A DNA stretch of 64,000 nt, taken from Candidatus Peregrinibacteria bacterium. Lineage in GTDB: Bacteria > Patescibacteriota > Gracilibacteria > UBA1369 > LOWO2-01-FULL-3. Positions within the stretch are counted from its first letter, which is position 1. Every line of letters starts with the position of its first letter. Below are positions 1-64,000 of the stretch, in pieces. The DNA lies in the NCBI GenBank assembly GCA_018654255.1, contig JABILX010000001.1, positions 1 to 64,000 of the forward strand, given 5' to 3'. Under the pieces are notes generated by a model. It made no database searches. It was not told where the DNA came from and saw only the letters and a list, made by a program, of their open reading frames with translations. Position numbers and translations under genes: made by a program.

Positions 1-201
1 CACAACGGTCCTCGTTTGTTGATCATCCGCACAGATAGACCAATCAGAATACGTCCATGATGTGCAGACATCTGGAGTCTCCTCACAGACTTGAGTCAGC
101 ACAGGATCCCCACCAGCACACCCCTCAGGAGAAGACGTCACAACGGTCCTCGTTTGTTGATCATCCGCACAGATAGACCAATCAGAATACGTCCATGATG
201 T
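1..201 (-). repeat. In-frame 138-bp tandem repeat inside the TSP-like gene
   Basis: Bases 1-63 and 139-201 are identical, so the period is 138 bp or 46 codons. Sequence diverges after base 63/201. Nucleotide identity, not only protein similarity, suggests a recent duplication or gene conversion. More copies may lie beyond the window edge. Confidence 0.9.
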
Positions 202-660
202 ACAGGTTGGAGCTACTATTGAAATATCACCAGTCATACATACTCCAGTATTATCACTAGGACCACTATACTTCCTTAGAATTATACTGTTAACGACCGT
301 CCCCTCAACTACTTCAAAATTGATTAAAGTATCAGTCCACGACATTAAACCATAATAAACTGGCCCATTATTATCCATTAGAGCTCTATAGACTTGGTAA
401 TTTCCGCTATTAGTTGATATATACACCATCTCTGGTGCGTCATCAGAAACATTTCTGTCCTCAAATCCACTACCTAGAATACTAATAGAATCTCCGCCAG
501 GTGTTGGACTCATAGAAGTATACTCTCCTCCATAAGGACAACTGGTCTGAGTTAGATTAGTCAAATTGTAAGTATTGGTCGAGGCATATATCCCACCTGC
601 TAAAAGGAACATAGAGACAAAAACCAACAACAACAATAAAAAAATTTTTTTCATATTCAT
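1..660 (-). CDS. Thrombospondin type-1-like repeat surface protein (partial, runs off window)
   Basis: The reading frame is open from the ATG at 658-660 to the window edge (220 codons seen). It starts with a lysine-containing N-terminus and a long leucine-rich signal peptide or anchor ending near AGGIYAS. A beta-rich stretch with an early Cys follows. From about residue 153 there are two Cys/Trp-rich units beginning CTSWTYSDWSICADD and continuing to a CEE motif, 46 residues apart. The spacing and W-x-x-W-C pattern resemble thrombospondin type-1 repeats, which are common in secreted Patescibacteria proteins. The start overlaps the stop of the recombinase gene upstream as TGATG, so the two are probably translated together. 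A second ATG lies two codons in. The true length, number of repeats and anchoring are unknown because the C-terminus lies outside. Secretion is inferred from the signal peptide. Confidence 0.75.
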   Translation of the reverse strand, partial: MNMKKIFLLLLLVFVSMFLLAGGIYASTNTYNLTNLTQTSCPYGGEYTSMSPTPGGDSISILGSGFEDRNVSDDAPEMVYISTNSGNYQVYRALMDNNGPVYYGLMSWTDTLINFEVVEGTVVNSIILRKYSGPSDNTGVCMTGDISIVAPTCTSWTYSDWSICADDQQTRTVVTSSPEGCAGGDPVLTQVCEETPDVCTSWTYSDWSICADDQQTRTVV

Positions 661-1553
661 CAGTTTAAAGGATGTTTCAACACCTGCTCCTGCAAATGAC
701 TTACAGACGCAGACAAGTAGATTGTAGTCGTTTTGATATCACTATGTCCAAGCATTTTCGACAACGCATAAATATCACACCCACCCTCCAACATCAAAGT
801 AGCAAAAGTATGTCGTAATCTATGAGAAGAAAAATAAACACCAGTAACAACTCTTACTCTCCGCACAACTACCTTCAAGCCACTATAAGTAAAAGGTATA
901 TCTCCTCTTATAGAAGTAAAGAAATTAGGACACTCTCTCCCGAGTCTTTTCCTGTCAGTTAAGTATTCTTTAAGAATATTTCTCAAAGCTCTGCATATAG
1001 GAACAACCCTGTCCTTTCCGCCTTTCCCCCCGTTTATAGAGATAATATCATTTGCCAAATCAACCTCACTAAACTTCAGGCATAGTACCTCCTTAGCCCT
1101 CAGCCCAGCATAAATCATCAGAGCAAATACAGCACGATTCCTATACCTTTCAAACCGATAAGTGGTCTTCATATTAAAGGAATATTCAAGAACCTTTAGA
1201 GCCTCCTGCTTGGAGATTCTCTTGGGAAGCTTTCTCTCCAATCGCGGTTTCTCAATAGGAGTAATGGGGTTTGATTCCATATACTCTCTACTTACGCACC
1301 ACTTGAAGAAAGACTTCAATCCCTTGTAGTAATTGATGAAGGTATCAGCGGTCCAATGACGCTCAATTCTCCCATAATAAAGATAACGTCTAAGAGCCTC
1401 AGTACTGACCTCTTCGAGGTATTCAACCCCGCTATGCTTCAGAAAGTTGCCTATACTGAACTTGTACCACCTTATAGTGGCAGGACTCAGGTTACGGATA
1501 ACCCGAGCTTCTTCACAGAACTGCTCGTGCAGTTCTTTAATATTCATTTTCAT
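660..1553 (-). CDS. Tyrosine recombinase/integrase
   Basis: This 297-residue site-specific recombinase has an N-terminal SAM-like core-binding domain (about residues 5-95) and a C-terminal catalytic domain. The full catalytic set is visible: R152 (GLRAKEV), K177 region (GGKGGK), H244-x-x-R247 (HRLRH), H270 (LGH) and nucleophile Y279 (TTIYLS). It is distinct from the second, more XerC/D-like recombinase at 58.7-59.6 kb. The gene lies just downstream of the 3' end of tRNA-Thr on the same strand, the usual place for an island integrase. Its stop overlaps the start of the TSP-repeat gene. An integrase role is inferred from this context; a role in inverting DNA near the surface-protein gene is an alternative. 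Confidence 0.88.
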   Translation of the reverse strand: MKMNIKELHEQFCEEARVIRNLSPATIRWYKFSIGNFLKHSGVEYLEEVSTEALRRYLYYGRIERHWTADTFINYYKGLKSFFKWCVSREYMESNPITPIEKPRLERKLPKRISKQEALKVLEYSFNMKTTYRFERYRNRAVFALMIYAGLRAKEVLCLKFSEVDLANDIISINGGKGGKDRVVPICRALRNILKEYLTDRKRLGRECPNFFTSIRGDIPFTYSGLKVVVRRVRVVTGVYFSSHRLRHTFATLMLEGGCDIYALSKMLGHSDIKTTTIYLSASVSHLQEQVLKHPLN

Positions 1554-1560
1554 ACAGCCG

Positions 1561-1627
1561 ATGGTTAGTTAACTATCGACAGATGGTCATGGAGTTGATG
1601 ATGGAAGTGCTTTTTTTGGCTAACCAT
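1561..1627. repeat. 8-bp inverted repeat between recombinase and tRNA-Thr
   Basis: ATGGTTAG (1561-1568) is matched by CTAACCAT (1620-1627) across 51 bp. It lies upstream of the recombinase start and next to the tRNA 3' end. It could be recombinase arm or core sites or an operator. The short arms make chance a real possibility. Confidence 0.35.
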
Positions 1628-1635
1628 TGCGTAAA

Positions 1636-1711
1636 TGGAGCCACCCATCGGATTCGAACCGATGACCTACCGCTTACAAGGCGGTTGCTCTACCAGCTGA
1701 GCTAGGGTGGC
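1636..1711 (-). tRNA. tRNA-Thr(UGU)
   Basis: Read on the minus strand, a full cloverleaf forms: acceptor GCCACCC/GGGTGGC, D arm GCTCAGCTGGTAGAGC, anticodon loop CTTGTAA (anticodon TGT), T loop TTCGAAT. CCA is encoded at 1636-1638. The upstream leader (1751-1789) contains CCGAACTTAA twice, 29 bp apart, of unknown meaning. Confidence 0.96.
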
Positions 1712-1860
1712 TAGGAACAAAACTAAGTAATACCTTTCTCCTGTAAATTCCCGAACTTAAGTAAGGCTATTAGTTAAGTCCGAACTTAAAGCACGGAAAT
1801 CCTATCGGAAACCCTTTTCCCTGTCAATTTTTTTGTATTTTTAGTAAAATCACAGAGAAA

Positions 1861-2814
1861 ATGAATCAAGAAAAAAGCAAAATAATCAAAGAATATTTCC
1901 CCCAAGCGCGCTTCTCAGAACCACTCTCAAAGCACTGTACTTTTCGCATAGGAGGTCCCGCAGAAGCATTCATAGAAATAGACGATCTTTCTGAGCAAAA
2001 CCAAGAAAATCTCGTGAATCTAACCAAGTACCTCCAAAAATCCAAGATTCCATACATCATAATAGGTGGTGGATCAAACGTTCTTTTTCACGACAAAGGT
2101 TTTAAAGGTACGGTCATCAAAATCACAGCAAAAACGCTAAAATTTACAAAAACAAACCTGGAAGCAGACGCAGGCGCAATCCTTCAAAATATTCTAAAAG
2201 AAGCATCAAAAAGAGGTTTCTACAACCTTCAGCCCTTCATAGGTATACCAGGAACGCTCGGTGGAGCGATCTACGGCAACGCAGGCGCAAATGGCCTCGA
2301 AATCAAGGACATACTCAAGGAAGCGATCATCTTCAACCCACGCCTCAGCCTGATATACAAAGCAACACCAGAAACTCTCAAATTCAAATACAGACATTCA
2401 AACCTAAAAGAAACCAAAGAAATAGTCCTCAAGGCAACTCTCAATCTTTCAAAAGCAGCCAAACACAAAGCTCTCGCGAAAAAACTAAGTGCAAAACGCA
2501 CCCAAACCCAACCATACGGACTTTCTGCAGGTTCATTCTTCAAAAATCCAGACCCCGATCCAACCAAACCAAAACTGAAAGCAGGTTATCTAATAGATCA
2601 GTGTGGTCTTAAAGGCCGCCAAATTGGCCAAGCAAAAATCTCGGAAAAACACGCGAATTTTATCCAAAACGCAGGTACTCTGAAGAATCCAGCCACCCAA
2701 AAAGACGTCATTCGCCTAGCAGACCTAGCCAAGAAGGAAGTTCGTCGCAAATTCAAAATCGACCTAAAAGAAGAGGTCCAAATCATCCCACATAAGCCAA
2801 AGAAGTCTATGTAA
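1861..2814 (+). CDS. murB: UDP-N-acetylenolpyruvoylglucosamine reductase MurB
   Basis: MurB reduces UDP-GlcNAc-enolpyruvate to UDP-MurNAc with NADPH and FAD in the cytoplasm, the second committed step of peptidoglycan synthesis. At 317 residues it has the normal family length. FAD-binding motifs are visible (IGGPAEAF, IIGGGSNVLF, GIPGTLGGAIYGNAGANG), as are the substrate motif YRHS, the proton-donor serine in SAGSFFKNP and a late Glu in LKEEVQ. AGYLIDQCGLKG is also typical. A possible promoter is TGTCAA (1822-1827), 17 bp, TAAAAT (1845-1850); this would start the transcript only a few bases before the ATG. murA and murI are elsewhere in the window rather than in one operon. Confidence 0.95.
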   Translation: MNQEKSKIIKEYFPQARFSEPLSKHCTFRIGGPAEAFIEIDDLSEQNQENLVNLTKYLQKSKIPYIIIGGGSNVLFHDKGFKGTVIKITAKTLKFTKTNLEADAGAILQNILKEASKRGFYNLQPFIGIPGTLGGAIYGNAGANGLEIKDILKEAIIFNPRLSLIYKATPETLKFKYRHSNLKETKEIVLKATLNLSKAAKHKALAKKLSAKRTQTQPYGLSAGSFFKNPDPDPTKPKLKAGYLIDQCGLKGRQIGQAKISEKHANFIQNAGTLKNPATQKDVIRLADLAKKEVRRKFKIDLKEEVQIIPHKPKKSM

Positions 2815-2817
2815 ATA

Positions 2818-2846
2818 TTGTATTCAAACCTGATTTCTGGTATAAT
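2818..2846 (+). promoter_or_regulatory. Promoter of the pilin pair
   Basis: TTGTAT (2818-2823), 17-bp spacer, TATAAT (2841-2846), with the extended -10 triplet TGG. It begins four bases after the murB stop, giving a leader of about 23 bases before the first pilin. Confidence 0.7.
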
Positions 2847-2876
2847 TAAACAATGAATGATAAATAACCCATACCT

Positions 2877-3266
2877 ATGGAAACAAAAAAGTTCCTAAAA
2901 CAACTATTAGTTGTAACTGCGTTAATGGTAGGAGCGATCACGCTTTTATCTGTGGTTCCTATGACAGCTTTTGCTGCATTGGGCGACGAAGCGAATCCAT
3001 TCAAAGATCTACCACCTGATGGGAATATAAAACCATTGGTAGTAAAAATCGTTAATTACGCACTAACATTCCTAGGAATAGTAGCTGTAATGATGATTAT
3101 TTATGCTGGAATCAGGTACGTAACATCAGCTGGAAAACAAGAATCAATAGATACAGCAAAGAAAATAATTCTTTACTCTCTTATAGGTATAGTAATTATC
3201 CTTCTCTCTTACGCAATTGTTAACACTGTAATAGGTGCAGCAGCAGGAGGAGAGGCGGCAATTTAA
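2877..3266 (+). CDS. T4SS-pilin-like small membrane protein, copy 1
   Basis: This 129-residue protein has a signal peptide ending near AFAA and then two hydrophobic helices (about residues 60-85 and 100-125) around a short polar loop with TSAGKQESIDTAKK. That architecture matches the VirB2/TrbC-like pilin group (Pfam T4SS_pilin) common in Patescibacteria. The mature protein probably sits in the membrane or polymerises into a filament; which of these is not shown. It is followed after 26 bp by a paralogue sharing the loop and helices almost exactly. No VirB4, VirB6 or other secretion genes are in this window. Confidence 0.8.
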   Translation: METKKFLKQLLVVTALMVGAITLLSVVPMTAFAALGDEANPFKDLPPDGNIKPLVVKIVNYALTFLGIVAVMMIIYAGIRYVTSAGKQESIDTAKKIILYSLIGIVIILLSYAIVNTVIGAAAGGEAAI

Positions 3267-3292
3267 TAATATAAAAAAATAACCATATTCCT

Positions 3293-3688
3293 ATGAAAAC
3301 AATCAAACAAGTTCTAATCGTTCTAGGTTTGATGACAGGAGCCATTGCACTTCTTTCTTTTGTGCCAACTGCTTCTGCGGCATTAATCACCTCTGGTGAT
3401 ATTCCGTCAGAAATTGCAGGTGCTACAGGTGGAGAAGGGTCAATCAGAGCTCTTATTTTGAGGATCGTAAACTACGCCCTAACATTTTTAGGAATCGTAG
3501 CTGTAATGATGATCATTTTTGGTGGTGTTACATACGTAACAGCAGCTGGAAAACAAGAATCAATCGACAATGCAAAGAAAATAATTCTTTACGCGTTGGT
3601 TGGTATCGTTATCATCCTTCTATCATTTGCGATCGTTAATACAGTTCTTCAAGTAGCAACAAACGGCGGAGGAACAGCGGTTCAATAG
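3293..3688 (+). CDS. T4SS-pilin-like small membrane protein, copy 2
   Basis: This is a paralogue of the preceding gene (131 residues), with the same signal peptide plus two-helix layout and the nearly identical segment AAGKQESIDNAKKIILYA. The region before the first helix differs (SGDIPSEIAGATGGEGSIRA versus a shorter loop). Short DNA stretches in the loop region are identical, suggesting a fairly recent tandem duplication. Both are read from the promoter at 2818-2846 and end at a strong terminator. Two pilins might form a mixed filament or serve different conditions; this is inference. Confidence 0.8.
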   Translation: MKTIKQVLIVLGLMTGAIALLSFVPTASAALITSGDIPSEIAGATGGEGSIRALILRIVNYALTFLGIVAVMMIIFGGVTYVTAAGKQESIDNAKKIILYALVGIVIILLSFAIVNTVLQVATNGGGTAVQ

Positions 3689-3710
3689 AACACAATTTCA
3701 ATCGTACTTG

Positions 3711-3744
3711 CCCCGTCTTCGATCAAAAGAAGGCGGGGTTTTTT
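3711..3744 (+). terminator. Intrinsic terminator after the pilin pair
   Basis: CCCCGTCTTC (3711-3720) pairs with GAAGGCGGGG (3729-3738) over an 8-base loop with one G-T pair, followed by a T run. Confidence 0.93.
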
Positions 3745-3826
3745 GTTGCCTTCAAGGGTAGACTAAAGCAGGGAATAGTGGTATAATTAAGAATAGGATT
3801 GAGTTATAAAGTTTTAAACAAGACTA

Positions 3827-3855
3827 TTGACACAATCCTTTACAAGAAGTATAAT
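3827..3855 (+). promoter_or_regulatory. Perfect sigma-70-type promoter
   Basis: TTGACA (3827-3832), 17-bp spacer, TATAAT (3850-3855): a full consensus match. The -35 box doubles as a possible TTG start of the following reading frame, so it decides the real start, which must lie downstream (ATG at 3890). A second -10-like TGGTATAAT lies at 3779-3787. Confidence 0.88.
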
Positions 3856-3889
3856 GTCATACTTTTTATCACAAGATAACCCAATAAAA

Positions 3890-5068
3890 ATGTCAGATAC
3901 AAGTCCTACACCAGACCAAGGCGACACAAGAATACTCAGTTCTCAAGAATTAGAAAATGTTAGAGTAGATCTAGAAGCAAAGGTTAAAGAAGCAAAAAAA
4001 CAAAAGGAACGTCAGCTCCAAGGCAAGCTCAGCGATAGAGCAGGCTCAATCAAAGGAGCCTTCACAGTGGCCGGATTGTTGAGAGAAGCAGAAGAAGCAA
4101 AAAAATTCTACGATGATGTAAAAGCGGCAGGAGAAGTGCCTGAAGATTTTAATGAAAATTATAGAAGGATTTTAGAAACAATAGAAGAGTTAGAGCGTCA
4201 ATACGAAGCCAACGACAAAAAGCAAAAAGAGCTATCTGAAGTACCTGAAGTACAAGAAAGAATTCAAAAAGAACTCGAAGAAAGTGGAGCAAGACTTTCA
4301 GAAAAAAAAGAGAAAACAAGCTACAAGAAATTAGTTGAAGAAATACAAAGACCAGATCTATCAAAGCTAAAAGAAGCACTAATAGCTTTCCACGAAGAAG
4401 ACATGAGAAGAAGAGAAGAAGTGAAAGGACATTTTCAGGAACTACAAGAAGCAATTCATCAAGACGAAGAATTAAATAGCTTAATTGAGGGTCTTAAGTC
4501 AAAAAATTACCAAAAAAAAGGTCATAAAATAGGGGACCCAGAATACGCTATCAAAAAAAGTTACATGAGGCATAATATAGGAGCCCCAAATAGAGAAGAA
4601 CACGACACAGCGGCATCAGAAGTTGAAAATGCAATCAGTCACTACCAGTCAGAATTAGATGAAAAAACAGGTGTCACACAAGGAGGTACGAGAAGAAAAC
4701 TTAAAAGAATTATAGAAAAATTAAAAGGATATAAAAATTGGGAATCCGGGCTAATAGAGCGATTAAATGACTACATAGATTGGAGAAACGAAGATCTAAG
4801 AAAAATTCACAAAGGTGCTTATGCAGACGTGATGGATGAGGCAGCAAAAAAGGCAGAAAGAATAGAGGAGTTAGGCAACAAGCATGAACTCCCACGCTAC
4901 CAAGGAACAACCACGGAAGCAGTAAAAGAACTAGTTGCAGATAGTCTTACGGGGCGTAATTACAGGAAATCAATGTTTGAAGGCGAAGAAGCAGGAAGAG
5001 ATGATGCACTAAGACAAACAGCCTGGTATTTTGCCAACACAATAGCCAAAGAAGAATCGAAACAATAG
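3890..5068 (+). CDS. Unknown charged coiled-coil protein
   Basis: I do not recognise this protein (392 residues from the chosen ATG). It has no signal peptide or membrane helix and is very rich in Glu, Lys and Arg. Long heptad-like helices cover roughly residues 15-200, and a more mixed C-terminal part contains RNDDALRQTAWYF-like aromatic residues near the end. The frame stays open upstream to a TTG at 3827, but that region holds the perfect promoter. The ATG at 3890 sits about 28 bases after the predicted transcript start and has the leader GATAACCC typical of this genome. It is a single-gene unit, convergent with the PRC-barrel gene. A cytoplasmic scaffolding role is possible but unsupported. 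Confidence 0.72.
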   Translation: MSDTSPTPDQGDTRILSSQELENVRVDLEAKVKEAKKQKERQLQGKLSDRAGSIKGAFTVAGLLREAEEAKKFYDDVKAAGEVPEDFNENYRRILETIEELERQYEANDKKQKELSEVPEVQERIQKELEESGARLSEKKEKTSYKKLVEEIQRPDLSKLKEALIAFHEEDMRRREEVKGHFQELQEAIHQDEELNSLIEGLKSKNYQKKGHKIGDPEYAIKKSYMRHNIGAPNREEHDTAASEVENAISHYQSELDEKTGVTQGGTRRKLKRIIEKLKGYKNWESGLIERLNDYIDWRNEDLRKIHKGAYADVMDEAAKKAERIEELGNKHELPRYQGTTTEAVKELVADSLTGRNYRKSMFEGEEAGRDDALRQTAWYFANTIAKEESKQ

Positions 5069-5081
5069 GCGCTCCACTCTC

Positions 5082-5603
5082 CTACCCTGTAGCAGCAGCC
5101 GTTTCAGCCTTTTTCTCCTTTTCAGCGACTTTCCCGTCGTCATCTTGCACAACAACAAATGACTCATTAACTTCAACAATACTCTTCATAGGGAAGATTC
5201 TTGAGTCATGGTGCACCATCCCAAGAACCACCTTTGCGGTATGAATCTTAACCAAACTCAAACCCAACCCATCGATCGAAGCATCGACAACTTTGCCCAG
5301 AGAATCCCCACTCTCAGTCTTTACCTTCTTTCCAATTATATTCCGTCCATCATCAAAAACTTCCTTCACGCGCAAAACATCATCTACACCAACAACATCA
5401 TTCGCACTACTTATCAAAACACCATGCTTGATAGAGATAATATCCATTGGAGCGATCAAATTCTGCCCCCTTCGATCAACAAGAATACCAATAACCTTCC
5501 CATTATCAGGATCAAACACGATATCCTGCACAGAAAAATGCGGCCTAACACTGTCAGCCGAAAAAACAGGCATCCCAACAATCTTTGAATACAACATCTC
5601 CAT
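5082..5603 (-). CDS. PRC-barrel domain protein
   Basis: This 173-residue protein appears to hold two PRC-barrel-like units (about residues 5-75 and 85-155). The first has SKIVGMPVFS...GKVIGILVD and the second IIGKKVKTESGDSLGKVVDASID. PRC barrels are small beta domains found in RimM, photosynthetic reaction centre H subunits and many stand-alone proteins that bind RNA, proteins or membranes. The C-terminus is a charged, alanine-rich tail (EKEKKAETAAATG). No signal peptide is present. It converges on the coiled-coil gene with a 13-bp gap. The specific partner is unknown. Confidence 0.78.
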   Translation of the reverse strand: MEMLYSKIVGMPVFSADSVRPHFSVQDIVFDPDNGKVIGILVDRRGQNLIAPMDIISIKHGVLISSANDVVGVDDVLRVKEVFDDGRNIIGKKVKTESGDSLGKVVDASIDGLGLSLVKIHTAKVVLGMVHHDSRIFPMKSIVEVNESFVVVQDDDGKVAEKEKKAETAAATG

Positions 5604-5625
5604 ACAACTAAATATACAAAAAATC

Positions 5626-5678
5626 TTGGCAAACTAAAATAGAAGTGTAGAATACCTCTGCATCGCACTTAAAGTGCG
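5626..5678 (+). promoter_or_regulatory. tRNA-Pro promoter and leader hairpin
   Basis: TTGGCA (5626-5631), 16 bp, TAGAAT (5648-5653). The leader then contains a perfect inverted repeat, CGCACTT (5664-5670) and AAGTGCG (5672-5678), with a 1-base centre, ending 11 bases before the tRNA. It could be an operator or a processing signal. Confidence 0.6.
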
Positions 5679-5689
5679 AGGTTAAATAT

Positions 5690-5766
5690 CGGGGTGTAGC
5701 TCAGTTGGCTAGAGTGCGCGCTTTGGGAGCGTGAGGTCGGAGGTTCAAGTCCTCTCACCCCGACCA
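5690..5766 (+). tRNA. tRNA-Pro(UGG)
   Basis: The cloverleaf has acceptor CGGGGTG/CACCCCG, anticodon loop TTTGGGA (anticodon TGG), T loop TTCAAGT and an encoded CCA at 5764-5766. Confidence 0.96.
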
Positions 5767-5925
5767 GTTAGTGGCAAGATTTCCGGTTCGGAGTGAAGCG
5801 GATTTTTTTTAATCCGCGAAACGAAGAACGCCGTTTGATAAATCTGCACTTATTTGACGGAGGCAAAAGAAAGCAAATTTAACAAAAAGGCGAGGAAATC
5901 CCCACTGGACTCTTCCCTACTGAAA
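5767..5925 (+). other. Intergenic region with hairpins, possible degenerate copy of structured element I
   Basis: No gene is seen. The region starts TAGTGGCAAG, similar to the start of the element at 49575. It contains a hairpin GCGGATT/AATCCGC with a six-T loop, and later GACGGAGG between AAAT..GC and GC..ATTT. These resemble the conserved loop and arm of structured element I (46425 and 49575) but alignment is loose. The tspO -10 box TATAAT lies just after, at 5943-5948. Confidence 0.35.
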
Positions 5926-5981
5926 CTCCCACATTTTTGTGATATAATAAACACAATTATTTTTCACCAACCCTCATAAAA

Positions 5982-6455
5982 ATGAAAATCAAACCCAACT
6001 ATATTCTCATCCCATTGATCGCAATAGCTATTGCCGTAGGCGGAAGCATGCTCACGGGGGCAGGAATGGAATGGTATGAAACAACCTTGATAAAACCAGA
6101 TCTAACTCCACCAAAAATAGCATTCCCAATAGCTTGGAACCTGATTTTTGTATGCACAACAATCTCAGCACTAATAATTTTCAACAAAGCAAAAAAGAAC
6201 AAACACTACAAAATCCTCCTCATTTTATTTACAGCCAACGCAATCCTAAATGTGTTATGGAGCTATCTGTTCTTCGGGATAGGAGACGTACAAGCCGCTT
6301 TGATCGAAATGATTTTCATAGAAGCAACAATCATAGCTCTCATGGTTCTAATGTGGAAAAATTTCCGCTTAGCGACGGGCCTACTCATTCCATACCTTTT
6401 GTGGGTAGGATTCGCTACTTATCTTACATATCAGATCTTGAATTTGAACCTGTAA
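5982..6455 (+). CDS. tspO: TspO/MBR family membrane protein
   Basis: This is a five-helix membrane protein of 157 residues, the usual TspO length. Family hallmarks are visible: W-[YEF]-x-x-L-x-K-P-x-L-x-P-P after the first helix, W at FPIAWNLIF, the NAILNVLWSYLFFG stretch in helix 3-4, and the C-terminal PYLLWVGFATYLTYQI that corresponds to the cholesterol/porphyrin-recognition region. TspO proteins bind tetrapyrroles and have been linked to stress and porphyrin handling; no haem pathway is visible here, so a bound ligand from outside is plausible. A TATAAT at 5943-5948 gives a short leader containing CCAACCC. It converges on ppcA with a 7-bp gap. Confidence 0.92.
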   Translation: MKIKPNYILIPLIAIAIAVGGSMLTGAGMEWYETTLIKPDLTPPKIAFPIAWNLIFVCTTISALIIFNKAKKNKHYKILLILFTANAILNVLWSYLFFGIGDVQAALIEMIFIEATIIALMVLMWKNFRLATGLLIPYLLWVGFATYLTYQILNLNL

Positions 6456-6462
6456 AATCCAC

Positions 6463-7989
6463 CTATCCCAAACTCTTCCTCAATTTTGCAGCCTCCAGTA
6501 AATCATCCTGGAAATCCTCACCAATTTTCTTTTTCAAAACGATATTAGAAGTCACATTTCTATGAAGATAATGATGATCTTTTTGTGGCTTAAACTCAAC
6601 GCCCAAAACCTCTTCGCACAAGCGAACATCCTCAAGCACATCCTGTGCCCATGACTCTCCTTCCCTAGCAAACATCTCAAGATTTTCCATATTCAAAAAC
6701 TTCCCAGCATGAATTAATTCCCAGACCAATGTGAAGAAATGATTCTTAATCAAATCCAACTGTCCAGCATCACGAGCAGCCTTGAGTCCCCTGCCAGTCC
6801 CAATAAACTCCGGCGGAACACCAAGTGAATAACATGCTGCAGTAAACTTAATAGCCCTAGGTAAAGTCACATCTCCGACTCCACGACTATATCCAAAAAG
6901 CCCGACATGCTGAACTCTCTCCCTCCTACTCGGAACAAACTTCGCCATATCATTGATCAACGGAGCAAACTTATTAATAGTGCCAGAATAAAAATCCTTA
7001 AAAACAGAATTCACCTCCCGCAAACCAGAAAATTCCTCATCCGAAAATCGAACCGGCGAAACATTTTCACACGTCTCACGAATAAAAGACAATGCATCAC
7101 GAACCTGCTCCAAAGGATAATCATATCGAAAAGCAGATTGAATAGTTATAGTTTTCACTCCCTCGTATTGCTTCAAGCTATGTTTAATATTTTCAGGATT
7201 AATACCTCCACGGAAAGGCAAAGAACCGGTCCCAACGATTGGATAAACAGGGATCCCAAATTCCTCTCCAATACGATAAAATTCACGTAGAGCCATCCGA
7301 GTAGCAAGCATAGCCGGCACAAACCCAGCATTCAACGCCGGATCCGAGCGTGCAATAAACACACGAAGATAAGGCGGCAAAAATCCCCATCGCTCTTTAT
7401 GCACCTCCAAAAACTCACGCAAAACACCAGCTGCTCCAGTCAAATCATCAACACTTTCAAACAGAGGAATTATATGAACATACCCATCCCCAAACCGATC
7501 CTCATCAAAAATTTCTTCATGAACACGGGCCGTTCGTCGAAAAGTATCCTGAATATGCAGCAGTTGATCAGCAGTTTTAGTCATTGGTAAAATCAACTCA
7601 AAAACAGGAGGCACATGCAACCCAAGAGACTTCACGAACTCACCAGCAGACAAAACACTCATATAGGCCCTAGCCAACTTAAAAGTCTTCTCCTCCCAGA
7701 CATTAGGAATTCTCAAAGTAACAAACTGATCTCGCCCGATCTGAGTTTTTTTAAACTCATCAAAATACTCAGACAACAATTTCTCAATCATTGCCTCATC
7801 AGCAAACTTCCCTTCCCAATCCCACATATACTCATCACACCCAACTTCAAAAAAGCTCCTGTAAATCTCCTCAGCTTCTTGTTTTGTATTTATAAATGCA
7901 TCATCACTCCAAAAAGGAACACCAGCATTATCAGGATGTTGAGTTCCCATCAAAATAGGAATTTTTCTGTCAGACTGAGAATTAAACAT
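6463..7989 (-). CDS. ppcA: Archaeal-type phosphoenolpyruvate carboxylase
   Basis: This 508-residue enzyme carboxylates PEP with bicarbonate to oxaloacetate. It matches the short archaeal-type family (about 500 residues), not the ~900-residue bacterial/plant type. Characteristic segments are MGTQHPDN near the N-terminus, CDEYMWDWEGK, the FIARSDPALNAG stretch and GTGSLPFRGG. The C-terminal part has FGYSRGVGDVTLPRAI and PPEFIGTGRGL. In a reduced genome this would feed aspartate or malate pools from glycolysis. No neighbour supports a pathway. Such enzymes occur sporadically in bacteria, so acquisition from archaea is likely at some depth. Its codon usage looks like its neighbours. Confidence 0.93.
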   Translation of the reverse strand: MFNSQSDRKIPILMGTQHPDNAGVPFWSDDAFINTKQEAEEIYRSFFEVGCDEYMWDWEGKFADEAMIEKLLSEYFDEFKKTQIGRDQFVTLRIPNVWEEKTFKLARAYMSVLSAGEFVKSLGLHVPPVFELILPMTKTADQLLHIQDTFRRTARVHEEIFDEDRFGDGYVHIIPLFESVDDLTGAAGVLREFLEVHKERWGFLPPYLRVFIARSDPALNAGFVPAMLATRMALREFYRIGEEFGIPVYPIVGTGSLPFRGGINPENIKHSLKQYEGVKTITIQSAFRYDYPLEQVRDALSFIRETCENVSPVRFSDEEFSGLREVNSVFKDFYSGTINKFAPLINDMAKFVPSRRERVQHVGLFGYSRGVGDVTLPRAIKFTAACYSLGVPPEFIGTGRGLKAARDAGQLDLIKNHFFTLVWELIHAGKFLNMENLEMFAREGESWAQDVLEDVRLCEEVLGVEFKPQKDHHYLHRNVTSNIVLKKKIGEDFQDDLLEAAKLRKSLG

Positions 7990-8017
7990 ATAAACAATAT
8001 AGATAATTTATTTAAAT

Positions 8018-8045
8018 TTGACAAATCTCTCCCCCAAAGTATAAA
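8018..8045 (+). promoter_or_regulatory. Promoter of the MSG-protein pair
   Basis: TTGACA (8018-8023), 16-bp spacer, TATAAA (8040-8045). It lies between the divergent ppcA start and the ATG at 8080, leaving a leader of about 27 bases. Confidence 0.75.
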
Positions 8046-8079
8046 ATCCACCCCAAGTTACTAATAATTAACTTTTCAT

Positions 8080-9225
8080 ATGTCTGGATTCGCTACACCA
8101 AATATTGACCACTCACTTCCCCCTATTCAACATAGTGTACCTGCACAAGAACGAGCTCCTCAGCATTTCCCGTTTGGAGATGAAAGAGCTGGCAAACAAG
8201 GAAAAAAAGGAAAAGATCCAAACGACCTGATCACAACCCCTCCAGCACCTGCTGTATCAAAAGTAGTCACAGTTCATGATAGGATAGGACAGGTTGGTTT
8301 CACACTACCAGAAGGCCAAGGTAAACCACCTTGTGCTGATGCAAGCTGCAGAGCAATAAAAGAAAAAGCAAGATCTGCCTTACATCCTGGTAACAGAGGA
8401 GAGAACGGAGTTAAAAAAGCACAAAAAAAACCACAACCAACAAGTATAAGAAAAGAAAAATTTCCAGGATCAGACAAGATTTTAGAAAATGTACATGGTG
8501 AAATAGGAACCCTAAATGGTCAATTAAAAAGTCCAGTAAAAGCAGAGGAAATAACGAGAATTATCCAAAAACAAATCAGACGTTGGTATAAAAAAGACGG
8601 AGTAAGAGAAGATCACATTCAACATGCTGTTGAAGTGAATATGGGTGAAAGCATAGAAATGGTAGTAGAAAGATCCTTGAAAAGGATAGAAGTAATGATT
8701 CGCACAGAACTACAAAGAGCCTTCAGGGCAGAAAGAAGAGCAGAAAGTGCACGAAAAAGACAAATAAGCCCTTTAGACAAACAAGAATTGCTAATGGAAG
8801 CAAAACTACAACTTATTAGACAAACAGTTCAAGAGCAGGAAAGAGAACACACAGAAGAAACTCTATCAAGAAGAATGAGCCAAGGCAAAACAGCACAGGA
8901 AAGAAGATCAGAAAAAGCCGACCTAAAAAGACTTACAGCCAGATATCCAGAAGCAATAAGCCAAGAACATGCGATACAAATTGAGGCCAAAGAAAGAGAG
9001 ACTCTAAATAGTAGACACCCAGAATCAAACCCTCGTTATGAAGACCTGTTGAAAACAAAACGAGCAGTAGCAAGAGAAGCCGACTTAAAAGCAAGATACC
9101 CAGAATTCTACGAAGAAGCTTCGTCGGTAGCTAACGAAGAAGAACAAACCGAACCAGAAACAGCAAGAGGAACAATCCGATACGAAAGAGTCCCAAGAAA
9201 AACTACAAAAATTAACCTATCATAA
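8080..9225 (+). CDS. Unknown charged protein A (MSG pair)
   Basis: I do not recognise this protein (381 residues). The N-terminal third is proline-rich and probably disordered, with one short Cys-containing segment (PPCADASCRA). The rest is Arg/Glu/Lys-rich helix. A motif of the form L-x-A/S-R-Y/H-P-E recurs at least three times in the C-terminal third (LTARYPEA, LNSRHPES, LKARYPEF). No signal peptide or membrane helix is seen. It is followed after 3 bp by another protein of similar character that also starts MSG, so they form an operon from the promoter at 8018-8045. They may be partners or distant relatives. Confidence 0.7.
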   Translation: MSGFATPNIDHSLPPIQHSVPAQERAPQHFPFGDERAGKQGKKGKDPNDLITTPPAPAVSKVVTVHDRIGQVGFTLPEGQGKPPCADASCRAIKEKARSALHPGNRGENGVKKAQKKPQPTSIRKEKFPGSDKILENVHGEIGTLNGQLKSPVKAEEITRIIQKQIRRWYKKDGVREDHIQHAVEVNMGESIEMVVERSLKRIEVMIRTELQRAFRAERRAESARKRQISPLDKQELLMEAKLQLIRQTVQEQEREHTEETLSRRMSQGKTAQERRSEKADLKRLTARYPEAISQEHAIQIEAKERETLNSRHPESNPRYEDLLKTKRAVAREADLKARYPEFYEEASSVANEEEQTEPETARGTIRYERVPRKTTKINLS

Positions 9226-9228
9226 AGA

Positions 9229-10338
9229 ATGTCAGGAATCGATCAATGTCCACCACCACCACAGCCAGAACAAGTTCACTACGTAAAAGAACAGTGTGTT
9301 GAACCACGAGGTTTTTATGATGGGATGACTACACAGGCTCAAATCAGCAAAGATAGAAGATCAGATGAAAAAAGAACGAGAGCAAGAAGAAAAACCTTAA
9401 GTCCATTCAAACAAGAGGCTCATTTCGAGCAGAAGGCAATGGTGCCACCTCCAACAACAATACCAACACCAGTCCCAATATATACGCAACCACCAATAAG
9501 AATAATAGAAACCACAGAAGAAGAAAAAGGCGAAAACAAAGCTCCACCAAGAAGAATTAACTACGATGCAATACTGGACCTACCAACAACGGCAGACGGA
9601 GAAGAATGGGAAATTGATCCAGACGCAGCAGACCTAAGAACATACCCACAAGACGGCAGATATTTAAGACTTGTACAAGGTAGATGGATCCAAGAACAAA
9701 CTCCAGGACAAGTCTCAGGTTCATTCAAAGAAAGAGTCCTAGCAAACGTTCAAAGCCAACCAAGAAGAAAAGCTAGAGGAATATTGAAAGAAACAAGAAA
9801 AGGATTTTCATTAGCACACAAACAAAAAGGAACAGAAATCTCAACTAAAATCGCTGACAAATCAAAAGGCATAGGAATGTACCGAGCAAGGGTAGCAAGA
9901 GTCATCAAACTGCTAATCGCAAAAAACCAGAAAGCCACAAAACTAGACAGAAGAGACGCAAGAAGAGGAGCTCAAAAGGCGCAAGAAGTTCCATTATTCT
10001 CACAAACAACATCTTCGGATTATGCAGGTTCTCTAGAAGACTTATTCACCCCAGCTCCACAACCAGATCCAGAAGAATTATTCTACGAAAGGGAAACAAG
10101 AGAAGCTGAACTAGGAGAAGAATTAAAGGCCAAAGCAGCCCTAACAGCATCAAAAGCAAAATACGACAATTGGTTTATGAAAATACTCAAAGACAAAATC
10201 CACTCGGGAGAACTTCCGCCAGAACCAATTGAAAGAGATGAAGCCCAAGAAGTTCTCAACGCTGAAACAGAGGCTCACTACGCAAATTGGAGTGAAAAAA
10301 CTGGCAAAGACTTGGAATGGCTAAATAGAACTAGATAA
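9229..10338 (+). CDS. Unknown charged protein B (MSG pair)
   Basis: I do not recognise this protein (369 residues). It begins with a proline-rich, probably disordered part (PPPPQPEQ), then about residues 105-150 hold a short acidic folded-looking segment (DGEEWEIDPD, RYLRLVQGRWIQ). A strongly basic region (RRKARGILKETRKG, KLDRRDARRG) follows, and the C-terminus has two related stretches (KYDNWFMKILKDK and HYANWSEKTGKD). It lacks signals for export. The basic centre could bind nucleic acid, but nothing specific supports that. It is the second gene of a two-gene operon. Confidence 0.7.
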   Translation: MSGIDQCPPPPQPEQVHYVKEQCVEPRGFYDGMTTQAQISKDRRSDEKRTRARRKTLSPFKQEAHFEQKAMVPPPTTIPTPVPIYTQPPIRIIETTEEEKGENKAPPRRINYDAILDLPTTADGEEWEIDPDAADLRTYPQDGRYLRLVQGRWIQEQTPGQVSGSFKERVLANVQSQPRRKARGILKETRKGFSLAHKQKGTEISTKIADKSKGIGMYRARVARVIKLLIAKNQKATKLDRRDARRGAQKAQEVPLFSQTTSSDYAGSLEDLFTPAPQPDPEELFYERETREAELGEELKAKAALTASKAKYDNWFMKILKDKIHSGELPPEPIERDEAQEVLNAETEAHYANWSEKTGKDLEWLNRTR

Positions 10339-10398
10339 GTAGAATTGTAAAATCTTTCCTGCTATAATCTACTCGCAATATAAATAATCTTATTCACC

Positions 10399-10884
10399 AT
10401 GAAAAAATTCACAGCATTCCTCTTGGCGACTCTAACAATTCTATCTCTTTCAGCTTGTACGAACTCAACCCAAGAAAGTGATTCAACCTACACATCAGAA
10501 GTTATCAAAGCAAGTGTCCTCGACTACAACACATCAAATGAAAATGAATACGCAAATCTAGAGGCATTCGAAATCACTCCAAACGACACAGCACGTCTGA
10601 TACAAGGAGACCCAGAAACAGTATTAATAGATGTGAGAGAACAATCAGAATACGATGAAGCAAATATCGGAGGATCAATTCTAATCCCTTTGGGAGATAT
10701 AAATAGAAAAAGTTTGATGGACAACAACGTCAAAATGACAGACAACATTGTTCTTTACTGTCGTTCAGGGAACAGAAGCACCACAGCATATGAACTGCTC
10801 CAACAACTAGGATACTACAACTCAAACAGCATGGCAGGAGGCATCACAGCGTGGATGCAAGCAGGCCTTCCAGTTGCTGAGTAA
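10399..10884 (+). CDS. Rhodanese-domain lipoprotein
   Basis: This 161-residue protein has a lipoprotein signal peptide with lipobox LSAC (Cys at residue 20), so it should be tethered to the outer face of the membrane. A single rhodanese-like domain covers about residues 55-160: IDVREQSEYDEANIGGSILIP, active-site loop CRSGNRS and the closing GGITAWMQAGLPV. The loop Cys is present, so sulfur transfer or a thiol-based function is possible. A TATAAT lies at 10363-10368 without a clear -35. Its stop directly abuts the stop of the convergent gene. The substrate is unknown. Confidence 0.9.
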   Translation: MKKFTAFLLATLTILSLSACTNSTQESDSTYTSEVIKASVLDYNTSNENEYANLEAFEITPNDTARLIQGDPETVLIDVREQSEYDEANIGGSILIPLGDINRKSLMDNNVKMTDNIVLYCRSGNRSTTAYELLQQLGYYNSNSMAGGITAWMQAGLPVAE

Positions 10885-11751
10885 TTATTTAACATCTCCA
10901 TAATTTCCCCAAACACACTGTTGAGTTTCAATGTGTTCTTTCCACGGACCATCAGGAACCTCTGACTCATCAACAAACTTCCAATCAACCGAATCCTTTC
11001 CATCACTTCCGATAAAATCTGCAAACGCAGGAGATAGATCTATTCCAGCATTGTTACTGCTATCAGGATTATAAAAAGGACCTCCATTTATAACATAATC
11101 AAACAAATCCTCTCCATGTGGCCCACTATCTTCAACCTGTCCATAAGCAGTTACCCCGTCTTTAGTCACCATCACCCATCTATTTTTTATGTAAGAATAA
11201 AACTCATACCCTTCCTTCAAACCTTCATCATACCAAGGGATATTGACAACCTCAGCTTTATTACGAGTCTCCCCATCCACATACTCCATATCATTGTAAG
11301 GAAGCGCGACATAAAACGAATTTTCACTATCAGCAACAGGACTCTCCCAAGCAGTTGGAACGTTTGATATATAGCCATTATCAGAACTAGGCTCTTCTCC
11401 TAGCCAAAAAGTAGTTGCAGTTATCCCGTAGTGCCAAGGATAGTTCGAATCAGAAACCTCAGGCTCAAAAAGCCCAGGCAATTGAAGCATCGGCGGCATA
11501 TCGTCATCCACAACCGCAGGTGGTATGATTCCCAGAGGTGGAGTAGCTCGCCTTTTCATCCTTCTTTTTCTCAACTTTTTAATTTTTCGCTCAAACTTTC
11601 TCTCAAATTTAAACTTCAGTTTCCCATCAATAAACTCAATCATTTTATACTCACGAACTTTACTCTTTTTCGCCATAGCTACACCAGAAAAACTAAAAAT
11701 AGCAGTAAAAACTAAAACAGAAACAAGCAAAGCACTAATAAACTTTTTCAT
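10885..11751 (-). CDS. Secreted protein with putative double-psi beta-barrel domain
   Basis: The ATG at 11751 gives 288 residues starting MKKFISALL with a signal peptide ending near VAMA. The frame extends further upstream but overlaps ybeY, so the later start is preferred; it also carries the leader ATTAACCC. After a highly basic segment (about residues 45-70, KKLRKRRMKRR) comes a globular C-terminal half. AYGQVEDSGP and NNAGIDLSPAFADFIG followed by VDWKFVDESEVPDGPW resemble RlpA/expansin-like barrels, including the G-x-D-x-S-P motif. Such domains bind or cleave glycan. The basic stretch may bind wall polymers. Function is inferred from these motifs only. Confidence 0.65.
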   Translation of the reverse strand: MKKFISALLVSVLVFTAIFSFSGVAMAKKSKVREYKMIEFIDGKLKFKFERKFERKIKKLRKRRMKRRATPPLGIIPPAVVDDDMPPMLQLPGLFEPEVSDSNYPWHYGITATTFWLGEEPSSDNGYISNVPTAWESPVADSENSFYVALPYNDMEYVDGETRNKAEVVNIPWYDEGLKEGYEFYSYIKNRWVMVTKDGVTAYGQVEDSGPHGEDLFDYVINGGPFYNPDSSNNAGIDLSPAFADFIGSDGKDSVDWKFVDESEVPDGPWKEHIETQQCVWGNYGDVK

Positions 11752-11773
11752 ATATCTTGGGTTAATGTATAGA

Positions 11774-12190
11774 CTATCCACAAATCTCATTAGCCTTTTC
11801 TATCATCGTTTTCATCTTACGGTCAGTTTCATGAGTGTGTCCAGCCAAATGAAGCAAACCATGTGCAAACAAAGCCAAAACCTCATTAATTATATCTGAC
11901 GAATTTCGCCGAACCTCATCAAGAGAAATATAAATCTCTCCCAATCCATCTTCATAATTAAAACTTAAAACATCCGTCGTCCCTTTTCGACCACGATACT
12001 CTCGATTCAACTCAGTCATTTTCCCATCGCGAACAAAAATCAAATTCACATTAAAATTCCCGCCAACACCCCCACCAACCTTCTCTCTTTTCAAAAACCT
12101 CTCAAAAACCACCGCAAGTTTCTTTCGCGGAACTCGAAACCCATTAACCTCATTAAATATTTTAAGTTTTCTCATAATTATTTCAGCCAT
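11774..12190 (-). CDS. ybeY: Endoribonuclease YbeY
   Basis: YbeY is a zinc-dependent endoribonuclease used in 16S rRNA 3' maturation and ribosome quality control. The metal-binding signature HGLLHLAGHTH (three histidines) lies near the C-terminus of this 138-residue protein, and upstream segments YRGRKGTTDVLSFNY and GEIYISLDEV are typical. The first ATG (12190) overlaps the preceding gene by 13 bases; the ATG at 12175 (MRKLKIF) leaves a 2-base gap and is equally plausible. It belongs to a closely packed minus-strand group with the TIM-barrel and SpoU genes. Confidence 0.92.
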   Translation of the reverse strand: MAEIIMRKLKIFNEVNGFRVPRKKLAVVFERFLKREKVGGGVGGNFNVNLIFVRDGKMTELNREYRGRKGTTDVLSFNYEDGLGEIYISLDEVRRNSSDIINEVLALFAHGLLHLAGHTHETDRKMKTMIEKANEICG

Positions 12191-13200
12191 AGACCATCAT
12201 AGATCCCCCACTCATTTTCATCAACTTCCCACTCAGCATATATAGCGACCCCAGTAAACTTATCTTCATTAGAACGAATATCATTCAAACCATTGATAAG
12301 CCCTACAAGAGCGGCCCCAATATTCTCAACTTCAGGATTAAACCCCTCTTTAACATCTTCATAAGCAGGCACACCAATCAGAAATTCAGTATCAGTAGGA
12401 TCCTTTTCATCAAGCAAGTCAGTCACCCAGATAACCTGTTCCTTCACGAACCATTGATAAAGCCATCCTTCATCGATTCCAGTGTCATAAACCATATCAA
12501 CAATCTGATCCGCATATTGAGCAACATTCAGATAATTAACCTCAGTGTTATAATTTTTGAAATTAACCGCATTCTCAACCCACCAAATAAACGAGCTAGG
12601 AATGAATTCAGCCAGAGCAACAGACAAAAACTTCTCCTCAGAACCAAGTCCACTTCCAGTATCCAAGACTTCACGCAATTCCGCCAAAAGCGAAATGAAA
12701 TCAACATCGCCATCCCAAACAGGTTCTATATCCAAATGAATCCCATCCATCCCAATCATCTTGGTAAAAATCATTCCCATATTTGATATATTTTTCCTTA
12801 TATCAGGGTTTTCCAGGTTTATTTTACCTCTCAACTGTCCTATCCAAGCATAAACATACATTTCATTCTTAAACCGCTTCACCTTCTCAACAAAATTCAA
12901 AGTTGCACCATAAGTCTCTTCATCAATCCGCCCATCAGACTTCAGCGGCCCAACATGCAAATAAATAGTATCAATATCATGACTTTCTAACTTGATGACC
13001 AGATCCTGTATTTCCCTATCAGACTTCGCTTCCTCAGCCCATTCATGCGCAATCCAAACAGCATTATGACTTTTATTATAGAATCCTCCGGTTTCATCAG
13101 TAGTTAAACCAACAAAAAATATCCAAACGATCATCAATCCAAAAAACAAAAAGACCGCCCCAGATACAACCCAAAAATTCTTTATATTAATTTTTCGCAT
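12178..13200 (-). CDS. Membrane-anchored TIM-barrel glycosidase-like protein
   Basis: This 340-residue protein has one N-terminal membrane helix (about residues 10-31) and a large extracytoplasmic domain. DGIHLDIEP (residues 152-160) resembles the D-x-x-D-x-D-x-E signature of glycoside hydrolase family 18, with D152, D157 and E159 kept but the middle Asp replaced by His. Strand-like segments IDTIYLHVG, MYVYAWIGQ and LSVALAEF fit a TIM barrel. It may act on cell-surface glycans or be a non-catalytic relative. It overlaps both its neighbours by about 14 bases, which suggests one transcript. Confidence 0.65.
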   Translation of the reverse strand: MRKINIKNFWVVSGAVFLFFGLMIVWIFFVGLTTDETGGFYNKSHNAVWIAHEWAEEAKSDREIQDLVIKLESHDIDTIYLHVGPLKSDGRIDEETYGATLNFVEKVKRFKNEMYVYAWIGQLRGKINLENPDIRKNISNMGMIFTKMIGMDGIHLDIEPVWDGDVDFISLLAELREVLDTGSGLGSEEKFLSVALAEFIPSSFIWWVENAVNFKNYNTEVNYLNVAQYADQIVDMVYDTGIDEGWLYQWFVKEQVIWVTDLLDEKDPTDTEFLIGVPAYEDVKEGFNPEVENIGAALVGLINGLNDIRSNEDKFTGVAIYAEWEVDENEWGIYDGLWLK

Positions 13201-13666
13201 TCAAAAATTTTCTTAAAAATTCATATGTAACTGTACTAAAACAAGCCTCCACATTCAACGACTCTTTCAAACCATTCATCGGCACAAAAACTTTCTTATC
13301 ACATTTAGCCAAAACCTCTGCAGATACTCCCTCGACTTCATGCCCAAAAACCAAACAAACTGGAAACTTCGCCTCAAAATCCCAAAAATTTTCAGCATCA
13401 TCAGCCAACTCAACCCCAATGATTGAAATCCCCTCCCCCTTCAAACGATCAATAACATCGCAAGCCTCCTCCTCATATTCCCAATCTACACTCTCCTCAG
13501 CTCCAAGAGCAGTCTTGCTTATCTCAGCTTTGGGGGGTTGCCCAGTGATTCCACACAAAAAAACCTTCTCAATCCCAACTCCATCCGAAGTCCGAAACAT
13601 AGCGCCAATATTATAGAGGCTCCGAATATTTTCCAGAATCACGTAAATAGGATACTTGTGTGCCAT
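13187..13666 (-). CDS. SpoU/TrmH-family RNA 2'-O-methyltransferase
   Basis: This 159-residue enzyme is the short form with only the knotted SPOUT domain. Motif 1 is N-I-R-S-x-Y-N-I-G-A-M-F-R-T, motif 2 LVFGHEVEGVS, motif 3 VFVPMNGLKESLNVE. These bind S-adenosylmethionine and form the trefoil knot. The target is tRNA or rRNA; the length is similar to TrmL-like enzymes but I cannot assign the position. It overlaps the 3' end of the FG-GAP gene by 56 bases, a long overlap. The start is set by the first motif lying a few residues in, as in relatives. Confidence 0.9.
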   Translation of the reverse strand: MAHKYPIYVILENIRSLYNIGAMFRTSDGVGIEKVFLCGITGQPPKAEISKTALGAEESVDWEYEEEACDVIDRLKGEGISIIGVELADDAENFWDFEAKFPVCLVFGHEVEGVSAEVLAKCDKKVFVPMNGLKESLNVEACFSTVTYEFLRKFLNAKN

Positions 13667-15839
13667 AGTTTAGATATTGGTAAGTCCGCTCAATCATATC
13701 ATCCAGCTCAGCCTTTGTAATGAAATCATCCGGCCGGAAATAAAGTCTGCCAGAAACCAAAGCATGTTCATAGGCAAAATTCGCAAAACGCGGATACCAC
13801 CACATGTGAGATATAGAAGGATCAATGTCTTCATAATAACTAAACTGATTTTGCACATTTTCCAAATCTCCAAGAATTTCAATGAGTTCAAACCGGAAAA
13901 CAGGCTCAACTAACTTATTTGCACCCAAAATGACCTTTAAAGCCTCCATACGCGTGATACTGGCCCCAGGCTTAAACGGAGTCTCACTTTCATGTACAAA
14001 ACCGCTTACAAGTCCCAACATCGTAGCCACATTCACAGATTCATAATATTCACTGCCAATAGGAACATCTGGATACAAAACCAACTCCGGATAAAGGCTC
14101 AACCCATCAAAACTTGATTGCCCAGAAAACGCAAAGAAACAAAACTCTTTATGCTGATAACAAGTATCTATATAAAGCTTTCTTTGATTTTTAATATCAA
14201 AACCATCAATCACCCGTTCAACAAACTCACCTCTAGTCACATATTCATCTTCAGGCTCTTTGATTATTTGATAATCACCAAAAGGAGCCGATCTTCCAAA
14301 AAGTAAATAAACCTTCCCATTATCAGACTCACTCACAAGCCCTCTCTGATCAAACCGATCAAAATACCTACTTGAAACAACCAAATCATCGTACCCATCT
14401 CCATTAAAATCCAAAGAAGCCATCTTCGCACCAAACCAATCATCAGAATTTTCTCCAACTATATATGAAGTCATTTCTTCTTCATCAACATTCATTCCAA
14501 CCTGATCACTCAAATATTTATTATAAAAAACATAAACCTCCCCAGGACTTTTACTGAAAGTACTCCCAATCCCAGGCGATCCCACAACCAAATCCTCGTG
14601 CAAATCCCCATCCAAATCAGCCATTTCAACAGAAGCTCCCATCAACTCATCACCACTATTTCCACTAAAATAATAATCAGAAGATCCCTCGTTTACATAA
14701 TAGTCCTCATCACTAAAATTCGACCTACCAGACAAGAAGTACGCGGTACTCCCCTGTTGATTTTTTGGATAAGGAAACGTCGAAATAAGAAGATCCTCCT
14801 TGTGATGAGAATCCGAATCTCCTACATCAACAGAAAATCCAAACCAGTCATGAGGATTTTGACCAACCAAAACGTCATAAGGTTCTCTAGAATATTTTTG
14901 ATATTTTGAAAGACCTTTATATATGTAGACTTTTCCAGACTGAGGCCCAGAAGGTCCATCCGCAAAATAAGCAGAAATCACCACATCATTATAAAGCCCC
15001 CCAACAACATCCCCGACATTTATTTCAGCTCCAAACCTCTCCCCTTCCTGCTCCCCAACAAAAACAGTATCCGCATCCCCGCTGCTTTCAAAAACAAGTG
15101 GCCCATCGACACTGTCTACATCAAATGACCACCCTTCGTAACCATATACACTCCCGGTTTTCTTACCACCTATCGACATTGCAAAAGGCGCACCAATCAG
15201 AATGTCATCAATGTCGTCATTGTCAAAATCAGCCACATGTACACTCATTCCAAACCCCTCAAGATCATCTTGTCCAATAAATTCAGCATCAGCATATTCA
15301 GTAGATAAAGTAATCAAAGAATCTTCATAATACTTACGTCCAAACATCAAGAAAGCCCTTCCAGGACGAATCTCCCCTACTCGGGAATTATAAGCTCCCA
15401 TCAAAACATCATCCAGCCCATCGTCATTAAAGTCCCCACTAGCGACACTAATGCCAAGCTGGTCACCGGCTTGTCCACCATAGACAACCAGGTCAGGATT
15501 GACATCTTTCAGGTCAAAATGCCTAACATCGACACGCGCCTTTCCCAAAAAGACAGACACCTTGCCATTCCAAACCATGTCCTCAGAAGAATAATAAGGA
15601 GACCCAACTATCAGATCGTCAATTCCATCATTATTAATGTCACCTCCAGCAATGCTTCCACCAAACTGTTCTCCTGGGTTTTCACCTACAAACTCAATTT
15701 TATTGTTATCATTTTGAACATATAAAGAATAGAAGGTCTTATACGCACTAGCAGCCATAATAGAAGAGGAAACGGTAAGAATTCCCAGTAGTACTGTGAA
15801 AACAATTCTAAACGTAATTTTGAAGAGGGTTTCTTTCAT
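13611..15839 (-). CDS. Secreted FG-GAP beta-propeller protein with SLH-like C-terminus
   Basis: This 742-residue exported protein starts with a signal peptide (about residues 1-32). Seven integrin-alpha-like FG-GAP units follow to about residue 480, recognisable by GDINNDGIDDLIVGSP, GDFNDDGLDDVLMGAY, ADFDNDDIDDILIGAP, GDVVGGLYNDVVISAY, GDSDSHHKEDLLIST, ADLDGDLHEDLVVGSP and LDFNGDGYDDLVVSS. Five of the seven keep calcium-loop acidic residues; units four and five are degenerate. Seven units make one closed seven-bladed propeller. The C-terminal 200 residues look like SLH domains (YPDVPIGSEYYESVN, FKPGASITRMEALKVIL), which bind wall polymers. It is therefore likely to be surface-attached and adhesive. 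Confidence 0.85.
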   Translation of the reverse strand: MKETLFKITFRIVFTVLLGILTVSSSIMAASAYKTFYSLYVQNDNNKIEFVGENPGEQFGGSIAGGDINNDGIDDLIVGSPYYSSEDMVWNGKVSVFLGKARVDVRHFDLKDVNPDLVVYGGQAGDQLGISVASGDFNDDGLDDVLMGAYNSRVGEIRPGRAFLMFGRKYYEDSLITLSTEYADAEFIGQDDLEGFGMSVHVADFDNDDIDDILIGAPFAMSIGGKKTGSVYGYEGWSFDVDSVDGPLVFESSGDADTVFVGEQEGERFGAEINVGDVVGGLYNDVVISAYFADGPSGPQSGKVYIYKGLSKYQKYSREPYDVLVGQNPHDWFGFSVDVGDSDSHHKEDLLISTFPYPKNQQGSTAYFLSGRSNFSDEDYYVNEGSSDYYFSGNSGDELMGASVEMADLDGDLHEDLVVGSPGIGSTFSKSPGEVYVFYNKYLSDQVGMNVDEEEMTSYIVGENSDDWFGAKMASLDFNGDGYDDLVVSSRYFDRFDQRGLVSESDNGKVYLLFGRSAPFGDYQIIKEPEDEYVTRGEFVERVIDGFDIKNQRKLYIDTCYQHKEFCFFAFSGQSSFDGLSLYPELVLYPDVPIGSEYYESVNVATMLGLVSGFVHESETPFKPGASITRMEALKVILGANKLVEPVFRFELIEILGDLENVQNQFSYYEDIDPSISHMWWYPRFANFAYEHALVSGRLYFRPDDFITKAELDDMIERTYQYLNYGTQVSYLRDSGKYSEPL

Positions 15840-15908
15840 AGGATTAAGGTAAGACCATTATACTACTTCTAAACCAAAAGAAAACTAGACTTAACAAGAA
15901 GTTTTTAG

Positions 15909-15960
15909 TAGAATACCTATTGCCACATGACAACTCCTGTCAATACACTGTCAACCGACA
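15909..15960 (+). promoter_or_regulatory. Promoter -10 and candidate operator of the HTH gene
   Basis: TAGAAT (15909-15914) is followed by TGACA-N5-TGTCA (15928-15942), another TGTCA at 15949-15953 (11 bp after the previous one) and GACA at 15957-15960. These stand directly before the ATG of a DNA-binding protein, so self-regulation is plausible. GTCGACA also recurs early in the coding region. Confidence 0.4.
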
Positions 15961-15963
15961 CAA

Positions 15964-16599
15964 ATGGACAATTTTACACTCAAATACAACGTCGACAGAA
16001 AAGCAGCAAGTAAAATGCTCAAGGTTTCAGTAAGAACCGTCGACAGATACATAAAGAAGAAGGTTCTGACCGCTCAAAACGTAGGTGGTCGGGTTTGGTT
16101 AAGTAAAGAAGAGGTAAATGGGATGGCTCATGTCAAAAACGAGCCGTATATCGACACAGAAATAGACACGTCAACCCCTAGCACGTCAATAGACATAATA
16201 GACGACACGACCGACTCTCAGCAGCAAAACCTGTCCACTTCGCAGACGAGAAAAATCGACAAAACCTCTAGTCAAAGCCATTTGTTGAAAGATCTATACG
16301 GAAAAGCGAAAGAAGAATTAAACGAAAAGGCAGAGCGCCTAGAAATAGCCAATTATAGAGTTGGACAACTAGAAGCACAGCTAAAAAACTCAGTTCCACT
16401 CTTGGAATATCACCGAGAACAGTCTGAAAAACGTATAGAAAAAGCAAAAATGATAGAAAAATTCGAGCAAGCACAGAAAAGTATCAGCGCACTCGGTCAA
16501 AAATTGAAATTCGAAGAATTTAACAAAAAAATTCTCCTCGCAATTCTTCTAGTTCTCCTCGCCCTTCAACCATTATGGCTACTTCTCCTAGCAGATTAA
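15964..16599 (+). CDS. Tail-anchored helix-turn-helix protein
   Basis: This 211-residue protein combines an N-terminal MerR/excisionase-like HTH (about residues 10-55: RKAASKMLKVSVRTVDRYIKK, then GGRVWLSKEEV as a wing), a Ser/Thr/Asp-rich linker (60-110), a coiled coil (110-185) and one C-terminal membrane helix (about 190-209, very leucine-rich). It should sit on the inner face of the membrane with its DNA-binding domain in the cytoplasm. That layout suggests a membrane-tethered regulator or a chromosome anchor. The 3' end overlaps a possible earlier start of murI but not the chosen one. No known family assigned. Confidence 0.78.
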   Translation: MDNFTLKYNVDRKAASKMLKVSVRTVDRYIKKKVLTAQNVGGRVWLSKEEVNGMAHVKNEPYIDTEIDTSTPSTSIDIIDDTTDSQQQNLSTSQTRKIDKTSSQSHLLKDLYGKAKEELNEKAERLEIANYRVGQLEAQLKNSVPLLEYHREQSEKRIEKAKMIEKFEQAQKSISALGQKLKFEEFNKKILLAILLVLLALQPLWLLLLAD

Positions 16600-16610
16600 C
16601 CAGAAAAACG

Positions 16611-17426
16611 ATGATTGCATTATTTGATTCAGGTATAGGTGGCCTAACAGTGCTAAAACCATTACTCAAAGAACTTCCAGAGTATGATTATTTATACCTG
16701 GGGGATAGCGCCAGAAGTCCATACGGAGGCAGATCAGAAGAATCTATCAAGAAATTCTCAGAAGAAGCCGTCGAATTCCTTTTCGACAGGGGAGTCAAAG
16801 TAATACTTTTCGCATGCAATACCGCATCAAGTGTAGCCTTGAGGCACGTTCAACAAAAATATCTCAAAGGAGCCGACGAAAAAGACCGAAAAATCTTAGG
16901 AGTATTGATTCCAGTTGCAGAAGAAGCCGCTGAAAAATCAAAAAAGGGTAGGGTAGGGGTCGTCGGAACAAAGGCGACTATCGCCAGTAACTCTTACGAA
17001 ACCGAAATCCAAAAAATCAATCCAGAAATCAGTACCTATGGACAAGCCTGTCCACTCCTAGTTCCTTTCATCGAGGAAGGGTGGCATACCAAACCTGAAG
17101 CAGCCTCAATTCTCAAAAAATATTTACGCCCACTAAAGACATGTAACATAGACAGTCTTATTCTCGGTTGCACTCACTACCCCATGATGCAAAAACAATT
17201 TGAACGTTACATGGGAAAACAGGTCAAAGTTCTCGATCCCGGAAGCACAGTCGCAAAAAAACTCAAAACATACCTCGAACGCCATCCTGAAATAGAATCT
17301 CTCATTTCAAAATCTGCAAAACCAAAGCGTCAGTTCCTCACAACCGACGATCCTGCAACATTCAAACGATTCGCAGAGTCCTACCTCTCTATGAAAATAT
17401 CTAAAGTTGAAAAAGTAACACTTTAG
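16611..17426 (+). CDS. murI: Glutamate racemase MurI
   Basis: MurI makes D-glutamate for peptidoglycan. The ATG at 16611 puts the conserved DSGIGGLTV at residues 6-14, as in the family, giving 271 residues. Both catalytic cysteines are present: C69 in ACNTAS and C187 in LGCTHYP. GDSARSPYGGRS and the GVVGTKATI stretch are also typical. A longer frame from 16575 overlaps the HTH gene and adds residues not found in relatives. It probably shares a transcript with the HTH gene 11 bp upstream and the small gene 3 bp downstream. Confidence 0.95.
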   Translation: MIALFDSGIGGLTVLKPLLKELPEYDYLYLGDSARSPYGGRSEESIKKFSEEAVEFLFDRGVKVILFACNTASSVALRHVQQKYLKGADEKDRKILGVLIPVAEEAAEKSKKGRVGVVGTKATIASNSYETEIQKINPEISTYGQACPLLVPFIEEGWHTKPEAASILKKYLRPLKTCNIDSLILGCTHYPMMQKQFERYMGKQVKVLDPGSTVAKKLKTYLERHPEIESLISKSAKPKRQFLTTDDPATFKRFAESYLSMKISKVEKVTL

Positions 17427-17429
17427 AAT

Positions 17430-17714
17430 ATGTTTAAACCAGACCTTATAGAACGCGAACCTAGTAAAATAGGCGGTACATTCTCAAGTGGGGCAAAGGC
17501 CTTGGGATTGATTCTTCTAGGATTATCACAATGCGGATCAGGAGGACTGAATGTGCCAGAGAAACCAAACAAACCAACAGCGACTCAGGAACAAATAGCC
17601 TCAACAAGAAAACCTATACAAGTATGCTTTGAAAGTAGAGGAGTTCCCTGCAATCCAGAACAAATCCAACAACAATTAATCGAAAAATGCCACGAACTAT
17701 TTCCAGAAGAATAA
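17430..17714 (+). CDS. Small unknown protein after murI
   Basis: I do not recognise this 94-residue protein. A hydrophobic stretch ending in LILLGLSQCGSGG (about residues 29-41) looks like a lipobox region but lies further in than normal. The C-terminal half has two cysteines (QVCFESRGVPC) and a third in EKCHEL. It starts 3 bp after the murI stop. It may be a membrane-anchored or lipid-modified small protein. Confidence 0.55.
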   Translation: MFKPDLIEREPSKIGGTFSSGAKALGLILLGLSQCGSGGLNVPEKPNKPTATQEQIASTRKPIQVCFESRGVPCNPEQIQQQLIEKCHELFPEE

Positions 17715-17732
17715 AGTATCTTCAAACACCAC

Positions 17733-17909
17733 CTAAAGATCCCCCAACAAACCATCCAACTCGGCCAACTTACCATCCTTTTCCTTCTTCTCGTCAACCG
17801 AATCCAAAAACTTCAACACGCTCTTCATTGAGCGAACCTTATCCTCAAGCTCAGCAACCGCACCTTTTGCTTTAGAGATTTTATCAACAATTACAGGGTC
17901 AGGACTCAT
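17733..17909 (-). CDS. Small coiled-coil protein (58 aa), coupled to the LRV-repeat gene
   Basis: This short frame encodes 58 residues starting MSPDPVIVDK with a predicted helix of heptad character (KAKGAVAELEDKVRSM...LKFLDSVDEKK) and ending GLLGDL. The ATG (17907-17909) overlaps the stop of the upstream gene as TAATG, a classic coupling arrangement. That overlap and the clean amphipathic pattern support a real gene. It may act with the LRV-repeat protein, whose N-terminus is also coiled coil. Confidence 0.6.
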   Translation of the reverse strand: MSPDPVIVDKISKAKGAVAELEDKVRSMKSVLKFLDSVDEKKEKDGKLAELDGLLGDL

Positions 17910-18604
17910 TATCTTTTAGGTGAATAATTTCGATGAGCCTTTATTTTTTTCATATACCAGTCCATACCATTATAACCACCCGGCTCAAGGCTTTCGATTT
18001 TTCGTAAAGCTTTTAATGGAGTAGAAGAGTTATTGAGTAACGCTGCGATAGTTTCTCCCGAGTCTCCGTTAAAGCCTCCTCTATTCAATACGGATTCAGC
18101 CACATTTATAGAGACCTTATAAAGAAGCTCCGCTGAAGAATTAGTATTGTTAGCAAGATAATAAGGCAAATGCCACCCATAAGTATTTCGCCTAAGCAAT
18201 TCGCCCATTTCATCTAACGATTTTGAAGGAGTGTTAGGATGAGCTGCAACCCAAGGGAGAAGTCTGTCAAATCCATAAACCCTATTTTTCACCAAAGTTT
18301 TAAGATGTTTCTCTGAAAAATTAGGATTTCTCAATGCATATTCCTTTGCCTCATAAGGGAAATCTACGCTCTTAATAACTTTCATTAAAACATCGGGATC
18401 TGTGGTCTCAGAAACGCGGTTTTCCAGTTCCCTTAACAGGGCTCTTTCTTTTTTATGCAGTTGGGCACGCTTGTTATCAACCTCTCTCAATTCATCTTTC
18501 AACTCAGCCTCTCTTCCATCTATAGACTCATTTTCCTTCTCTAACAAAGAGAGCTCATTGGCCCTATCCATGATAGAAGCATTTGGTTTTTCATTTTTTG
18601 GCAT
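17909..18604 (-). CDS. Coiled-coil plus LRV-like repeat protein
   Basis: This 231-residue protein has an N-terminal coiled coil (about residues 12-68, Glu/Lys/Arg-rich) and a C-terminal solenoid with units of the form N/H-P-N-x-T/S-x-x-x-L: LRNPNFSEKHLKTLV, AHPNTPSKSLDEMGEL, ANNTNSSAELLYKVS and LNNSSTPLKALRKIES. These resemble leucine-rich repeat variant (LRV) units, which serve in protein binding. No export signal is seen. It overlaps the 58-residue gene downstream. Partner unknown. Confidence 0.7.
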   Translation of the reverse strand: MPKNEKPNASIMDRANELSLLEKENESIDGREAELKDELREVDNKRAQLHKKERALLRELENRVSETTDPDVLMKVIKSVDFPYEAKEYALRNPNFSEKHLKTLVKNRVYGFDRLLPWVAAHPNTPSKSLDEMGELLRRNTYGWHLPYYLANNTNSSAELLYKVSINVAESVLNRGGFNGDSGETIAALLNNSSTPLKALRKIESLEPGGYNGMDWYMKKIKAHRNYSPKR

Positions 18605-18716
18605 TTTTATTTTTGTTAATTTTTATCACCTAATAGTGGTATTATATCACGAAAAGAGCCCAAGGGCAACCCCGACCTTTGAACCCAACTCCATCTAAAG
18701 TATTTGAAATAAGAAA

Positions 18717-18810
18717 TAGAAAGTATTCAGTTGTTTTTTCATTCTCATGAGAATGAAAAACTGAGTCTCTGAACATGTTCAGAGGCGAAGCTCCACAATT
18801 GTACTTTCTA
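18717..18810. other. Structured element II, copy 1 (closing stem plus two palindromes)
   Basis: TAGAAAGTA (18717-18725) pairs with TACTTTCTA (18802-18810). Inside lie a perfect 26-bp palindrome (18735-18760, centre TCATGA) and a perfect 18-bp palindrome (18767-18784, CTCTGAACATGTTCAGAG). The second copy is at 55079-55168. On the minus strand the element sits after the guaA stop and the smaller palindrome is followed by a T run, so it could terminate guaA transcription. Confidence 0.75.
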
Positions 18811-18830
18811 GAGATTCTTTCCAATACGCC

Positions 18831-20624
18831 CTATTCCCACTCAATAGTCCCCGGAGGTTTATTCGTAATATCATAGAAAATCGCCCCAACCCCCTCAACC
18901 GCAGCCAACCTTCCAACCAACTCATCTAATAACTCCCACTCCATCTTATAAAACGAAGCAGTCATAGCCTCTTCACTTTCAACCGGCCTCAAAACCACAG
19001 ACTCCCCAGAACCCGAACCACCAACCGTCAACGGAACCAACACAGTAGGGAACTGCCAAATTTCTCGATCCAATTTCTTCTCCAAAATAAAATCCATCAC
19101 AACCTTATCAGCCTCCTGTAAAACCGCAATACGCTCTGGGGTTAGATAGGATTTGACCAACTCAACCCCACCTTCAAGCGATCCACCTACCAAATACAAA
19201 GCCCTATTCAATTCTGCAAATTTATTAACAATTTTAGTTCCAACCAAAGCCAGTCGATCCCAATCCTTTTCCCCTCCACTCAAAACAACAGGATGTTTAT
19301 ACGAACGAACATCACCTTGAACTCCAACACTCTTCAGAGGCAAAACCGAAACCGCATATCCATCAGAATCCGAAGCCAAATCCAAATCAACTACCTCACC
19401 AGTACCAGACTCCGAGCTACACAAACACCTCACCGCCAAACCCGGCCCAGGAAACGGATGTCTCCAAACCATATCGTTAGGAAGCCCAAGTGATTCGCCA
19501 ACCTTGCGCACCTCATCCTTGTACAGCTGCGCGATTGGTTCAATGACTAATCCCCTGTCAATCAGCTCCTGAACCTCAGGAACCCTATTGTGATGCGTTT
19601 TTATAGTATCTGCGTGCTTGGTGCCGCCAGTTTCAATAGTATCTGGATAAATAGTTCCTTGCCCAAGAATCCACTCTTCAGCATTCAGTCCCAGTTCACC
19701 AAGAACACGTTTCTGAATCTCTATAAATTTCGCACCAATAATCGCGCGTTTCTCCTCCGGATCGTATACTTCACGCAAAGCTTCAAAAAATTCATTACTA
19801 GCATCTTCAACTTTCAAATTAGTAACCCCCAACTCACGTAACGCTCCCTCGACTTGATCCCTCTCCCCCTTCCTCATAAACCCAATATCAACAAACAAAC
19901 CATAAACTCGTTCATTCCCCAGCGCCTTCTCCAAAAGCGTAAAGGCAACAGTCGAATCGACTCCACCAGATACAAGCATAAATACTTTCCGATCCCCAAC
20001 TTTCTCGCGCACAGCCTCAATCTCAGCAGCAATAAATTTCTCAATACTCCACTCACGCTTCGCCTGACAAATCTCAACAAAATTCTCCAAAACCTTCATC
20101 CCATGGGGCGTGTGAGTTACCTCTGGATGAAACTGCAATCCATAAAATAAATGCTTCTCATTCGCCATTCCAGCAAACTTACAATCATCAGTAGATGCAA
20201 TAACCTCAAATCCTTCAGGTATCTTCGCAACCTGATCAAAATGGCTCATCCAAGCAACTTCTTGATCTTCAAGCCCATCCAAAATCCCCTTTCCAGCGTC
20301 CAAAATCTGCACATTAGCTCGTCCATATTCACGGACTTTCCCAGGCTCAACAATCCCATCCAAAACATGCGCCATCACCTGATGTCCATAACAAATTCCA
20401 AGCACAGGCACCCCCAAACCAAAAATCCCAGGGTCACATTGCAAACTATCCTTTGCATGAACACTCTGCGGCCCGCCAGACAAAATCACGCCTTTATAAG
20501 ATCGCAATTCATCTGCATCAATCTCACCATCACGGATATCACTATAGACTCCCAGCCGACGTATACGATTTGCAATCAAATGCGCATATTGCCCACCAAA
20601 GTCTAAAACAACAATTTTATCCAT
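18831..20624 (-). CDS. guaA: GMP synthase (glutamine-hydrolysing), long form
   Basis: GuaA converts XMP to GMP using ATP and glutamine-derived ammonia. The class I amidotransferase domain (1-190) has the nucleophile C78 in GICYGHQ and the His/Glu of LQFHPEVTHT. The ATP-pyrophosphatase domain starts at LVSGGVDSTVAF, and PFPGPGLAVRCL and the C-terminal KPPGTIEWE bind XMP. At 597 residues it is about 70-85 longer than typical bacterial forms. SVGVQGDVRSY comes before an extra ~100-residue segment instead of close to the end, which is the layout of the eukaryotic enzyme. It overlaps lysS by 8 bp, so the two are co-transcribed. Confidence 0.95.
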   Translation of the reverse strand: MDKIVVLDFGGQYAHLIANRIRRLGVYSDIRDGEIDADELRSYKGVILSGGPQSVHAKDSLQCDPGIFGLGVPVLGICYGHQVMAHVLDGIVEPGKVREYGRANVQILDAGKGILDGLEDQEVAWMSHFDQVAKIPEGFEVIASTDDCKFAGMANEKHLFYGLQFHPEVTHTPHGMKVLENFVEICQAKREWSIEKFIAAEIEAVREKVGDRKVFMLVSGGVDSTVAFTLLEKALGNERVYGLFVDIGFMRKGERDQVEGALRELGVTNLKVEDASNEFFEALREVYDPEEKRAIIGAKFIEIQKRVLGELGLNAEEWILGQGTIYPDTIETGGTKHADTIKTHHNRVPEVQELIDRGLVIEPIAQLYKDEVRKVGESLGLPNDMVWRHPFPGPGLAVRCLCSSESGTGEVVDLDLASDSDGYAVSVLPLKSVGVQGDVRSYKHPVVLSGGEKDWDRLALVGTKIVNKFAELNRALYLVGGSLEGGVELVKSYLTPERIAVLQEADKVVMDFILEKKLDREIWQFPTVLVPLTVGGSGSGESVVLRPVESEEAMTASFYKMEWELLDELVGRLAAVEGVGAIFYDITNKPPGTIEWE

Positions 20625-22206
20625 TAGAAATTTCTTTAAATCTTTTTACCAAGAATTTTTTATCCAAAGCCTCCAAAAACCAACCAGCCTGCGGCCCCGA
20701 ATCTTTGCCAAGCAAAGAAACATAAAGAGATCCAAAAACCTCTTTCGGAGGAAGCCCAGAAGCCTCTTTCAATTCATGGATCTTGCCATGCAATTCTTCA
20801 CCTTTCCAATCCTTCTCCTCAAGCACAGCAGCTAACTCTCCCAAAAACTTCTTTTGCTCCGCATTCAGCGAAGCCGCAGCCTCAGGCACTTCTTCATGAA
20901 CTGTAAATACATAACGTTCAGGGCTGAAGTCGCCGAGCCATTTCTTCGCATGCTCAACCCTCAAGTCCATCTCCTCCTTGTCAGCCTTAGTCAAAGCACT
21001 TCCCTTCATTTCCCCGACCCTAGCTGAAACATCCAAATGCGGCATCTGTACAAAGAACGAAATATGATTAAACCGAGGCAAAAACCTATTAAGTTTCTTC
21101 AAATCCTTCTTTTCATGAAAATGGGTCAATTCAAAAATACGATTCTTATGATCCTTCACGTCCTCGCTCCCTTCAAAATATCCACGACAAACCTCATCAT
21201 ACTGATCAAACAAAACGGGAACAGTATCTCCTTCAGGATCGAAATTAATAGTCTTCATCACATCCTTCTGAATCATCATAAATCGGAACAAATACCGAGG
21301 AAGAAGCTCATACAAATCAACAGCAGTGCATCCAACCCCAGAAGACGAAGACATCTTCGCACCTCCTAATAAAATAAATTCATGTCGAACATCAAAAGGA
21401 TGTTTATGTTTGAAAATTTCTGTACAAATTCGATTCGAGACATGCCTCGAACCTCCCGCAGCATAGTGATCTTTTCCAGCCCCCTCCAAGTCAACTTTCA
21501 TCACACAAAACTTTGCAGCCCACTCAACTTTCCAAGGCATCGTTGCATTGCCACCAAAAGGCGACTTCTTGCCCTCATGTCCACAACCTTTTGCATCTCC
21601 CATCTCAGCCGAGCACGAATACTCAACTTCATTCCCATCCCAACCAGTAATTTGCGTAGTCGCAATCTTTCCGCATTTATCACAAACAACCTGGCATGGA
21701 TACCAACGGTCATTCTTTTCCGATCCACTCACAGTCCTATAAATCTCACGGATCTCATCTTTATGATCCAAAGCAAGCTTGATGTATTCATCAAATTCAC
21801 CAGACTCATATTTCGAGCTAACATAATAATATTTCGCATTAAATTTCGAATCTTTCAAAATATCCGAATATTCCTTTCCAAATTGTTCCGCATAATTTGC
21901 AGACTTACCATCTGGTGCAGGCACGTCTTTCAAACGTTTCCCCAAATGCTCAGTCCATTCATCAGGAACATACGACGGAACAGAATCAAAAGCATCGGTG
22001 TCATTTAATTCATAATGGAAAATATTGTCGATCCCGCGATCAGTCAAAACATCAGCCAACACAGCGTGCATAATATAAGACCGAAGAGACCCAACATGTG
22101 GTTTGCCTGACATAGTCTTCTCATCCCTCAAGATCAACTGGCGTTTCTTGGCCTCATCATCATATTCTTTCAGGAAATCATCAATAATGTCATCACCCCA
22201 GAACAT
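20617..22206 (-). CDS. lysS: Class I lysyl-tRNA synthetase
   Basis: This 529-residue enzyme charges tRNA-Lys but belongs to class I, the type found in most archaea and scattered bacteria, rather than the usual class II. The HIGH-equivalent is KPHVGSLR near residue 40 and the KMSKS-equivalent GGAKMSSSSG near residue 284. Cys-rich segments CDKCGK and YSCSAEMGDAKGCGH look like zinc sites. The N-terminal MFWGDDIIDDFLK fits the family start. It leads the lysS-guaA operon. No class II lysS is visible in this window. Confidence 0.93.
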   Translation of the reverse strand: MFWGDDIIDDFLKEYDDEAKKRQLILRDEKTMSGKPHVGSLRSYIMHAVLADVLTDRGIDNIFHYELNDTDAFDSVPSYVPDEWTEHLGKRLKDVPAPDGKSANYAEQFGKEYSDILKDSKFNAKYYYVSSKYESGEFDEYIKLALDHKDEIREIYRTVSGSEKNDRWYPCQVVCDKCGKIATTQITGWDGNEVEYSCSAEMGDAKGCGHEGKKSPFGGNATMPWKVEWAAKFCVMKVDLEGAGKDHYAAGGSRHVSNRICTEIFKHKHPFDVRHEFILLGGAKMSSSSGVGCTAVDLYELLPRYLFRFMMIQKDVMKTINFDPEGDTVPVLFDQYDEVCRGYFEGSEDVKDHKNRIFELTHFHEKKDLKKLNRFLPRFNHISFFVQMPHLDVSARVGEMKGSALTKADKEEMDLRVEHAKKWLGDFSPERYVFTVHEEVPEAAASLNAEQKKFLGELAAVLEEKDWKGEELHGKIHELKEASGLPPKEVFGSLYVSLLGKDSGPQAGWFLEALDKKFLVKRFKEISNG

Positions 22207-22290
22207 AAGTAAATTTTTACAAATTTTATGGCTGTATTATAAGGAGAGATCAGGGAATAATCAACAGGGAAAGCAGCGCGGGTGCTTTTT

Positions 22291-22319
22291 TTGACGAAAC
22301 CTCGGAAAAATGGTATAAT
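22291..22319 (+). promoter_or_regulatory. Promoter
   Basis: TTGACG (22291-22296), 17-bp spacer, TATAAT (22314-22319) with extended TGG. It falls inside the frame that continues upstream of 22342, so the ATG at 22342 must be the start; the leader would be about 16 bases. Confidence 0.85.
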
Positions 22320-22341
22320 TAAACTACTAAAACATAAAAAA

Positions 22342-23016
22342 ATGGACTCATTAGAAAGAACAGATGCTCCACAAGCACAAGAATCTCAATATTCATCGAT
22401 GTTCGAGACACGTTTTGAACTTACAGACAGACCTCCAGACGAAAGGGGCAGCTCGAAACAAATAGATGCCATGACGGAAGCACGTAATGAGCTGCACAGA
22501 GCGATGGATGAAGATAAAGGTGAAGAAGCCGAGCTTCAGGCGATGAGAAGAATGCAAGAAGTAGCTCTAGATAAAAAGAAATACGGAGAAGTAGAAACAA
22601 TTATAGAAACACCAGAAGGATTCAAGGTTCCAGTGGAAATAACCTATCAATTCGAACAGGGAGACCCTACTGAAAAAAATCCAATCCACGGAATAACAAT
22701 AATAGGTATATTGGTCCTAGAACAATGCGGTAATGTCCCAGCAGGGCATAGGATCACAGATCTAGAGGGGCCTATGTACGATGGGAATCATCTAGACGAA
22801 TTATACGAGGAAATGCTAGAACCAACCTTTCCAAAAAACTGCGGGAAAGAATCTGTAGGCGAATGGATTATGGGCGCAGTTGAAAAAGTTGTCGAAGATG
22901 AAGAAGGCCCAATGATGACAAGAGTTAAAGAAGAACTAGAAGAAAATGCAGATGAAATGCAGGAAGAATTACACGACGAAATAGTCCGCACCATCCGGCC
23001 AGAGATGCTCAACTAA
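22342..23016 (+). CDS. Unknown acidic protein
   Basis: I do not recognise this 224-residue protein. The N-terminal 75 residues are charged and probably helical. A compact middle (about 78-130) looks beta-rich and folded (GEVETIIETPEGFKVPVEITYQFEQGD, then HGITIIGILVLEQCG), and the C-terminal 50 residues are very acidic helix. The start is fixed by the promoter at 22291-22319. Its stop overlaps the convergent dnaB stop region by 4 bp. Confidence 0.7.
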   Translation: MDSLERTDAPQAQESQYSSMFETRFELTDRPPDERGSSKQIDAMTEARNELHRAMDEDKGEEAELQAMRRMQEVALDKKKYGEVETIIETPEGFKVPVEITYQFEQGDPTEKNPIHGITIIGILVLEQCGNVPAGHRITDLEGPMYDGNHLDELYEEMLEPTFPKNCGKESVGEWIMGAVEKVVEDEEGPMMTRVKEELEENADEMQEELHDEIVRTIRPEMLN

Positions 23017-24383
23017 ACTCCCACAGTATATTCACCCTCCTTCCTATCCCTCTCTACGCTCACAAATCTCATCTGTTCTTTCTTGAAGCTTAATTCAACA
23101 CGACCAATCGGACCATTTCTGTGTTTACGGACATAAATATCAGTAAGTCCAGGTCTATCACTGTCCTCTTCATAATAATCTTCTCTATACATCATCAAAA
23201 CAACATCAGCATCCTGCTCGATCGCTCCTGACTCACGAAGGTCAGACAATTGGGGAATTTTAGAAGGTCTCATCTCAACAGCACGCGACAACTGAGACAA
23301 AGCTATTATTGGAATCGACAAGTCACGAGCTAATTCCTTCAAAGACCTCGAAATTTCAGAAATCTCCTGAACACGATTTTGTTGGTACGTAGATCCGGAA
23401 CCAGAAGAACTCATCAATTGAAGATAATCAATAATCAAAACATCCAGACCTTGCTCCATTTTTAATCTACGAGCCTTAGCCTTAAGTTCAGAGATAGATC
23501 CACCAACAGAATCATCGATGTAAATTTTCATTTTATTTAATTCATCCATCACGTTACCAATCTTCCCGAAATCATCGTCAGAAAGTTTACCAGTCCTAAG
23601 TTTCCAACTATCAACAGCCATCAAACTACAGAACATTCTCTCAACCAGCTGTTCCTTCGACATTTCCAGAGAGATAAGCCCCACAGAAAACCCTCTCTTA
23701 GCTGCATTTTGAGCAACATTCAAGGCAAGGGCAGTCTTTCCCATAGAAGGTCTTGCGGCGAGAACTACCAAGTCCGCAGGTTGAAGCCCAGACAAAATAT
23801 TATCCATATCCCGGAAACCAGTCGGTATTCCACGGTATTTATCTTTAGTCTCAGGATCATGTAGGTCAGAAATCTTTTCATAAGTCTTGCTCAACACGTC
23901 CTTTATATGAACAAATCGATCATTGATATGTTGTTGAGAAACAGAAAACAAAGCTTTTTCAGCATTGTCGATCAGTTTATCAATTTCAGTATCCTCTTGA
24001 TAACCAAAGCCTTTAATACTATCCCCAGCCTTTATAAGCTTCCTCAATACAGATTTCTGCTTAACGATCGAAGCATACTGAAAGATATGCGTCGAAGTAG
24101 GGACCTCGTTTGCCAATCCCGCCAGGTAAGAGACGCCACCTATAAGTTGAAGATGATTATTGTCTTCCAAAGAGTTTGTAAGAGTTACAAGATCGATAGG
24201 AATTCTCTTGTCATACAGAGTCATAACAGCCTCATAAACAATTCTATGAGCATCGTGATAGAAGTCATCGCTCGCAAGAAAATCAGAGATTTTGATCAAG
24301 GCTTCTTTGTCGACGAAAATAGAGCCCAAAACAGCTCTCTCAGCATCTAAACTGTGAGGTGGTACCGATAATTTATCAGCCAT
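23013..24383 (-). CDS. dnaB: Replicative DNA helicase DnaB
   Basis: DnaB is the hexameric helicase that unwinds DNA at the replication fork. This 456-residue protein starts with PHSLDAERAVLGSIF, the N-terminal domain that binds primase, and carries the RecA-like motor domain with Walker A ARPSMGKTALALN (about residue 207), Walker B DVLIIDYLQLM and the C-terminal SDLRESGAIEQDADVV and RKHRNGPIG motifs. No intein is present. Its upstream region holds an array of TTTAAG-like boxes oriented toward it, suggesting regulated expression, which is unusual for a replicative helicase. Confidence 0.96.
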   Translation of the reverse strand: MADKLSVPPHSLDAERAVLGSIFVDKEALIKISDFLASDDFYHDAHRIVYEAVMTLYDKRIPIDLVTLTNSLEDNNHLQLIGGVSYLAGLANEVPTSTHIFQYASIVKQKSVLRKLIKAGDSIKGFGYQEDTEIDKLIDNAEKALFSVSQQHINDRFVHIKDVLSKTYEKISDLHDPETKDKYRGIPTGFRDMDNILSGLQPADLVVLAARPSMGKTALALNVAQNAAKRGFSVGLISLEMSKEQLVERMFCSLMAVDSWKLRTGKLSDDDFGKIGNVMDELNKMKIYIDDSVGGSISELKAKARRLKMEQGLDVLIIDYLQLMSSSGSGSTYQQNRVQEISEISRSLKELARDLSIPIIALSQLSRAVEMRPSKIPQLSDLRESGAIEQDADVVLMMYREDYYEEDSDRPGLTDIYVRKHRNGPIGRVELSFKKEQMRFVSVERDRKEGEYTVGV

Positions 24384-24422
24384 AATGTGTCAAATAAAAG
24401 GGGATTGAATATCGCATACTTT

Positions 24423-24488
24423 CTTAAATTTTTCCAACATTTTCCTTAAATATTTCTTAAATTTCCTTTAAAAAAACCTTAATTTAAG
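24423..24488 (-). promoter_or_regulatory. TTTAAG box array upstream of dnaB
   Basis: On the minus strand, boxes read TTTAAG at 24423-24428, 24445-24450 and 24456-24461, with near matches at 24467-24472 (TTTAAA) and 24478-24483 (ATTAAG). All fit an 11-bp grid; the grid position 24434-24439 is degenerate. A TTTAAG on the plus strand begins at 24483 toward yraN. The closest box is 40 bp from the dnaB start. Confidence 0.75.
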
Positions 24489-24528
24489 GCATAACACGCT
24501 TTCTCAAGGTATTATTCACAAAAATACA

Positions 24529-24882
24529 ATGAGCACATCTTCAAAAAAAACAGGCAACAAAGGCGAAAATATTGCAGCTACATACCTCGAAAGAGAAGGC
24601 TACAAGATTATTCAAAAAAATTATTACTCCAAGTATGGAGAAATAGACATAATTGCAGAGAACCAAAATATCATCTACTTTTTCGAAGTAAAAACCAGGT
24701 ACCACTCATCACTAAATCACCCATTAGAATCAATTACATACAAAAAATCACAATGCCTAATAAAAACCTCTCTACATTTCCTGAACCAAAACAACGAAAA
24801 TAGAAGTTGGAGAATTGCTTTAATTAGCATATTATTACAAAGACATACTTCTCCAGAAATAGAAATAATAGAACTCCACTAA
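24529..24882 (+). CDS. yraN: YraN-family (UPF0102) endonuclease-like protein
   Basis: This 117-residue protein has the family pattern GNKGENIAATYLEREGY, then N-x-x-x-x-x-GEIDIIAE and FFEVKTRY. The acidic and Lys residues (GEIDII, EVKTR) are those of the restriction-endonuclease-like fold related to Holliday-junction resolvases. YraN often lies near comM/dprA genes in other bacteria, and comM is two genes downstream here. A TATTAT at 24510-24515 gives a leader of only a few bases. Biochemical activity of the family is poorly established. Confidence 0.88.
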   Translation: MSTSSKKTGNKGENIAATYLEREGYKIIQKNYYSKYGEIDIIAENQNIIYFFEVKTRYHSSLNHPLESITYKKSQCLIKTSLHFLNQNNENRSWRIALISILLQRHTSPEIEIIELH

Positions 24883-24895
24883 CCCTCAACCCAAA

Positions 24896-25831
24896 ATGGA
24901 AGAAATAGAAGAAAAAAATAAAACGAAAAGAAGATTAATCGTATTAGGATTAGTGATGTTTGGAGCGGTGTTTTATTTTATTTGGCAAAATTATCTGAAT
25001 TTTGGATACATTGAGATCAAGGGAGACGCTCCATACAGCGTTTTTGTTTTCGATGAGAAAACGCACGAATGCACACAAAATCCATGCACACTCAAATTAA
25101 AAAGAGGCGAGAAAGGTCTGCTTTTCTCGAAACCAGGATATACAGCCAAATCACAAGACCTTGAGGTTACGCTTTGGGACACGGTTTCAACAACCGTCCT
25201 GTTCAAAATAAATCCATACTTCAAAGAAATCACAGAAATCCCAGAGACAATGTCTTTTCCTCAGACACAAGCATACGAAATGGTTTACGATCAAGATCAT
25301 CACAACTGGAAGTTGATAGAAAAAGGAGACAAGACACAATTCGCACTTTCTTATTTCGCAGAAAAATTAAACAACCCAATTATTGTAGGAACAAGTGACG
25401 CAGTTCTCGTTATCGAAGAACAGGTTTATTTCATAGACTTGTTAACAAAAAAGAGAGAAGCCTTGGGGACTATTGAAGGGGAGGTAGTAGCAGTAATCCC
25501 ATCATATAACGGTCAATATTTTTTGATCTACACCTCAACAGAAGATAAAGACTCTTATTACATCGCAGAAAACGACAGGCTCATAACTACTCAAATAACC
25601 TCACTTCCGCAACATGTTTCATGGACCTACTACACAGATCTAGCAGTCTTAAATCAAGACGGCGCGAATCTAACCATCAAAATAATCTCTCCAGAAACAT
25701 TGGAAGAAAAAGTTCTAATAGATGAAAATATTTTTCAAGAAAAATCCGCTATAGAAGAGTTTTTCTCTAGTTCCACAGCGAAAAAAATCTATTTCCGCAT
25801 GGGAGAAACTGCTTACGAAATTACATACTAA
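24896..25831 (+). CDS. Membrane-anchored PEGA-domain protein
   Basis: This 311-residue protein has a cytoplasmic Lys/Glu-rich N-terminus, one membrane helix (about residues 13-30) and an extracytoplasmic part. Right after the helix, GYIEIKGDAPYSVFVFDEKTHECTQNPCTLKLKRGEKGLLFSKPGY fits a PEGA-like beta domain across two adjoining segments, with a probable disulfide. The C-terminal 200 residues have short repeating beta stretches (AVLVIEEQVYFIDLLTKKR) as in a WD40-like propeller. PEGA proteins are often surface or wall-associated. It starts 13 bp after yraN. Confidence 0.68.
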   Translation: MEEIEEKNKTKRRLIVLGLVMFGAVFYFIWQNYLNFGYIEIKGDAPYSVFVFDEKTHECTQNPCTLKLKRGEKGLLFSKPGYTAKSQDLEVTLWDTVSTTVLFKINPYFKEITEIPETMSFPQTQAYEMVYDQDHHNWKLIEKGDKTQFALSYFAEKLNNPIIVGTSDAVLVIEEQVYFIDLLTKKREALGTIEGEVVAVIPSYNGQYFLIYTSTEDKDSYYIAENDRLITTQITSLPQHVSWTYYTDLAVLNQDGANLTIKIISPETLEEKVLIDENIFQEKSAIEEFFSSSTAKKIYFRMGETAYEITY

Positions 25832-25836
25832 GAAGA

Positions 25837-25864
25837 ATTTAGAAAAATTTAAGTTTTATTTAAG
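25837..25864 (+). promoter_or_regulatory. TTTAAG box array upstream of comM
   Basis: ATTTAG (25837-25842), TTTAAG (25848-25853) and TTTAAG (25859-25864) lie at exact 11-bp spacing, followed by GTTGGC. The last box is 45 bp from the comM ATG. The downstream AACTTGT is shared with the recA site. Confidence 0.8.
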
Positions 25865-25908
25865 GTTGGCATGAGAAACTTGTGATTGTTAATTAATAAT
25901 CATTTTTT

Positions 25909-27402
25909 ATGCCTGCCAAAATTTATTCAATCTCAATATCCGGCCTAACGCCGGGAGTAGTAGAAGTTGAAGCAGATGTCTCAAGAGGATTGTCATCCTT
26001 CAAAATAGTCGGACTGGGAGACGCATCTGTCCAAGAATCAAAAGAAAGAGTTAGATCAGCAATAAAAAACTCAGACCTAACTTATCCAATCCAAAAAAAG
26101 ATAATAAACCTCGCCCCAGCCGAAATAAAAAAACAAGGAACGTCTCTGGATTTCCCAATAGCAGTTTCCCTACTCATCGCCTCAAAACAAATTCCACAAG
26201 CACAATTCAATAAATCGATCTTAATAGGAGAGCTCTCTCTCAACGGAGACTTGAAGCCAATAAAAGGCATCCTTCCAGTGACAGCCTATGCCAAGAAAAA
26301 AGGATTCAAAAGCGTATTCCTTCCACTTGCAAACAAAAGCGAAGCGAGTCTCGTTGAAGGAATAAAAATATATCCAATCACTTCCCTCAAGACCCTAACA
26401 GACTTCGCACAAGGCAAATCAAACATAAACTCAATCCGGGGAAATTTGAAAAAAATAAGCCTCGAAAACGAAGCGGAACAAGAGACATCATTCTCCTCTA
26501 TCTACGGCCTAGAAAACGCCAAAAGAGCACTGACAATAGCAGCGGCAGGAAACCATAATACTCTGTTAAAAGGCCCCCAAGGCACCGGAAAGACAATATT
26601 AGCGCGAGCATTCGCTTCATTATTGCCACCGTTGACGCTCGACGAGGCTCTGGAAATCACAGAAATTTATTCAGTTACAGAAGGTCTCTCCTCTATCCAC
26701 AGACACCGACCCTTCCGGGAGGTTCACCACACAGCATCAAAAATCGCAATCATTGGTGGCGGCCAAAATTTGAAACCAGGAGAAATAACTATGGCACACA
26801 AAGGAGTCCTATTCCTCGACGAAATAACCGAATTTCCAAGGAATGTATTAGAAACACTTCGCCAACCTTTGGAAGATAAAAAAATCACAATCAGCAGAGC
26901 AAAAAGCACACATCAATATCCGTGCGACTTTATTCTATTAGCAGCGATGAACAACTGCCCATGCGGCAACCTCCAAGCAAACAAAAAATGCAAATGCACC
27001 CACTCCCGAATAAAATCATATCAATCAAAACTCTCAGGCCCCCTGCTGGATCGATTCGATATATTCATAGAAACCCCAACCGTAATAATAAAAAACATCT
27101 TCTCACCAAAAACAAATGAGGATAAGGACATCAAAAAAAGAATTCAAAAAGCCCATAACATCCAAAATCAAAGATCATCAATGAGCAATTCAAAACTTTC
27201 AGCCAAACAAATTTCCTCACTAACAAGTGTAGATAAAAAAGCAAAAGAAATATTGAACAAAGCAGCGGACAAATTAAATATTTCAAACAGGGGATACCTG
27301 AAAATCATCAGAGTAGCCCAAACAATAGCGGACCTAGAAGGAAGCCCAACCATCAAAGAAGATCACGTGCTAGAATCGATCCAATATAGAAAAAAGATCT
27401 AA
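25909..27402 (+). CDS. comM: ComM-type AAA+ ATPase (Mg-chelatase-like)
   Basis: ComM is a hexameric helicase that promotes branch migration during natural transformation. This 497-residue protein has the N-terminal Lon-protease-like domain (about 1-165: SISGLTPGVVEVEADVSRGL, SLDFPIAVSLL, GELSLNGDLKPIKG), the ATPase core with Walker A GPQGTGKT (about 222) and Walker B GVLFLDEITEF, and the C-terminal Mg_chelatase domain. Between them are cysteines CPCGNLQANKKCKC that may bind zinc. The TTTAAG array upstream is shared with recA and a ComEC-like gene. Length and motif order are normal for the family. Confidence 0.94.
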   Translation: MPAKIYSISISGLTPGVVEVEADVSRGLSSFKIVGLGDASVQESKERVRSAIKNSDLTYPIQKKIINLAPAEIKKQGTSLDFPIAVSLLIASKQIPQAQFNKSILIGELSLNGDLKPIKGILPVTAYAKKKGFKSVFLPLANKSEASLVEGIKIYPITSLKTLTDFAQGKSNINSIRGNLKKISLENEAEQETSFSSIYGLENAKRALTIAAAGNHNTLLKGPQGTGKTILARAFASLLPPLTLDEALEITEIYSVTEGLSSIHRHRPFREVHHTASKIAIIGGGQNLKPGEITMAHKGVLFLDEITEFPRNVLETLRQPLEDKKITISRAKSTHQYPCDFILLAAMNNCPCGNLQANKKCKCTHSRIKSYQSKLSGPLLDRFDIFIETPTVIIKNIFSPKTNEDKDIKKRIQKAHNIQNQRSSMSNSKLSAKQISSLTSVDKKAKEILNKAADKLNISNRGYLKIIRVAQTIADLEGSPTIKEDHVLESIQYRKKI

Positions 27403-28073
27403 AACATTTCGTGCCATCCAACTACAGAAGTAAATCCACCTTTCATAGGATAGTCGTACTGAATATAAACTCGTTCTCCAGCCTTAGTCACATCCAAATC
27501 ATCTGGAGTCTCAAGTTCGAAACAAAGTCTTTGTCCAAACTTTAAATTACTAGAAAAGTCAGCGTACAAAGAGAACACCGCTTCAGATTCAGGAGTGATT
27601 TTTAAGTAAAGATTTTTGAATTTCACATAACCATTCCAGATATCGCCTTTATAAACACTTCCATCATTTCCAATCATCTTGATCGATCTTGTAGCTCCAT
27701 AAGCCACTCCAGAAATCTTCAGTCTCAGATTCTTTAATCTAAAATTCCCCATCTCCGAAACAAACCGCATATTCCCTACATGTTTTCCTTCATCTCCAGC
27801 GCGAATATACAAATCCTCTCCATTATCAATATCCATGTACAGGCCATCCGAATAATCATACTTTTCCAAATCCAAGACAGGAGGACGCGAAGGCATCACA
27901 GTAGAAGCCATGTACTTCCCTGCATCATCAGGAGAATAAGTCGCCATTAGAGCAAAAGCAGCCAAAAATCCAGCTCCATAAAAAGCTCTTCGAAAAAATT
28001 TAGCCATAGGACTTTTTTTAAGTCCATCTACTCCTTTGACAGAAAATTTAATTTTGCGTCGCATCAAACTCAT
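27399..28073 (-). CDS. Unknown membrane-anchored beta-rich protein
   Basis: I do not recognise this 224-residue protein. A basic N-terminus precedes one membrane helix (about residues 30-50). The outer part is beta-rich with alternating patterns (LYMDIDNGEDLYIRAGDEG, FRLKNLRLKISGVAYG, VKFKNLYLKITPESEAVFSLYADF). It overlaps the SLH gene upstream by 26 bp and the comM stop by 4 bp. Operon partnership with the SLH protein suggests a surface complex; this is inference. Confidence 0.68.
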   Translation of the reverse strand: MSLMRRKIKFSVKGVDGLKKSPMAKFFRRAFYGAGFLAAFALMATYSPDDAGKYMASTVMPSRPPVLDLEKYDYSDGLYMDIDNGEDLYIRAGDEGKHVGNMRFVSEMGNFRLKNLRLKISGVAYGATRSIKMIGNDGSVYKGDIWNGYVKFKNLYLKITPESEAVFSLYADFSSNLKFGQRLCFELETPDDLDVTKAGERVYIQYDYPMKGGFTSVVGWHEMF

Positions 28074-29373
28074 CGATTAAGTATTTCAAAAAATAAGAAG
28101 ACAAAGGTTTCTCAGGATGTAAATAAATACCAAGAGTTTTAGCTTTGCCACTTGAGTGAAGGAATTCAGCAAAGTAGAAATAAGGGTTGTCCGCAGATAC
28201 GTCATAGAAATGAGGAGCTCCTTCCTCCAGGTTCAAATCCACGTCAAAATAATTCAAAACAGGCTCAATAATTTCTTGCCTGGTAACTATTTCTGCAGGT
28301 GAAAACTGATATTCAATATTGTCCTCCAGAAGCCCATAATTAAACATCGTTTGTACATACGGGAAATACCAATCTTCTTCAGACACATCTTCATAATAAA
28401 CTTTCCCATCCTTATAAGTTCCAAGTCCAGTATATTCTGTGAAAAGTTTTGTGAACTCAGCTCTATTCAATGAATTCTGAACCGGAATATAAAGGAAATT
28501 AGAAGCCGCAAATTCATTCTCATCATCTCCATAAGCCTTCAAGTAAAAGCCAAAATCACCATCTGTATCCATTTCCAGTTTAGCCTCATCAAGCTCATTA
28601 CAAGAAAAGTCTTCATCAAGCCAAAGATCCTTGTCAGCCTTTAGCTTGTAGTAACTAAAAACATTTTCAGAAGCAAGTAATTCTGCATATTTTTTTGCAT
28701 CTTCTTCAAAAATATCTCCTTCAACCACACAAATCTCAATACCCATCTCATTGATGAGATCTTCGTAACCATCAGAAACGTCATAAGAAAATTCCAAAAC
28801 ATCATCTTCAAAAGAAGAGACGTCCAAAGACTCTATCCTAACCGGAGTTTCAAAAACATCTAGAGAATAACTGTTGTTATCATCACTTTTATCTTTTTGA
28901 TCTTTCAGATCTATTTCAAAATCAATTGTCGCATAATTCAATTTACCATCGACCAAAACCTCATAATCCTCGAATATAAAAGTCTCACCCTTAGCTAAAG
29001 TCAAACCATCCAAACCATTTCTAACAAAAGCAGTTTTCTGATTCTCACCAGCAGAAATAACTAGAGATCCATTGGTCAAAACTTCACCATAATTCCTGAC
29101 AACCAAAGTCGTCTGGTATTTATAGTAATCAAAATCATCGGAAGGATTGGTAGTTTTTCTCAAACTCACATATTCAATCCCAACATCCGGCCTAGCATTG
29201 TCAAAATCAGTCAGCCCAATCTTATTAAACAAAGAAAGCACAGACCCTTTAAACATATTACCATTGCTAACTCCATTAGCTACACTAGCTATAAGCACGA
29301 CAGCAACCAAAGAAGCAAGTCCGTACAAAAGGCCATTTAAAAGAGAAGAATTGTGTTTATTTTTGTTTTTCAT
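28048..29373 (-). CDS. Surface protein with SLH-like C-terminal domains
   Basis: This 441-residue protein has an N-terminal membrane anchor (about residues 10-33), an extracellular beta-rich middle (about 60-260) and a C-terminal part with two SLH-like units: YYEDVSEEDWYFPYVQTMFNYGLL...FSPAEIVTRQEII, and a second one from HFYDVSADNPYFYFAEFLHSSG. SLH domains usually bind pyruvylated wall polymers, but the N-terminal helix would also hold it to the membrane. It shares this tail type with the FG-GAP protein at 13.6-15.8 kb. Confidence 0.75.
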   Translation of the reverse strand: MKNKNKHNSSLLNGLLYGLASLVAVVLIASVANGVSNGNMFKGSVLSLFNKIGLTDFDNARPDVGIEYVSLRKTTNPSDDFDYYKYQTTLVVRNYGEVLTNGSLVISAGENQKTAFVRNGLDGLTLAKGETFIFEDYEVLVDGKLNYATIDFEIDLKDQKDKSDDNNSYSLDVFETPVRIESLDVSSFEDDVLEFSYDVSDGYEDLINEMGIEICVVEGDIFEEDAKKYAELLASENVFSYYKLKADKDLWLDEDFSCNELDEAKLEMDTDGDFGFYLKAYGDDENEFAASNFLYIPVQNSLNRAEFTKLFTEYTGLGTYKDGKVYYEDVSEEDWYFPYVQTMFNYGLLEDNIEYQFSPAEIVTRQEIIEPVLNYFDVDLNLEEGAPHFYDVSADNPYFYFAEFLHSSGKAKTLGIYLHPEKPLSSYFLKYLIDEFDATQN

Positions 29374-29437
29374 TTTTGTTTTGGTATCTAAGCATTATAC
29401 CAAAAAACACCTCCTCTTTCAATGCTTTCCACTCCTA

Positions 29438-31120
29438 TTATTGAGTCTTTTTGTAGGCCTCAGCAAGCCACTCTAAAGCAGTCTTATAATCACTGTTTAT
29501 TTTGTCGTATTTTTCCGTTTCAAAGTCCAAAGGAGCCAAGGAAACATAATATTCCAAAGCGGAAATAGCCTGGGGATACATATCGTGATTGAAATAAAAG
29601 CGCCCCATATGAAAATATACAGGTGGGTAAAGAGGCATCAACTTCGAAGCTTCCTCAAACTCAGCTTCAGCCAAATCAAAGTATGAAAAATCGGAATAAG
29701 ACTCATGCGCATAATTCCTAGCCGACATCAAACGAGCAAACCCCTCATTATCGCTATACACAGACGAGACCAATATATTTGGCAAACAAAAGACGCCAAT
29801 AAAAGCAACAACCAAAGAAAACACCAATCCCTTCAAAACCCCTCCCATTCGCGGTTTAACGACCGAGCCGCCACCAGCCAGATCTTTGAAAATAAATGCC
29901 CAAAAAAACGTAATCAAAACAATATGAGTAGTAGTCGAAAATCCAAAAAAATGACTAACTCCAAGTGCAAACAAAGAGGCCAACAAAGATTTGCCCAAAA
30001 TATTATCTCCAAGTTTGAAGTAAGCACGACTCCACCAATACATAAACATCAAAACAATCAATCCTCCTCCCAAAAACCCAAAATCAGAGAAAGTCTGCAG
30101 AAATATATTATGAGCCCTATCAGGTATAAAATTGAACTTTTCAACATCCAAAAGATCACGGTTCATATAAGGAGCAAAAGCCACAGGAAAAGTGTCAGGC
30201 CCATAACCAAAGAAAGGTTTGTCCTCAACCATCTCTATGACCTGTGGCCACATAATCATCCTTGTTTTTACCGATCTTAAATTTTCTTCATTCAAAGAAA
30301 ACCTACCAAAAAGACTGATCCACAAAATGAAAACAGCCATCGCTGCAACAACATATTTTTTGAAAGGAAACCTTTTTTTGAGATCACTTAATGAATAAAC
30401 GAAAATAACCAGTCCAGCTATCAAACCAACAACAGCGGCCCTCCCCCCTGAGAAATACAAATTAATCAAAGCCAAAATTAAAACAATTGCCCCCAGGGCC
30501 AAAGCCAAACGCTTCCTATTATTCAAACAAAGTCCCAACACAGGAAAAAACATCAAGACGATATAAGAACCGAAAAAATTAGGATGACCAAGGGTAGAAA
30601 AAGTTCTCCCCAAAAACTCATCAACATTAATATTTACAAAATACATTCCGGCCTTTTGAAACAAACCATAAATCAAAACAACCACGAAACTGGCCACCCC
30701 AAACAACAAAGCCCTCTTCATCCTTTCTCGATTCAAACCAAAGCTCAAAACGCCAAAAAACAGTAAATAATGCGCAAAACTAAAAAGTCCTTGATGTCTA
30801 TGATAAGAGCCAAGCACACTCATCAAAAAAGAATCAGAACTAAATGAAGAAATTCCCACTATTAAGCATAGAATAACAAGACTCAACCAAACCTCCTTAC
30901 GCCGAAAAACACCAGGCACTTCAATCCCACTTCCCCAAAGAAACTTCAAAACAACAAGAAGAGCAGACAAATAAAGCAATAATCTGAAGATGAAAATTTT
31001 AGGCAATTCGAAAGGCAGATAGGCCCCCATCCAAAAAGTCAAAGGAACCAACACGAGAATACCCGCAACACAGAAAAAAATCCCCATGTCCACATACCCC
31101 GTCAACCTTGACTTTCCCAT
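29438..31120 (-). CDS. O-antigen ligase-like membrane protein with C-terminal TPRs
   Basis: The ATG at 31120 (MGKSRLTGYVDMG) gives 560 residues; the frame extends to a TTG upstream, but that segment overlaps likely promoter sequence. About ten membrane helices are present. The Wzy/WaaL-type signature is seen in GGRAAVVGLIAGL and in the large loop FGYGPDTFPVAF...PDRAHNIFLQTFSDFG. The last 100 residues carry TPR-like helices (AEAEFEEASKLMPLYPPVYFHMGRFYF). Such proteins ligate or polymerise surface polysaccharides, or glycosylate pilins in some bacteria. The substrate is not clear. Confidence 0.85.
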   Translation of the reverse strand: MGKSRLTGYVDMGIFFCVAGILVLVPLTFWMGAYLPFELPKIFIFRLLLYLSALLVVLKFLWGSGIEVPGVFRRKEVWLSLVILCLIVGISSFSSDSFLMSVLGSYHRHQGLFSFAHYLLFFGVLSFGLNRERMKRALLFGVASFVVVLIYGLFQKAGMYFVNINVDEFLGRTFSTLGHPNFFGSYIVLMFFPVLGLCLNNRKRLALALGAIVLILALINLYFSGGRAAVVGLIAGLVIFVYSLSDLKKRFPFKKYVVAAMAVFILWISLFGRFSLNEENLRSVKTRMIMWPQVIEMVEDKPFFGYGPDTFPVAFAPYMNRDLLDVEKFNFIPDRAHNIFLQTFSDFGFLGGGLIVLMFMYWWSRAYFKLGDNILGKSLLASLFALGVSHFFGFSTTTHIVLITFFWAFIFKDLAGGGSVVKPRMGGVLKGLVFSLVVAFIGVFCLPNILVSSVYSDNEGFARLMSARNYAHESYSDFSYFDLAEAEFEEASKLMPLYPPVYFHMGRFYFNHDMYPQAISALEYYVSLAPLDFETEKYDKINSDYKTALEWLAEAYKKTQ

Positions 31121-31163
31121 ATATAGAAGGTAAAAATATACTACCTGTAGCAATTATATCACA

Positions 31164-32420
31164 ATGCCTAAATTCATCGTACAAGGAGGTCACAAACTCG
31201 AAGGAGAAGTACACGTTTCGGGATCAAAGAACGCAACTCTACCCATAATGTGTGCTGCTCTACTAACTGACGAAAAGACAACTCTCACGAACGTTCCAGA
31301 GATCGCAGACATCAGGTCTATGACAGAAATAATGGAAGGCATGGGAGTGAAAACAATTTTCAAAAACAACTCTTTAGAAATAGATCCATCAAAGCTAAAA
31401 AACGCTCGTCCAAACGACGATCATGTCTGCAAAATGAGAGCGTCTATTTTGCTTTTCGGACCACTAATCGCGAACTTCAAAAAAGCAGAAATGACATTCC
31501 CTGGAGGATGCGTTTTGGGCAAAAGATCCGTAGCAGCACACACAGGAGCATTCCAAGATTTAGGATGCGAAGTAACCAACGGTTCTCAGGACCTCAAGAT
31601 ACACGCAAAAGAATTGGTTGGGGCGACAATAATAATGAGAGAACGTTCAGTAACAGCAACCGAAAACGCAATAATGGCAGCAGTAAAAGCAAATGGAACA
31701 TCGTACATAAAACTCGCAGCCACAGAACCACACGTCCAAGACCTCTGTCATTTCTTGAACAAAATGGGTGCGAAAATTGAAGGGATCGGATCTTCAACTT
31801 TGGAAATAGAAGGAGTCAAGAAGCTAAAAGGAACAAACTACCGCATTACAGGCGACTATCTGGAAGCTGGAACCTTCGCCATTGCAGCAGCCCTCACAAA
31901 CGGAAACGTAGTTATAAAAGGAATAGAAACAGATCACCTAGACAGCTTCTGGCAGAAATTGAGAGAAGTTGGTGTCGATTTAGAATTGAAAACAAATGAA
32001 GTTCACATCAAAGGTCACAAAAAATTAGAATCAGTACCAATCCTAAAAACAGCAGTTTTTCCAAGCTTCCCTACAGACCTACAAGCACCATTCGCAGTTC
32101 TTCTCACACAAGCACACGGCGTCACGAAAATATTTGAAACGATGTTTGAAGGCAGATTAAATTATCTTGCCGAACTAGAAAGAATGGGCGCAAAAATAGA
32201 ACTCTTAAATCCTCACCAAGCTATAGTTATAGGACCTTCAAAATTGAAAGGATTGCCAATCTCAAGCTACGACATCCGTGCTGGAGCAGCGATGGTTTTA
32301 GCCGCTTTGACAGCGCAAGGTGAAACAGAAATATCAAATATCAATTACTTGGACAGAGGCTACGAAAAACTAGAAGAAAAACTCCAGAGCATAGGAGCTC
32401 AAATCCAAAGGATAGACTAA
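31164..32420 (+). CDS. murA: UDP-N-acetylglucosamine 1-carboxyvinyltransferase MurA
   Basis: MurA transfers enolpyruvate from PEP to UDP-GlcNAc, the first step of peptidoglycan synthesis. The 418-residue protein has GSKNATLPIM near the N-terminus, the active-site loop PGGCVLGKRSV with Cys at residue 116 (the fosfomycin target), and TDLQAPFAVLL and RAGAAMVLAAL in the C-terminal half. The transcript start is predicted close to the ATG. It diverges from the O-antigen-ligase gene and converges on the ComEC-like gene. Confidence 0.96.
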   Translation: MPKFIVQGGHKLEGEVHVSGSKNATLPIMCAALLTDEKTTLTNVPEIADIRSMTEIMEGMGVKTIFKNNSLEIDPSKLKNARPNDDHVCKMRASILLFGPLIANFKKAEMTFPGGCVLGKRSVAAHTGAFQDLGCEVTNGSQDLKIHAKELVGATIIMRERSVTATENAIMAAVKANGTSYIKLAATEPHVQDLCHFLNKMGAKIEGIGSSTLEIEGVKKLKGTNYRITGDYLEAGTFAIAAALTNGNVVIKGIETDHLDSFWQKLREVGVDLELKTNEVHIKGHKKLESVPILKTAVFPSFPTDLQAPFAVLLTQAHGVTKIFETMFEGRLNYLAELERMGAKIELLNPHQAIVIGPSKLKGLPISSYDIRAGAAMVLAALTAQGETEISNINYLDRGYEKLEEKLQSIGAQIQRID

Positions 32421-32429
32421 AAAAATGGA

Positions 32430-33254
32430 TTAAAAAGAAATCCTCCCATCCAAATCGTTTCGAAACACCTGCTCAACATCAAGCCTCTTGAACGTGCGCA
32501 AAGTCTCGGCATGCGGATGCCCAAACTTATTCTTCTCTCCACACTGGACAACGGCAATGTCAGGATAAATTGCTTGGACAAAATCATAAGACGAAGCAGT
32601 CTTCGAGCCATGATGTCCGGCTTTATAAACATCAGACTTCAAGTAAAAACCCTCAGCAAGAATCTCTTCTTCGCACTCTTTCTCACAATCTCCAGACAAC
32701 AAAAAAGACTGCCAAACACCATCCGTCCCAAGATGAGAAATCCTCAAAACGATGGAAGAATTATTAAGGTTATCAATATCACGAGAAGCGATTGGCTCAA
32801 AGGGATACAAGACATCGAAATACACGCTACCAATCCGAAAATCCTCACTAGCTTTCGCAATAAAAATCTCAAAATCACCTTCCGCCAAATCCTTCAAAAA
32901 CTCCTCGTAATAATAATTGTTATAATTAACCAAAGTCAGCAAAACAGCTCCAACTTCGTATCTCTTCAGAGCCTCAACAAGCCCTTCAATATGATCACTA
33001 TGAGGATGTGTCAAAATCATAAAATCAATTTTCCTATGCAGAAAAGGCAATGTGTCGGACAATTCCTCCAAAACCTTTGAGCCAGGCCCTCCATCGATCA
33101 GAACATTGTGTCCCTCAGGCGTTTGTATCAAGATCGCATCTCCTTGCCCAACATCCAAAAAAGACACTCTCAATCTCTCAGGTGGTAGCTCATAAAGGCC
33201 CATTACTAAGCATCCAGCCAAACACACCAAGGTAAAACAAACATATTTTTTCAT
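32430..33254 (-). CDS. ComEC-type metallo-beta-lactamase-fold hydrolase
   Basis: This 274-residue protein has an N-terminal signal or lipid anchor (LVCLAGC) and then the metallo-beta-lactamase fold that forms the C-terminal domain of ComEC/Rec2 in DNA uptake. The motifs are VSFLDVGQGDAILIQTPEGHNVLIDGG, THPHSDHIEGL (metal ligands), LLSGDCE, and KAGHHGSKTASS. It lacks the ComEC channel domain, so it is a free extracytoplasmic form and may degrade one strand of incoming or environmental DNA. The TTTAAG-type array upstream matches those of comM and recA. The match to ComEC is by motifs; activity is inferred. Confidence 0.85.
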   Translation of the reverse strand: MKKYVCFTLVCLAGCLVMGLYELPPERLRVSFLDVGQGDAILIQTPEGHNVLIDGGPGSKVLEELSDTLPFLHRKIDFMILTHPHSDHIEGLVEALKRYEVGAVLLTLVNYNNYYYEEFLKDLAEGDFEIFIAKASEDFRIGSVYFDVLYPFEPIASRDIDNLNNSSIVLRISHLGTDGVWQSFLLSGDCEKECEEEILAEGFYLKSDVYKAGHHGSKTASSYDFVQAIYPDIAVVQCGEKNKFGHPHAETLRTFKRLDVEQVFRNDLDGRISF

Positions 33255-33276
33255 ACAAACACACTAACTCCCCAAC

Positions 33277-33304
33277 CTTACAAAAATCTTAAATTTTTCT
33301 TAAT
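33277..33304 (-). promoter_or_regulatory. TTTAAG-like box array upstream of the ComEC-like gene
   Basis: On the minus strand: ATTAAG (33299-33304), TTTAAG (33288-33293) and TGTAAG (33277-33282), with exact 11-bp spacing, then GTTGG as at comM. The last box is 22 bp from the gene start. Confidence 0.72.
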
Positions 33305-33348
33305 TTATTTAAATCGCTATAATAAAACAAATACCTAATCAAAAACCT

Positions 33349-33821
33349 ATGTCCAAAAAGATAAAAATCCTATCCGCAATAATAGTCGTACTAATTGCAG
33401 GAGGTACAGTATTCTTTTTGTCAGGTAGCGACCTGATGGGAAGAATGGAATTTAACCTCCAAGGAAACGTCGACCCCGGCCCAAGCCCAGTCTCAGAAGA
33501 GAGTCATGGAGAAAAAAACCTATAGAGATCTTTGTTGGAGATCGCAATGCGAGCTCAACTAATGCGAATGGCATTGCCGAAATAATTTATGACGAACTAA
33601 TTTATGACGAACTTGGCAACATTCCATCAGAGATAATCGGTGATTATCAGGGTGGAGACTTAACAGACATGAAAGATCTTATGGAGGTTCTATCTGGTTA
33701 TTCGGACATTGACTGGATTTCTTTTTATGAAGGGCTTGATGATTCACAAGAAGAACAGTTTCTCTCTACTTTAGACGAACTTGGATTACTCAAACACGAT
33801 TTAAATCGTGGGTTGAGGTAG
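33349..33821 (+). pseudogene. Signal-anchored protein gene broken by a frameshift in an A7 run
   Basis: From the ATG at 33349 an anchor helix is read (MSKKIKILSAIIVVLIAGG), then the frame stops at TAG 33523-33525, giving 58 residues. Just before the stop is A7 (33512-33518). Adding one A would continue into a 99-codon frame (33525-33821) rich in Asp/Glu/Leu (IYDELGNIPSEIIGDYQGGD, DIDWISFYEGLDD). The joined protein would be about 157 residues. A 15-bp tandem duplication encoding IYDEL twice lies at about 33586-33615. The reason may be an assembly error, a phase-variable tract, transcript slippage or true decay. A TATAAT is at 33318-33323. Function unknown. Confidence 0.65.
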
Positions 33822-33867
33822 TGTTGGTTTTATTCGTACAACCCTGAACCCCGAACCAACCATTAAA

Positions 33868-33896
33868 AAAAGCCCGACCATTAAGGCCGGGCTTAA
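33868..33896. terminator. Bidirectional terminator
   Basis: AAGCCCGACC pairs with GGCCGGGCTT (33885-33894) across ATTAA. An A run precedes it, which is a T run for the minus-strand FN3 gene ending at 33906. Confidence 0.88.
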
Positions 33897-33905
33897 TTAA
33901 ATTGT

Positions 33906-35417
33906 TTATTGTTTCTTTCGTCTGTTCAAGTACCGTCCAAGACCAAGAGAGAATAAAATCATTCCAGCAACTCCAGGCCCAGTTTCAGTGATATTTACAG
34001 ATGCAACCAAACCTTCACTTTCATTACCTTCAGCATCAAGCTGTGTAAGTTTGAACCAGTAATCTCCGGCAGCCAAAGCTTCAGCTGTATATTCAGCGTC
34101 AGCAGCGGATAGAGAAGCAAGGTCACTGTAATTAGCTCCGTTAACACTCATATATAATTTTTGTGCTACAGAGATACTTTCTCCAGGTAGAGTCCAAGAT
34201 AATAGAACGTTCCAAACATCGCCTTCGTTTACAACTTCTTTTAATGAACTAGCAAGTAATTGAGCTGGATCAACCAACTCACCCTCAACTTCACCCTCAC
34301 CTTCGCCTTCTCCTTCACCTTCAGCACCTTCCCCAGGAATTACTACTGATCCAGAGTTATCATCACCGATCATATTTACATCTTCATCAGAAATTCCAGT
34401 AACAGTTGCTGTGTAAGTATCACCAGCAGTCAAAGATTCAACTGTTAAAATAGCAGAAGCATCGTCGAAACCATTCTTAGTATTTTCTCCAAGAACAACT
34501 TCAAGAACCTCGACTAGGACACTTGATCCATCCTTTTGAACTTCAAAGTTTTCAGCAGGGTTAAGTCCTAGAACCACAGCCTCATCGAAATTAACCATAA
34601 GGTGTGTGTAATCTACGAACTCAACACTTTCTACAACAGGACCATCTTCATCACCAGCCTCAGGAGCAACATCGCTTCCTAGGAAAGAAGCAGTGTCAGA
34701 AGTCCCGCTAACGATTGGATTACCAGCAGGGTCTGTCACATCGATAGTAGCTGTAAGGATGTAATTAACATCTTTAATTTGTTCTTCAGTTGTAAGTCTA
34801 ACAATCATTCCCTCTTTGCCTTCTGGAGCATCTTCATCTTCCAAAACTTCAGCATCTAAAACTTCAAGTAATTCCAAAGTTTCTTCAGCTTCGATAGAGA
34901 AAGCTTGTTCAGGATTCAGTTCAGGAAGCTCAACCATTTCTGAGAATTCAATGTCAACTTCAATCATGCTGTAAGCTTCAGCTTCAACAACAGTTGGAGC
35001 AATCTCATCCTCCTCTCCACCTAGACCGGCTTCGGGAGTAGCACTTACTTCAAAACTGAAATTTTCACTCTCATTACCAGCAGAATCCAAAGCGGTTACA
35101 GCAAAATAATAAGTTGTGTCATTTTCCAGATCAGAGATTTCAGCAGAAACCACATCTCCCACATCAAATGGGTCAAATGTATAAGTTTCGCCTTCACCAT
35201 CAACGGCTTCAATCCCAACGTAAACGTTGTAACCTACAACGCCTACATCGTCAGTGGCTACATCCCAAGCAAGGATTATAAGCCCGTCACCTGCAACAGC
35301 AGAGACGTTCTCGACGTCTGAAGGAGCTTCAGAATCTACTACTAGTTCAGCAGCAGCTACTGACGCAAGATTCAGCATCAGAGCCAATCCTGCGAATAGA
35401 GAAAATAGTCTTTTCAT
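33906..35417 (-). CDS. FN3/Ig-like surface protein with TGPG-type sorting tail
   Basis: This 503-residue exported protein has a signal peptide (1-22), a fibronectin type III domain (about 30-130, DGLIILAWDVATDDVGVVGYNVYVG), two SbsA-like Ig domains (about 140-245 and 255-360, LMVNFDEAVVLGLNPAENF), a Gly-Glu repeat linker (about 360-380), and a second FN3-like domain (about 390-475). The end reads ETGPG, a hydrophobic helix and RRKKQ, which has the three-part layout of a sortase-type or similar sorting signal. It is very acidic. It probably acts as a wall-attached adhesive or structural fibre; the terminator at 33868-33896 closes the gene. Confidence 0.83.
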   Translation of the reverse strand: MKRLFSLFAGLALMLNLASVAAAELVVDSEAPSDVENVSAVAGDGLIILAWDVATDDVGVVGYNVYVGIEAVDGEGETYTFDPFDVGDVVSAEISDLENDTTYYFAVTALDSAGNESENFSFEVSATPEAGLGGEEDEIAPTVVEAEAYSMIEVDIEFSEMVELPELNPEQAFSIEAEETLELLEVLDAEVLEDEDAPEGKEGMIVRLTTEEQIKDVNYILTATIDVTDPAGNPIVSGTSDTASFLGSDVAPEAGDEDGPVVESVEFVDYTHLMVNFDEAVVLGLNPAENFEVQKDGSSVLVEVLEVVLGENTKNGFDDASAILTVESLTAGDTYTATVTGISDEDVNMIGDDNSGSVVIPGEGAEGEGEGEGEGEVEGELVDPAQLLASSLKEVVNEGDVWNVLLSWTLPGESISVAQKLYMSVNGANYSDLASLSAADAEYTAEALAAGDYWFKLTQLDAEGNESEGLVASVNITETGPGVAGMILFSLGLGRYLNRRKKQ

Positions 35418-35517
35418 AGTGTTTTTGTGTTAGTTTTTGTTTTTATTTATTTTGATCTATTTGATCAAGGTATTATATCATTTTTCCGCTCTTAAAACAA
35501 GTCCCCAACCCAAAACA

Positions 35518-36777
35518 TTACCTTTTTTTGGCCCGTGTCCTGCGTTTTTTGACACGAACTCTCTCTATTACATTATCTTTTACTTCCAAAATTTTGACAT
35601 TAATCTTAGAAAGAGTGATGGTCTCTCCTTCATTTGGAAATCGACCAATTTCTCTCAAAATCAGTGCATTTAAACTGTCACTTTTCTTTTTAGCGACTTT
35701 TATACCGAGAGCATCGCTAACTTCCTTCACGGTAATATCTCCACAAGCTACCAAAGTATCATTATCAATAACGTCGATAGCCTTTTCCTCCTCATCGAAT
35801 TCATCTGCGATTTCTCCCACAATTTCCTCCAAAATATCCTCCATAGCGACTATCCCAGAAGTTCCACCATATTCGTCAATAACAACAGCCATATGAATAT
35901 GTCTTTTCTGAAATTCATGGAAAAGTACATTTATTTTTTTGGAGAAAGGCACTTTTATTAATGTTCCATACTCCAAAGTCTTTAATTTTTTATTTTTCTT
36001 ATATTTTTGAATGTATCTAAATAAATCCTTAATATTCAAAATTCCCACAATATGGTCCAAATCACCCCTGTAAACAGGGATTCTAGAATGACCAAAGTCC
36101 TCAACCATTTCAGAAGCATCAGCGAGCGTCAAATCCTCACTCAACGCCTGGACATCAGTTCGAGGAACCATCACTTCACTAACCGAAATATCGTTAAATT
36201 CAAGCACATTCTCGATCAACTCACGTTCCTCCTTATTAATTGCACCTTCATCAGCCCCCAATTTAACCATAGCAACGAGCTCATCCTCAGTAACAATCTG
36301 ATCTGATTTCTTACCAAGAAGGAGATTTACTCCCTTTATAATAAGTTCAAAGAAAATAATCAACGGCCAAAGAATATATTCAAGTATCAAGAAAGGCTTA
36401 GCCAAAAGGAGAGATAGACCAGCTGCGTGACTATGAGCATAAGATTTCGGAGTAATTTCACCAAAAACCAAGATCAAAAAAGTCATCGCTCCAGTAGCTA
36501 TCCCCAGACCTGTTGAACCAAAAGCCTCAGTCAAAAGAACCGCCGCATAAGCAGAAGCTCCAATATTAACAACGTTATTACCTATAAGGATCGTAATAAG
36601 CAGTCTGTGCGGATTTTCTTTCAGTTTTTTAAGAGTTCTGGCACCAGCTTTCCTCTTCGAATAAAGCTCCTGTACCTTTGAAGGAGGCACAGACGTAAAA
36701 GCAGTCTCACTTCCAGAAAAAATCCCGGATAGAATGATCAAGACAACAAGAAAAAGAATTTGGTATATCATAGACAT
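35518..36777 (-). CDS. CNNM/CorC-type transporter-associated protein with CBS pair
   Basis: This 419-residue membrane protein has a CNNM (DUF21) domain with three to four helices (1-150, SGIFSGSETAFTSV, LIGNNVVNIGASAYA, GEITPKSYA), a CBS-domain pair (about 200-325, VMVPRTDVQAL, HSRIPVYRG, GTSGIVAMEDILEEIVGEI) and a C-terminal CorC/HlyC domain (about 340-410). Homologues transport or regulate Mg2+/Co2+ and some are called hemolysins without direct evidence. The signature SETA in the helix is the ion-site region. A magnesium export role is the most likely. Confidence 0.92.
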   Translation of the reverse strand: MSMIYQILFLVVLIILSGIFSGSETAFTSVPPSKVQELYSKRKAGARTLKKLKENPHRLLITILIGNNVVNIGASAYAAVLLTEAFGSTGLGIATGAMTFLILVFGEITPKSYAHSHAAGLSLLLAKPFLILEYILWPLIIFFELIIKGVNLLLGKKSDQIVTEDELVAMVKLGADEGAINKEERELIENVLEFNDISVSEVMVPRTDVQALSEDLTLADASEMVEDFGHSRIPVYRGDLDHIVGILNIKDLFRYIQKYKKNKKLKTLEYGTLIKVPFSKKINVLFHEFQKRHIHMAVVIDEYGGTSGIVAMEDILEEIVGEIADEFDEEEKAIDVIDNDTLVACGDITVKEVSDALGIKVAKKKSDSLNALILREIGRFPNEGETITLSKINVKILEVKDNVIERVRVKKRRTRAKKR

Positions 36778-36850
36778 ATTATAACAGAAAAACAGGTTGG
36801 AATCAATGACCCTGAACTTAAAATTTTCTAGAAATTACGCTCCAAACGTG

Positions 36851-36906
36851 TATAATTAAGCCTAAATATGTCAACAGCACTCGCATCGAATGAAATTCTC
36901 AATTGA
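36851..36906 (+). promoter_or_regulatory. argS -10 box and 12-codon upstream ORF
   Basis: TATAAT (36851-36856) places a transcript start near 36863. An ATG at 36868 opens MSTALASNEILN and stops at TGA 36904-36906, overlapping the argS ATG (36890) in another frame. Translating it could compete with or couple to argS. Confidence 0.5.
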
Positions 36907-39643
36907 TCCAAAAATTTTCCAAGAATTCCAGAACCTCAAAATAGGTGTTATTACCGCAAAAAACGTTGATAACGGTAAAAGGATTTCAGCAATAGAAAGC
37001 CTCCTTAGGGGAGTAAGCGTGGAAAGAAGAAGAGAATTTGAACAAAAATCATTAGACGAGGACCCAAGAATCCTCAGGTGGAGAGAGGCGTACTCTAGAT
37101 TTGGAGCAAAACCTTCGAAATACAAATCATCTATAGAAGCTCTCTTGAAAAGAGTATCTGGAGGCAAAGAAGTTCCTCACATCAATTCATTAGTAGATCT
37201 TTACAATTATATCTCTTTGAAATACGTGATTCCTGTAGGCGGAGAAGATATTGATAAATTTTATCAAGATGTAGAGCTAACTTACGCAAAAGGAGGGGAA
37301 TGTTTCCGCCCAATCAATACTGTTGAGATAAAACAAGTAAAACCAGGAGAAATTATATACAAGGACAAAGGAGGAGTGATTGTAAGAAGATGGAATTACA
37401 GAGAAGCTGAAAGAACAAAACTAAACACAACAACCACGAATGGGATGATAGTTTTGGAAGATTTAAACAATCTTTCAATCGAGGACTTTGAGAAAATGCT
37501 CTATGAATTCCAAGACTTAATAGAAAGATACCTCGGAGGAGACGTGGCGGTTTATATACTGAACGAAGACAACAACGAATTGGACTTAGAATTGGAAGGT
37601 CTAAAAAAAGCAGACGACTCAAGGATTTCCGAAAAGGAAAAAATCCATTTCTTAGCACAAAAAGAATTGCAAAAGAAGAAAACCCAGCCCTCGCCACAAA
37701 AACAAGAAAACAAAACCCTTAAACAAACCCAAAAAGATCCTCCCAAAAAAGAAGAAAAGAAAACAGAACCAGAGGCACTCTCTTTTGTAGACCCAGGCTG
37801 CTACAAAGAAAAATTAAGAGATCTTTTGAAAGAAATAGTAGGAAGAAAATTCCCAGAAGAAGCAGCCCAAATAAAGATAGACTATCCTTCCGACGAAAAG
37901 CACGGAGACTACGCGACAAACGTGGCCCTCCAAGTAGGAAACCGCATCGGAGCCAATCCAAGAGAAGTTGCAGACTCTTTACTCGAAGCAATAGAAGCCC
38001 CAGACTATATAGAAAAAATGGAAGTAGCCGGCCCAGGTTTCATAAACTTCTTCTTATCGGAAGATGCATTAGAACAAAACATCAATCAAATATTGAAAAA
38101 AGGTGACGACTACGGCGAAGCCGACATCGGTCGCAAAAAAACAGTTATCGTCGAATACTCACAACCAAACATCGCAAAACCATTGGGCGTCCATCACCTC
38201 CTCTCAACAATAATCGGACAAAGCCTTTATGAAATGTACAAAAACCGTGGTTTCACAACAATCTCAATCAACCACATCGGCGATTGGGGAACACAATTCG
38301 GAAAACTAATCTATGCATACAGAACTTGGGGAGACAAAGAAGAAATCGAAAAAGATCCAATCCCAGAACTACTCAAACTATACGTAAAATTCCACGACGA
38401 AGCAGAACGCGATGAAGAACTAGACCAAAAAGGCCGCGACGAATTCAAAAAATTAGAAGACGGCGACGAAGAAAATAAAAAGCTGTGGAAATGGGTAGTC
38501 GACGTCAGTATGAAAGACGTCCAAACCACATACGATAAACTAGGCGGCATCACATTCGACTTCACAATGGGCGAAAGTTTCTACGAAGACAAGATGCAAG
38601 AAATCATCGACGAAGGAAAAAAGAAAGGCATCATAACAGAAGGGGAGAAAGGAGCATTGATAGTCGACTTCAAAGACGAAAACATGTCTCCACTAGTTAT
38701 CCAAAAATCAGACGGCGCAACTCTTTACTCAACCAGAGATCTCGCAACATACAAATACCGTCTCAAAAAATGGGACCCAACAAAGATCCTATACGTTGTT
38801 GATGTCGCACAAAGCTTATACTTCAAACAACTTTTTGAAACAGAAAAACGTCTCGGCTGGGACGCAACAATCGGAGAACATATAAACTTCGGACGAATGC
38901 AACTCCCAGAAGGTGGAATGAGCACCAGAAAAGGAAATGTAATCCTCCTAAACGAAGTGCTCGACGAAGCTGTTAAACGCGCCCAAGCGATCATAGAAGA
39001 AAAAAATCCCAACCTCAAAAATAAAGAAGAAGCAGCCAGAAAAATCGGAATCTCAGCAGTAAAATACAACGTCTTAAGCCAAAACCGAATCAACGACATA
39101 ACGTTCGACTGGGACAAAATGCTCAGCTTGGAAGGCAACAGCTCACCATACTTGCAATACACATACGCACGAGCCAAATCAATAATCAGAAAAGGAAAAG
39201 CATTAAAAGAAGCAAACCTAATCGCAGGAAAAGAGGAGGAAGAGAAACCAAAAAAGAGGAAACGTGCCCAAGCCGCAACTCCAAAAAAAGAACAATTCTC
39301 TCTTTTTCAGGCGATAGAACATCTCGATAACGGAGGAGACCTAACCAGAGACGTACTCCCAGATCCAGAAAATACAGAGGAAAAAGTCTCATCACTACTA
39401 AGAGCATTAATAAAATTCTCAGAACACATAGCCAACGCAACAGAAGAAAACAAGCCAAACCTAATCGCAAACTACCTCTACGACCTGGCCCAGACATTCA
39501 ACTCTTTCTACAACTCTGTACCAGTAATAAAGGCTGACAAAGAGGATAAATTCGATCACAGAATAGATATAGTGAACGCAACCGCACAAACACTCAAAAA
39601 CGGTCTTGCACTACTACAAGTAGAAGTGCTTGAAGAAATGTAA
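36890..39643 (+). CDS. argS: Arginyl-tRNA synthetase with N-terminal B3/B4 (PheRS-editing-like) domain
   Basis: This is a 917-residue fusion. Residues 1 to about 235 match the solo B3/B4 fold, related to the editing domain of PheRS beta: EAYSRFGAKPSKYKSSIEALLKR, INSLVDLYNYISLKYVIPVGGED, NTTTTNGMIVLED. A charged linker (about 265-300) follows. From about 303 is a complete ArgRS: N-terminal domain, HIGH-like segment QPNIAKPLGVHHL near residue 424-436, MSTRKG at 677, and an all-helical anticodon-binding domain at the end, with a Lys-rich insert near 790. ArgRS is normally about 550-600 residues and does not edit. Some stand-alone B3/B4 proteins remove wrong amino acids from tRNA-Arg, so the fusion hints at built-in editing. 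Confidence 0.9.
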   Translation: MKFSIDPKIFQEFQNLKIGVITAKNVDNGKRISAIESLLRGVSVERRREFEQKSLDEDPRILRWREAYSRFGAKPSKYKSSIEALLKRVSGGKEVPHINSLVDLYNYISLKYVIPVGGEDIDKFYQDVELTYAKGGECFRPINTVEIKQVKPGEIIYKDKGGVIVRRWNYREAERTKLNTTTTNGMIVLEDLNNLSIEDFEKMLYEFQDLIERYLGGDVAVYILNEDNNELDLELEGLKKADDSRISEKEKIHFLAQKELQKKKTQPSPQKQENKTLKQTQKDPPKKEEKKTEPEALSFVDPGCYKEKLRDLLKEIVGRKFPEEAAQIKIDYPSDEKHGDYATNVALQVGNRIGANPREVADSLLEAIEAPDYIEKMEVAGPGFINFFLSEDALEQNINQILKKGDDYGEADIGRKKTVIVEYSQPNIAKPLGVHHLLSTIIGQSLYEMYKNRGFTTISINHIGDWGTQFGKLIYAYRTWGDKEEIEKDPIPELLKLYVKFHDEAERDEELDQKGRDEFKKLEDGDEENKKLWKWVVDVSMKDVQTTYDKLGGITFDFTMGESFYEDKMQEIIDEGKKKGIITEGEKGALIVDFKDENMSPLVIQKSDGATLYSTRDLATYKYRLKKWDPTKILYVVDVAQSLYFKQLFETEKRLGWDATIGEHINFGRMQLPEGGMSTRKGNVILLNEVLDEAVKRAQAIIEEKNPNLKNKEEAARKIGISAVKYNVLSQNRINDITFDWDKMLSLEGNSSPYLQYTYARAKSIIRKGKALKEANLIAGKEEEEKPKKRKRAQAATPKKEQFSLFQAIEHLDNGGDLTRDVLPDPENTEEKVSSLLRALIKFSEHIANATEENKPNLIANYLYDLAQTFNSFYNSVPVIKADKEDKFDHRIDIVNATAQTLKNGLALLQVEVLEEM

Positions 39644-39755
39644 GGCACAGGAAGCAAAGCGCTCCAGTGCCGCGCCAAAGGCGCAAAAAATAAACCCAAA
39701 CTTCCCTTTTCAAAAGGAAAAAATCATATACAATACACAGGCATTAGGCAAACAC

Positions 39756-39843
39756 GGAGAGATGGCTGAGCGGTCGAAAGCGGCAGTCTTGAAAACTGTT
39801 GAGGGGCAACCCTCCTAGGGTTCGAATCCCTATCTCTCCGCCA
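39756..39843 (+). tRNA. tRNA-Ser(UGA)
   Basis: Acceptor GGAGAGA/TCTCTCC, anticodon loop CTTGAAA (anticodon TGA), long variable arm (GAGGGGCAACCCTC), T loop TTCGAAT, and CCA encoded at 39841-39843. Confidence 0.96.
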
Positions 39844-40020
39844 GCAGACAACAAGGTTTCAGGTTGAAAAAGCCGCGAGCGCTCCCCGTCATGGAAGCGA
39901 GCGGGTTTAGCAAGCTGAAAGCGCAGGTGTCCTTTCTCTTCCCTTTCGAGGGGGAGGCCAGGAGGGGGTTTTGATAACATCAATCTTTTTCAGCGTTTTC
40001 TTAACTAGAAGCAGTCCACC
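39844..40020 (+). other. Intergenic region, possible diverged structured element I
   Basis: No gene is seen between tRNA-Ser and the small gene at 40084. A GC-rich stretch contains GCCGCGAGCG and AAGCGAGCGGG. Later, GGAGGCCAGGAGG and CTTTTTCAGCGTTTTC recall the conserved loop and 3' end of structured element I. The similarity is weak and stems are not clear. Confidence 0.25.
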
Positions 40021-40083
40021 AAACCTTGCACACAACGACAATTCAATGCTAAACTCGCCCCTAATTCATTAACCACATTTAGT

Positions 40084-40308
40084 ATGCCAGAAGTAACAGA
40101 CGACGAAATTATAACCAGATTTGGAGCAGATTTTGAAGGGACCGATGCTATGGACGAAAAAAACATGGTTTTTGCAGGACAAGAGTTTTCTCCAACAGAC
40201 TTGATCCGCCATATGAGAGAAAAGACAGGAATAGGGATAGCATGGCTCAACGCTCTTCGAAAAACAATGGGAGAAGACCTTCTCCAAGCAAGTAAAATCG
40301 ATTCATAA
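40084..40308 (+). CDS. Small unknown protein
   Basis: I do not recognise this 74-residue protein. It is acidic in the first half (TDDEIITRFGADFEGTDAMDEKN) and helical in the second (PTDLIRHMREKTGIGIAWLNALRKTMG). No signal or membrane segment is seen. The leader CCTAATTCATTAACCAC shares its first 14 bases with the leader of the lipoprotein gene at 40942. Confidence 0.55.
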   Translation: MPEVTDDEIITRFGADFEGTDAMDEKNMVFAGQEFSPTDLIRHMREKTGIGIAWLNALRKTMGEDLLQASKIDS

Positions 40309-40309
40309 G

Positions 40310-40425
40310 CAACGCGAGCTCCGCGAGACTTTGCCGTAGCGGAAGAACGTCGAATAGGAAATTTCTCGATTCTGATCACGACAGGATGAAAATTTACTAA
40401 TGAGGCGAGGTTTTCCCTACTCACC
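40310..40425 (+). other. Intergenic region with possible diverged structured element I
   Basis: TTTGCCGTAGCGGAAGAA, GAAATTT...GACAGGATGAAAATTT and TTTTCCCTACT follow in the same order as in structured element I (49575-49702), with a possible GAAATTT/AAATTT arm. No gene is seen. Confidence 0.35.
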
Positions 40426-40430
40426 CAACA

Positions 40431-40472
40431 TTTAAGTTTTTTTTAAGAAAAACGTAAGGGCCGTACTATAAA
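40431..40472 (+). promoter_or_regulatory. TTTAAG box array upstream of higA
   Basis: TTTAAG (40431-40436), TTTAAG (40442-40447) and CGTAAG (40453-40458) at exact 11-bp spacing, then TATAAA (40467-40472) as a possible -10, 14 bp after the start of the last box. Confidence 0.72.
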
Positions 40473-40493
40473 GTAAAAGTGCGTTATTTTTCC

Positions 40494-40522
40494 TTGCAAC
40501 CATTAACGCGACGCGTTACTAT
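40494..40522 (+). promoter_or_regulatory. higA promoter with operator palindrome in the spacer
   Basis: TTGCAA (40494-40499), 17 bp, TACTAT (40517-40522). TAACGCGACGCGTTA (40504-40518), a perfect inverted repeat around one base, fills the spacer, so a bound repressor would block RNA polymerase. HigA itself is the likely binder. Confidence 0.72.
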
Positions 40523-40538
40523 GTAAACGGACTCATCA

Positions 40539-40856
40539 ATGATCAGGCTAAACATGGATATAAAACTCCCACTACCACCCCCGGGCGAAATACTAGACGA
40601 GGAATTCCTCAAACCTCTAAAAATCACCCAATACCGTCTAGCAAAAGACATAAGCGTTTCCCCAAGAAGAATCAATGAAATAGTCCACGGGAAAAGAGCC
40701 ATAAGCGCAGATACAGCGCTCAGATTTTCAAGATACTTTGGCAACTCAGCTGAATTCTGGCTCAACCTTCAATCTCATTACGATTTAGAGAAAGAAAAAG
40801 ACAAATTAGCTGAGATATTAGAATCAGAAGTAAAGCCCTTTCAACCAGCCACTTAA
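40539..40856 (+). CDS. higA: HigA-family antitoxin-like HTH protein
   Basis: This 105-residue protein is a close match to the HigA antitoxin pattern: PPPGEILDEEFLKPLKITQYRLAKDI, then the recognition helix region SPRRINEIVHGKRAISADTALRFSRYFGNSAEFWLNLQ. HigA binds its own operator and neutralises the mRNase HigB. No HigB-like gene is seen on either side, so it may be an orphan regulator or have its toxin elsewhere. The palindrome in its promoter suggests self-repression; the TTTAAG array upstream would add a second input. Start ATG at 40539; a second in-frame ATG is at 40554. Confidence 0.88.
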   Translation: MIRLNMDIKLPLPPPGEILDEEFLKPLKITQYRLAKDISVSPRRINEIVHGKRAISADTALRFSRYFGNSAEFWLNLQSHYDLEKEKDKLAEILESEVKPFQPAT

Positions 40857-40941
40857 CCCCCCAAAACCACATTTCACTCGCACTTGTTCATTTGTGATGG
40901 TAGAATAACGGTCTACTCCTAATTCATTAACAAGACTCCCC

Positions 40942-41370
40942 ATGAAAAAAACATTAATCTTCGCACTCGCTAGTGTAACCATCCTATTGGCTGGTTGTTC
41001 ACCTCAAGAACCGGCAGACGAACCAAACGATCAACCAGTCGCTGATATGAAAATATACACCAGTGTTGAATACGGTTTCTCATTACAGTACCCATCAAAA
41101 TACAAAACAGTTGTTGACGATTACGGTTGGCCAAACTCAGTCGTTCATTTCATAGAAGTAGAACCAGGCGCTCAATCATATCGTGCAACTATTAGCGTTT
41201 GGACCGACGAAGCTGAATACACCGCATCATCTGTGTATAGCGCAATGGAATACGCTGGATACGAAGTTGGTGATAACTACGTTGTGATAGGTTACTTCGC
41301 TGACAGCGATAACGCTGACTTGAACAACGAATGGCAAGAAGTCATCAACAGTTTCGACGCAGGACAATAA
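40942..41370 (+). CDS. Small lipoprotein
   Basis: This 142-residue protein has a lipoprotein signal with lipobox LAGC (Cys at 19), a short Pro/Asp-rich linker and a compact domain (about 40-138). The segment EYGFSLQYPSKYK is a pattern often seen in small extracytoplasmic domains related to PsbP-like folds, with a closing EWQEVINSF. The TAGAAT at 40901-40906 has an extended TGG. Function is unknown. Confidence 0.75.
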   Translation: MKKTLIFALASVTILLAGCSPQEPADEPNDQPVADMKIYTSVEYGFSLQYPSKYKTVVDDYGWPNSVVHFIEVEPGAQSYRATISVWTDEAEYTASSVYSAMEYAGYEVGDNYVVIGYFADSDNADLNNEWQEVINSFDAGQ

Positions 41371-41453
41371 GTCTCTTCGCTTCTAGATGTAAAAAATCCC
41401 AACATGCAGTATGATACTTTTGTCATTCACCTAATCATAAAAAAAACAAAACC

Positions 41454-41519
41454 ATGGGGAAAGGAAGAGACGCCAACAAAAACCTTGAAGGAAAAAAAGG
41501 CAAAAGCCTAGTTTCTTAA
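41454..41519 (+). CDS. Possible 21-residue basic peptide
   Basis: An ATG at 41454 opens MGKGRDANKN...KSLVS, ending TAA at 41517-41519. It is Lys/Gly-rich. Position between two lipoprotein genes and the short length leave it uncertain. Confidence 0.3.
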   Translation: MGKGRDANKNLEGKKGKSLVS

Positions 41520-41530
41520 AATAAATCATC

Positions 41531-42531
41531 ATGAAAAAACAATCACACTATCGGTTTTAATAACCGCTGTATTCGTCCTGAACGGATGCGCATCAAGCCC
41601 AGCCTTCAACTCAGATGCTCCAGAAGCAGCGTCTGCTGGGGAATTGATACAGAAATGTCAGGAAGAGATAGCATCCCTTGAACAAAACGCTCAATCTTCT
41701 AATAATCCAGGTGAAAAAGCCAATATGTGTGAAGCAGCAAGCTTGATGGCTATGAATTGTCACAAAAAAGCAGGTACAGATTTCCTAGACGATCCTTCTG
41801 ATACTTCAACTCTTGGAAATAATTTCTATCACGAAACCACGAATTATCTTTGCTATTGTGAAAATGCAATCGCAGCAAAAGAAGTAGGAATTAATGCCGC
41901 GACCGATCCTATGCAGAAATTTACACTGCTTAAGGAAAAACTCGATTTTTCAATAGAATGTCACAAATCATTATCGAGTGCGCTTCATGATCCAAGTTTA
42001 GTACCTAGATGGGGGAGTGACGACCTTGGAATGACAACTAACTTAGAGGTGAATTGCGAAAGCATAATGGATATGTTTAAAAATCAAATAGATGCCGTAG
42101 AGTGCGAAGAAAAAAAGGATATAGCGGACAAGATGAAAGAGGTGGAAGTCTCATGTATGAAATTGTGGGGCTCTTCTATGTATGATTCAAGCAGAGCTCC
42201 AAGATTCTTTTCTGATCACTATGGAACAGCAAGCTATTATGAGGAAAGAGACTGTGAGTATGAATATCCTTTTGTTGTAGGTGATTACCCAGGAGATCAT
42301 CCAAATACAAAAGATCCTGTGCAAGATGCATATTTGATCTGTATGAGAGGTGTACACAATAATCTATCGCATGTTATCTCTGCCTGCCAAGCAAAACATG
42401 GTGCCCCTATAATAGACACTGCTGCAAATTATTCTGATCTGGCGGAATGCTATACCGAAGATCTCGATTATCAAGACCAAGGTGTCGAATGCGCAGTAAG
42501 TACTGGATTTGGCGAAGGTCCACCAGAGTAA
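41531..42531 (+). pseudogene. Cys-rich repeat lipoprotein gene with a frameshift in an A6 run near its start
   Basis: The ATG at 41531 reads MKKQSHYRF and stops. One extra A in A6 (41534-41539) would give MKKTITLSVLITAVFVLNGC, a perfect lipoprotein signal, in frame with the long open frame to 42531. No other start exists in that frame between the stop at 41509 and the signal. The mature part (about 310 residues) holds three related Cys-containing units: CHKKAGTDFLDDPS, CHKSLSSALHDPSLVPRWGSDD and CMKLWGSSMYDSSRAPRFFSDH. Even Cys numbers suggest disulfides outside the cell. It may be phase-variable, slippage-dependent, or an assembly error. Otherwise unknown. Confidence 0.72.
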
Positions 42532-42556
42532 GAGGAGTATTTCTAAAATAAACACC

Positions 42557-42667
42557 ATGCCCCTAAAAATAATAACAGAACTCCTTTTCATAATCCCACT
42601 CACCCTTAGCATAATCTCAGCTCTCCTCTACCTCAGCCACAAATTCAAACCAAAAGAATTGAATTAA
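42557..42667 (+). CDS. Small single-helix membrane protein (36 aa)
   Basis: MPLKIITELL... has one predicted membrane helix of about 20 residues and a basic C-terminus (SHKFKPKELN). It has the AAACACC leader and lies between the Cys-rich lipoprotein and the flavodoxin-fold gene. Short but plausible. Confidence 0.5.
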   Translation: MPLKIITELLFIIPLTLSIISALLYLSHKFKPKELN

Positions 42668-42686
42668 TCCTAGGGTGATATATAAT
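42659..42686 (+). promoter_or_regulatory. Promoter for a leaderless transcript
   Basis: TTGAAT (42659-42664), 16 bp, TATAAT (42681-42686). The expected transcript start, seven bases on, is the A of the ATG at 42693. An in-frame GTG at 42675 lies upstream of the -10 and cannot be the start. Confidence 0.75.
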
Positions 42687-42692
42687 CACCCC

Positions 42693-43256
42693 ATGAAAAC
42701 CCTCCTCATTCTCGGCCACCCACTCAAGGACAGTTTCTGTGCTGCCCTCGGCGAAAGCTATCTTAAAGGTGCAAAAGCCAAAGGTCACGAAACAAAGACT
42801 ATCTACTTGGGAGATCTCAAATTCAACCCTCTCTTAGAAAACGCATACAAAAAAGAACAACCCTTAGAACCAGACCTACAAGAAGCCCAAAAACTCATCT
42901 CCTGGGCAGATCACATAGTATTCTCATATCCAGTTTGGTGGTCACTCTTCCCAGCACTTCTAAAAGGATTTTTTGACCGAGTCTTACTTCCAGATTTCGC
43001 ATTCAAATTTATAGGCGGCGGCAAATGGAAAAAACTTCTCAAAGGCAAAACCGCAAGACTCCTCATCACAATGGACTCTCCACCACCACTACACATCCTC
43101 TACTTCCGAAACCCATCGGTAAAAGCAATGAAAGCAACCATAGGATTTTGCGGAATAAAACAAAAGAATACATACTTCGGATCAATCCGTTACTCAGACG
43201 ACAAAAAGAAAAAGAAATGGCTCAAAAAGGCAGAGCGCCTCGGGAGAAAACTATAA
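42693..43256 (+). CDS. Flavodoxin-fold NAD(P)H oxidoreductase
   Basis: This 187-residue protein has the Flavodoxin_2 (NQO-like) fold: LILGHPLKDSFCAAL for FMN/FAD phosphate binding, WADHIVFSYPVWWSLFPALLKGFFDRV, and later the TMDSPP and KATIGFCGIKQ segments. These enzymes reduce quinones or other acceptors with NAD(P)H and a flavin. It is somewhat shorter than typical NQO1-like members but complete. The Lys-rich C-terminus (DDKKKKKWLKKAERLGRK) may lie near RNA or membrane. It converges on the next gene with a 6-bp overlap. Confidence 0.88.
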   Translation: MKTLLILGHPLKDSFCAALGESYLKGAKAKGHETKTIYLGDLKFNPLLENAYKKEQPLEPDLQEAQKLISWADHIVFSYPVWWSLFPALLKGFFDRVLLPDFAFKFIGGGKWKKLLKGKTARLLITMDSPPPLHILYFRNPSVKAMKATIGFCGIKQKNTYFGSIRYSDDKKKKKWLKKAERLGRKL

Positions 43257-43676
43257 TCCCTCCCTCACCGATTTACGTAGCTCATCCTTTCTAATAGGAT
43301 CAAGGGAATCGTTCCTCAATACCGAGTCAACCTTCCCTCTGGTCACTTTCCTTTCAGTATCCTCAATCAAAGTCTGATGATCCACGCCATTCTCCCCAGC
43401 AACCTGTTCAGCAAACAAAGAAGCCGCTTCAGCTCTCTGCATAAGTCCCTGCAAAGCGCCACCAGGTCCGGCAAAGCCCCCTTCATAACGAAGTTTCTCA
43501 AACGTCTCACGATCCTTTAACGGAAGACGAATGCCCTTAGCTTCCAATTCATCAGCGAGAGCCACATATCTTCGCAGGGTAGCGGCTGTATTCTCAAGAT
43601 CAGCGATCGTAAAATTTATTTTCTCCTTCTCGTAATCATCAATATTCTGCATAGCAGCACCAGATTCATTACCCAT
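43251..43676 (-). CDS. Unknown protein, 141 aa
   Basis: I do not recognise this protein. From the ATG at 43676 it is mainly helical and charged (DDYEKEKINFTIADLENTAATLRRYVALADELEAKG), with a Gly-rich turn (EGGFAGPGGALQG) in the middle. No export signal is seen. The frame runs further upstream but the chosen start has a better position. Confidence 0.6.
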   Translation of the reverse strand: MGNESGAAMQNIDDYEKEKINFTIADLENTAATLRRYVALADELEAKGIRLPLKDRETFEKLRYEGGFAGPGGALQGLMQRAEAASLFAEQVAGENGVDHQTLIEDTERKVTRGKVDSVLRNDSLDPIRKDELRKSVREGL

Positions 43677-43786
43677 AACAATAGGATTAAAAAAATGTTT
43701 ATTACAAACCAATTATACCAGACTCACCACGAAACAACAATACGTGTTTTTGTAAAGTCCCTGGGGAACCAAATTCTCTCCAACCC

Positions 43787-44158
43787 CTACAACATCTCCT
43801 CAAAGTCCACAATCTGCCAATTATCCTCATAATCTTTTTTCTTTTTCATAGTAATCCCTACACGAGGAGGAGTCATCGGTTCAACATTCTTATTCCTTCC
43901 TTCGCCAGTTATTCGCCCAGTTTCAACCTTACGAATTAATTGGAAATCAAAACTCTTCAAATTAAATTCAACAGTTCGAAGAGTCCCAATCTCAAACTCA
44001 TCAAGCCCAAGATCTGTATACAAAGGAGTTTCATCGTCTTTAGAAATAATACCCCCAGCTTCTTTCACGCGTTCAAGAATCTCCTCAAACTGATGAGCGC
44101 GACCAGCAGCTCTGGTTTCATCTATCTCATGTAATGCATATTTTTTACCAGTTCCCAT
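43787..44158 (-). CDS. Unknown protein, 123 aa
   Basis: I do not recognise this protein. It has an N-terminal helix (RAAGRAHQFEEILERVKEAGG), a mixed middle (LGLDEFEIGTLRTVEFNLKSFDFQLIRKVETG) and a basic GRNKN/MKKKKDYED tail. The leader AATTAACCT before the ATG fits the genome pattern. Confidence 0.6.
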   Translation of the reverse strand: MGTGKKYALHEIDETRAAGRAHQFEEILERVKEAGGIISKDDETPLYTDLGLDEFEIGTLRTVEFNLKSFDFQLIRKVETGRITGEGRNKNVEPMTPPRVGITMKKKKDYEDNWQIVDFEEML

Positions 44159-44228
44159 AATAATAGGTTAATTGCTTGATCAAAGTTTAACACTTAAGAT
44201 ACATTATTACCATAAATAACCCTTTCAC

Positions 44229-45800
44229 ATGAAAAAGCTTACAACAATTTTCCTAAGCCTTCTTTTATTAATTCAAACAATCATTCCAGCATTCGCAGAT
44301 GGAATGATCTGGGAACACAACGACAAAAAGGATGAATGGAGTCTTCTTCCAGAAACAAGACAAATAGCATACATAAATCACGAAGATGGAATCCAAAAAA
44401 TGCTACTGAGTATAAACGTAGAATCTCTATCTGAAAATGAGACGGTTTGGATATTCCCAGTCCCAGCACAGCCAAACGAAACGGTGATAGACATAATAGA
44501 CGAATTCCCCAACACAAATGGTTCTAACCTCCGCGAAGAAGCCAAAGAAAAATTAGTTTACATGTTTGAAGGGATCAGATTCTCACAACTGTATTACATT
44601 CCTCTTTTTGCGCTAGTTACAGAAGTTTTTGATATTCGTTATTATAGATCTCGTGCAATGGGAGTAAGTTATGGAGTAACGGAAGGAATGCAAATTTATG
44701 GAGGATCACAAGAATTAACAGTATACGAACACATCGAAAAAGAAGGTCTAATAACAGAACTAATAACAGCACAAAACTCAAATGCATTAGAAGATTATTT
44801 TGAAAGCAAAGGGCTGACAATCCCAGAAGAATCAAATAAAATAATAGACGAATATATTGGAAAAGATTTCTCATTCGTAGTTTCTTGGAAAGAAAAAGAA
44901 GAAATCATAGAAGAGGTTCCACCATCTCCATCACCAAAGCCACCATCACCAAAACCAAATCCAGTTCCAGCCCCAACCACAAACTCTAACGTAGACCAAA
45001 TAGAGATACTCAAGGAACTGGAGCTCCTAACCACTGAACCAAATTCATCAGAAGCAGAGGCAGCATTAATAGGGGACAGTATGCGGGGAAATGTGAGAAA
45101 AGAGGAAGGATTAAGCGTCTACGTATCATTCCCAACAGAAAAAATATTTTTTCCTCTAAAACCAACAAGCCTTTATGGAAGTACAGAAATCCCAGTCTGG
45201 ATATTTGTTAAAGGATTTGCGGAACCCGACACTTTCGAATCAATAAAACCATACACAGACACAGAATATTTGGTAAAATCATCTTTTTATGAATACGATA
45301 AAGATTTACAAAATTTGCTAGGGATGAAAGAGGAACGCGTAAAAAACTACGCATTCACAAAAATCACAATCCAAAGTCCCTCAAAACTATTCACAGAAGA
45401 TCTGATAATTGAGAAAGGATCACCACTAATAATAGAATTAGCTAGAGTAATTGCAAACGACTGGGGCGTATGGATCTTCGGCATAATATTGTTCATAATA
45501 CTCTCATGTCTTTCTTCAATCCTGGCAGGTCTAATTGCATTTCATGGACAAGACTTCCCAAAAAAGCACAAGTTACTCCTTATGGGGCTTTGGAATCTGC
45601 TCACATTTATAGGATTTCTCTTTGCAAACATATACATGAAGACAAAATCTATTCCTCAAGCTTTTGAAGCGAAACTAAAAGCAGAAAACACCAAAGTAAT
45701 AATCAGAGACAGAAGGAAAATAGGATACGCAATTCTATTTACCACGATCTTCCTAGCACTTTCAGCCATAGTAGAGATTATTCTGTTCTACAGCCTATAG
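44229..45800 (+). CDS. Exported multi-domain membrane protein, possibly DUF2330-like
   Basis: This 523-residue protein starts with a signal peptide ending AFADGMIW, and the next segment (RQIAYINHEDGIQKMLLSINVESL) resembles DUF2330-type domains, though weakly. A Pro/Ser-rich linker (PPSPSPKPPSPKP) lies near residue 240, a second globular part follows, and three to four membrane helices make up the C-terminal third (about 415-523). The large part is therefore outside the cell. The leader is ATAACCC. Its stop overlaps the convergent PPC-domain gene by 6 bp. No function assigned. Confidence 0.68.
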   Translation: MKKLTTIFLSLLLLIQTIIPAFADGMIWEHNDKKDEWSLLPETRQIAYINHEDGIQKMLLSINVESLSENETVWIFPVPAQPNETVIDIIDEFPNTNGSNLREEAKEKLVYMFEGIRFSQLYYIPLFALVTEVFDIRYYRSRAMGVSYGVTEGMQIYGGSQELTVYEHIEKEGLITELITAQNSNALEDYFESKGLTIPEESNKIIDEYIGKDFSFVVSWKEKEEIIEEVPPSPSPKPPSPKPNPVPAPTTNSNVDQIEILKELELLTTEPNSSEAEAALIGDSMRGNVRKEEGLSVYVSFPTEKIFFPLKPTSLYGSTEIPVWIFVKGFAEPDTFESIKPYTDTEYLVKSSFYEYDKDLQNLLGMKEERVKNYAFTKITIQSPSKLFTEDLIIEKGSPLIIELARVIANDWGVWIFGIILFIILSCLSSILAGLIAFHGQDFPKKHKLLLMGLWNLLTFIGFLFANIYMKTKSIPQAFEAKLKAENTKVIIRDRRKIGYAILFTTIFLALSAIVEIILFYSL

Positions 45801-46229
45801 CCTCCACAAATTAACCCCTTTTTCCTCATCCCTCTCACGAACAATTTCTCCGTCAGCAATATCCACGACGATTTCTCCAGTGATAGAGATCCGCGCAGAA
45901 ACCATATGCCCACCAATAATAGAATAATCCTCCTTTCCAAGCATAATGTGCAAATGCGCAAAAGGCTCAACTTCACCAGATTTGCCCTTCAACATCGAGA
46001 TATTCCCCTTCAAATTCAATAATTCAAAATTCCCCTCAACCTTTTCAACCCTATAATCCTTCCCCTCAGGTTCGAAATATCCAAGTTCGACCACATCACA
46101 AGCCCCAATCCCACTCACGCTCCCAGCCCGAACTTGATGCTCGATACACGCTTTTTTCAAACTTTCACCAATTTCATCTCCAATCTCTAACTTCACAAAC
46201 AATTTTTCCCCCATCTTTTTTATTTTCAT
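45795..46229 (-). CDS. PPC/DUF296-domain protein
   Basis: This 144-residue protein has the PPC (PCC, DUF296) fold: IGESLKKACIEHQVRAGSVSGIGACDVVELGYF, then ISMLKGKSGEVEPFAHLHIMLG and GGHMVSARISITGEIVV. The plant homologues carry AT-hooks and bind DNA; bacterial solo forms form trimers, and their role is not well defined. The conserved HLHI and GG-HM histidines may bind metal. The first ATG in a good position is 46229; an earlier TTG adds two residues. Confidence 0.88.
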   Translation of the reverse strand: MKIKKMGEKLFVKLEIGDEIGESLKKACIEHQVRAGSVSGIGACDVVELGYFEPEGKDYRVEKVEGNFELLNLKGNISMLKGKSGEVEPFAHLHIMLGKEDYSIIGGHMVSARISITGEIVVDIADGEIVRERDEEKGVNLWRL

Positions 46230-46300
46230 ACACAAATCTTAACATACTAATACTAGACTTTTGTACCTCTTCTGATATATTAGTTTAGCTTTTTAGCAAA

Positions 46301-46323
46301 CTTCGCTACGTACGTAAGCGAAG
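46301..46323 (+). promoter_or_regulatory. Hairpin just before tRNA-Ser(GCU)
   Basis: CTTCGCT (46301-46307) pairs with AGCGAAG (46317-46323) around the palindromic ACGTACGTA. It ends six bases before the tRNA. It may act in processing or regulation. Confidence 0.5.
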
Positions 46324-46329
46324 ACCCGC

Positions 46330-46421
46330 GGAGAGGTACCCAAGTGGCTGAAGGGGCGGGATTGCTAATCCTGTAGGTCGGTCTAACCGGCGCGGGGGTT
46401 CAAATCCCCCCCTCTCCGCCA
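46330..46421 (+). tRNA. tRNA-Ser(GCU)
   Basis: Acceptor GGAGAGG/CCTCTCC, anticodon loop TTGCTAA (anticodon GCT), a long variable arm, T loop TTCAAAT, CCA at 46419-46421. Confidence 0.96.
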
Positions 46422-46424
46422 TTA

Positions 46425-46551
46425 AATAGCGAGAAATTTGGGTCCGTAGCGAAAGCGAATCGCATATTCGCTGTAGCGAAGGAAAAAAAGAGCAGGAAAA
46501 TTGCGACGGCCAGGAGTGAAATTTTCCAAGCTTTTTTAGTATTTCCCTATT
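46425..46551 (+). ncRNA. Structured element I, copy 1
   Basis: This 127-base intergenic element begins three bases after tRNA-Ser. Closing stem: AATAG and GAAAT (46425-46437) with ATTTC and CTATT (46541-46551). Hairpin: GCGAAT (46455-46460)/ATTCGC (46466-46471). Long arm: GGAAAATT (46495-46502)/AATTTTCC (46520-46527) with a 17-base loop containing GACGGCCAGGA. The second copy at 49575 has compensatory changes in both inner stems. RNA or DNA function is open. Confidence 0.72.
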
Positions 46552-46565
46552 GGCCACAACAAACC

Positions 46566-46606
46566 TTGACTCAACCCGCTGGTTACGATATAATATAATC
46601 GTAACC
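46566..46606 (+). promoter_or_regulatory. Toxin-antitoxin promoter with operator over the -10
   Basis: TTGACT (46566-46571), 17 bp, TATAAT (46589-46594). The inverted repeat GGTTACGAT (46581-46589)/ATCGTAACC (46598-46606) brackets the -10, so a bound antitoxin would block transcription. Confidence 0.82.
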
Positions 46607-46615
46607 ACTTAAGTC

Positions 46616-46831
46616 ATGACCGCATCACGCTCAACAGTCTCGTTTACAGAACATAATTGGCAAAAACTTGCCGATGCAGAGAATAAAAGCAAGACAGTAA
46701 ATATAGCTTTGAGATTTTATTTTGATTCCAAAAAATTCTTACAAAAAAAACAAGAAGAATTTGTGTTAAAAGAGCTAAAGCATTACGATGATACCGGTGA
46801 ATCATATAGTTTCGAAGAAACTTTTAAATAG
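46616..46831 (+). CDS. Probable antitoxin of a RelE/ParE-type pair
   Basis: This 71-residue protein precedes a RelE-like toxin by 8 bp. It starts MTASRSTVSFTEHNWQKL and has a long charged C-terminal helix (KKFLQKKQEEFVLKELKHYDD) that would wrap the toxin. The N-terminal strand plus helix fits ribbon-helix-helix or related DNA binding, and an operator covers the promoter. Family not certain. Confidence 0.72.
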   Translation: MTASRSTVSFTEHNWQKLADAENKSKTVNIALRFYFDSKKFLQKKQEEFVLKELKHYDDTGESYSFEETFK

Positions 46832-46839
46832 TCCTTTCA

Positions 46840-47106
46840 ATGGAGATCAGAGTTCTAAGGCAGCCGTATAAATTTATACGGAGGGCCGATAAACCCCTAA
46901 AAGAAAAAATTAAGGAAGAAGTTTTAAGGATTAAAAATAATCCGAATCTTGGCAAAAAAATGAAAGGGTCCTTGTACAAAAACATTTTCAAACACAGATT
47001 TAACTTTAAAAAAGTTAGCTACAGAATAACTTACCGCATAGAAAACAACATCTTGATCATCTGCATCTCAACGAGAGAGAATTATTACAGGGATCTGAGA
47101 ATTTAA
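46840..47106 (+). CDS. RelE/ParE-family toxin
   Basis: This 88-residue protein has the small RelE/ParE-fold pattern: helix 1-2 (IRRADKPLKEKIKEEVLRIKNNPN), KKMKGSLYKNIFKHRF and a C-terminal sheet YRITYRIENNILIICISTRENYYRDL. RelE toxins cut mRNA at the ribosome; ParE types poison gyrase. Basic residues and the arrangement favour RelE-like RNA cleavage, but this is not certain. Its stop directly abuts the convergent rlmN stop. Confidence 0.83.
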   Translation: MEIRVLRQPYKFIRRADKPLKEKIKEEVLRIKNNPNLGKKMKGSLYKNIFKHRFNFKKVSYRITYRIENNILIICISTRENYYRDLRI

Positions 47107-48138
47107 TCACTTGCCCTCCCCGGCAAGTTGTCCGCACGCTCCCTTAATCTCTCTTCCAAACCTATATCTCTGTGTCACGGTTAGTCCCTCCTCTTCCAGA
47201 ATCTCCCGAAACCGACTAATCCTTTCTCCTGAAGATGCCTGAAATCCCTGAGTAGGATTGAAAGGAATTAAATTAATCATAAAAAGTCCGCCGCCGCGGC
47301 CTGAAGCACTTCCCAGTTTCGCCTTCAAAACAGCCGCCAACTCCCGAGCCATCTCATCCGAATCATTCACATCCTTCAACAAAAGATATTCAATCATAAC
47401 CTTCTTATTAGTCTTTTCAATATACGAAGCCAAAGCATCCAAAAGCTCATCCACAGAATGAGCATCATTCACAGGCATGATCTTCCCACGAATAGAGTCA
47501 TTCGGCGCATGCAAACTCACAGCCAACTTCACCTGCAAACCTTCATCAGCAAACCTCTTGATCCCAGCCACAACTCCACAAGTCGAAATTGAAATCGAAC
47601 GAGCTCCAATTCCAATCTCTTCATTTATCAATCGCACAGCCTCCATTACCGAATCATAATTATTAAAAGGTTCACCCATCCCCATAAAAACCACATTCGT
47701 AACGGCAGAACCACCCCCCGGCCCCTCTCCGAGCAAAATCCTCTCAAAAACCAAAACCTGTTCTACCATCTCGAAAGCACTCAAATTTCTACTAAAACCA
47801 AGCCGCCCAGTCGCACAAAACGCACAATTCATCGCACATCCAACCTGACAAGAAACACAAACAGTATTTCGATCCTTGTGTTTCATCAGCACGGCTTCAA
47901 TCACAGCCCCATCCTCCATTTTCAATCCAGCCTTCACTGTGGCACCATCACCAGATTCAAAAACCTCAGCTTCAATATCCAAAGGACACTCGCGCGACAA
48001 CTCAGCCCGCAAATCCTTTGGCAAACTCTTAGCTTCTTCCCAATCAGAAACAAATTCTCGAAACACAGCATCGTAAACTTGCTTCATTCGATACGAAGGT
48101 TGCCCGGCCAAAACTTTATTTAAATTCCCCAAATTCAT
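47107..48138 (-). CDS. rlmN: 23S rRNA/tRNA adenine C2-methyltransferase RlmN
   Basis: RlmN is a radical-SAM enzyme that methylates A2503 of 23S rRNA and A37 of some tRNAs. This 343-residue protein carries the C-x3-C-x2-C motif (C101, C105, C108 in GCAMNCAFCATG), the GMGEPFNNYD stretch and the C-terminal cysteine region near GACGQLAG, where the catalytic Cys that holds the intermediate lies. The N-terminal PSYRMKQVYDAVF region is the usual accessory domain. Normal length. Confidence 0.95.
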   Translation of the reverse strand: MNLGNLNKVLAGQPSYRMKQVYDAVFREFVSDWEEAKSLPKDLRAELSRECPLDIEAEVFESGDGATVKAGLKMEDGAVIEAVLMKHKDRNTVCVSCQVGCAMNCAFCATGRLGFSRNLSAFEMVEQVLVFERILLGEGPGGGSAVTNVVFMGMGEPFNNYDSVMEAVRLINEEIGIGARSISISTCGVVAGIKRFADEGLQVKLAVSLHAPNDSIRGKIMPVNDAHSVDELLDALASYIEKTNKKVMIEYLLLKDVNDSDEMARELAAVLKAKLGSASGRGGGLFMINLIPFNPTQGFQASSGERISRFREILEEEGLTVTQRYRFGREIKGACGQLAGEGK

Positions 48139-48239
48139 GACAAATAGATTACGGGCGGATTATATTGAATCAACCTACTCTTTACAACCCCCCCTTATAA
48201 AGTGTTACAATCCCTGCAAGCGACATTTAACCTCAACCT

Positions 48240-49208
48240 ATGTTCCAAGCCATTCTTCCATACTTACTTTTCGCACTAGGATTTGTAGTCTTAATCAAAG
48301 GAGCTGACATGCTTGTAGACGGAGCTTCAGCGATAGCAAGAAAACTTCGAATTCCAAGTCTTGTAATAGGACTGACAATAGTTGCATTTGGAACATCGGC
48401 TCCGGAACTTCTAGTCAATATAGTAGCCGGCATCAACGGAAGCGCAGATTTGGCGATAGGTAACGTAATAGGTTCAAACATATCAAACATTCTTCTTATC
48501 CTCGGAGTAGCAGGACTCATATGCCCACTTAGAATAGGTCACGGAACAGTATGGAAAGAAGTCCCATTCGCACTTCTTGCAGTTGGAGTAATGTTCGTAA
48601 TGGCAAACGACATAATGATAGAAGGAGGTCCAACATCTGTTATCAGCAGAAGTGACGGAATAGTCATGCTCGGGTTCTTCGCCATATTTATGTACTACAC
48701 CTATGGAATTTCACGAGTTCAAGGAGAAGAAGACGCAGACAAAGCGCCATTAATGAAAACCTCAAAAGCACTTCTTTTCATTTTTCTAGGATGTTTGGGG
48801 CTTGGATTTGGTAGTGATTGGGTGGTCAAAGGAGCCATTCACGTTGCGACAATATTTGGACTATCAGAATCACTCATCGGTCTCACAATAGTAGCGATAG
48901 GAACTTCTCTACCAGAATTAGTGACGGCAGGAGTTGCCGCATACAAAAAACAAGCAGACATCGCAATCGGAAACGTTGTTGGTTCAAATATATTCAATAT
49001 CTTCTTTGTTCTAGGAATTTCGAGCACAGTAACTCCTATAGCATTCTCTCCAGCTCTCAACATAGACATCGCAATCTGCGCAGTAGCAACTTTATTACTC
49101 ATGTTAGCGGTCTTCATAGGTAGAAAGCACGAAATCGAACGCTGGCAATCAGCAATTTTCTTGAGTTTTTATGTAGGATATATCGTATACCTTGTAATGA
49201 GAGGATAA
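48240..49208 (+). CDS. Ca2+/Na+ exchanger (CaCA family)
   Basis: This 322-residue protein has about ten membrane helices and two inverted alpha repeats, each with G-T-S-x-P-E-L: FGTSAPELLVNIVAG and IGTSLPELVTAGVAA. The ion-site motifs GNVIGSNISNILLILG and GNVVGSNIFNIFFVLG are present. Similar to YrbG of Escherichia coli, it probably exports calcium in exchange for sodium or protons. It has a short AACC leader and appears to stand alone. Confidence 0.93.
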   Translation: MFQAILPYLLFALGFVVLIKGADMLVDGASAIARKLRIPSLVIGLTIVAFGTSAPELLVNIVAGINGSADLAIGNVIGSNISNILLILGVAGLICPLRIGHGTVWKEVPFALLAVGVMFVMANDIMIEGGPTSVISRSDGIVMLGFFAIFMYYTYGISRVQGEEDADKAPLMKTSKALLFIFLGCLGLGFGSDWVVKGAIHVATIFGLSESLIGLTIVAIGTSLPELVTAGVAAYKKQADIAIGNVVGSNIFNIFFVLGISSTVTPIAFSPALNIDIAICAVATLLLMLAVFIGRKHEIERWQSAIFLSFYVGYIVYLVMRG

Positions 49209-49253
49209 ATTCCTTAAAATTAAACACGTATAAATTAATTAACCCTTATTCCC

Positions 49254-49574
49254 ATGGCAAAAAAGAAAGGTACGGCAGAAATGGTTCTTCTCATTCTGGC
49301 GTTAGTTTTCCCGCTAGGAGGAGCAAACTTCATTTTAAATGTTGTTTTGACAATCATGTATCTCCCATCTCTATCTGCATACCTAACAACAGAGATAGAT
49401 ACAGCTCTTCGAATATTCCTACCATTTATCCTATATCTAGTTTCACTTGGATTCTCAATAGCGCTTCTTAAAGGAAAGACAAAAGAAAAAGCACTCACAC
49501 TTTTAGCATTGGTTCTAAACTCAATCCTAATAGCAAGTGGAGTATTTTTCTTGATCACGACTTACTTCTTATAA
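49254..49574 (+). CDS. Small three-helix membrane protein
   Basis: I do not recognise this 106-residue protein. It has three predicted membrane helices (about 10-34, 50-70, 80-104) with a basic loop KGKTKEKA between the last two. The AACCC leader precedes the ATG. The structured element I copy begins right at its stop codon. Confidence 0.65.
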   Translation: MAKKKGTAEMVLLILALVFPLGGANFILNVVLTIMYLPSLSAYLTTEIDTALRIFLPFILYLVSLGFSIALLKGKTKEKALTLLALVLNSILIASGVFFLITTYFL

Positions 49575-49702
49575 AATAGCGAGAAATGCGATCCGGAGCG
49601 AAAGCAAAGTAGCACCTTTGCTGTAGCGCAGGAGAAAAAGCGATAAGAAAATCATGACGGCCAGGAATAAGATTTTCTAAGCTTTTTCAGCATTTCCCTA
49701 TT
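49575..49702 (+). ncRNA. Structured element I, copy 2
   Basis: 128 bases, similar along its whole length to 46425-46551. Closing stem: AATAG/GAAAT at the 5' end and ATTTC/CTATT at the 3' end. Hairpin: GCAAAG (49604-49609)/CTTTGC (49616-49621). Long arm: AAAAAGC (49635-49641)/GCTTTTT (49681-49687) outside and AGAAAATC (49646-49653)/GATTTTCT (49671-49678) inside, with the 17-base loop holding GACGGCCAGGA. It starts immediately after the upstream stop codon. Confidence 0.72.
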
Positions 49703-49712
49703 GAAGCCGGTC

Positions 49713-50909
49713 CTACAACTCCTCCAAATACCTCTTCGCTTCTTCGAGCTGTCGATCATATTCATTCTCAGCATCATCCTCATAAACTTCGACGATGATA
49801 TCAGGAGTCAGTCCAACACTCTGAATAGCGCGTCCATCAGGAGTATGCCATTCTGCGATAGTAAGTCTAATACTCGAACCATCCTCCAAAAATTCAACCT
49901 CTTGAACCGTTCCTTTACCAAAACTCTGTACGCCCATAACAATTCCTCTCTCATGATCTTGAATAGCACCAGCGACTATTTCTGAAGCAGATGCACTGCC
50001 CTCATTGACCAAAACAACAAGAGGAACATCCAAAAGCTTAGGACCACCATTAGTCATGAGAACTTCATTATTATTTACAGCCCTTTCGTGGATAGAAACA
50101 GCAGGGAGACCTGTTTCAAGCAAATAAGAAAGCATCTCCACAGCAATATCCAAATAACCACCACCGTTATATCTCAAATCAACGATCAAACCAGCCGGCT
50201 CTTCCAGGATCAAATCAGAAAGAGCATTCCCAAATTCGTCAGAAGTAGTATCCGAAAATTGATTAACACTCAAATAAACAATACCATCGTCAAGAACCTC
50301 TTTCGTAACACTATCGATATCTATTTCCGCCCTGATAATAGTAACATCAAAAGGTTCCTCCAAACTTTCTCTTATAATAGAAAGAGTGACTGGAGTCCCA
50401 GACTCACCTCGTATATTCATAATCGCTTCAAAGAAAGACATATCCATAGCGTACTCATCCCCAATTTTATAAATAATATCTCCAGGTATTAGTCCCGCTT
50501 TTTCGGCAGGACTATTTTTCAAAGGAGTAACAATTTGTAAAACTCCGTCTTCGATAGTTAATTCAGCCCCAATCCCTTCTAACTGTCCCTCAAGACTCTG
50601 AGAAAACTGCTCAGTCTCATCAGGATCCATGAAAACAGTATAAGGATCGTCCAATGAATCAACCAATCCACGAACAGCGCCATAAATCATAGCGTCAGTG
50701 TCCAAAGCCTCTTCCTTCAAATAGTCAGTATCCAAAATTTTCCAAACAGCCCACATCAAACCCAAATCAACATTCTTTTCACTAGGACTCTCAACAATAA
50801 CAGTAGAAGTACCATCGGGTATCCACCCTTGCAAAGTAGCTTGCCAACCAATAACACCGCCACCCGCTATCAGCAACAATCCAATTATAAAGTTTCGAAG
50901 AGATTTCAT
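49713..50909 (-). CDS. ctpA: C-terminal processing protease (S41 family)
   Basis: This 398-residue membrane-anchored serine protease has one N-terminal helix, a PDZ domain (about 115-185, GIGAELTIEDGVLQIVTPLKNSPAEKAGLIPGD broken across two parts) and a catalytic domain with the Ser of VNEGSASASEI and the Lys of GVQSFGKGTVQ. RYNGGGYLDIAVEM is the substrate-groove motif. CtpA-type proteases trim exported and wall-related proteins from the C-terminus. The TTTAAG array next to it points away from it. Confidence 0.95.
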   Translation of the reverse strand: MKSLRNFIIGLLLIAGGGVIGWQATLQGWIPDGTSTVIVESPSEKNVDLGLMWAVWKILDTDYLKEEALDTDAMIYGAVRGLVDSLDDPYTVFMDPDETEQFSQSLEGQLEGIGAELTIEDGVLQIVTPLKNSPAEKAGLIPGDIIYKIGDEYAMDMSFFEAIMNIRGESGTPVTLSIIRESLEEPFDVTIIRAEIDIDSVTKEVLDDGIVYLSVNQFSDTTSDEFGNALSDLILEEPAGLIVDLRYNGGGYLDIAVEMLSYLLETGLPAVSIHERAVNNNEVLMTNGGPKLLDVPLVVLVNEGSASASEIVAGAIQDHERGIVMGVQSFGKGTVQEVEFLEDGSSIRLTIAEWHTPDGRAIQSVGLTPDIIVEVYEDDAENEYDRQLEEAKRYLEEL

Positions 50910-50933
50910 GGAGTGATTCTACCATATTTTAAA

Positions 50934-50972
50934 TTTAAGAAAAAATTTAGTTTTATTTAAGTTTTATTTAAG
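50934..50972 (+). promoter_or_regulatory. TTTAAG box array (four boxes)
   Basis: TTTAAG (50934-50939), ATTTAG (50945-50950), TTTAAG (50956-50961) and TTTAAG (50967-50972), all 11 bp apart, then GTGGC and GATGATAAGAT. It faces the gene at 51022, 49 bp away. Confidence 0.82.
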
Positions 50973-51021
50973 GTGGCGATGATAAGATTTTGTTGTCTTT
51001 GGTAAAGCTAATACAGGTCCA

Positions 51022-51513
51022 TTGAAAAAAAATAGAGTAGAAAAAACAATTTGGTTATTTTTTGTCGTCTTCACAGCGGTAGTTTTGTTGACCACGAAAC
51101 CAACTCAACCAACAGTAAGACCGATCACAAAAGAAACACATTTGATTTCCTTAGCATTAGATGGAGAATTCTTTCTCTCTACAAAACTCCAAACATCCCC
51201 ACTCATCATATACAAAAAAAATGAAGAAGGTTTGTACGCGAGTATAGAGATAGAAGCATCGAACACATTCAATCCAGAAACCTACCCAAAATCAACAAAA
51301 TCAACAAAATCAAAAGAATCAAAAGGAGACTGGAATAGAATAACTCTCCCAACATGGGAACCCGCAGCCTCACTCCAAAAAATCTCAAACGAAAAATACA
51401 CCTACTATAAAAAAGTAGGAGAATCATACGTAACAATAACAGAGCTTGATTACACGGGAGGCGCCTATGACGAAATTTTAGAGTCGATAATCCAATCTGT
51501 GAAAATCTACTAG
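51022..51513 (+). CDS. Unknown signal-anchored protein upstream of the M23 gene
   Basis: I do not recognise this 163-residue protein. It starts at a TTG, with a basic N-terminus and one helix (about 10-25), then a mixed outer domain. A 9-bp tandem repeat encodes a Lys/Ser/Thr stretch (STKSTKSKESKG). Codon use is like the rest of the genome, unlike the gene after it. It has the TTTAAG array in its upstream region. Confidence 0.65.
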   Translation: MKKNRVEKTIWLFFVVFTAVVLLTTKPTQPTVRPITKETHLISLALDGEFFLSTKLQTSPLIIYKKNEEGLYASIEIEASNTFNPETYPKSTKSTKSKESKGDWNRITLPTWEPAASLQKISNEKYTYYKKVGESYVTITELDYTGGAYDEILESIIQSVKIY

Positions 51514-51522
51514 GAGGGGCAA

Positions 51523-52593
51523 ATGCAGCTCAAGAAAAAGATCGTTTCATTGGTGGCGTTTTTTGCGGTTCTCATAGGAGTCGTCGGGCTGGTCGGCGCG
51601 ACGGACATGATCTACCTGCCATTCGAGCCTGGACCCCCATGGAAATGCGTTCAGGGCAACAACGGCTCCTACTCACACTCAGGCACGCTGAAGTACGCCT
51701 ACGACTTCACGAGAGGCTTCGGAGAAGAAAGCTTCGGAGAAGATGTGCTCTCACCAATCTACGGCGAGATCGTGGATTTGAGAACAGGAGCTCCAGACTA
51801 CGAACTCAACGATGGGAGCTACCCAGAAAACAACAACGGCTGGGGCAACACAATCCTGATCAAGGACTATGCAACCAACAGGTACTTGAGGTTCGCACAC
51901 CTCAGGGAAGGATCAATCCCGTGGTATCTGGAAGAGGGCGAATCGGTCGAGATCGGAGAAAAGATCGGAGAAGTGGGGAATAGCGGATTTTCTTCCGCAC
52001 CACACCTGCATCTTCACATGCAGGCCACTTCAGACGGCGGAGCCCAGTCGATCCAGTTCTACTTCGTCGAAGGGCCTCTCAAGAAGGGGACCTACGTCAG
52101 ATCCGAACTCACACCGAACTCATTCGTTCTGGACCACAAGCACAACAAGAGCCTGAGTCATGAAGTCACTTACTACAAAGGCTATCACTCCAAAAGCTAT
52201 CAATCCAAGCAAAAATGGGACGTGAGTCCAGTCACGACCACGAACCAAGTTGTGGGTGCCCACAGGTACTTCGTGAAAGTCAAAAGCTACATCAAAAAGC
52301 CCTGGTACAAGTGGAAGTTCCGCCTTAACCACACGGGATACTTTCTGATTTTCGCGAAGTTCAAAGGGACTTACAAGAGGGATCCAAAAGCGCGATACTC
52401 CCTCTACAGCTCACAAGATCCAAGCGTCTACACAGTGATCAAGATGGATCAACAGATGTGCAACGCGGACAACTGGCACCTACTGATCGGCACGACACTA
52501 AAGGCCTACAAGTATTACTACCTCAAACTCGAAGGCCAAACCCAAGGCAAGTACATCTCAGCAGACGGGCTGAAATTCGTCCGACTCTGGTGA
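51523..52593 (+). CDS. M23-family peptidoglycan peptidase, likely acquired
   Basis: This 356-residue exported protein has a signal peptide (1-24) and an M23 (LytM-like) domain (about 40-195). The zinc ligands are visible as H-x(n)-D in SHSGTLKYAYDF and the HLHLH motif in SSAPHLHLHMQ. The C-terminal 160 residues are rich in Tyr, Lys and Trp with no clear family. It would cut peptide cross-links in peptidoglycan. A perfect AGGAGG (51512-51517) sits 5 bases before the ATG, codons are GC-rich, and a GC-rich terminator follows; all three differ from its neighbours. Confidence 0.9.
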   Translation: MQLKKKIVSLVAFFAVLIGVVGLVGATDMIYLPFEPGPPWKCVQGNNGSYSHSGTLKYAYDFTRGFGEESFGEDVLSPIYGEIVDLRTGAPDYELNDGSYPENNNGWGNTILIKDYATNRYLRFAHLREGSIPWYLEEGESVEIGEKIGEVGNSGFSSAPHLHLHMQATSDGGAQSIQFYFVEGPLKKGTYVRSELTPNSFVLDHKHNKSLSHEVTYYKGYHSKSYQSKQKWDVSPVTTTNQVVGAHRYFVKVKSYIKKPWYKWKFRLNHTGYFLIFAKFKGTYKRDPKARYSLYSSQDPSVYTVIKMDQQMCNADNWHLLIGTTLKAYKYYYLKLEGQTQGKYISADGLKFVRLW

Positions 52594-52669
52594 GAGATCA
52601 AGCCAAACCAAAGACAAAACCGTAGCTTGAACGCGCTCCATTAAAGAGCAGCAAAAAGCTCAAACAACC

Positions 52670-52703
52670 AGGCCTCTTCGTGCACGGAGGGGCCTTTCTT
52701 TTT
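52670..52703 (+). terminator. Intrinsic terminator of the M23 gene
   Basis: AGGCCTCTTC (52670-52679) pairs with GGAGGGGCCT (52686-52695) over a 6-base loop with two G-T pairs, followed by TTCTTTTT. Confidence 0.9.
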
Positions 52704-52720
52704 AGTGGCGAGAAATGCGG
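52703..52720 (+). repeat. Truncated fragment of structured element I
   Basis: TAGTGGCGAGAAATGCGG closely matches the first bases of the 49575 copy. Only the 5' end is present and it ends exactly at the uvrD stop, so it is a remnant or a chance match. Confidence 0.4.
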
Positions 52721-55000
52721 TCACACCTTCTTCAAAGGCGCCACACTAGCTGCCAACTTCTTCACGCCAACTTTAGGATCATCAAAAGCAACCGTAATAA
52801 CCCCACCTTGAACTTCAACAACAAACCCAACTCCAAAAACATTGTGAGATACTTTTTCACCTACTTTATAAGAAATCTCTCCCGGAGATTGATCTTCAAA
52901 AGAATCACCTGCATCAGCAAAACCATGCTCAACAGGAACAGGAACATCCCCAATCCCTTCCATAGAAAAGTCTCCACGCACACGATTAAACACTTTGCCA
53001 ACGCCACTATTATGCCCACCAAAATTATCATCAACCAGCTCTTCGGGAATATCATTCAAAAATTGAGAAGGAGCATTTCTACGGTATTCTCCATAAAGCA
53101 TCCTCTCCATCGCATGAAGCAAATAAAGTCTTTCCATCGCTCGAGTCATCGCAACATACATCAGGCGTCTCTCTTCTTCCAACTGCTCGCGCTCCAGCAA
53201 ACTCCGATTATGAGGAAAAATTCCTTCCTCCAAACCAGCCACAAAAACATTAGGGAACTCAAGTCCCTTCGCGCTATGAATAGTCATGAAAGTCACAGCA
53301 TTATCCCCGTCCGCAGATGTATCAATATCAGCAATCAACGAAACTTCCTCCAAGAAAACACTCAGAGACAAACCAGCCTCCAAAGAATCATATTTCGAAG
53401 CCACGGAAATCAATTCTCGCACATTCTCCAGTCGAGCTTCTCCCTCCGACGTCCCATCATCCAAAAACTCCTTGTATCTAGCATCTTCCAAAACATGCTT
53501 AATAACACCAGCAGCAGCAAACTCTGAATTGACGTCACTTAACTTATCAATCAGCTTAACAAATTTCGAAATAACCTTAACTTTAGCTTCACTCAATCCA
53601 GATATAGAAGAAGCACGAGCCATAGCTGCAAGCAAAGTCAATCCTTCGCTCCTCGCATAATTCTGCACTACCTCAATTGTTTTCGATCCAATTTTGCGAG
53701 AAGGAACATTAATAATTCGGAGCAAACTCACTCCATCAGCAGGATTATGAAGAACCCTCAAATAAGCAAGCATGTCCTTGATCTCCTTCCGATCATAAAA
53801 CTTAATTCCTCCAACGATTCTATAAGGCAGCCCGTGTCTCAAAAACACTTCTTCAAGCACACGCGATTGCGCGTTGGTCCGATACAAAACTACGAAATCA
53901 TTATAATCAGGGCTTTCATATTGTTTTAGAATCTCTCCAATCTCTGTAGCGATCAACTCGCCCTCATGTCTCTCATTTTTCGCAAGCCAATGACTAACAT
54001 TCTTTCCTCCATCAGCCTCAGTCCAAAGCTTCTTTTCCTTTCGTCCCTTATTCTTTGCAATCACACTATGTGCCGCATCCAAAATAATCTGTGTTGATCT
54101 ATAATTCTGTTCCAACAAAACAATTTTCGCCTCAGGATAATCTTTTTCAAAATCCACGATGTTCTTGATCGTAGCACCCCTCCAACTATAAATACTCTGA
54201 TCCTCATCCCCAATCACACACAAATTCCGATATTTCGCCGCAAGCAATTTGATCAAAATATACTGCGCATGATTCGTGTCCTGGTACTCATCCACAGAAA
54301 TATACCGAAACTTTTCCTGATACTCCTCAAGCACCTCAGGAAACCCTCGGAACAATTCAACAGTCTTCATTATCAAATCATCAAAATCCAAAGCATTATT
54401 TTGCTTCAAAGCTTTTTGATAATGTGGATAAAGCATTGCAACTTTTTCCATAAAAGCCGTGTTGGCAAATCGCTGAAACCCATCCGGTCCTATCAACTGA
54501 TTCTTCGCATTTGAAATCGCGCCGAGAATAGCTTTTGGATTCATAGACTTGGGACTAATCCCAGCCTGTTCCATCAACTGTTTCATCAAAATTTGTTGAT
54601 CAGCCATGTCATAAATAGCAAACGTTCCTTCATAATCCAGCAGAGGCAGATGCTTCCGCAAAATCCTCACACAAACCGAATGGAAAGTTCCAATCGTAGG
54701 TAATTCATCAGAAACCATATCCGAAAAATTCCCCTTGAACAACGGCCCACCACGAGCGCTCTTGCCCAACAACTTCGCCACCCTCTCCTTCATCTCATTC
54801 GCAGCCTTATTTGTAAAAGTAACCGCCAAAACATTCCAAGGCGAGACACCCTTCTCTTGAATCAAATACGCAATCCTATTAGTCAAAGCTCGAGTTTTCC
54901 CAGATCCAGCCCCAGCAATCACAAGAAGCGGGCCGTCCACACAAGTGACCGCTTCAATCTGTTTTTCGTTCAGGGATTTTAGGATTGTACTGTTGTTCAT
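52721..55000 (-). CDS. uvrD: UvrD/PcrA-type DNA helicase
   Basis: This 759-residue superfamily 1A helicase has Walker A AGAGSGKT (29-36), motif II VDEYQDTN, GDEDQSIYSWRGA, EQNYRST, and the C-terminal motif VAMTRAMERL. It unwinds DNA in 3'-5' direction in excision and mismatch repair and removes proteins from DNA. The C-terminal tail (VGEKVSHNVFGVGFVVEVQ...FDDPKVGVKKL) is the Tudor-like RNA-polymerase-binding domain of PcrA/UvrD. The predicted transcript start is close to the ATG. No recB-type nuclease part is present. Confidence 0.95.
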   Translation of the reverse strand: MNNSTILKSLNEKQIEAVTCVDGPLLVIAGAGSGKTRALTNRIAYLIQEKGVSPWNVLAVTFTNKAANEMKERVAKLLGKSARGGPLFKGNFSDMVSDELPTIGTFHSVCVRILRKHLPLLDYEGTFAIYDMADQQILMKQLMEQAGISPKSMNPKAILGAISNAKNQLIGPDGFQRFANTAFMEKVAMLYPHYQKALKQNNALDFDDLIMKTVELFRGFPEVLEEYQEKFRYISVDEYQDTNHAQYILIKLLAAKYRNLCVIGDEDQSIYSWRGATIKNIVDFEKDYPEAKIVLLEQNYRSTQIILDAAHSVIAKNKGRKEKKLWTEADGGKNVSHWLAKNERHEGELIATEIGEILKQYESPDYNDFVVLYRTNAQSRVLEEVFLRHGLPYRIVGGIKFYDRKEIKDMLAYLRVLHNPADGVSLLRIINVPSRKIGSKTIEVVQNYARSEGLTLLAAMARASSISGLSEAKVKVISKFVKLIDKLSDVNSEFAAAGVIKHVLEDARYKEFLDDGTSEGEARLENVRELISVASKYDSLEAGLSLSVFLEEVSLIADIDTSADGDNAVTFMTIHSAKGLEFPNVFVAGLEEGIFPHNRSLLEREQLEEERRLMYVAMTRAMERLYLLHAMERMLYGEYRRNAPSQFLNDIPEELVDDNFGGHNSGVGKVFNRVRGDFSMEGIGDVPVPVEHGFADAGDSFEDQSPGEISYKVGEKVSHNVFGVGFVVEVQGGVITVAFDDPKVGVKKLAASVAPLKKV

Positions 55001-55078
55001 GGAGCAACACTATATAGAAAAATTAATGCAAAAAAAAGGTCAGGATTCCACCAACTCAATTATTATAAAGGGAAAATG

Positions 55079-55168
55079 AAAAAGTGTTAGCAATATTTTT
55101 GAGTATCACGATGCTCAAAAACTGAAAGGTTGAACATGTTCAACCTTTCAGAGTTATTGATCACTTTT
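55079..55168. other. Structured element II, copy 2 (closing stem plus two palindromes)
   Basis: AAAAGTG (55080-55086) pairs with CACTTTT (55162-55168). Inside are a 26-base near-palindrome (55096-55121) and a perfect 30-base palindrome (55122-55151) with the same TGAACATGTTCA centre as copy 1. The order and the spacing of the two palindromes' cores match copy 1 at 18717. It lies after the L,D-transpeptidase stop (minus strand). Confidence 0.75.
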
Positions 55169-55180
55169 GAAGATTCTCTT

Positions 55181-56341
55181 TTAATAATGTATATAGATCG
55201 GATCTCCAACCTCAGTAAACGCAAATGCGAAGTCTGCATCCTCAGGAAGCATCCTTACACATCCATGACTCATAGGTTGTCCAATATGATCTAGAGCTTC
55301 ACTCCAGAATGTCCCACCATCAGTACTAAGGCTAGGCAAAGCATGTAGACCAGCTCCTTGAGAAGTGAACATTTGGAACCTTGGCATCACGTAATGAGGC
55401 CATGCGTGTCCAACTCTGACTTCATTTTTCAAGAAGAGCTTGAAAGTTCCAGTCGGGGTAGGAGTTGCAGCAGCACCAGTACTAACTATAAACTCTCTCA
55501 CGATATGATCATCAATTTTCAGCCATAGTCTTTGCTCAGAAAGATCAACTTCCACGCTTCTTTCCCCGTTAATTTTCATGTCATCAACATTCATACTTTG
55601 ATTCACGTACAAAAGTTTCTTTCGAAGCTCAGCAGCACTATCTCTAGTTACACCAGTATATAGGTCAACTTTGAATTCAGCTTCTTCCATCCAACCACCA
55701 TCTTCTATATAAGGAGAGAAGTACTCTCTATATACACTAGGCTCATCATCAGACTCTGCCCAGAATGTATAAGAAACGATCTCGCCTGGATCAACTCTCA
55801 TCTGACCCTTATCCATTCTTATGCTACTTTTAGATATAGCTCCATTATCTTCTTTTGCGATCGATGGATCCAAGAAGTGACTCTCTCTTCCATAATCATG
55901 AGTCGTACCTATATTTACTCTCACACCAAGACAGTCACTGTCAGGTGAGAACCAAGGCATATTACCATCATTCTTTAAATAAACTTTTACACGGAACATC
56001 TCATCAGTCGCATAACGGAATTTCTTCCTTACTGTAATCAATTGAGCTTTGTAAGAAGCTTCTTCACCTCCACGATCAGGAAATCCACAAACATCTTCTT
56101 CTACAGCATTGTCAGCTTCAACCAAATCAGCTTCATCAACTTCAACTTCAGCAACAGCAGCAACCTTCACAGAAGGTTTCACGCTAGGCGCTTGAGCAAC
56201 ACGAATAGTGTTTTGGGAATGAAGAACGGAGTTATACATTACCGTAGGAGTGCCAGGTAGTGTATTGGAATTGTCTGGTAAATAAAGAACGGCAGACAAA
56301 GCGAGTCCGAACACAACTAGCATTGAAACAGTTTTTTTCAT
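55181..56341 (-). CDS. L,D-transpeptidase (YkuD domain)
   Basis: This 386-residue exported protein has a signal or anchor helix, an unusual middle domain (about 90-265, VCGFPDRGGE...) likely beta-rich and involved in wall binding, and a C-terminal YkuD domain (about 270-386: VEVDLSEQRLWLKIDD, STGAAATPTPTGTF) with the active-site motif SHGCVRM and a preceding His. It makes 3-3 cross-links or attaches proteins to peptidoglycan and is resistant to most beta-lactams except carbapenems. It precedes structured element II. Confidence 0.93.
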   Translation of the reverse strand: MKKTVSMLVVFGLALSAVLYLPDNSNTLPGTPTVMYNSVLHSQNTIRVAQAPSVKPSVKVAAVAEVEVDEADLVEADNAVEEDVCGFPDRGGEEASYKAQLITVRKKFRYATDEMFRVKVYLKNDGNMPWFSPDSDCLGVRVNIGTTHDYGRESHFLDPSIAKEDNGAISKSSIRMDKGQMRVDPGEIVSYTFWAESDDEPSVYREYFSPYIEDGGWMEEAEFKVDLYTGVTRDSAAELRKKLLYVNQSMNVDDMKINGERSVEVDLSEQRLWLKIDDHIVREFIVSTGAAATPTPTGTFKLFLKNEVRVGHAWPHYVMPRFQMFTSQGAGLHALPSLSTDGGTFWSEALDHIGQPMSHGCVRMLPEDADFAFAFTEVGDPIYIHY

Positions 56342-56428
56342 ATTTATTTTTGTTATTTAATTTATATAAAATTATAACACAAAAAGGCCTCAAGATCAAC
56401 CCGTCCAACAGAGTAAAACGACCAAAAT

Positions 56429-56875
56429 CTACTTCAACAATTTAGACACTTCCTCCCGGAAAGTCTCGAGGTCCTTAAATTGTCTATAAACAGACGCAAA
56501 CCTTATATAAGCGACTTCATCCAATTTCTTCAAACTCTTCATTATTCCCTCCCCAATTGCAGTCGAAGGAACTTCTTTCCCCATCGAAGACCACTTCTCT
56601 TCCAGTTTATCTACAGCTTTCTCCACTTGTTCCTGAGTTACTTGCCTTTTCTCGCAAGCCTTCCAAATCCCATTCTCGACTTTTCCTCGATCATATCTCT
56701 CTCGAGAACCATCCCTCTTAACAACAACAAAATTAGATTTCTCAGATCTTTCAAAAGTAGTAAACCTATATCCGCACTTATCACATTCACGTCGACGACG
56801 AATAGCTTTGCCCTCCTCAGCATCCCTAGAATCCACAACAGAAGTCTCTCCTTTCTTGCATTTCGAACATTTCAT
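56429..56875 (-). CDS. nrdR: Transcriptional repressor NrdR
   Basis: NrdR represses ribonucleotide reductase genes according to dATP/ATP levels. This 148-residue protein has the zinc ribbon C-x-x-C...C-x-x-C (MKCSKCKKGETSVVDSRD, CDKCGYRFTTFER) and an ATP-cone domain (VVKRDGSRERYDRGKVENGI, IGEGIMKSLKKLDEVAYIRFASVYR). Adjacent dgt also concerns dNTP pools. Normal length. Confidence 0.96.
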   Translation of the reverse strand: MKCSKCKKGETSVVDSRDAEEGKAIRRRRECDKCGYRFTTFERSEKSNFVVVKRDGSRERYDRGKVENGIWKACEKRQVTQEQVEKAVDKLEEKWSSMGKEVPSTAIGEGIMKSLKKLDEVAYIRFASVYRQFKDLETFREEVSKLLK

Positions 56876-56887
56876 ATATAAGACATT

Positions 56888-57994
56888 TTAAAGCTCGCCC
56901 ATCTTAGCATATTTTTCTACTTGTTTCTGTAAAAAACGATCAGTCATTCCAGCGATATAATCTTTCAACCCTTCAGCAATAATCCCAACCGAACCGCCAG
57001 CAACTCCAGCACCAAGGTATTTAGAAGGAATCTTGTCAGGACAACGTAAATAAAATTTAAACAAACTCTTGATCATATCTCGACCTTTATCAAGCTGATC
57101 TTTCACTTGAGTACTCAAATAAAATTTCTCAAACAAAATCTCGCGAAGTTCACGAATCTCATCAACCATCTCCTCGCTAAAGCAAACACAAGTCTCATCA
57201 AAAGTCTTAACAATATCATCAATCATCAAGAAAATAATCTTACTTATAACCCTAGACTTCCAAACATCATCAAGAGGAATCTCACCATATTCTTCCAAAA
57301 TCAACCGACAAGACTTCTTCCACAATGAGGTCCCTTTCAAATCCTCAACATCAAGAATCCCACTACGGAGCCCATCATCCATATCATGGTTAGTATAAGC
57401 AATTTCATCCGCCAAATTCACAACCTGCCCTTCAAAATGCATATGTCCTCCCAAATCAACCCCATCCTGATCCCAAGACGTCTGATGTTTAGCCAACCCC
57501 TCCAAAACTTCAATACTTAAATTTAAACCATCAAAATTCGGATACAACTTCTCCAACTTCTCAACAACTCTCTTACTTTGCATATTGTGCTCAAAGCCCT
57601 TCTCCCCAGCTTCACGCAAAATCTCATCCAAAGCCTCTTCCCCAGCGTGTCCAAAAGGCGGATGCCCCAAATCATGAGCCAGAGCTATCGCCTCAGCCAA
57701 ATCTTCATTCAAACCAAGCCGACGACAAATATCTCGACTTATCTGAGCAACCTCCAAAGTATGAGTCAAACGAGTGCGATAATGATCTCCAACGAAAGCA
57801 GGGAAAACTTGTGTTTTCTCATCCAATCGACGAAAAGACTTACAATGAATGATCCTATCCCTGTCCTTCTGGAAACAAAGGCGAGTTGATCCCTTCTCCT
57901 CATGAACCCGTCCCTTTGAATTCTCACTCAAAACCGCATAAGGAGCCAAATGCTTCTTTTCTAACTTCTCCAAGTCTTCTTTTGTGTAGATCAT
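56888..57994 (-). CDS. dgt: dGTPase-like HD-domain triphosphohydrolase
   Basis: This 368-residue enzyme is of the dGTP triphosphohydrolase group, removing triphosphate from dNTPs. HD-domain metal ligands are visible: H in HEEKGSTRL region, RTRLTHTLEVAQIS, and ALAHDLGHPPFGHAGEEAL. The QTSWDQDG and DLADEIAYTNHDMDDG stretches match the family. It is 12 bp upstream of nrdR on the same strand, giving a two-gene unit for dNTP balance. Confidence 0.92.
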   Translation of the reverse strand: MIYTKEDLEKLEKKHLAPYAVLSENSKGRVHEEKGSTRLCFQKDRDRIIHCKSFRRLDEKTQVFPAFVGDHYRTRLTHTLEVAQISRDICRRLGLNEDLAEAIALAHDLGHPPFGHAGEEALDEILREAGEKGFEHNMQSKRVVEKLEKLYPNFDGLNLSIEVLEGLAKHQTSWDQDGVDLGGHMHFEGQVVNLADEIAYTNHDMDDGLRSGILDVEDLKGTSLWKKSCRLILEEYGEIPLDDVWKSRVISKIIFLMIDDIVKTFDETCVCFSEEMVDEIRELREILFEKFYLSTQVKDQLDKGRDMIKSLFKFYLRCPDKIPSKYLGAGVAGGSVGIIAEGLKDYIAGMTDRFLQKQVEKYAKMGEL

Positions 57995-58058
57995 AAGGTT
58001 GAATGGTTAGGGGATTTATGATATACTTAAATGAAATAAATAACAAAATAAAACAAAT

Positions 58059-58433
58059 ATGAACGACTTTAATCCAGGAGCAGGCACAACATCTTCTCCT
58101 AAAGAAACCATTGAAGGTTCAGAAGGTCTAGCCCCTATAGCTAGAATGATTTTGGAAAAAGGATTTAGAGCATTAGGTTTCCACGCTCTCTATGAAGGAG
58201 TCAAAAATATGTCTAATAGTATCTACAGAGGAGATCAAGTATCGGACGAAGAAGTACGCGCTACTATTGATAAAATAGAAGAACACCAAACCCAAATCGC
58301 AACTTCTGAAGACTACGATGAAGGAGTTAGAGACATAATGGTCAACTACCTTAAAAAGTTAGACCACAGTCTCAAATCAGCTTATGTTCAATCACAAACA
58401 CCAAACGCTCTAGAGGAATTGAAGAAAGCTTAA
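58059..58433 (+). CDS. Unknown protein, 124 aa
   Basis: I do not recognise this protein. It has an N-terminal disordered stretch, a helix (LAPIARMILEKGFRALGFHALYEGV) and a charged helical C-terminus (DEEVRATIDKIEEHQTQIATSEDYDEGVRDIMVNYLKK). A TATACT at 58022-58027 lies upstream. Divergent from dgt. Confidence 0.62.
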   Translation: MNDFNPGAGTTSSPKETIEGSEGLAPIARMILEKGFRALGFHALYEGVKNMSNSIYRGDQVSDEEVRATIDKIEEHQTQIATSEDYDEGVRDIMVNYLKKLDHSLKSAYVQSQTPNALEELKKA

Positions 58434-58494
58434 CTCGAAAACTCCACGAGGCCGGGTTGTTTGACTGGTTTTTTAATACTGCCATAGTTCCCCG

Positions 58495-58560
58495 GATTTA
58501 ATCCGGATTAATCTTCCAACCTGTTAGGTCTAACCTGTAAAATCTAATCCGGATTAAATC
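58495..58560. repeat. 16-bp inverted repeat upstream of xer
   Basis: GATTTAATCCGGATTA (58495-58510) and TAATCCGGATTAAATC (58545-58560) are perfect reverse complements 34 bases apart; each is itself nearly palindromic (TTAATCCGGATTAA). AACCTGT occurs twice in the centre. Rest of the region to 58700 shows no gene. Confidence 0.65.
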
Positions 58561-58630
58561 AAATCAAATTATTGAATAATATCTCCGTAAGGCTTATCAT
58601 TAGGTCACATTTTTTGTTGTGCAAACCACA

Positions 58631-58678
58631 GGTGCCGTAGCGAAGTGAAGGCGCCAACCGAGGCCTTTAGCCGAGGTT
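58631..58678 (+). other. Two adjacent hairpins in the xer leader
   Basis: GGTGCC (58631-58636)/GGCGCC (58650-58655), then immediately AACCGAGGC (58656-58664)/GCCGAGGTT (58670-58678) with a CTTTA loop. In the second, AACC/GGTT and GGC/GCC are separated by symmetric GA/GA, the layout of tandem sheared G-A pairs in RNA. Confidence 0.5.
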
Positions 58679-58701
58679 CACCACCCCATCACAAAAAACC
58701 T

Positions 58702-59613
58702 ATGAAAACATCTCAACACATAAAAGACTTTCTCGAATACTGCGAGGTTACGAAAAACCAATCCGAAAAAACAATTGAAAACTACGCTCACTACTTGAGC
58801 AGATTCAAGGAATTTCTTCACGTAAACCGCACTCCCGACCTCACCCCAAACAAAATCGACCTCAAACTAATAAACAAGTATCGCCTCTACCTCAACCGCC
58901 ACCCCTCTGCGATCTCAACCAAAACCCAAAACTACCACGTCATCGCCCTCAGAGCTTTCCTGAAATACCTGACCAAAAACGACATCCCAACCCTAGCCCC
59001 AGAAAAAATCGAACTCCCAAAAATAGATGAAAGAACCGTAGAAGTCCTAAGCAAAGAAGAATTAGAAGCCCTTTTTAAAATCCCAAACACAAAAACTCTA
59101 AAAGGCGCACGAGACCTCGCAATACTTGAAACCCTATACTCAACAGGCCTCCGAGTTTCAGAGCTCCAATCTCTCGACCGCGACCAGATCAACTTAAAAA
59201 GAAAAGAATTCATGGTCCGAGGAAAAGGCAAAAAACCAAGAATTGTATTTCTCTCAGAAAAAGCAGCAGAAATAATTGAAGATTATTTGAAAATGAGGGC
59301 AGATCACCAAGCGCCACTATTCATTTCGATTCCAAGGTCACCAAAATCCGCCACAGATATATTGAAAGTAAACCGCCTCTCAACAGTATCGATCCAAAAA
59401 ACAGTCTCTTCATGTGCACGAAAAGCAGGAATAGTGAAAAAAGTAACACCCCACACTTTGAGACACAGTTTCGCGACCCAACTTCTAATAAACGGGGCAG
59501 ACATAAGATCCGTCCAAGAACTTCTCGGCCACGCCTCAATCACAACAACCCAAATCTACACTCACGTCACAAACAAGGCACTCCGAGAAATCCACGCCAA
59601 GTTTCACAAATAG
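58702..59613 (+). CDS. XerC/D-like tyrosine recombinase
   Basis: This 303-residue recombinase (ATG at 58702; the frame extends to a GTG inside the leader hairpins) has the N-terminal SAM-like domain and the catalytic residues R151 (GLRVSEL), K175 region (RGKGKKPR), H251-x-x-R254 (HTLRHS), H277 (LGHAS) and Y286 (TQIYTH). Length and motifs fit the Xer enzymes that resolve chromosome dimers at dif. In genomes with one Xer this is usually the housekeeping enzyme. The 16-bp inverted repeat upstream may be related. Followed 42 bp later by ftsE. Confidence 0.92.
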   Translation: MKTSQHIKDFLEYCEVTKNQSEKTIENYAHYLSRFKEFLHVNRTPDLTPNKIDLKLINKYRLYLNRHPSAISTKTQNYHVIALRAFLKYLTKNDIPTLAPEKIELPKIDERTVEVLSKEELEALFKIPNTKTLKGARDLAILETLYSTGLRVSELQSLDRDQINLKRKEFMVRGKGKKPRIVFLSEKAAEIIEDYLKMRADHQAPLFISIPRSPKSATDILKVNRLSTVSIQKTVSSCARKAGIVKKVTPHTLRHSFATQLLINGADIRSVQELLGHASITTTQIYTHVTNKALREIHAKFHK

Positions 59614-59655
59614 AAAAATGCATATATACTAAAAGCCATCAAACCCAAACCCCAA

Positions 59656-60330
59656 ATGATACTTTTCTCTAACATAACGAAACGCTACGGAAAAAAAGCT
59701 GTCCTAGACGAAGTGAACTTCCACATCAACAGAGGAGAGTTCGTTAGCATCGTAGGTCCGTCAGGAGCAGGAAAGACCACTTTAATGAACGCATTGATAG
59801 GAGCAGAAAAGCTAGACCGCGGTTCAGTCCTAGTCGACAACTTCAACGTGACCAGCGCAAATATGTCAGAGCTACAAGAATACAGACGTCGCATAGGAAC
59901 AGTTTTCCAAGACTACAAACTCCTCCCAAAGAAAACAGTTTTCGAAAACATAGCATTCGCACTCGAAGTCTGCGGATACGATCAAAAAGCAGTCAAACAC
60001 TACACAGTAGAAGCCATGAAAAGAACGGGACTTGAACTCCTCAGAAATCAATATCCACGACAATTATCTGGAGGTGAAAAGCAACGCACTGCAATTGCTA
60101 GAGCATTAGTACATTCACCAGCACTTATAATCGCAGACGAACCAACAGGAAATCTCGACAAAGAAAACACAGACCAAATAATTGATCTCTTGAAAAAATT
60201 AAACGAAGAAGGTACAACAGTAATCCTAGCAACACACGACAATCGAATAGTAGACGAGCTAAATAAAAGAGTAATCAAAATAGAACGCGGCAAAATAAAG
60301 AGCGACAAAACCAGCTCAAAATACGATTAA
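59656..60330 (+). CDS. ftsE: Cell-division ABC ATPase FtsE
   Basis: FtsE with FtsX controls peptidoglycan hydrolases at the septum. This 224-residue ATPase has Walker A GPSGAGKT (34-41), the Q-loop in VFQDYKLLPKKTVFENI (the FtsE-typical stretch), signature LSGGEKQR and Walker B ALIIADEPTGNLD. No FtsX gene follows; the next gene is purM after 16 bp. FtsX may be encoded elsewhere. MacB/LolD-type ATPases are alternatives, but the D-Y-K-L-L motif favours FtsE. Confidence 0.88.
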   Translation: MILFSNITKRYGKKAVLDEVNFHINRGEFVSIVGPSGAGKTTLMNALIGAEKLDRGSVLVDNFNVTSANMSELQEYRRRIGTVFQDYKLLPKKTVFENIAFALEVCGYDQKAVKHYTVEAMKRTGLELLRNQYPRQLSGGEKQRTAIARALVHSPALIIADEPTGNLDKENTDQIIDLLKKLNEEGTTVILATHDNRIVDELNKRVIKIERGKIKSDKTSSKYD

Positions 60331-60346
60331 AATTAACCAAATTAAG

Positions 60347-61360
60347 ATGGCAACATATGCAGACTCAGGCGTTGATATAGAGAAAGGAGACGAAGCTTCA
60401 CGCCTAGCATACGAGAACGCAAAGAAAACTTTCGCATCTAGAAAAGGAATGATAGGAGAACCACTTGTTGAAGAAGGCGGATTCACAGGAGCGCTCGACA
60501 TGGGAGAATATCTCCTCGTCCAAAACGACGACGGAGTAGGAACAAAAATCGAAGTAGCAGAACGCATCAAGAAATTCGATACATTAGGATACGATCTAGT
60601 AGCAATGGTTGCAGACGACGCGGCTTGTGTAGGCGCAGAATGCATATCAATCTCAAACACAATCGACACAAACAAAGTAGACGCATCAATCATCGGCCCA
60701 CTCACAGAAGGTCTAGCAAAAGCATGTATTGAAAACAAAATAGTAGTTCCAGGAGGAGAAATAGCAGAACTTGGCAATGCGGTTAATGGAAATCTTTGGA
60801 ACGCAACAGCAGTGGGAGTCCTCCAAAAAGACAAAAGAATCACCGGCGAAAACCTCGCGCAAGGCGATGTGCTTATTGGCCTTCATTCAGCCGGATTCAG
60901 ATCAAACGGATTTTCTCTAGTGCGACACATATTGAAAGAAGCATTTGGAGAACAATGGCACAACGAATCTTACGACGAAAACACAACTTGGGGCGAAGCA
61001 GTTCTTACGCCATCAATCATCTATCACCAAGTAATAATGGCTCTTCACGGCAGATACAAGGAACCAACTCAAGTAACTTTGAAAGGAGTTGTCCACGTCA
61101 CAGGTGGTGGAATCCAAGGCAACCTCGACCGCATACTCAAAAAAACTGATCTAAAAGCCGACCTTAGTAGTCTCCCAGAGCCGCACGAACCAATGAAGAA
61201 ATTGATGGAACTCGGCAACGTATCAAAAGACGAAGCTTACAAAACTTGGAATATGGGAGTTGGAATGATTCTCATCGTTAGCCCAGAAGAAGCCGAGAAG
61301 ACCCTCCAAATCTGCGAACAAGAAGGCTACAAGGCGAGTCAAATAGGGCAAATACAGTAG
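60347..61360 (+). CDS. purM: Phosphoribosylformylglycinamidine cyclo-ligase (AIR synthase)
   Basis: PurM closes the imidazole ring to make AIR in purine synthesis, with ATP. This 337-residue protein has YADSGVDIEKGD at the start, the ATP-binding DDGVGTKIEVA, VADDAACVGAE, GLHSAGFRSNGFSLVR and the C-terminal HVTGGGIQGNLDRIL and WNMGVGMI motifs. It is the only purine-ring synthesis gene in the window besides guaA. The two genes are not adjacent. The leader has AACCAAATTAAG. Confidence 0.94.
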   Translation: MATYADSGVDIEKGDEASRLAYENAKKTFASRKGMIGEPLVEEGGFTGALDMGEYLLVQNDDGVGTKIEVAERIKKFDTLGYDLVAMVADDAACVGAECISISNTIDTNKVDASIIGPLTEGLAKACIENKIVVPGGEIAELGNAVNGNLWNATAVGVLQKDKRITGENLAQGDVLIGLHSAGFRSNGFSLVRHILKEAFGEQWHNESYDENTTWGEAVLTPSIIYHQVIMALHGRYKEPTQVTLKGVVHVTGGGIQGNLDRILKKTDLKADLSSLPEPHEPMKKLMELGNVSKDEAYKTWNMGVGMILIVSPEEAEKTLQICEQEGYKASQIGQIQ

Positions 61361-61411
61361 CCCCTCGAAAACGCAACAATAGGCAAAAAAGATCAAGACT
61401 TATTCAAAACA

Positions 61412-61439
61412 TTTAAGTTTTATTTAAGGTTTTTTTAAG
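61412..61439 (+). promoter_or_regulatory. TTTAAG box array upstream of recA
   Basis: TTTAAG at 61412-61417, 61423-61428 and 61434-61439, all 11 bp apart, followed by GTGCC, TATTAA (61447-61452) and AACTTGT. The array is 135 bp before the recA ATG and 54 bp upstream of the second promoter. Confidence 0.85.
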
Positions 61440-61492
61440 GTGCCTGTATTAAACTTGTCACAGAATTTAAAAGACCAAATTAAAAAAAAGTC

Positions 61493-61521
61493 TTGACGGT
61501 GAGTATTTACTCACCTATACT
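61493..61521 (+). promoter_or_regulatory. recA promoter with an operator palindrome in the spacer
   Basis: TTGACG (61493-61498), 17 bp, TATACT (61516-61521). GGTGAGTATTTACTCACC (61498-61515), an inverted repeat with 8-bp arms, fills the spacer exactly. A repressor, perhaps a LexA-like or TetR-type one, would block the promoter. A GC-rich palindrome GGCCCGGGCC (61536-61545) lies in the leader. Confidence 0.8.
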
Positions 61522-61573
61522 CCAAGATGCCTAATGGCCCGGGCCCTATCAAAAACCTCATAACTAAAGAAAA

Positions 61574-62653
61574 ATGACAAAAAACAGTGATGCAAAAAAT
61601 GAAAAAAATAAAGCAATTGATTTAGCTTTAGAACAAATTGAAAAAAACTTCGGCAAAGGATCCATAATGAAAATGGGTGAAGCAACCAATACAAACATCG
61701 AGATCATCCCGACAGGATCACTTTCACTAGACCTAGCTCTAGGTGGGGGAGTTCCAAGAGGAAGAATAGTGGAAATCTTCGGTCCAGAAAGTTCTGGTAA
61801 AACCACTTTGAGCATCCACATAGTAGCGGAAGCTCAGAAAGCCGGAGGAGTTTGTGCATTCGTTGATGCAGAGCACGCATTAGATCCAGTTTATGCCAGA
61901 AAGATCGGAGTGGATGTAGACAACCTATTACTTTCACAACCAGATAGTGGAGAACAAGCACTAGATATAGTAGAGACTCTAGTCAGAAGTAACGCGTTAG
62001 ACGTAATAGTAATAGATTCAGTAGCAGCACTGACTCCTCGTGCAGAAATAGAAGGAGACATGGGAGATTCTCATATGGGACTTCAAGCAAGACTAATGAG
62101 TCAAGCTCTTAGAAAACTCACAGCAGCAGTTAGCAGATCAAGAACTACCGTTATTTTCCTCAACCAGATGAGGATGAAGATCGGAATTATGTTTGGCAAT
62201 CCAGAGACTACAACTGGAGGTCAAGCTTTGAAATTCTATTCTTCAGTAAGAATGGATATCCGAAACATAGGGAAGATCGAAGGATCAGATGAAGATGGTA
62301 AAACTCTTATAGGAAACAAAGCTAGAGTAAAAGTGGTCAAAAACAAGATCGCTCCACCATTCAAAACTGCGGAATTCGATATTATGTATGGTAAAGGTAT
62401 TTCAATAGAAGGTGAAATAGTAGACCTTTCAAGCAAATACAACATCACGAGAAAAGCAGGCGCATTCTATTCATACAAGGACATCAAATTAGGACAAGGC
62501 CGTGAAAATGCAAAAGACTTTCTCAAAGCAAATAAGAAAATTGCAAACGAACTACACAAAGCAATAACCAAAGAATACGAATCACGTTTGGAGGGGGAGC
62601 CAATTAAAGCTGCTCAATCAGTAGACACAGAAACGGGAGAAATTACTGAATAA
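61574..62653 (+). CDS. recA: Recombinase RecA
   Basis: RecA forms filaments on single-stranded DNA, drives strand exchange and triggers LexA-type self-cleavage. This 359-residue protein has Walker A GPESSGKT (70-77), [10 protein letters not shown]-like [10 protein letters not shown], Walker [13 protein letters not shown]1 and L2 loops ([43 protein letters not shown]) and the C-terminal domain with acidic tail. It is complete and standard, has no intein, and is followed by recX. Two regulatory signals precede it: the TTTAAG array and the palindrome in the promoter. Confidence 0.98.
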
Positions 62654-62664
62654 ACTTCCTCATT

Positions 62665-63177
62665 ATGCCATACGAAAAGCTTCTCAAAAAAGCACTAGAT
62701 CTACTTTCAAAAAGAAACTATACGGTGCTAAGACTAAAAGAGAAGCTTTTTGAGTTCTACAAAAAACAAATCGAGAAAAACAAATTACCAGAAGCAACAA
62801 AGTCAGAACAAAACAAAGAAATAAAAAAAGTCTTAACTAGGCTAAAAGAACTAAGGTATTTAAACGATACGGAATACGCAAAAATCTTCATAGGAAATAG
62901 GATAGAGTTCAGACCCAAAGGCAAATACATGCTGAAAAGAGAACTCAAAAATAAAGGAATACACCCGGATCTCGCAGAAAGAGTAGTAGAGGGAGCCGAG
63001 ATAGACGAATTGGAAAACGCCAAAAAAGCGCTTAACAAAAAGGCAAAAGCCTGGCAGTCTTCGCCACCACGTAAACAAAAAGAAAAAGCTTTAAGATTCC
63101 TAGCCTCGCGCGGCTTCAACTTCGATGCTATTTACAAAGCCATAGATAGCTGGTACAATAAGGCTGAAGTAGAATAA
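62665..63177 (+). CDS. recX: RecA regulator RecX
   Basis: RecX caps and depolymerises RecA filaments. This 170-residue protein has helical repeats typical of the family: ALDLLSKRNYTVLRLKEKL, LKELRYLNDTEYAKIFIGNRIEFRPKGKYMLKRELKNKGI and a last RKQKEKALRFLASRGFNFDAIYKAI. It starts 11 bp after recA and is likely co-transcribed. The Lys-rich insert around 55-65 is longer than in compact forms. Confidence 0.9.
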   Translation: MPYEKLLKKALDLLSKRNYTVLRLKEKLFEFYKKQIEKNKLPEATKSEQNKEIKKVLTRLKELRYLNDTEYAKIFIGNRIEFRPKGKYMLKRELKNKGIHPDLAERVVEGAEIDELENAKKALNKKAKAWQSSPPRKQKEKALRFLASRGFNFDAIYKAIDSWYNKAEVE

Positions 63178-63181
63178 ATTA

Positions 63182-63212
63182 GACAGGATCTTATTTAAGA
63201 TTCTGTTTTTTT
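63182..63212 (+). terminator. Intrinsic terminator after recX
   Basis: ACAGGATCTTA (63183-63193) pairs with TAAGATTCTGT (about 63196-63206) with one G-T pair and a 2-base loop as drawn, then seven T. Confidence 0.85.
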
Positions 63213-63236
63213 ATAACCAAATTTAACCAAAATATC

Positions 63237-64000
63237 ATGCAAACACACTTTTTAGCAGCGATAAATCAGATCTGTGACGAGAAAAATATTCAAAAAGACA
63301 GCGTCATGGAAACGATAAAAGCAGCGCTCAAAACTGCATACAGAAAAGACTTCGGAAATAAAGATCAGGAAGTCGAGGTAGATATCGATGAAAAATCAGG
63401 ACTTGCGACCGTATACCAAGTTTTCACTGTTGTGAAAAAAGTTGAAGAAGAAAACATAGAAATTTCACTAGAAGAAGCAAGGAAATACGACAAGAAAGCA
63501 GAAATAGAAGACACAATCAGAATTGACGTAACTCCTGCGGAATACGGAAGAATCGCGGCTCAATCAGCAAAACAAGTGATCATACAAAGAATCCAAGAAG
63601 CAGAAAGAGATATGATGTATGACATCTTCAAAGACCGTGAAAACGAGATGATCAACGCTGTAGTCCACAGAGTAGACGGAAAAGACGTTTACGTTAACCT
63701 GGACAACAAAATTACAGCAGCACTTCCAATGCAAGAACAGATCCGAAGCGAAAAATATTACTCAGGACAGAGAATCAAACTCTACTTGGATAAGGTAGTC
63801 AAAACCACAAAAGGACCTCAACTACTTATTTCAAGAACACATCCAAGCTTGGTCAAAAAACTTCTTGAACTCGAAATACCAGAAGTTAAATCAGGAGTAG
63901 TTGCAATCAAATCAATCGCAAGAGACCCAGGAGTGAGATGTAAAATTGCAGTAATCTCTAGTGATGAAAAAATCGACCCGATTGGATCTTGTGTAGGACA
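63237..64000 (+). CDS. nusA: Transcription factor NusA (partial, runs off window)
   Basis: NusA binds RNA polymerase and nascent RNA and acts in pausing, termination and antitermination. The first 254 codons are here: the N-terminal polymerase-binding domain (1-120, MQTHFLAAINQICDEKNI, IQRIQEAERDMMYDIFKDREN), the S1 domain (about 130-195) and the start of the first KH domain (SRTHPSLVKKLLELEIPEV, KSIARDPGVRCKIAV, DPIGSCVG). The ATG at 63237 follows a leader with two AACC motifs. It ends at the window edge. Confidence 0.94.
   Translation, partial: MQTHFLAAINQICDEKNIQKDSVMETIKAALKTAYRKDFGNKDQEVEVDIDEKSGLATVYQVFTVVKKVEEENIEISLEEARKYDKKAEIEDTIRIDVTPAEYGRIAAQSAKQVIIQRIQEAERDMMYDIFKDRENEMINAVVHRVDGKDVYVNLDNKITAALPMQEQIRSEKYYSGQRIKLYLDKVVKTTKGPQLLISRTHPSLVKKLLELEIPEVKSGVVAIKSIARDPGVRCKIAVISSDEKIDPIGSCVG

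Follow-up and report, generated by a model that had tools for sequence, protein, structure and literature searches.

At the ends of IS200/IS605 elements and in integron attC sites, single-stranded DNA is folded and has unpaired bases that are specific to one strand, and a stem with two apical hairpins forms the 'rabbit ears' of the AAV terminal repeat and the Streptomyces telomere. Among dispersed repeats, MITEs are short, non-coding sequences with constant inverted repeats at their ends that are present or absent at orthologous sites. REP elements and REPINs, short palindromes of 20-40 bp associated with RAYT, a Y1 HUH protein, are extragenic, hairpin-forming and patchily distributed, and the accessible text of PMC2817692 gives more than 100 REP elements per genome. 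The double-hairpin elements of mitochondria (Allomyces, sponges) are intergenic and mobile-looking, by a mechanism that the available part of PMC2800124 describes as unsettled. In the accessible portion of PMC6006769 the lagging-strand template is named as the target of IS608 and ISDra2, and in those of PMC8604942 and PMC8794818 template switching homogenises inverted arms, makes reverse-complement copies and inverts spacers.

Here we describe a family of palindromic elements, two copies of which lie in the window, the whole 64,000-nucleotide stretch of Candidatus Peregrinibacteria DNA that was analysed. Its members measure about 135 bp, often longer. With a probability that we put a little below 60 %, this is a family of dispersed DNA repeats in which the C-rich strand, when single-stranded at replication forks, folds up into a stem and two hairpins, and in which template switching remakes the arms. 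The element resembles small palindromic mobile repeats in behaviour and, by description, looks most like the mitochondrial double-hairpin elements; those are organellar, however, and neither replication orientation nor a covarying closing stem is described in the available part of PMC2800124. It shares with REP elements and REPINs an extragenic, palindromic, hairpin-forming and patchy character, but forms a three-way junction, measures at least about 135 nt and is scarce, with only six copies in the genome of the window (G000) and at most 16 matches in any genome. Like MITEs it is short, non-coding, built of inverted repeats and present or absent at orthologous sites, but its arms are locus-specific and shared terminal repeats were seen in one genome only (G004). 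Although the strand-specific unpaired bases of the putative folded form recall IS200/IS605 ends and attC sites, neither a transposase nor a cassette array lies beside the copies whose neighbours were scanned, and, unlike the linear ends formed by AAV and Streptomyces telomeres, the element occupies internal chromosomal sites. No description of it was recognised among the papers that searches of open-licence PMC returned.

Folded as the plus strand, both window copies give a three-way junction consisting of a stem with a 5' bulge (P1) and two hairpins (P2 and P3), as listed in Table 1. When each copy was compared with 200 shuffles, the fold was better than 200/200 in both cases (z -4.9 and -7.4); the minus strand also folds well. 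In copy 1 the 26-nt perfect palindrome (18735-18760) is followed by AAAAACTGA and then by TGAACATGTTCA at 18770-18781. The P2 tip is CATG in copy 1 or CACG in copy 2 and the P3 tip is ACATGT, and copy 2 has CUGA paired with UCAG where copy 1 has CU-AG pairs and a tandem G.A/A.G mismatch.

The original prediction had placed two structured copies at these positions, and sequence and fold confirm them. It had put a 26-base palindrome and a second palindrome into the shared plan and had spoken of perfect palindromes of 26 and 30 bases; both lengths are perfect, but there is one per copy, the 26-nt palindrome being P2 of copy 1 and the 30-nt palindrome P3 of copy 2. The plan said to be shared by the copies holds for order and fold, while the first hairpin of copy 2 is imperfect and the second of copy 1 is shorter, with a U.G pair. 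The claim that such palindromes are rare by chance agrees with the shuffle comparison, and among short-looped perfect palindromes of the window these two are the longest.

Table 1. Coordinates of the two window copies, their parts and the adjoining genes.
Feature	Position	Strand	Evidence or remark
Copy 1, conserved core (P1, P2, P3)	18717..18811	+	Covariance models: R1 E 8.4e-23, R2 E 9.9e-23; fold
Copy 1, outer P1 5' arm TAGAAAGTA	18717..18725	+	Pairs with 18802-18810
Copy 1, wider imperfect arms	18700-18725/18802-18827	+	
Copy 1, P1 bulge TT, 5' side	18726..18727	+	Fold
Copy 1, inner P1 5' arm	18728..18734	+	Pairs with 18795-18801
Copy 1, P2, 11 bp, tip CATG	18735..18760	+	Fold, palindrome scan
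Copy 1, P3: CU-AG pairs, tandem G.A/A.G mismatch, 9 bp, tip CATG inside TGAACATGTTCA	18761..18790	+	
Copy 1, outer P1 3' arm TACTTTCTA	18802..18810	+	Fold
Copy 2, conserved core	55077..55172	+	Covariance models: R1 E 2.7e-22, R2 E 4.2e-22; fold
Copy 2, outer P1 5' arm	55080..55086	+	Pairs with 55162-55168; fold
Copy 2, further outer pairs	55068-55074/55174-55180	+	Fold
Copy 2, P2, 11 pairs, tip CACG	55096..55121	+	Fold
Copy 2, P3, 30-nt perfect palindrome containing TGAACATGTTCA	55122..55151	+	Fold, palindrome scan
guaA-like gene (named in the original prediction), neighbour, not part of the element	18831..20624	-	Stop codon 20 nt from copy 1
L,D-transpeptidase (YkuD) gene, neighbour, not part of the element	55181..56341	-	PF03734 E 1.5e-19; stop codon 9 nt from copy 2

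Exact matches to the 12-mer TGAACATGTTCA number four in the genome, and its reversed control has none. Covariance model R1, built from four copies, finds six copies in this 1.24-Mb genome at E 6e-19 or better; contigs C2 and C3 carry three each, in every case on the plus strand. A lack of other copies in the genome, which would have spoken against the original prediction, is not what was seen, and in 6/6 copies a stop codon lies 6, 9, 16, 16, 17 or 20 nt away. Model R2, built from 16 copies, matches 13/30 genomes of the same family at E 0.001, leaving 17/30 without a match, and 14/89 genomes of the order at E 1e-5 (11 in the same family, 2 and 1 in two others). Under stricter filters (E 1e-6) it matches 13 of 353 genomes of the class, every one within the order, and class genomes outside the order gave no match. 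The same core plan and the same tips recur in three families of the order. One genus is richest and supplies the maximum of 16 matches, counted on both strands, and no element was found in four species of another genus (completeness 87-99 %). The copy in G006 is found by R1 only, R2 missing it at E 0.001, and two candidate hits in G055 and G035 (E 0.0055 and 0.012; loci L022 and L023) were dropped since their fold differs. Plasmids (one query), phages (one query) and viral contigs (two exact patterns) gave no match, and Rfam returned no element match at gathering score for the window and five other loci, its E-value matches being at chance level only.

Two sets of copies underlie the counts below. 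The 64-copy set was obtained from 92 matches by keeping, for each place, the orientation that scored higher and by removing identical sequences. The 57-copy set omits reverse-strand duplicates and four weaker separate hits (G001:C23:31197, G028:C30:6691, G001:C3:19399 and G020:C6:33017), the last of which is included in the 27 copies used for GC skew.

Compensatory changes are usually taken as proof of functional RNA. In this family covariation is very strong, yet the base-pair spectrum, orientation and turnover of the element point to folded DNA. Two-sided changes are seen at 28/29 pairs of the 16-copy alignment, including 7/7 pairs of inner P1, and the covariation score is 0.841 (slid partners 0.065-0.108, shuffles 0.218), in an alignment that was fitted to the structure and so favours the score. 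The closing stem also extends beyond the core: bases 10-20 nt outside it pair with the opposite flank in 54/57 copies, against 21/57 in a control with right flanks swapped between copies. The sequence of these outer arms varies from locus to locus and the pairing is kept.

A structured RNA on either strand is expected to favour one of G-T or A-C. Covariation here is almost wholly Watson-Crick, and the 1847 paired cells of the 64 copies hold 33 G-T/T-G and 27 A-C/C-A; G-T is no commoner than A-C, which argues that the pairing is not kept as RNA. Persistent mismatches on the same strand of these copies are biased (G.A 106 vs T.C 15; T.T 63 vs A.A 6), and the bias would suit a folded plus strand; a few conserved positions supply most of these counts, and the counts lack independence. 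The stems of five ortholog pairs complicate the picture: 13 double compensations stand beside 24 broken pairs, and a further 10 changes went via G-T.

The orientation of the element is independent of the direction of neighbouring genes: the left and right genes of the 57 copies are -- in 17, ++ in 13, +- (convergent) in 18 and -+ (divergent) in 7, with no left gene in 2. It does follow replication. GC skew on the plus strand of the element is negative, that is, C-rich, in 25/27 copies (20-kb intervals, hand-picked where contigs are long; sign test 6e-6), and 12/13 unmixed contigs agree (P 0.003). Third codon positions carry the same skew for genes of both strands in most intervals, those of G020:C4 and C5 being weak. 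Over all 57 loci, with intervals of mixed and mostly smaller size as many loci are short, the skew is negative in 49/57. At both exceptions among the 27 (G020:C3:73744 and G025:C30:73630), a related species holds the element in the usual orientation. The lagging strand is usually the C-rich one, and by this rule the folded strand would be the nascent lagging strand.

Comparison of orthologous sites reveals turnover. At four of them (1, A, E and G2), G020 has no element and its relatives do. At site 1 an insert of ~190 bp, with ends AAATTGTTCG...CGAACAATTT beside a T run, is found in G001 and G025 and is absent in G020. At site A the empty sequence of G020 reads AAGTAA|TTACAC, and the right arm of the filled site in G025 includes TTACTTCTTCTCCTC, which repeats, in reverse complement, the last part of the left gene, in the host left flank. 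At site E, G001 and G028 share one element (94/95 core bases, flanks 81-86 %), and G025 carries a different one though its locus is 92.6 % identical to that of G001 over 3.1 kb; the right side in G025 probably repeats the left flank in inverted form. At site G2 the elements of G001 and G025 are different and in opposite orientations. Elements of related species differ from one another at some shared sites, and at two of these they are in reverse orientation. Inverted host copying is clear at one of the four sites, suggestive at a second and not seen at the other two, and a TTTT repeat at one of the four may be a target duplication, of which the remaining three give no clear sign. G020 and G028 have almost the same core at site F, where their outer arms are different but for the most part remain paired; some orthologous cores are nearly unchanged (94/95 and 96/96). 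Site D of G001, at first taken as empty, holds an apparent element remnant. Gain and loss are indistinguishable at most sites.

In the reading that we favour, new copies would enter, and old ones would be rebuilt, at replication forks, the folded strand forming in the lagging strand. Entry via the lagging strand is suggested by the orientation of the element to the fork. Polymerase switching templates between the arms would keep them complementary, lengthen them into the flank and sometimes invert the core, which could account for the locus-unique complementary arms, the reversed copies and site A. It leaves unexplained the constant core in three families and the appearance of copies at new places. 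The location behind genes probably reflects that insertions there do little harm. Sites that are filled, empty, reversed or extended offer a natural series for the origin, spread and remaking of palindromes at bacterial forks.

The hairpin tips vary little. CATG lies within the P3 tip in 60/64 copies, the P3 loop is exactly GTACATGTTA in 46/64 (GAACATGTTC in 6, related forms in 4 and other forms in 8), and P2 is exactly 11 bp in 40/64. These features, with CATG in both hairpins, suggest from sequence that a protein may read the folded core. The original prediction had offered a protein-binding site among its options; the conserved tips are compatible with one, and it stays a candidate reading. 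Both tips are CACG, not CATG, in three copies (L089:7391-7486, L113:19356-19450 and L062:868-964), a joint change of P 2e-4 that was chosen after looking; a copy on G028:C83 has CACG in P3 only. Kissing of the two loops through CATG was rejected since CACG in both hairpins would break such pairing, and because three copies carry it there, a shared reader fits better. A more specific proposal, which we regard as speculative and rather unlikely, is a mobile DNA without fixed ends: a single-stranded, two-eared hairpin core would enter the lagging strand in one orientation, prime itself, build arms from adjoining host sequence and be read by a putative protein through its CATG tips.

Several other explanations have to be weighed. 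A MITE- or REP-like non-autonomous transposon that depends on a conventional HUH or DDE transposase acting in trans is possible, though we doubt it: presence and absence at orthologous sites, the Y1 transposases (PF01797) of G000 and G018, and three similar longer copies in G004, two of them with 17-bp terminal repeats, speak for such a transposon, but constant ends are not seen outside G004, the outer arms are locus-specific yet paired, target duplication is not consistent, and PF01797 is absent from G020 and G025, both element-bearing and 98 % complete. The original term 'REP-like' applies in the broad sense of a dispersed, extragenic, palindromic repeat, patchy among species, and not in that of a Y1 partner, which only 2/6 element-bearing genomes possess. 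A chromosomal site under selection, oriented of necessity to replication, where a host protein would bind the folded or duplex form in connection with fork pausing, segregation or repair, could explain the replication orientation, the constant tips, the recurrent 11-bp P2 and the nearly unchanged orthologous cores; it is quite unlikely given that sites are not conserved between species and that 17/30 genomes of the family and 75/89 of the order, including four species of one genus, have no match.

A terminator of transcription in both directions, or an RNA structure of the 3' UTR, is still less probable. It would fit the position behind stop codons and the enrichment in convergent gaps (18/55, against 9.8 expected by length, P 0.003, or 7.3 by number, P 9e-5, expectations that rest on simple ORF calling), as well as the two terminator-like matches in the 301-bp region of each window copy, against 0.1-0.2 in shuffles. 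One of the two near copy 1, however, is outside the element; both copies have such matches on the minus strand, copy 2 also a weak one on the plus strand, and a clear T-tract occurs on the minus strand only, with a tail of five T at best. Of the 'double terminator' put forward originally, the position behind genes is all that is accounted for, since G-U is not preferred over A-C and orientation tracks the replication strand, not the gene. That the palindromes grew as a neutral by-product of template switching, with neither mobility nor a reader protein, seems to us highly improbable: the process is known to homogenise arms and to invert spacers, according to the accessible parts of PMC8604942 and PMC8794818, but the same core plan and tips in three families of the order are hard to reconcile with it.

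No mobilising protein was identified in the scans for Y1 transposases and tyrosine recombinases. The former was rejected as a general requirement, being present in 2/6 element genomes; the latter (PF00589) are uninformative, as they occur in 29/30 genomes with or without elements. G000 has three (window 59044-59574, window 705-1157 and C3 62923-63405). A perfect 16-nt inverted repeat with a 34-nt spacer (GATTTAATCCGGATTA/TAATCCGGATTAAATC, window 58495-58560) lies just upstream of a tyrosine-recombinase ORF (58645-59613), and in G020 an element (L057:4254-4350, at G020:C4:19253) stands directly behind a tyrosine recombinase gene (G020:C4:18584-19108).

The three copies of G004 (L044, L051 and L056) represent a longer form of about 275 bp with an extra right-arm hairpin, CAATTTCCC-GCTG-GGGAAATTG; they are 89-94 % identical over 207-281 bp, and the 17-bp terminal repeats found in 2/3 are inverted. 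Draft contigs end at or near element sites (G025:C8 start, C30 end; G028:C2 start, C81 end), as if the palindromes disturbed assembly. Sliding folds along contig C2 bring out other strong structures as well. A shared function of flanking genes was rejected, the scanned neighbours being unrelated (among others UvrB, a PEP-utilising enzyme, a chaperonin, an MraY-type glycosyltransferase and SPFH); a right gene of 493 aa that recurs in the neighbour list is produced by the edge of the loci and is not real. By tblastn, the guaA-like protein beside copy 1 has its best named relative, 52 % identical, in a Candidatus Peregrinibacteria MAG, which makes the host probably a patescibacterium near that group. 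A 545-aa ORF without a Pfam match (L060 84-1721) adjoins a Cpn60-family chaperonin gene, and in G025 the Cpn60-family chaperonin gene is flanked by two elements in opposite orientations.

Follow-up and report, generated by a model that had tools for sequence, protein, structure and literature searches.

Two similar intergenic sequences in a 64-kb stretch of Candidatus Peregrinibacteria DNA (the whole stretch analyzed, called the window below) raise the question of what kind of molecule keeps them alike. The preliminary description of the locus left two readings side by side, a mobile structured element or an unknown RNA family. Of these, the mobile element is well supported by the results described here, and the RNA family is disfavored.

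Copies in the window and distribution of the family

Copy 1 occupies positions 46425 to 46551 (127 nt) and copy 2 positions 49575 to 49702 (128 nt), both on the plus strand and exactly as first delimited. They begin with AATAG (AATAGCGAG) and end with CTATT (CCCTATT). The two are 80% identical (blast E 4e-24) and are matched by a covariance model with E values of about 1e-31 to 1e-35 (7e-31 for copy 1, 9e-35 for copy 2), a likeness far beyond chance. Copy 1 starts 3 nt past the CCA of its target, tRNA-Ser(GCT) (46330 to 46421, plus strand). Copy 2 is directly preceded by the TAA stop codon of a 106-aa open reading frame (ORF; 49254 to 49574) and a convergent S41-peptidase-like ORF has its stop codon 10 nt past the end of copy 2.

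Relatives had been suspected at four further positions. At 5767 there is a complete element (copy 3; 5770 to 5906, plus strand, model E 1e-23) from another subfamily, with a different arm II; it starts 3 nt past the CCA of its target, tRNA-Pro(TGG) (5690 to 5766, plus strand). The one at 40310 belongs to a damaged copy (40266 to 40421, plus strand, model E 5e-7) that is recognizable only in its 3′ two thirds, from about 40312 to 40421. The candidate at 52703 amounts to only about 20 nt, AGTGGCGAGAAATGCGGTC (52704 to 52722, plus strand), which is below the usable length of the model; by eye it is the 5′ end of the element, and it lies directly 3′ of an intrinsic terminator. The fourth, at 39844, had no support from the covariance model, its last ~25 nt being alike by eye. 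When the window was searched with Rfam 15, only tRNAs were found, and the element had no match above the gathering score.

The family extends well beyond the window. In the 1.24-Mb genome from which the window derives, blast with copy 1 gave nine matches, a covariance model built from six sequences with 43 pairs (R1) gave 13, and a broader model of 130 sequences (R2) gave 14; four of these 14 copies lie in the window, at 5770 to 5906, 40266 to 40421, 46425 to 46551, and 49575 to 49702. Further copies in the genome, the lack of which would have counted against the first description, are thus present. Related Peregrinibacteria contain more than 150 copies, and across the order 28 of 89 genomes had matches, with 1 to 23 copies per genome. 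The distribution is patchy even within one family, with no copies in five genomes of genus g47 and 5 to 12 in each of three genomes of genus g48. The carriers of relatives found in a pattern scan were metagenome-assembled genomes of Candidatus Peregrinibacteria/Gracilibacteria. Among 380 genomes sampled evenly across the phylum, only two more had matches, both of the same class, and one of these (G441) is doubtful because its match overlaps a tRNA-Leu. Three pattern matches in viral contigs were not confirmed by the covariance model, and no match was found in the phages and plasmids searched. We found no account of the family in the open-access literature, to which the search was confined (subscription papers and preprints lay outside it); within that literature the family appears to be previously unrecorded.

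The element keeps a three-armed shape, not a sequence

All copies that were folded share one three-way junction. In its terminal stem, A-N-N-N-G pairs with C-N-N-N-T. Next come a bulged C and, one G-C pair further on, a bulged A, and the stem closes with seven further pairs; the two conserved bulges lie in GCGAG/CCC. In copy 1, the 5′ side of this stem (46425 to 46439, plus strand) pairs with 46539 to 46551, and the bulged C and A are at 46430 and 46432. Arm I is built from UCC, a GNA x GNA internal loop, two pairs, a second GNA x GNA loop, and seven pairs; in copy 1 it is the TCC-GTA-GC-GAA-AGCGAAT hairpin with its two GNA x GNA internal loops (46443 to 46483, plus strand). Arm II (46484 to 46537 in copy 1, plus strand) is long and varies by subfamily. 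The 17-nt apical loop described for it is present and contains GACGGCCAGGA (46505 to 46515 in copy 1, 49656 to 49666 in copy 2), but conservation of this GACGGYCAGGA loop is limited to the one subfamily to which copies 1 and 2 belong.

The compensatory changes first noticed between copies 1 and 2 could be traced in both: the hairpin stems read GCGAAT/ATTCGC in one and GCAAAG/CTTTGC in the other, and the long-arm stems GGAAAATT/AATTTTCC and AGAAAATC/GATTTTCT, with both strands changed together. With more sequences aligned, covariation became overwhelming. Across 130 copies, two-sided changes were found in 40 of 43 pairs, 94.1% of the pairing cells were paired compared to at most 51% in slid controls, and the covariation score was 0.675, against 0.168 for shuffled and at most 0.147 for slid alignments. 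In 20 held-out copies outside R2, 37 of the 43 pairs showed two-sided changes, and the score was 0.625. The alignments were fitted to the covariance model, which favors the fold, but the effect is still far above the controls.

The most conserved letters are those of the unpaired motifs. The bulged C and A are kept in 118 of 130 copies, and the G.A/G.A of the two GNA x GNA loops in 111 and 101 of 130, respectively. The terminal 5 bp vary with compensation, leaving GCGAG/CCC as the only constant part. About half of the copies have A-GTAG at the 5′ end; the others have ACATG, AATAG, AATTG, AAGTG, AGATG, AGTGG, etc., and in these the paired partner has changed to match. These results show that the element retains its three-armed shape while nearly all of the stem sequence changes.

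Target sites and evidence for movement

The placement of copies behind tRNA genes, already noted for several of the first relatives, is the strongest feature of the family. In 55 of 130 copies the 5′ end lies 2 to 5 nt from a tRNA gene, and in none does the 3′ end lie there. Among the 55, 43 start 2 to 5 nt past the tRNA 3′ end in the sense orientation (31 of them exactly 3 nt past the CCA), and 12, on the strand opposite to the tRNA, start 2 to 4 nt outside its 5′ end. A rough hand estimate of the number expected by chance, assuming 45 tRNAs, two edges, four positions, and 1.2 Mb, is 0.04. The loci had been chosen by element matches and not by tRNAs, and 6 of the 20 held-out copies likewise abut a tRNA.

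Other targets were used as well. Tandem arrays are formed by at least 17 copies, each lying 3 to 7 nt behind a like-oriented copy. Among the 39 remaining copies, 14 start no more than 5 nt from a stop codon that ends a long ORF, and the TAG is often part of the copy itself; in three genera the target is the 3′ terminus of a secA-like gene (named from a C-terminal motif). Several other copies lie directly behind intrinsic terminators, and about 20 lie outside every recognizable target class; a preference for hairpins at the non-tRNA sites was weak (p 0.04). These data show that insertion is polar, with the 5′ end of the element towards the target, and that the outer edges of tRNA genes are the favorite target, with the end of another copy, ORF stops, and intrinsic terminators next in order. 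Placement at gene ends as such can result from selection against gene damage, which does not account for the constant spacing of 3 nt.

Both general features of mobile elements, unrelated flanks and empty orthologous sites, were observed. Genomes G003 and G013 contain copies with 96 to 99% identity, and G043 contains copies with 95% identity, in each case within unrelated flanks and with the identity stopping at defined ends; two different tRNAs precede such near-identical pairs in G013 and G043. Of 129 copies, 82 had their nearest relative in their own genome, compared to 8% expected. Empty insertion points in close relatives had been proposed as a check, and orthologous sites were indeed found both occupied and empty. 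At the locus formed by a UPF0173 gene and tRNA-Arg(CCT), followed in 30 genomes, the element is present behind the tRNA in six (more if the sister species G065 and G066 are included) and absent in about twenty. A miaB-like gene (named from an N-terminal motif) directly follows this tRNA in G016 and G048 but is separated from it by the element in G000. More than one subfamily is represented among the occupants of the locus. The same tRNA-Arg in G065 and G066, where its flanks are 85 to 89% identical, bears a clearly different element in each, at an identical base position (L107 and L112); this site has therefore been used or exchanged repeatedly. Decay of the element is also visible, for example in L106 compared to L114. 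A consistent target-site duplication was not found, a 4-nt excess (7 versus 1.6 expected) being weak. The dispersed copies in unrelated flanks and the occupied and empty orthologous sites show that the elements move.

The constrained molecule and the candidate mobilizers

These properties are probably best explained by a family of short (about 100 to 160 bp), non-autonomous mobile DNA elements that are recognized by shape as single-stranded DNA and moved in trans. The strand with GCGAG...CCC would fold as single-stranded DNA, for example on the replication fork. A trans-acting enzyme would recognize the bulged terminal stem and the GNA x GNA arm by shape, cut at the base of the stem, and join the element beside the target, which may also be folded. 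A more specific version is possible and is proposed tentatively: the mobility signal would be purely the shape of the folded strand, and the enzyme would lie outside the RAYT, reverse transcriptase, and integron classes and would direct the element to a set distance from the outer edge of tRNA genes.

No protein partner was found, and no copy has an enzyme gene inside. Clustering of the ORFs around 100 copies revealed housekeeping neighbors only and no shared transposase. A long, gene-bearing copy was sought with a pattern for the 5′ half; no transposase-like gene was seen at the five previously unlisted places checked, these being remnants (3′-truncated or internally deleted) or one 305-nt copy. 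The genomes are metagenome-assembled and incomplete, so that the absence of a gene, here and in the comparisons below, is not proof.

Unlikely, but the nearest of the alternatives, is a REPIN- or BIME-like element moved in trans by a REP-associated tyrosine (Y1/HUH) transposase, RAYT. RAYT cleaves single-stranded REP hairpins at GTAG (PMC3733652). REP, REPIN, and BIME sequences share with the element that they are short, non-coding, hairpin-forming, intergenic, often 3′ of genes and arranged in tandem arrays, and presumed to be mobilized in trans through recognition of a single-stranded hairpin, and the A-GTAG at half of the 5′ ends would fit. PF01797 (Y1, RAYT-type) is also somewhat commoner in genomes with the element (11 of 28) than in others (12 of 61). 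It was, however, not found in the element-rich genomes G013, G043, G003, G005, and G069, and no copy was present in the retrieved flanks of the Y1 genes checked, namely both from the genome of the window (L018, L021) and about 30 others. RAYT was set aside as mobilizer on these grounds. In place of the conserved GTAG tag of REPs, the element has a terminal tetranucleotide that varies with its pairing partner, and it differs further in its three-way junction with GNA x GNA loops and its placement at tRNA edges.

A functional non-coding RNA, such as a tRNA trailer that spread somehow and is kept for its RNA, we regard as slightly less probable again. It would account for the very strong covariation, the RNA-like GNA x GNA motifs, and the sense orientation behind the tRNA gene of 43 of the 55 tRNA-edge copies. 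In a selected RNA, departures from Watson-Crick pairing are expected to be G.U more often than anything else, and in the acceptor and T stems of the tRNAs at the same loci G.U made up 58 of 63 departures (92%). In the element stems, G.T made up 90 of 399 non-Watson-Crick cells (22.6%) and A.C 55 (13.8%), a count that omits one terminal pair, usually G.T; in well-aligned helices only, the G.T share was 25%. Neither strand thus behaves like RNA, as G.U is not favored above other mismatches. Because of this avoidance of G.U/G.T and the 12 copies lying antisense upstream of tRNA genes, the reading as an RNA family is disfavored; the patchy distribution between congeners and the lack of an Rfam match also speak against it. 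The low G.T share could be partly due to quasi-palindrome correction or alignment noise. The top strand, in which the mismatches are GNA and not TNC, was predicted with DNA parameters to be the more stable one in 120 of 125 copies, suggesting that the folded DNA top strand is what matters. The constrained molecule is thus probably folded single-stranded DNA and not RNA. The element would then be a clear case of covariation marking a DNA fold, and the G.T share is a simple control that can be applied to other "RNA" candidates.

Relic integron-like cassettes, in which folded attC-like sites are handled by a tyrosine recombinase, possibly the host Xer, appear a little more doubtful still. Like attC sites, which integrases recognize as folded single strands, the element conserves structure over sequence, has unpaired bases on one strand of the terminal stem, and forms arrays in one orientation. 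Unlike integron cassettes, the copies are without a gene, and inspection of their ends revealed no attC core (GTT) motif. PF00589 (tyrosine recombinase) has one to few matches in nearly all genomes, with or without the element, and one match each in G013, G043, G068, and G085; an integrase beyond the Xer-like one was not seen, and an extra tyrosine recombinase was rejected as mobilizer. Replication template switching (quasi-palindrome correction), which would keep the stems complementary with neither selection nor an enzyme at work on the fold, is improbable: it would account for the nearly pure Watson-Crick stems but leaves the invariant GNA x GNA loops and C and A bulges, the dispersal, and the exact targeting unexplained. 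Least probable is a retroelement copied by reverse transcriptase in the manner of group IIC introns, which insert behind hairpins or terminators as some copies do: the 127-nt element has no domain V and matches no group II intron in Rfam, and PF00078 (reverse transcriptase) is absent from G000, G013, G043, G067, G068, and G069 and shows no association with the element (9 of 28 versus 19 of 61 genomes), so that this enzyme, too, was rejected.

The proposed shape-recognized DNA element resembles REPINs and attC hairpins in that shape is the signal, yet it lacks the features tested for membership of either group, and the sequence-conserved terminal inverted repeats of classical MITEs are likewise not found. 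It is a real, mobile, shape-conserved DNA family of a generally known kind, the small palindromic mobile repeats. Among these, bcr1, RPE, and ERIC are also hairpin-folding, dispersed sequences of 100 to 160 bp without an internal gene. We know of no description of tRNA-edge placement for them, and host clade, ends, and fold all differ. RPE, for example, end in CGTC (PMC3733652), which the element does not. The placement and constraints of the element were not found described in the open-access literature. The element points to a mobilizing enzyme in this uncultured lineage.

The ends of tRNA genes appear to serve this bacterial element as fixed-distance safe sites in the very small, gene-dense genomes of the CPR. 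The retrotransposons Ty3 and Dictyostelium TRE use tRNA-gene edges in the same way in gene-dense genomes. The likeness is an analogy only, as these are eukaryotic LTR and non-LTR retrotransposons guided by Pol III factors. If the shape-only signal and the aim at tRNA edges hold true, the element would be a bacterial counterpart of this tRNA-gene targeting.

Element copies at gene ends and of unusual length

In each of three genera, a secA-like gene has the mobile hairpin element at its extreme end (L142:3001, L150:3001 and, on the minus strand, L289:521; positions are those within the fetched loci), and in two of the three the last codon and the TAG stop codon of this gene come from the element. 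At L103:3130-3175 and L064:3137-3180, minimal derivatives lie 3′ of a full element copy, with scarcely more than the terminal stem left, e.g., ACATGCGAGAAATGTTTTTCAGCATTCCTCTTGT. The copy at L304:2142-2446 in genome G068 reaches 305 nt with an unusually long insert in arm II, and no gene was recognized inside it. In genome G433, which belongs to another family of the class, the copies (loci L282 to L287) have a common longer tail past the stem, GAACCAGYACAG.

Genes near the element and a Y1 gene

Immediately 3′ of copy 1, two ORFs of 71 and 88 amino acids (window 46616-47106, plus strand) look like a toxin-antitoxin pair, the second protein appearing RelE-like by eye. The same genome carries a Y1 (RAYT-like) transposase gene at about L018:1330-1900; it has AATCCGGATTAA repeats of its own, unrelated to the mobile hairpin element, on one flank.

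Other repeats in the window

The AT-rich motif ATTTAAGTTTTATTTAAGG, possibly a promoter-like or binding repeat, recurs at window positions 25844, 40427, 50941, 50952, 61408, and 61419. Two direct repeats, at window 1-205 (67 nt, spacing of 138 nt, 99%) and 3048-3645 (182 nt, spacing of 416 nt, 80%), are probably internal to coding sequence.
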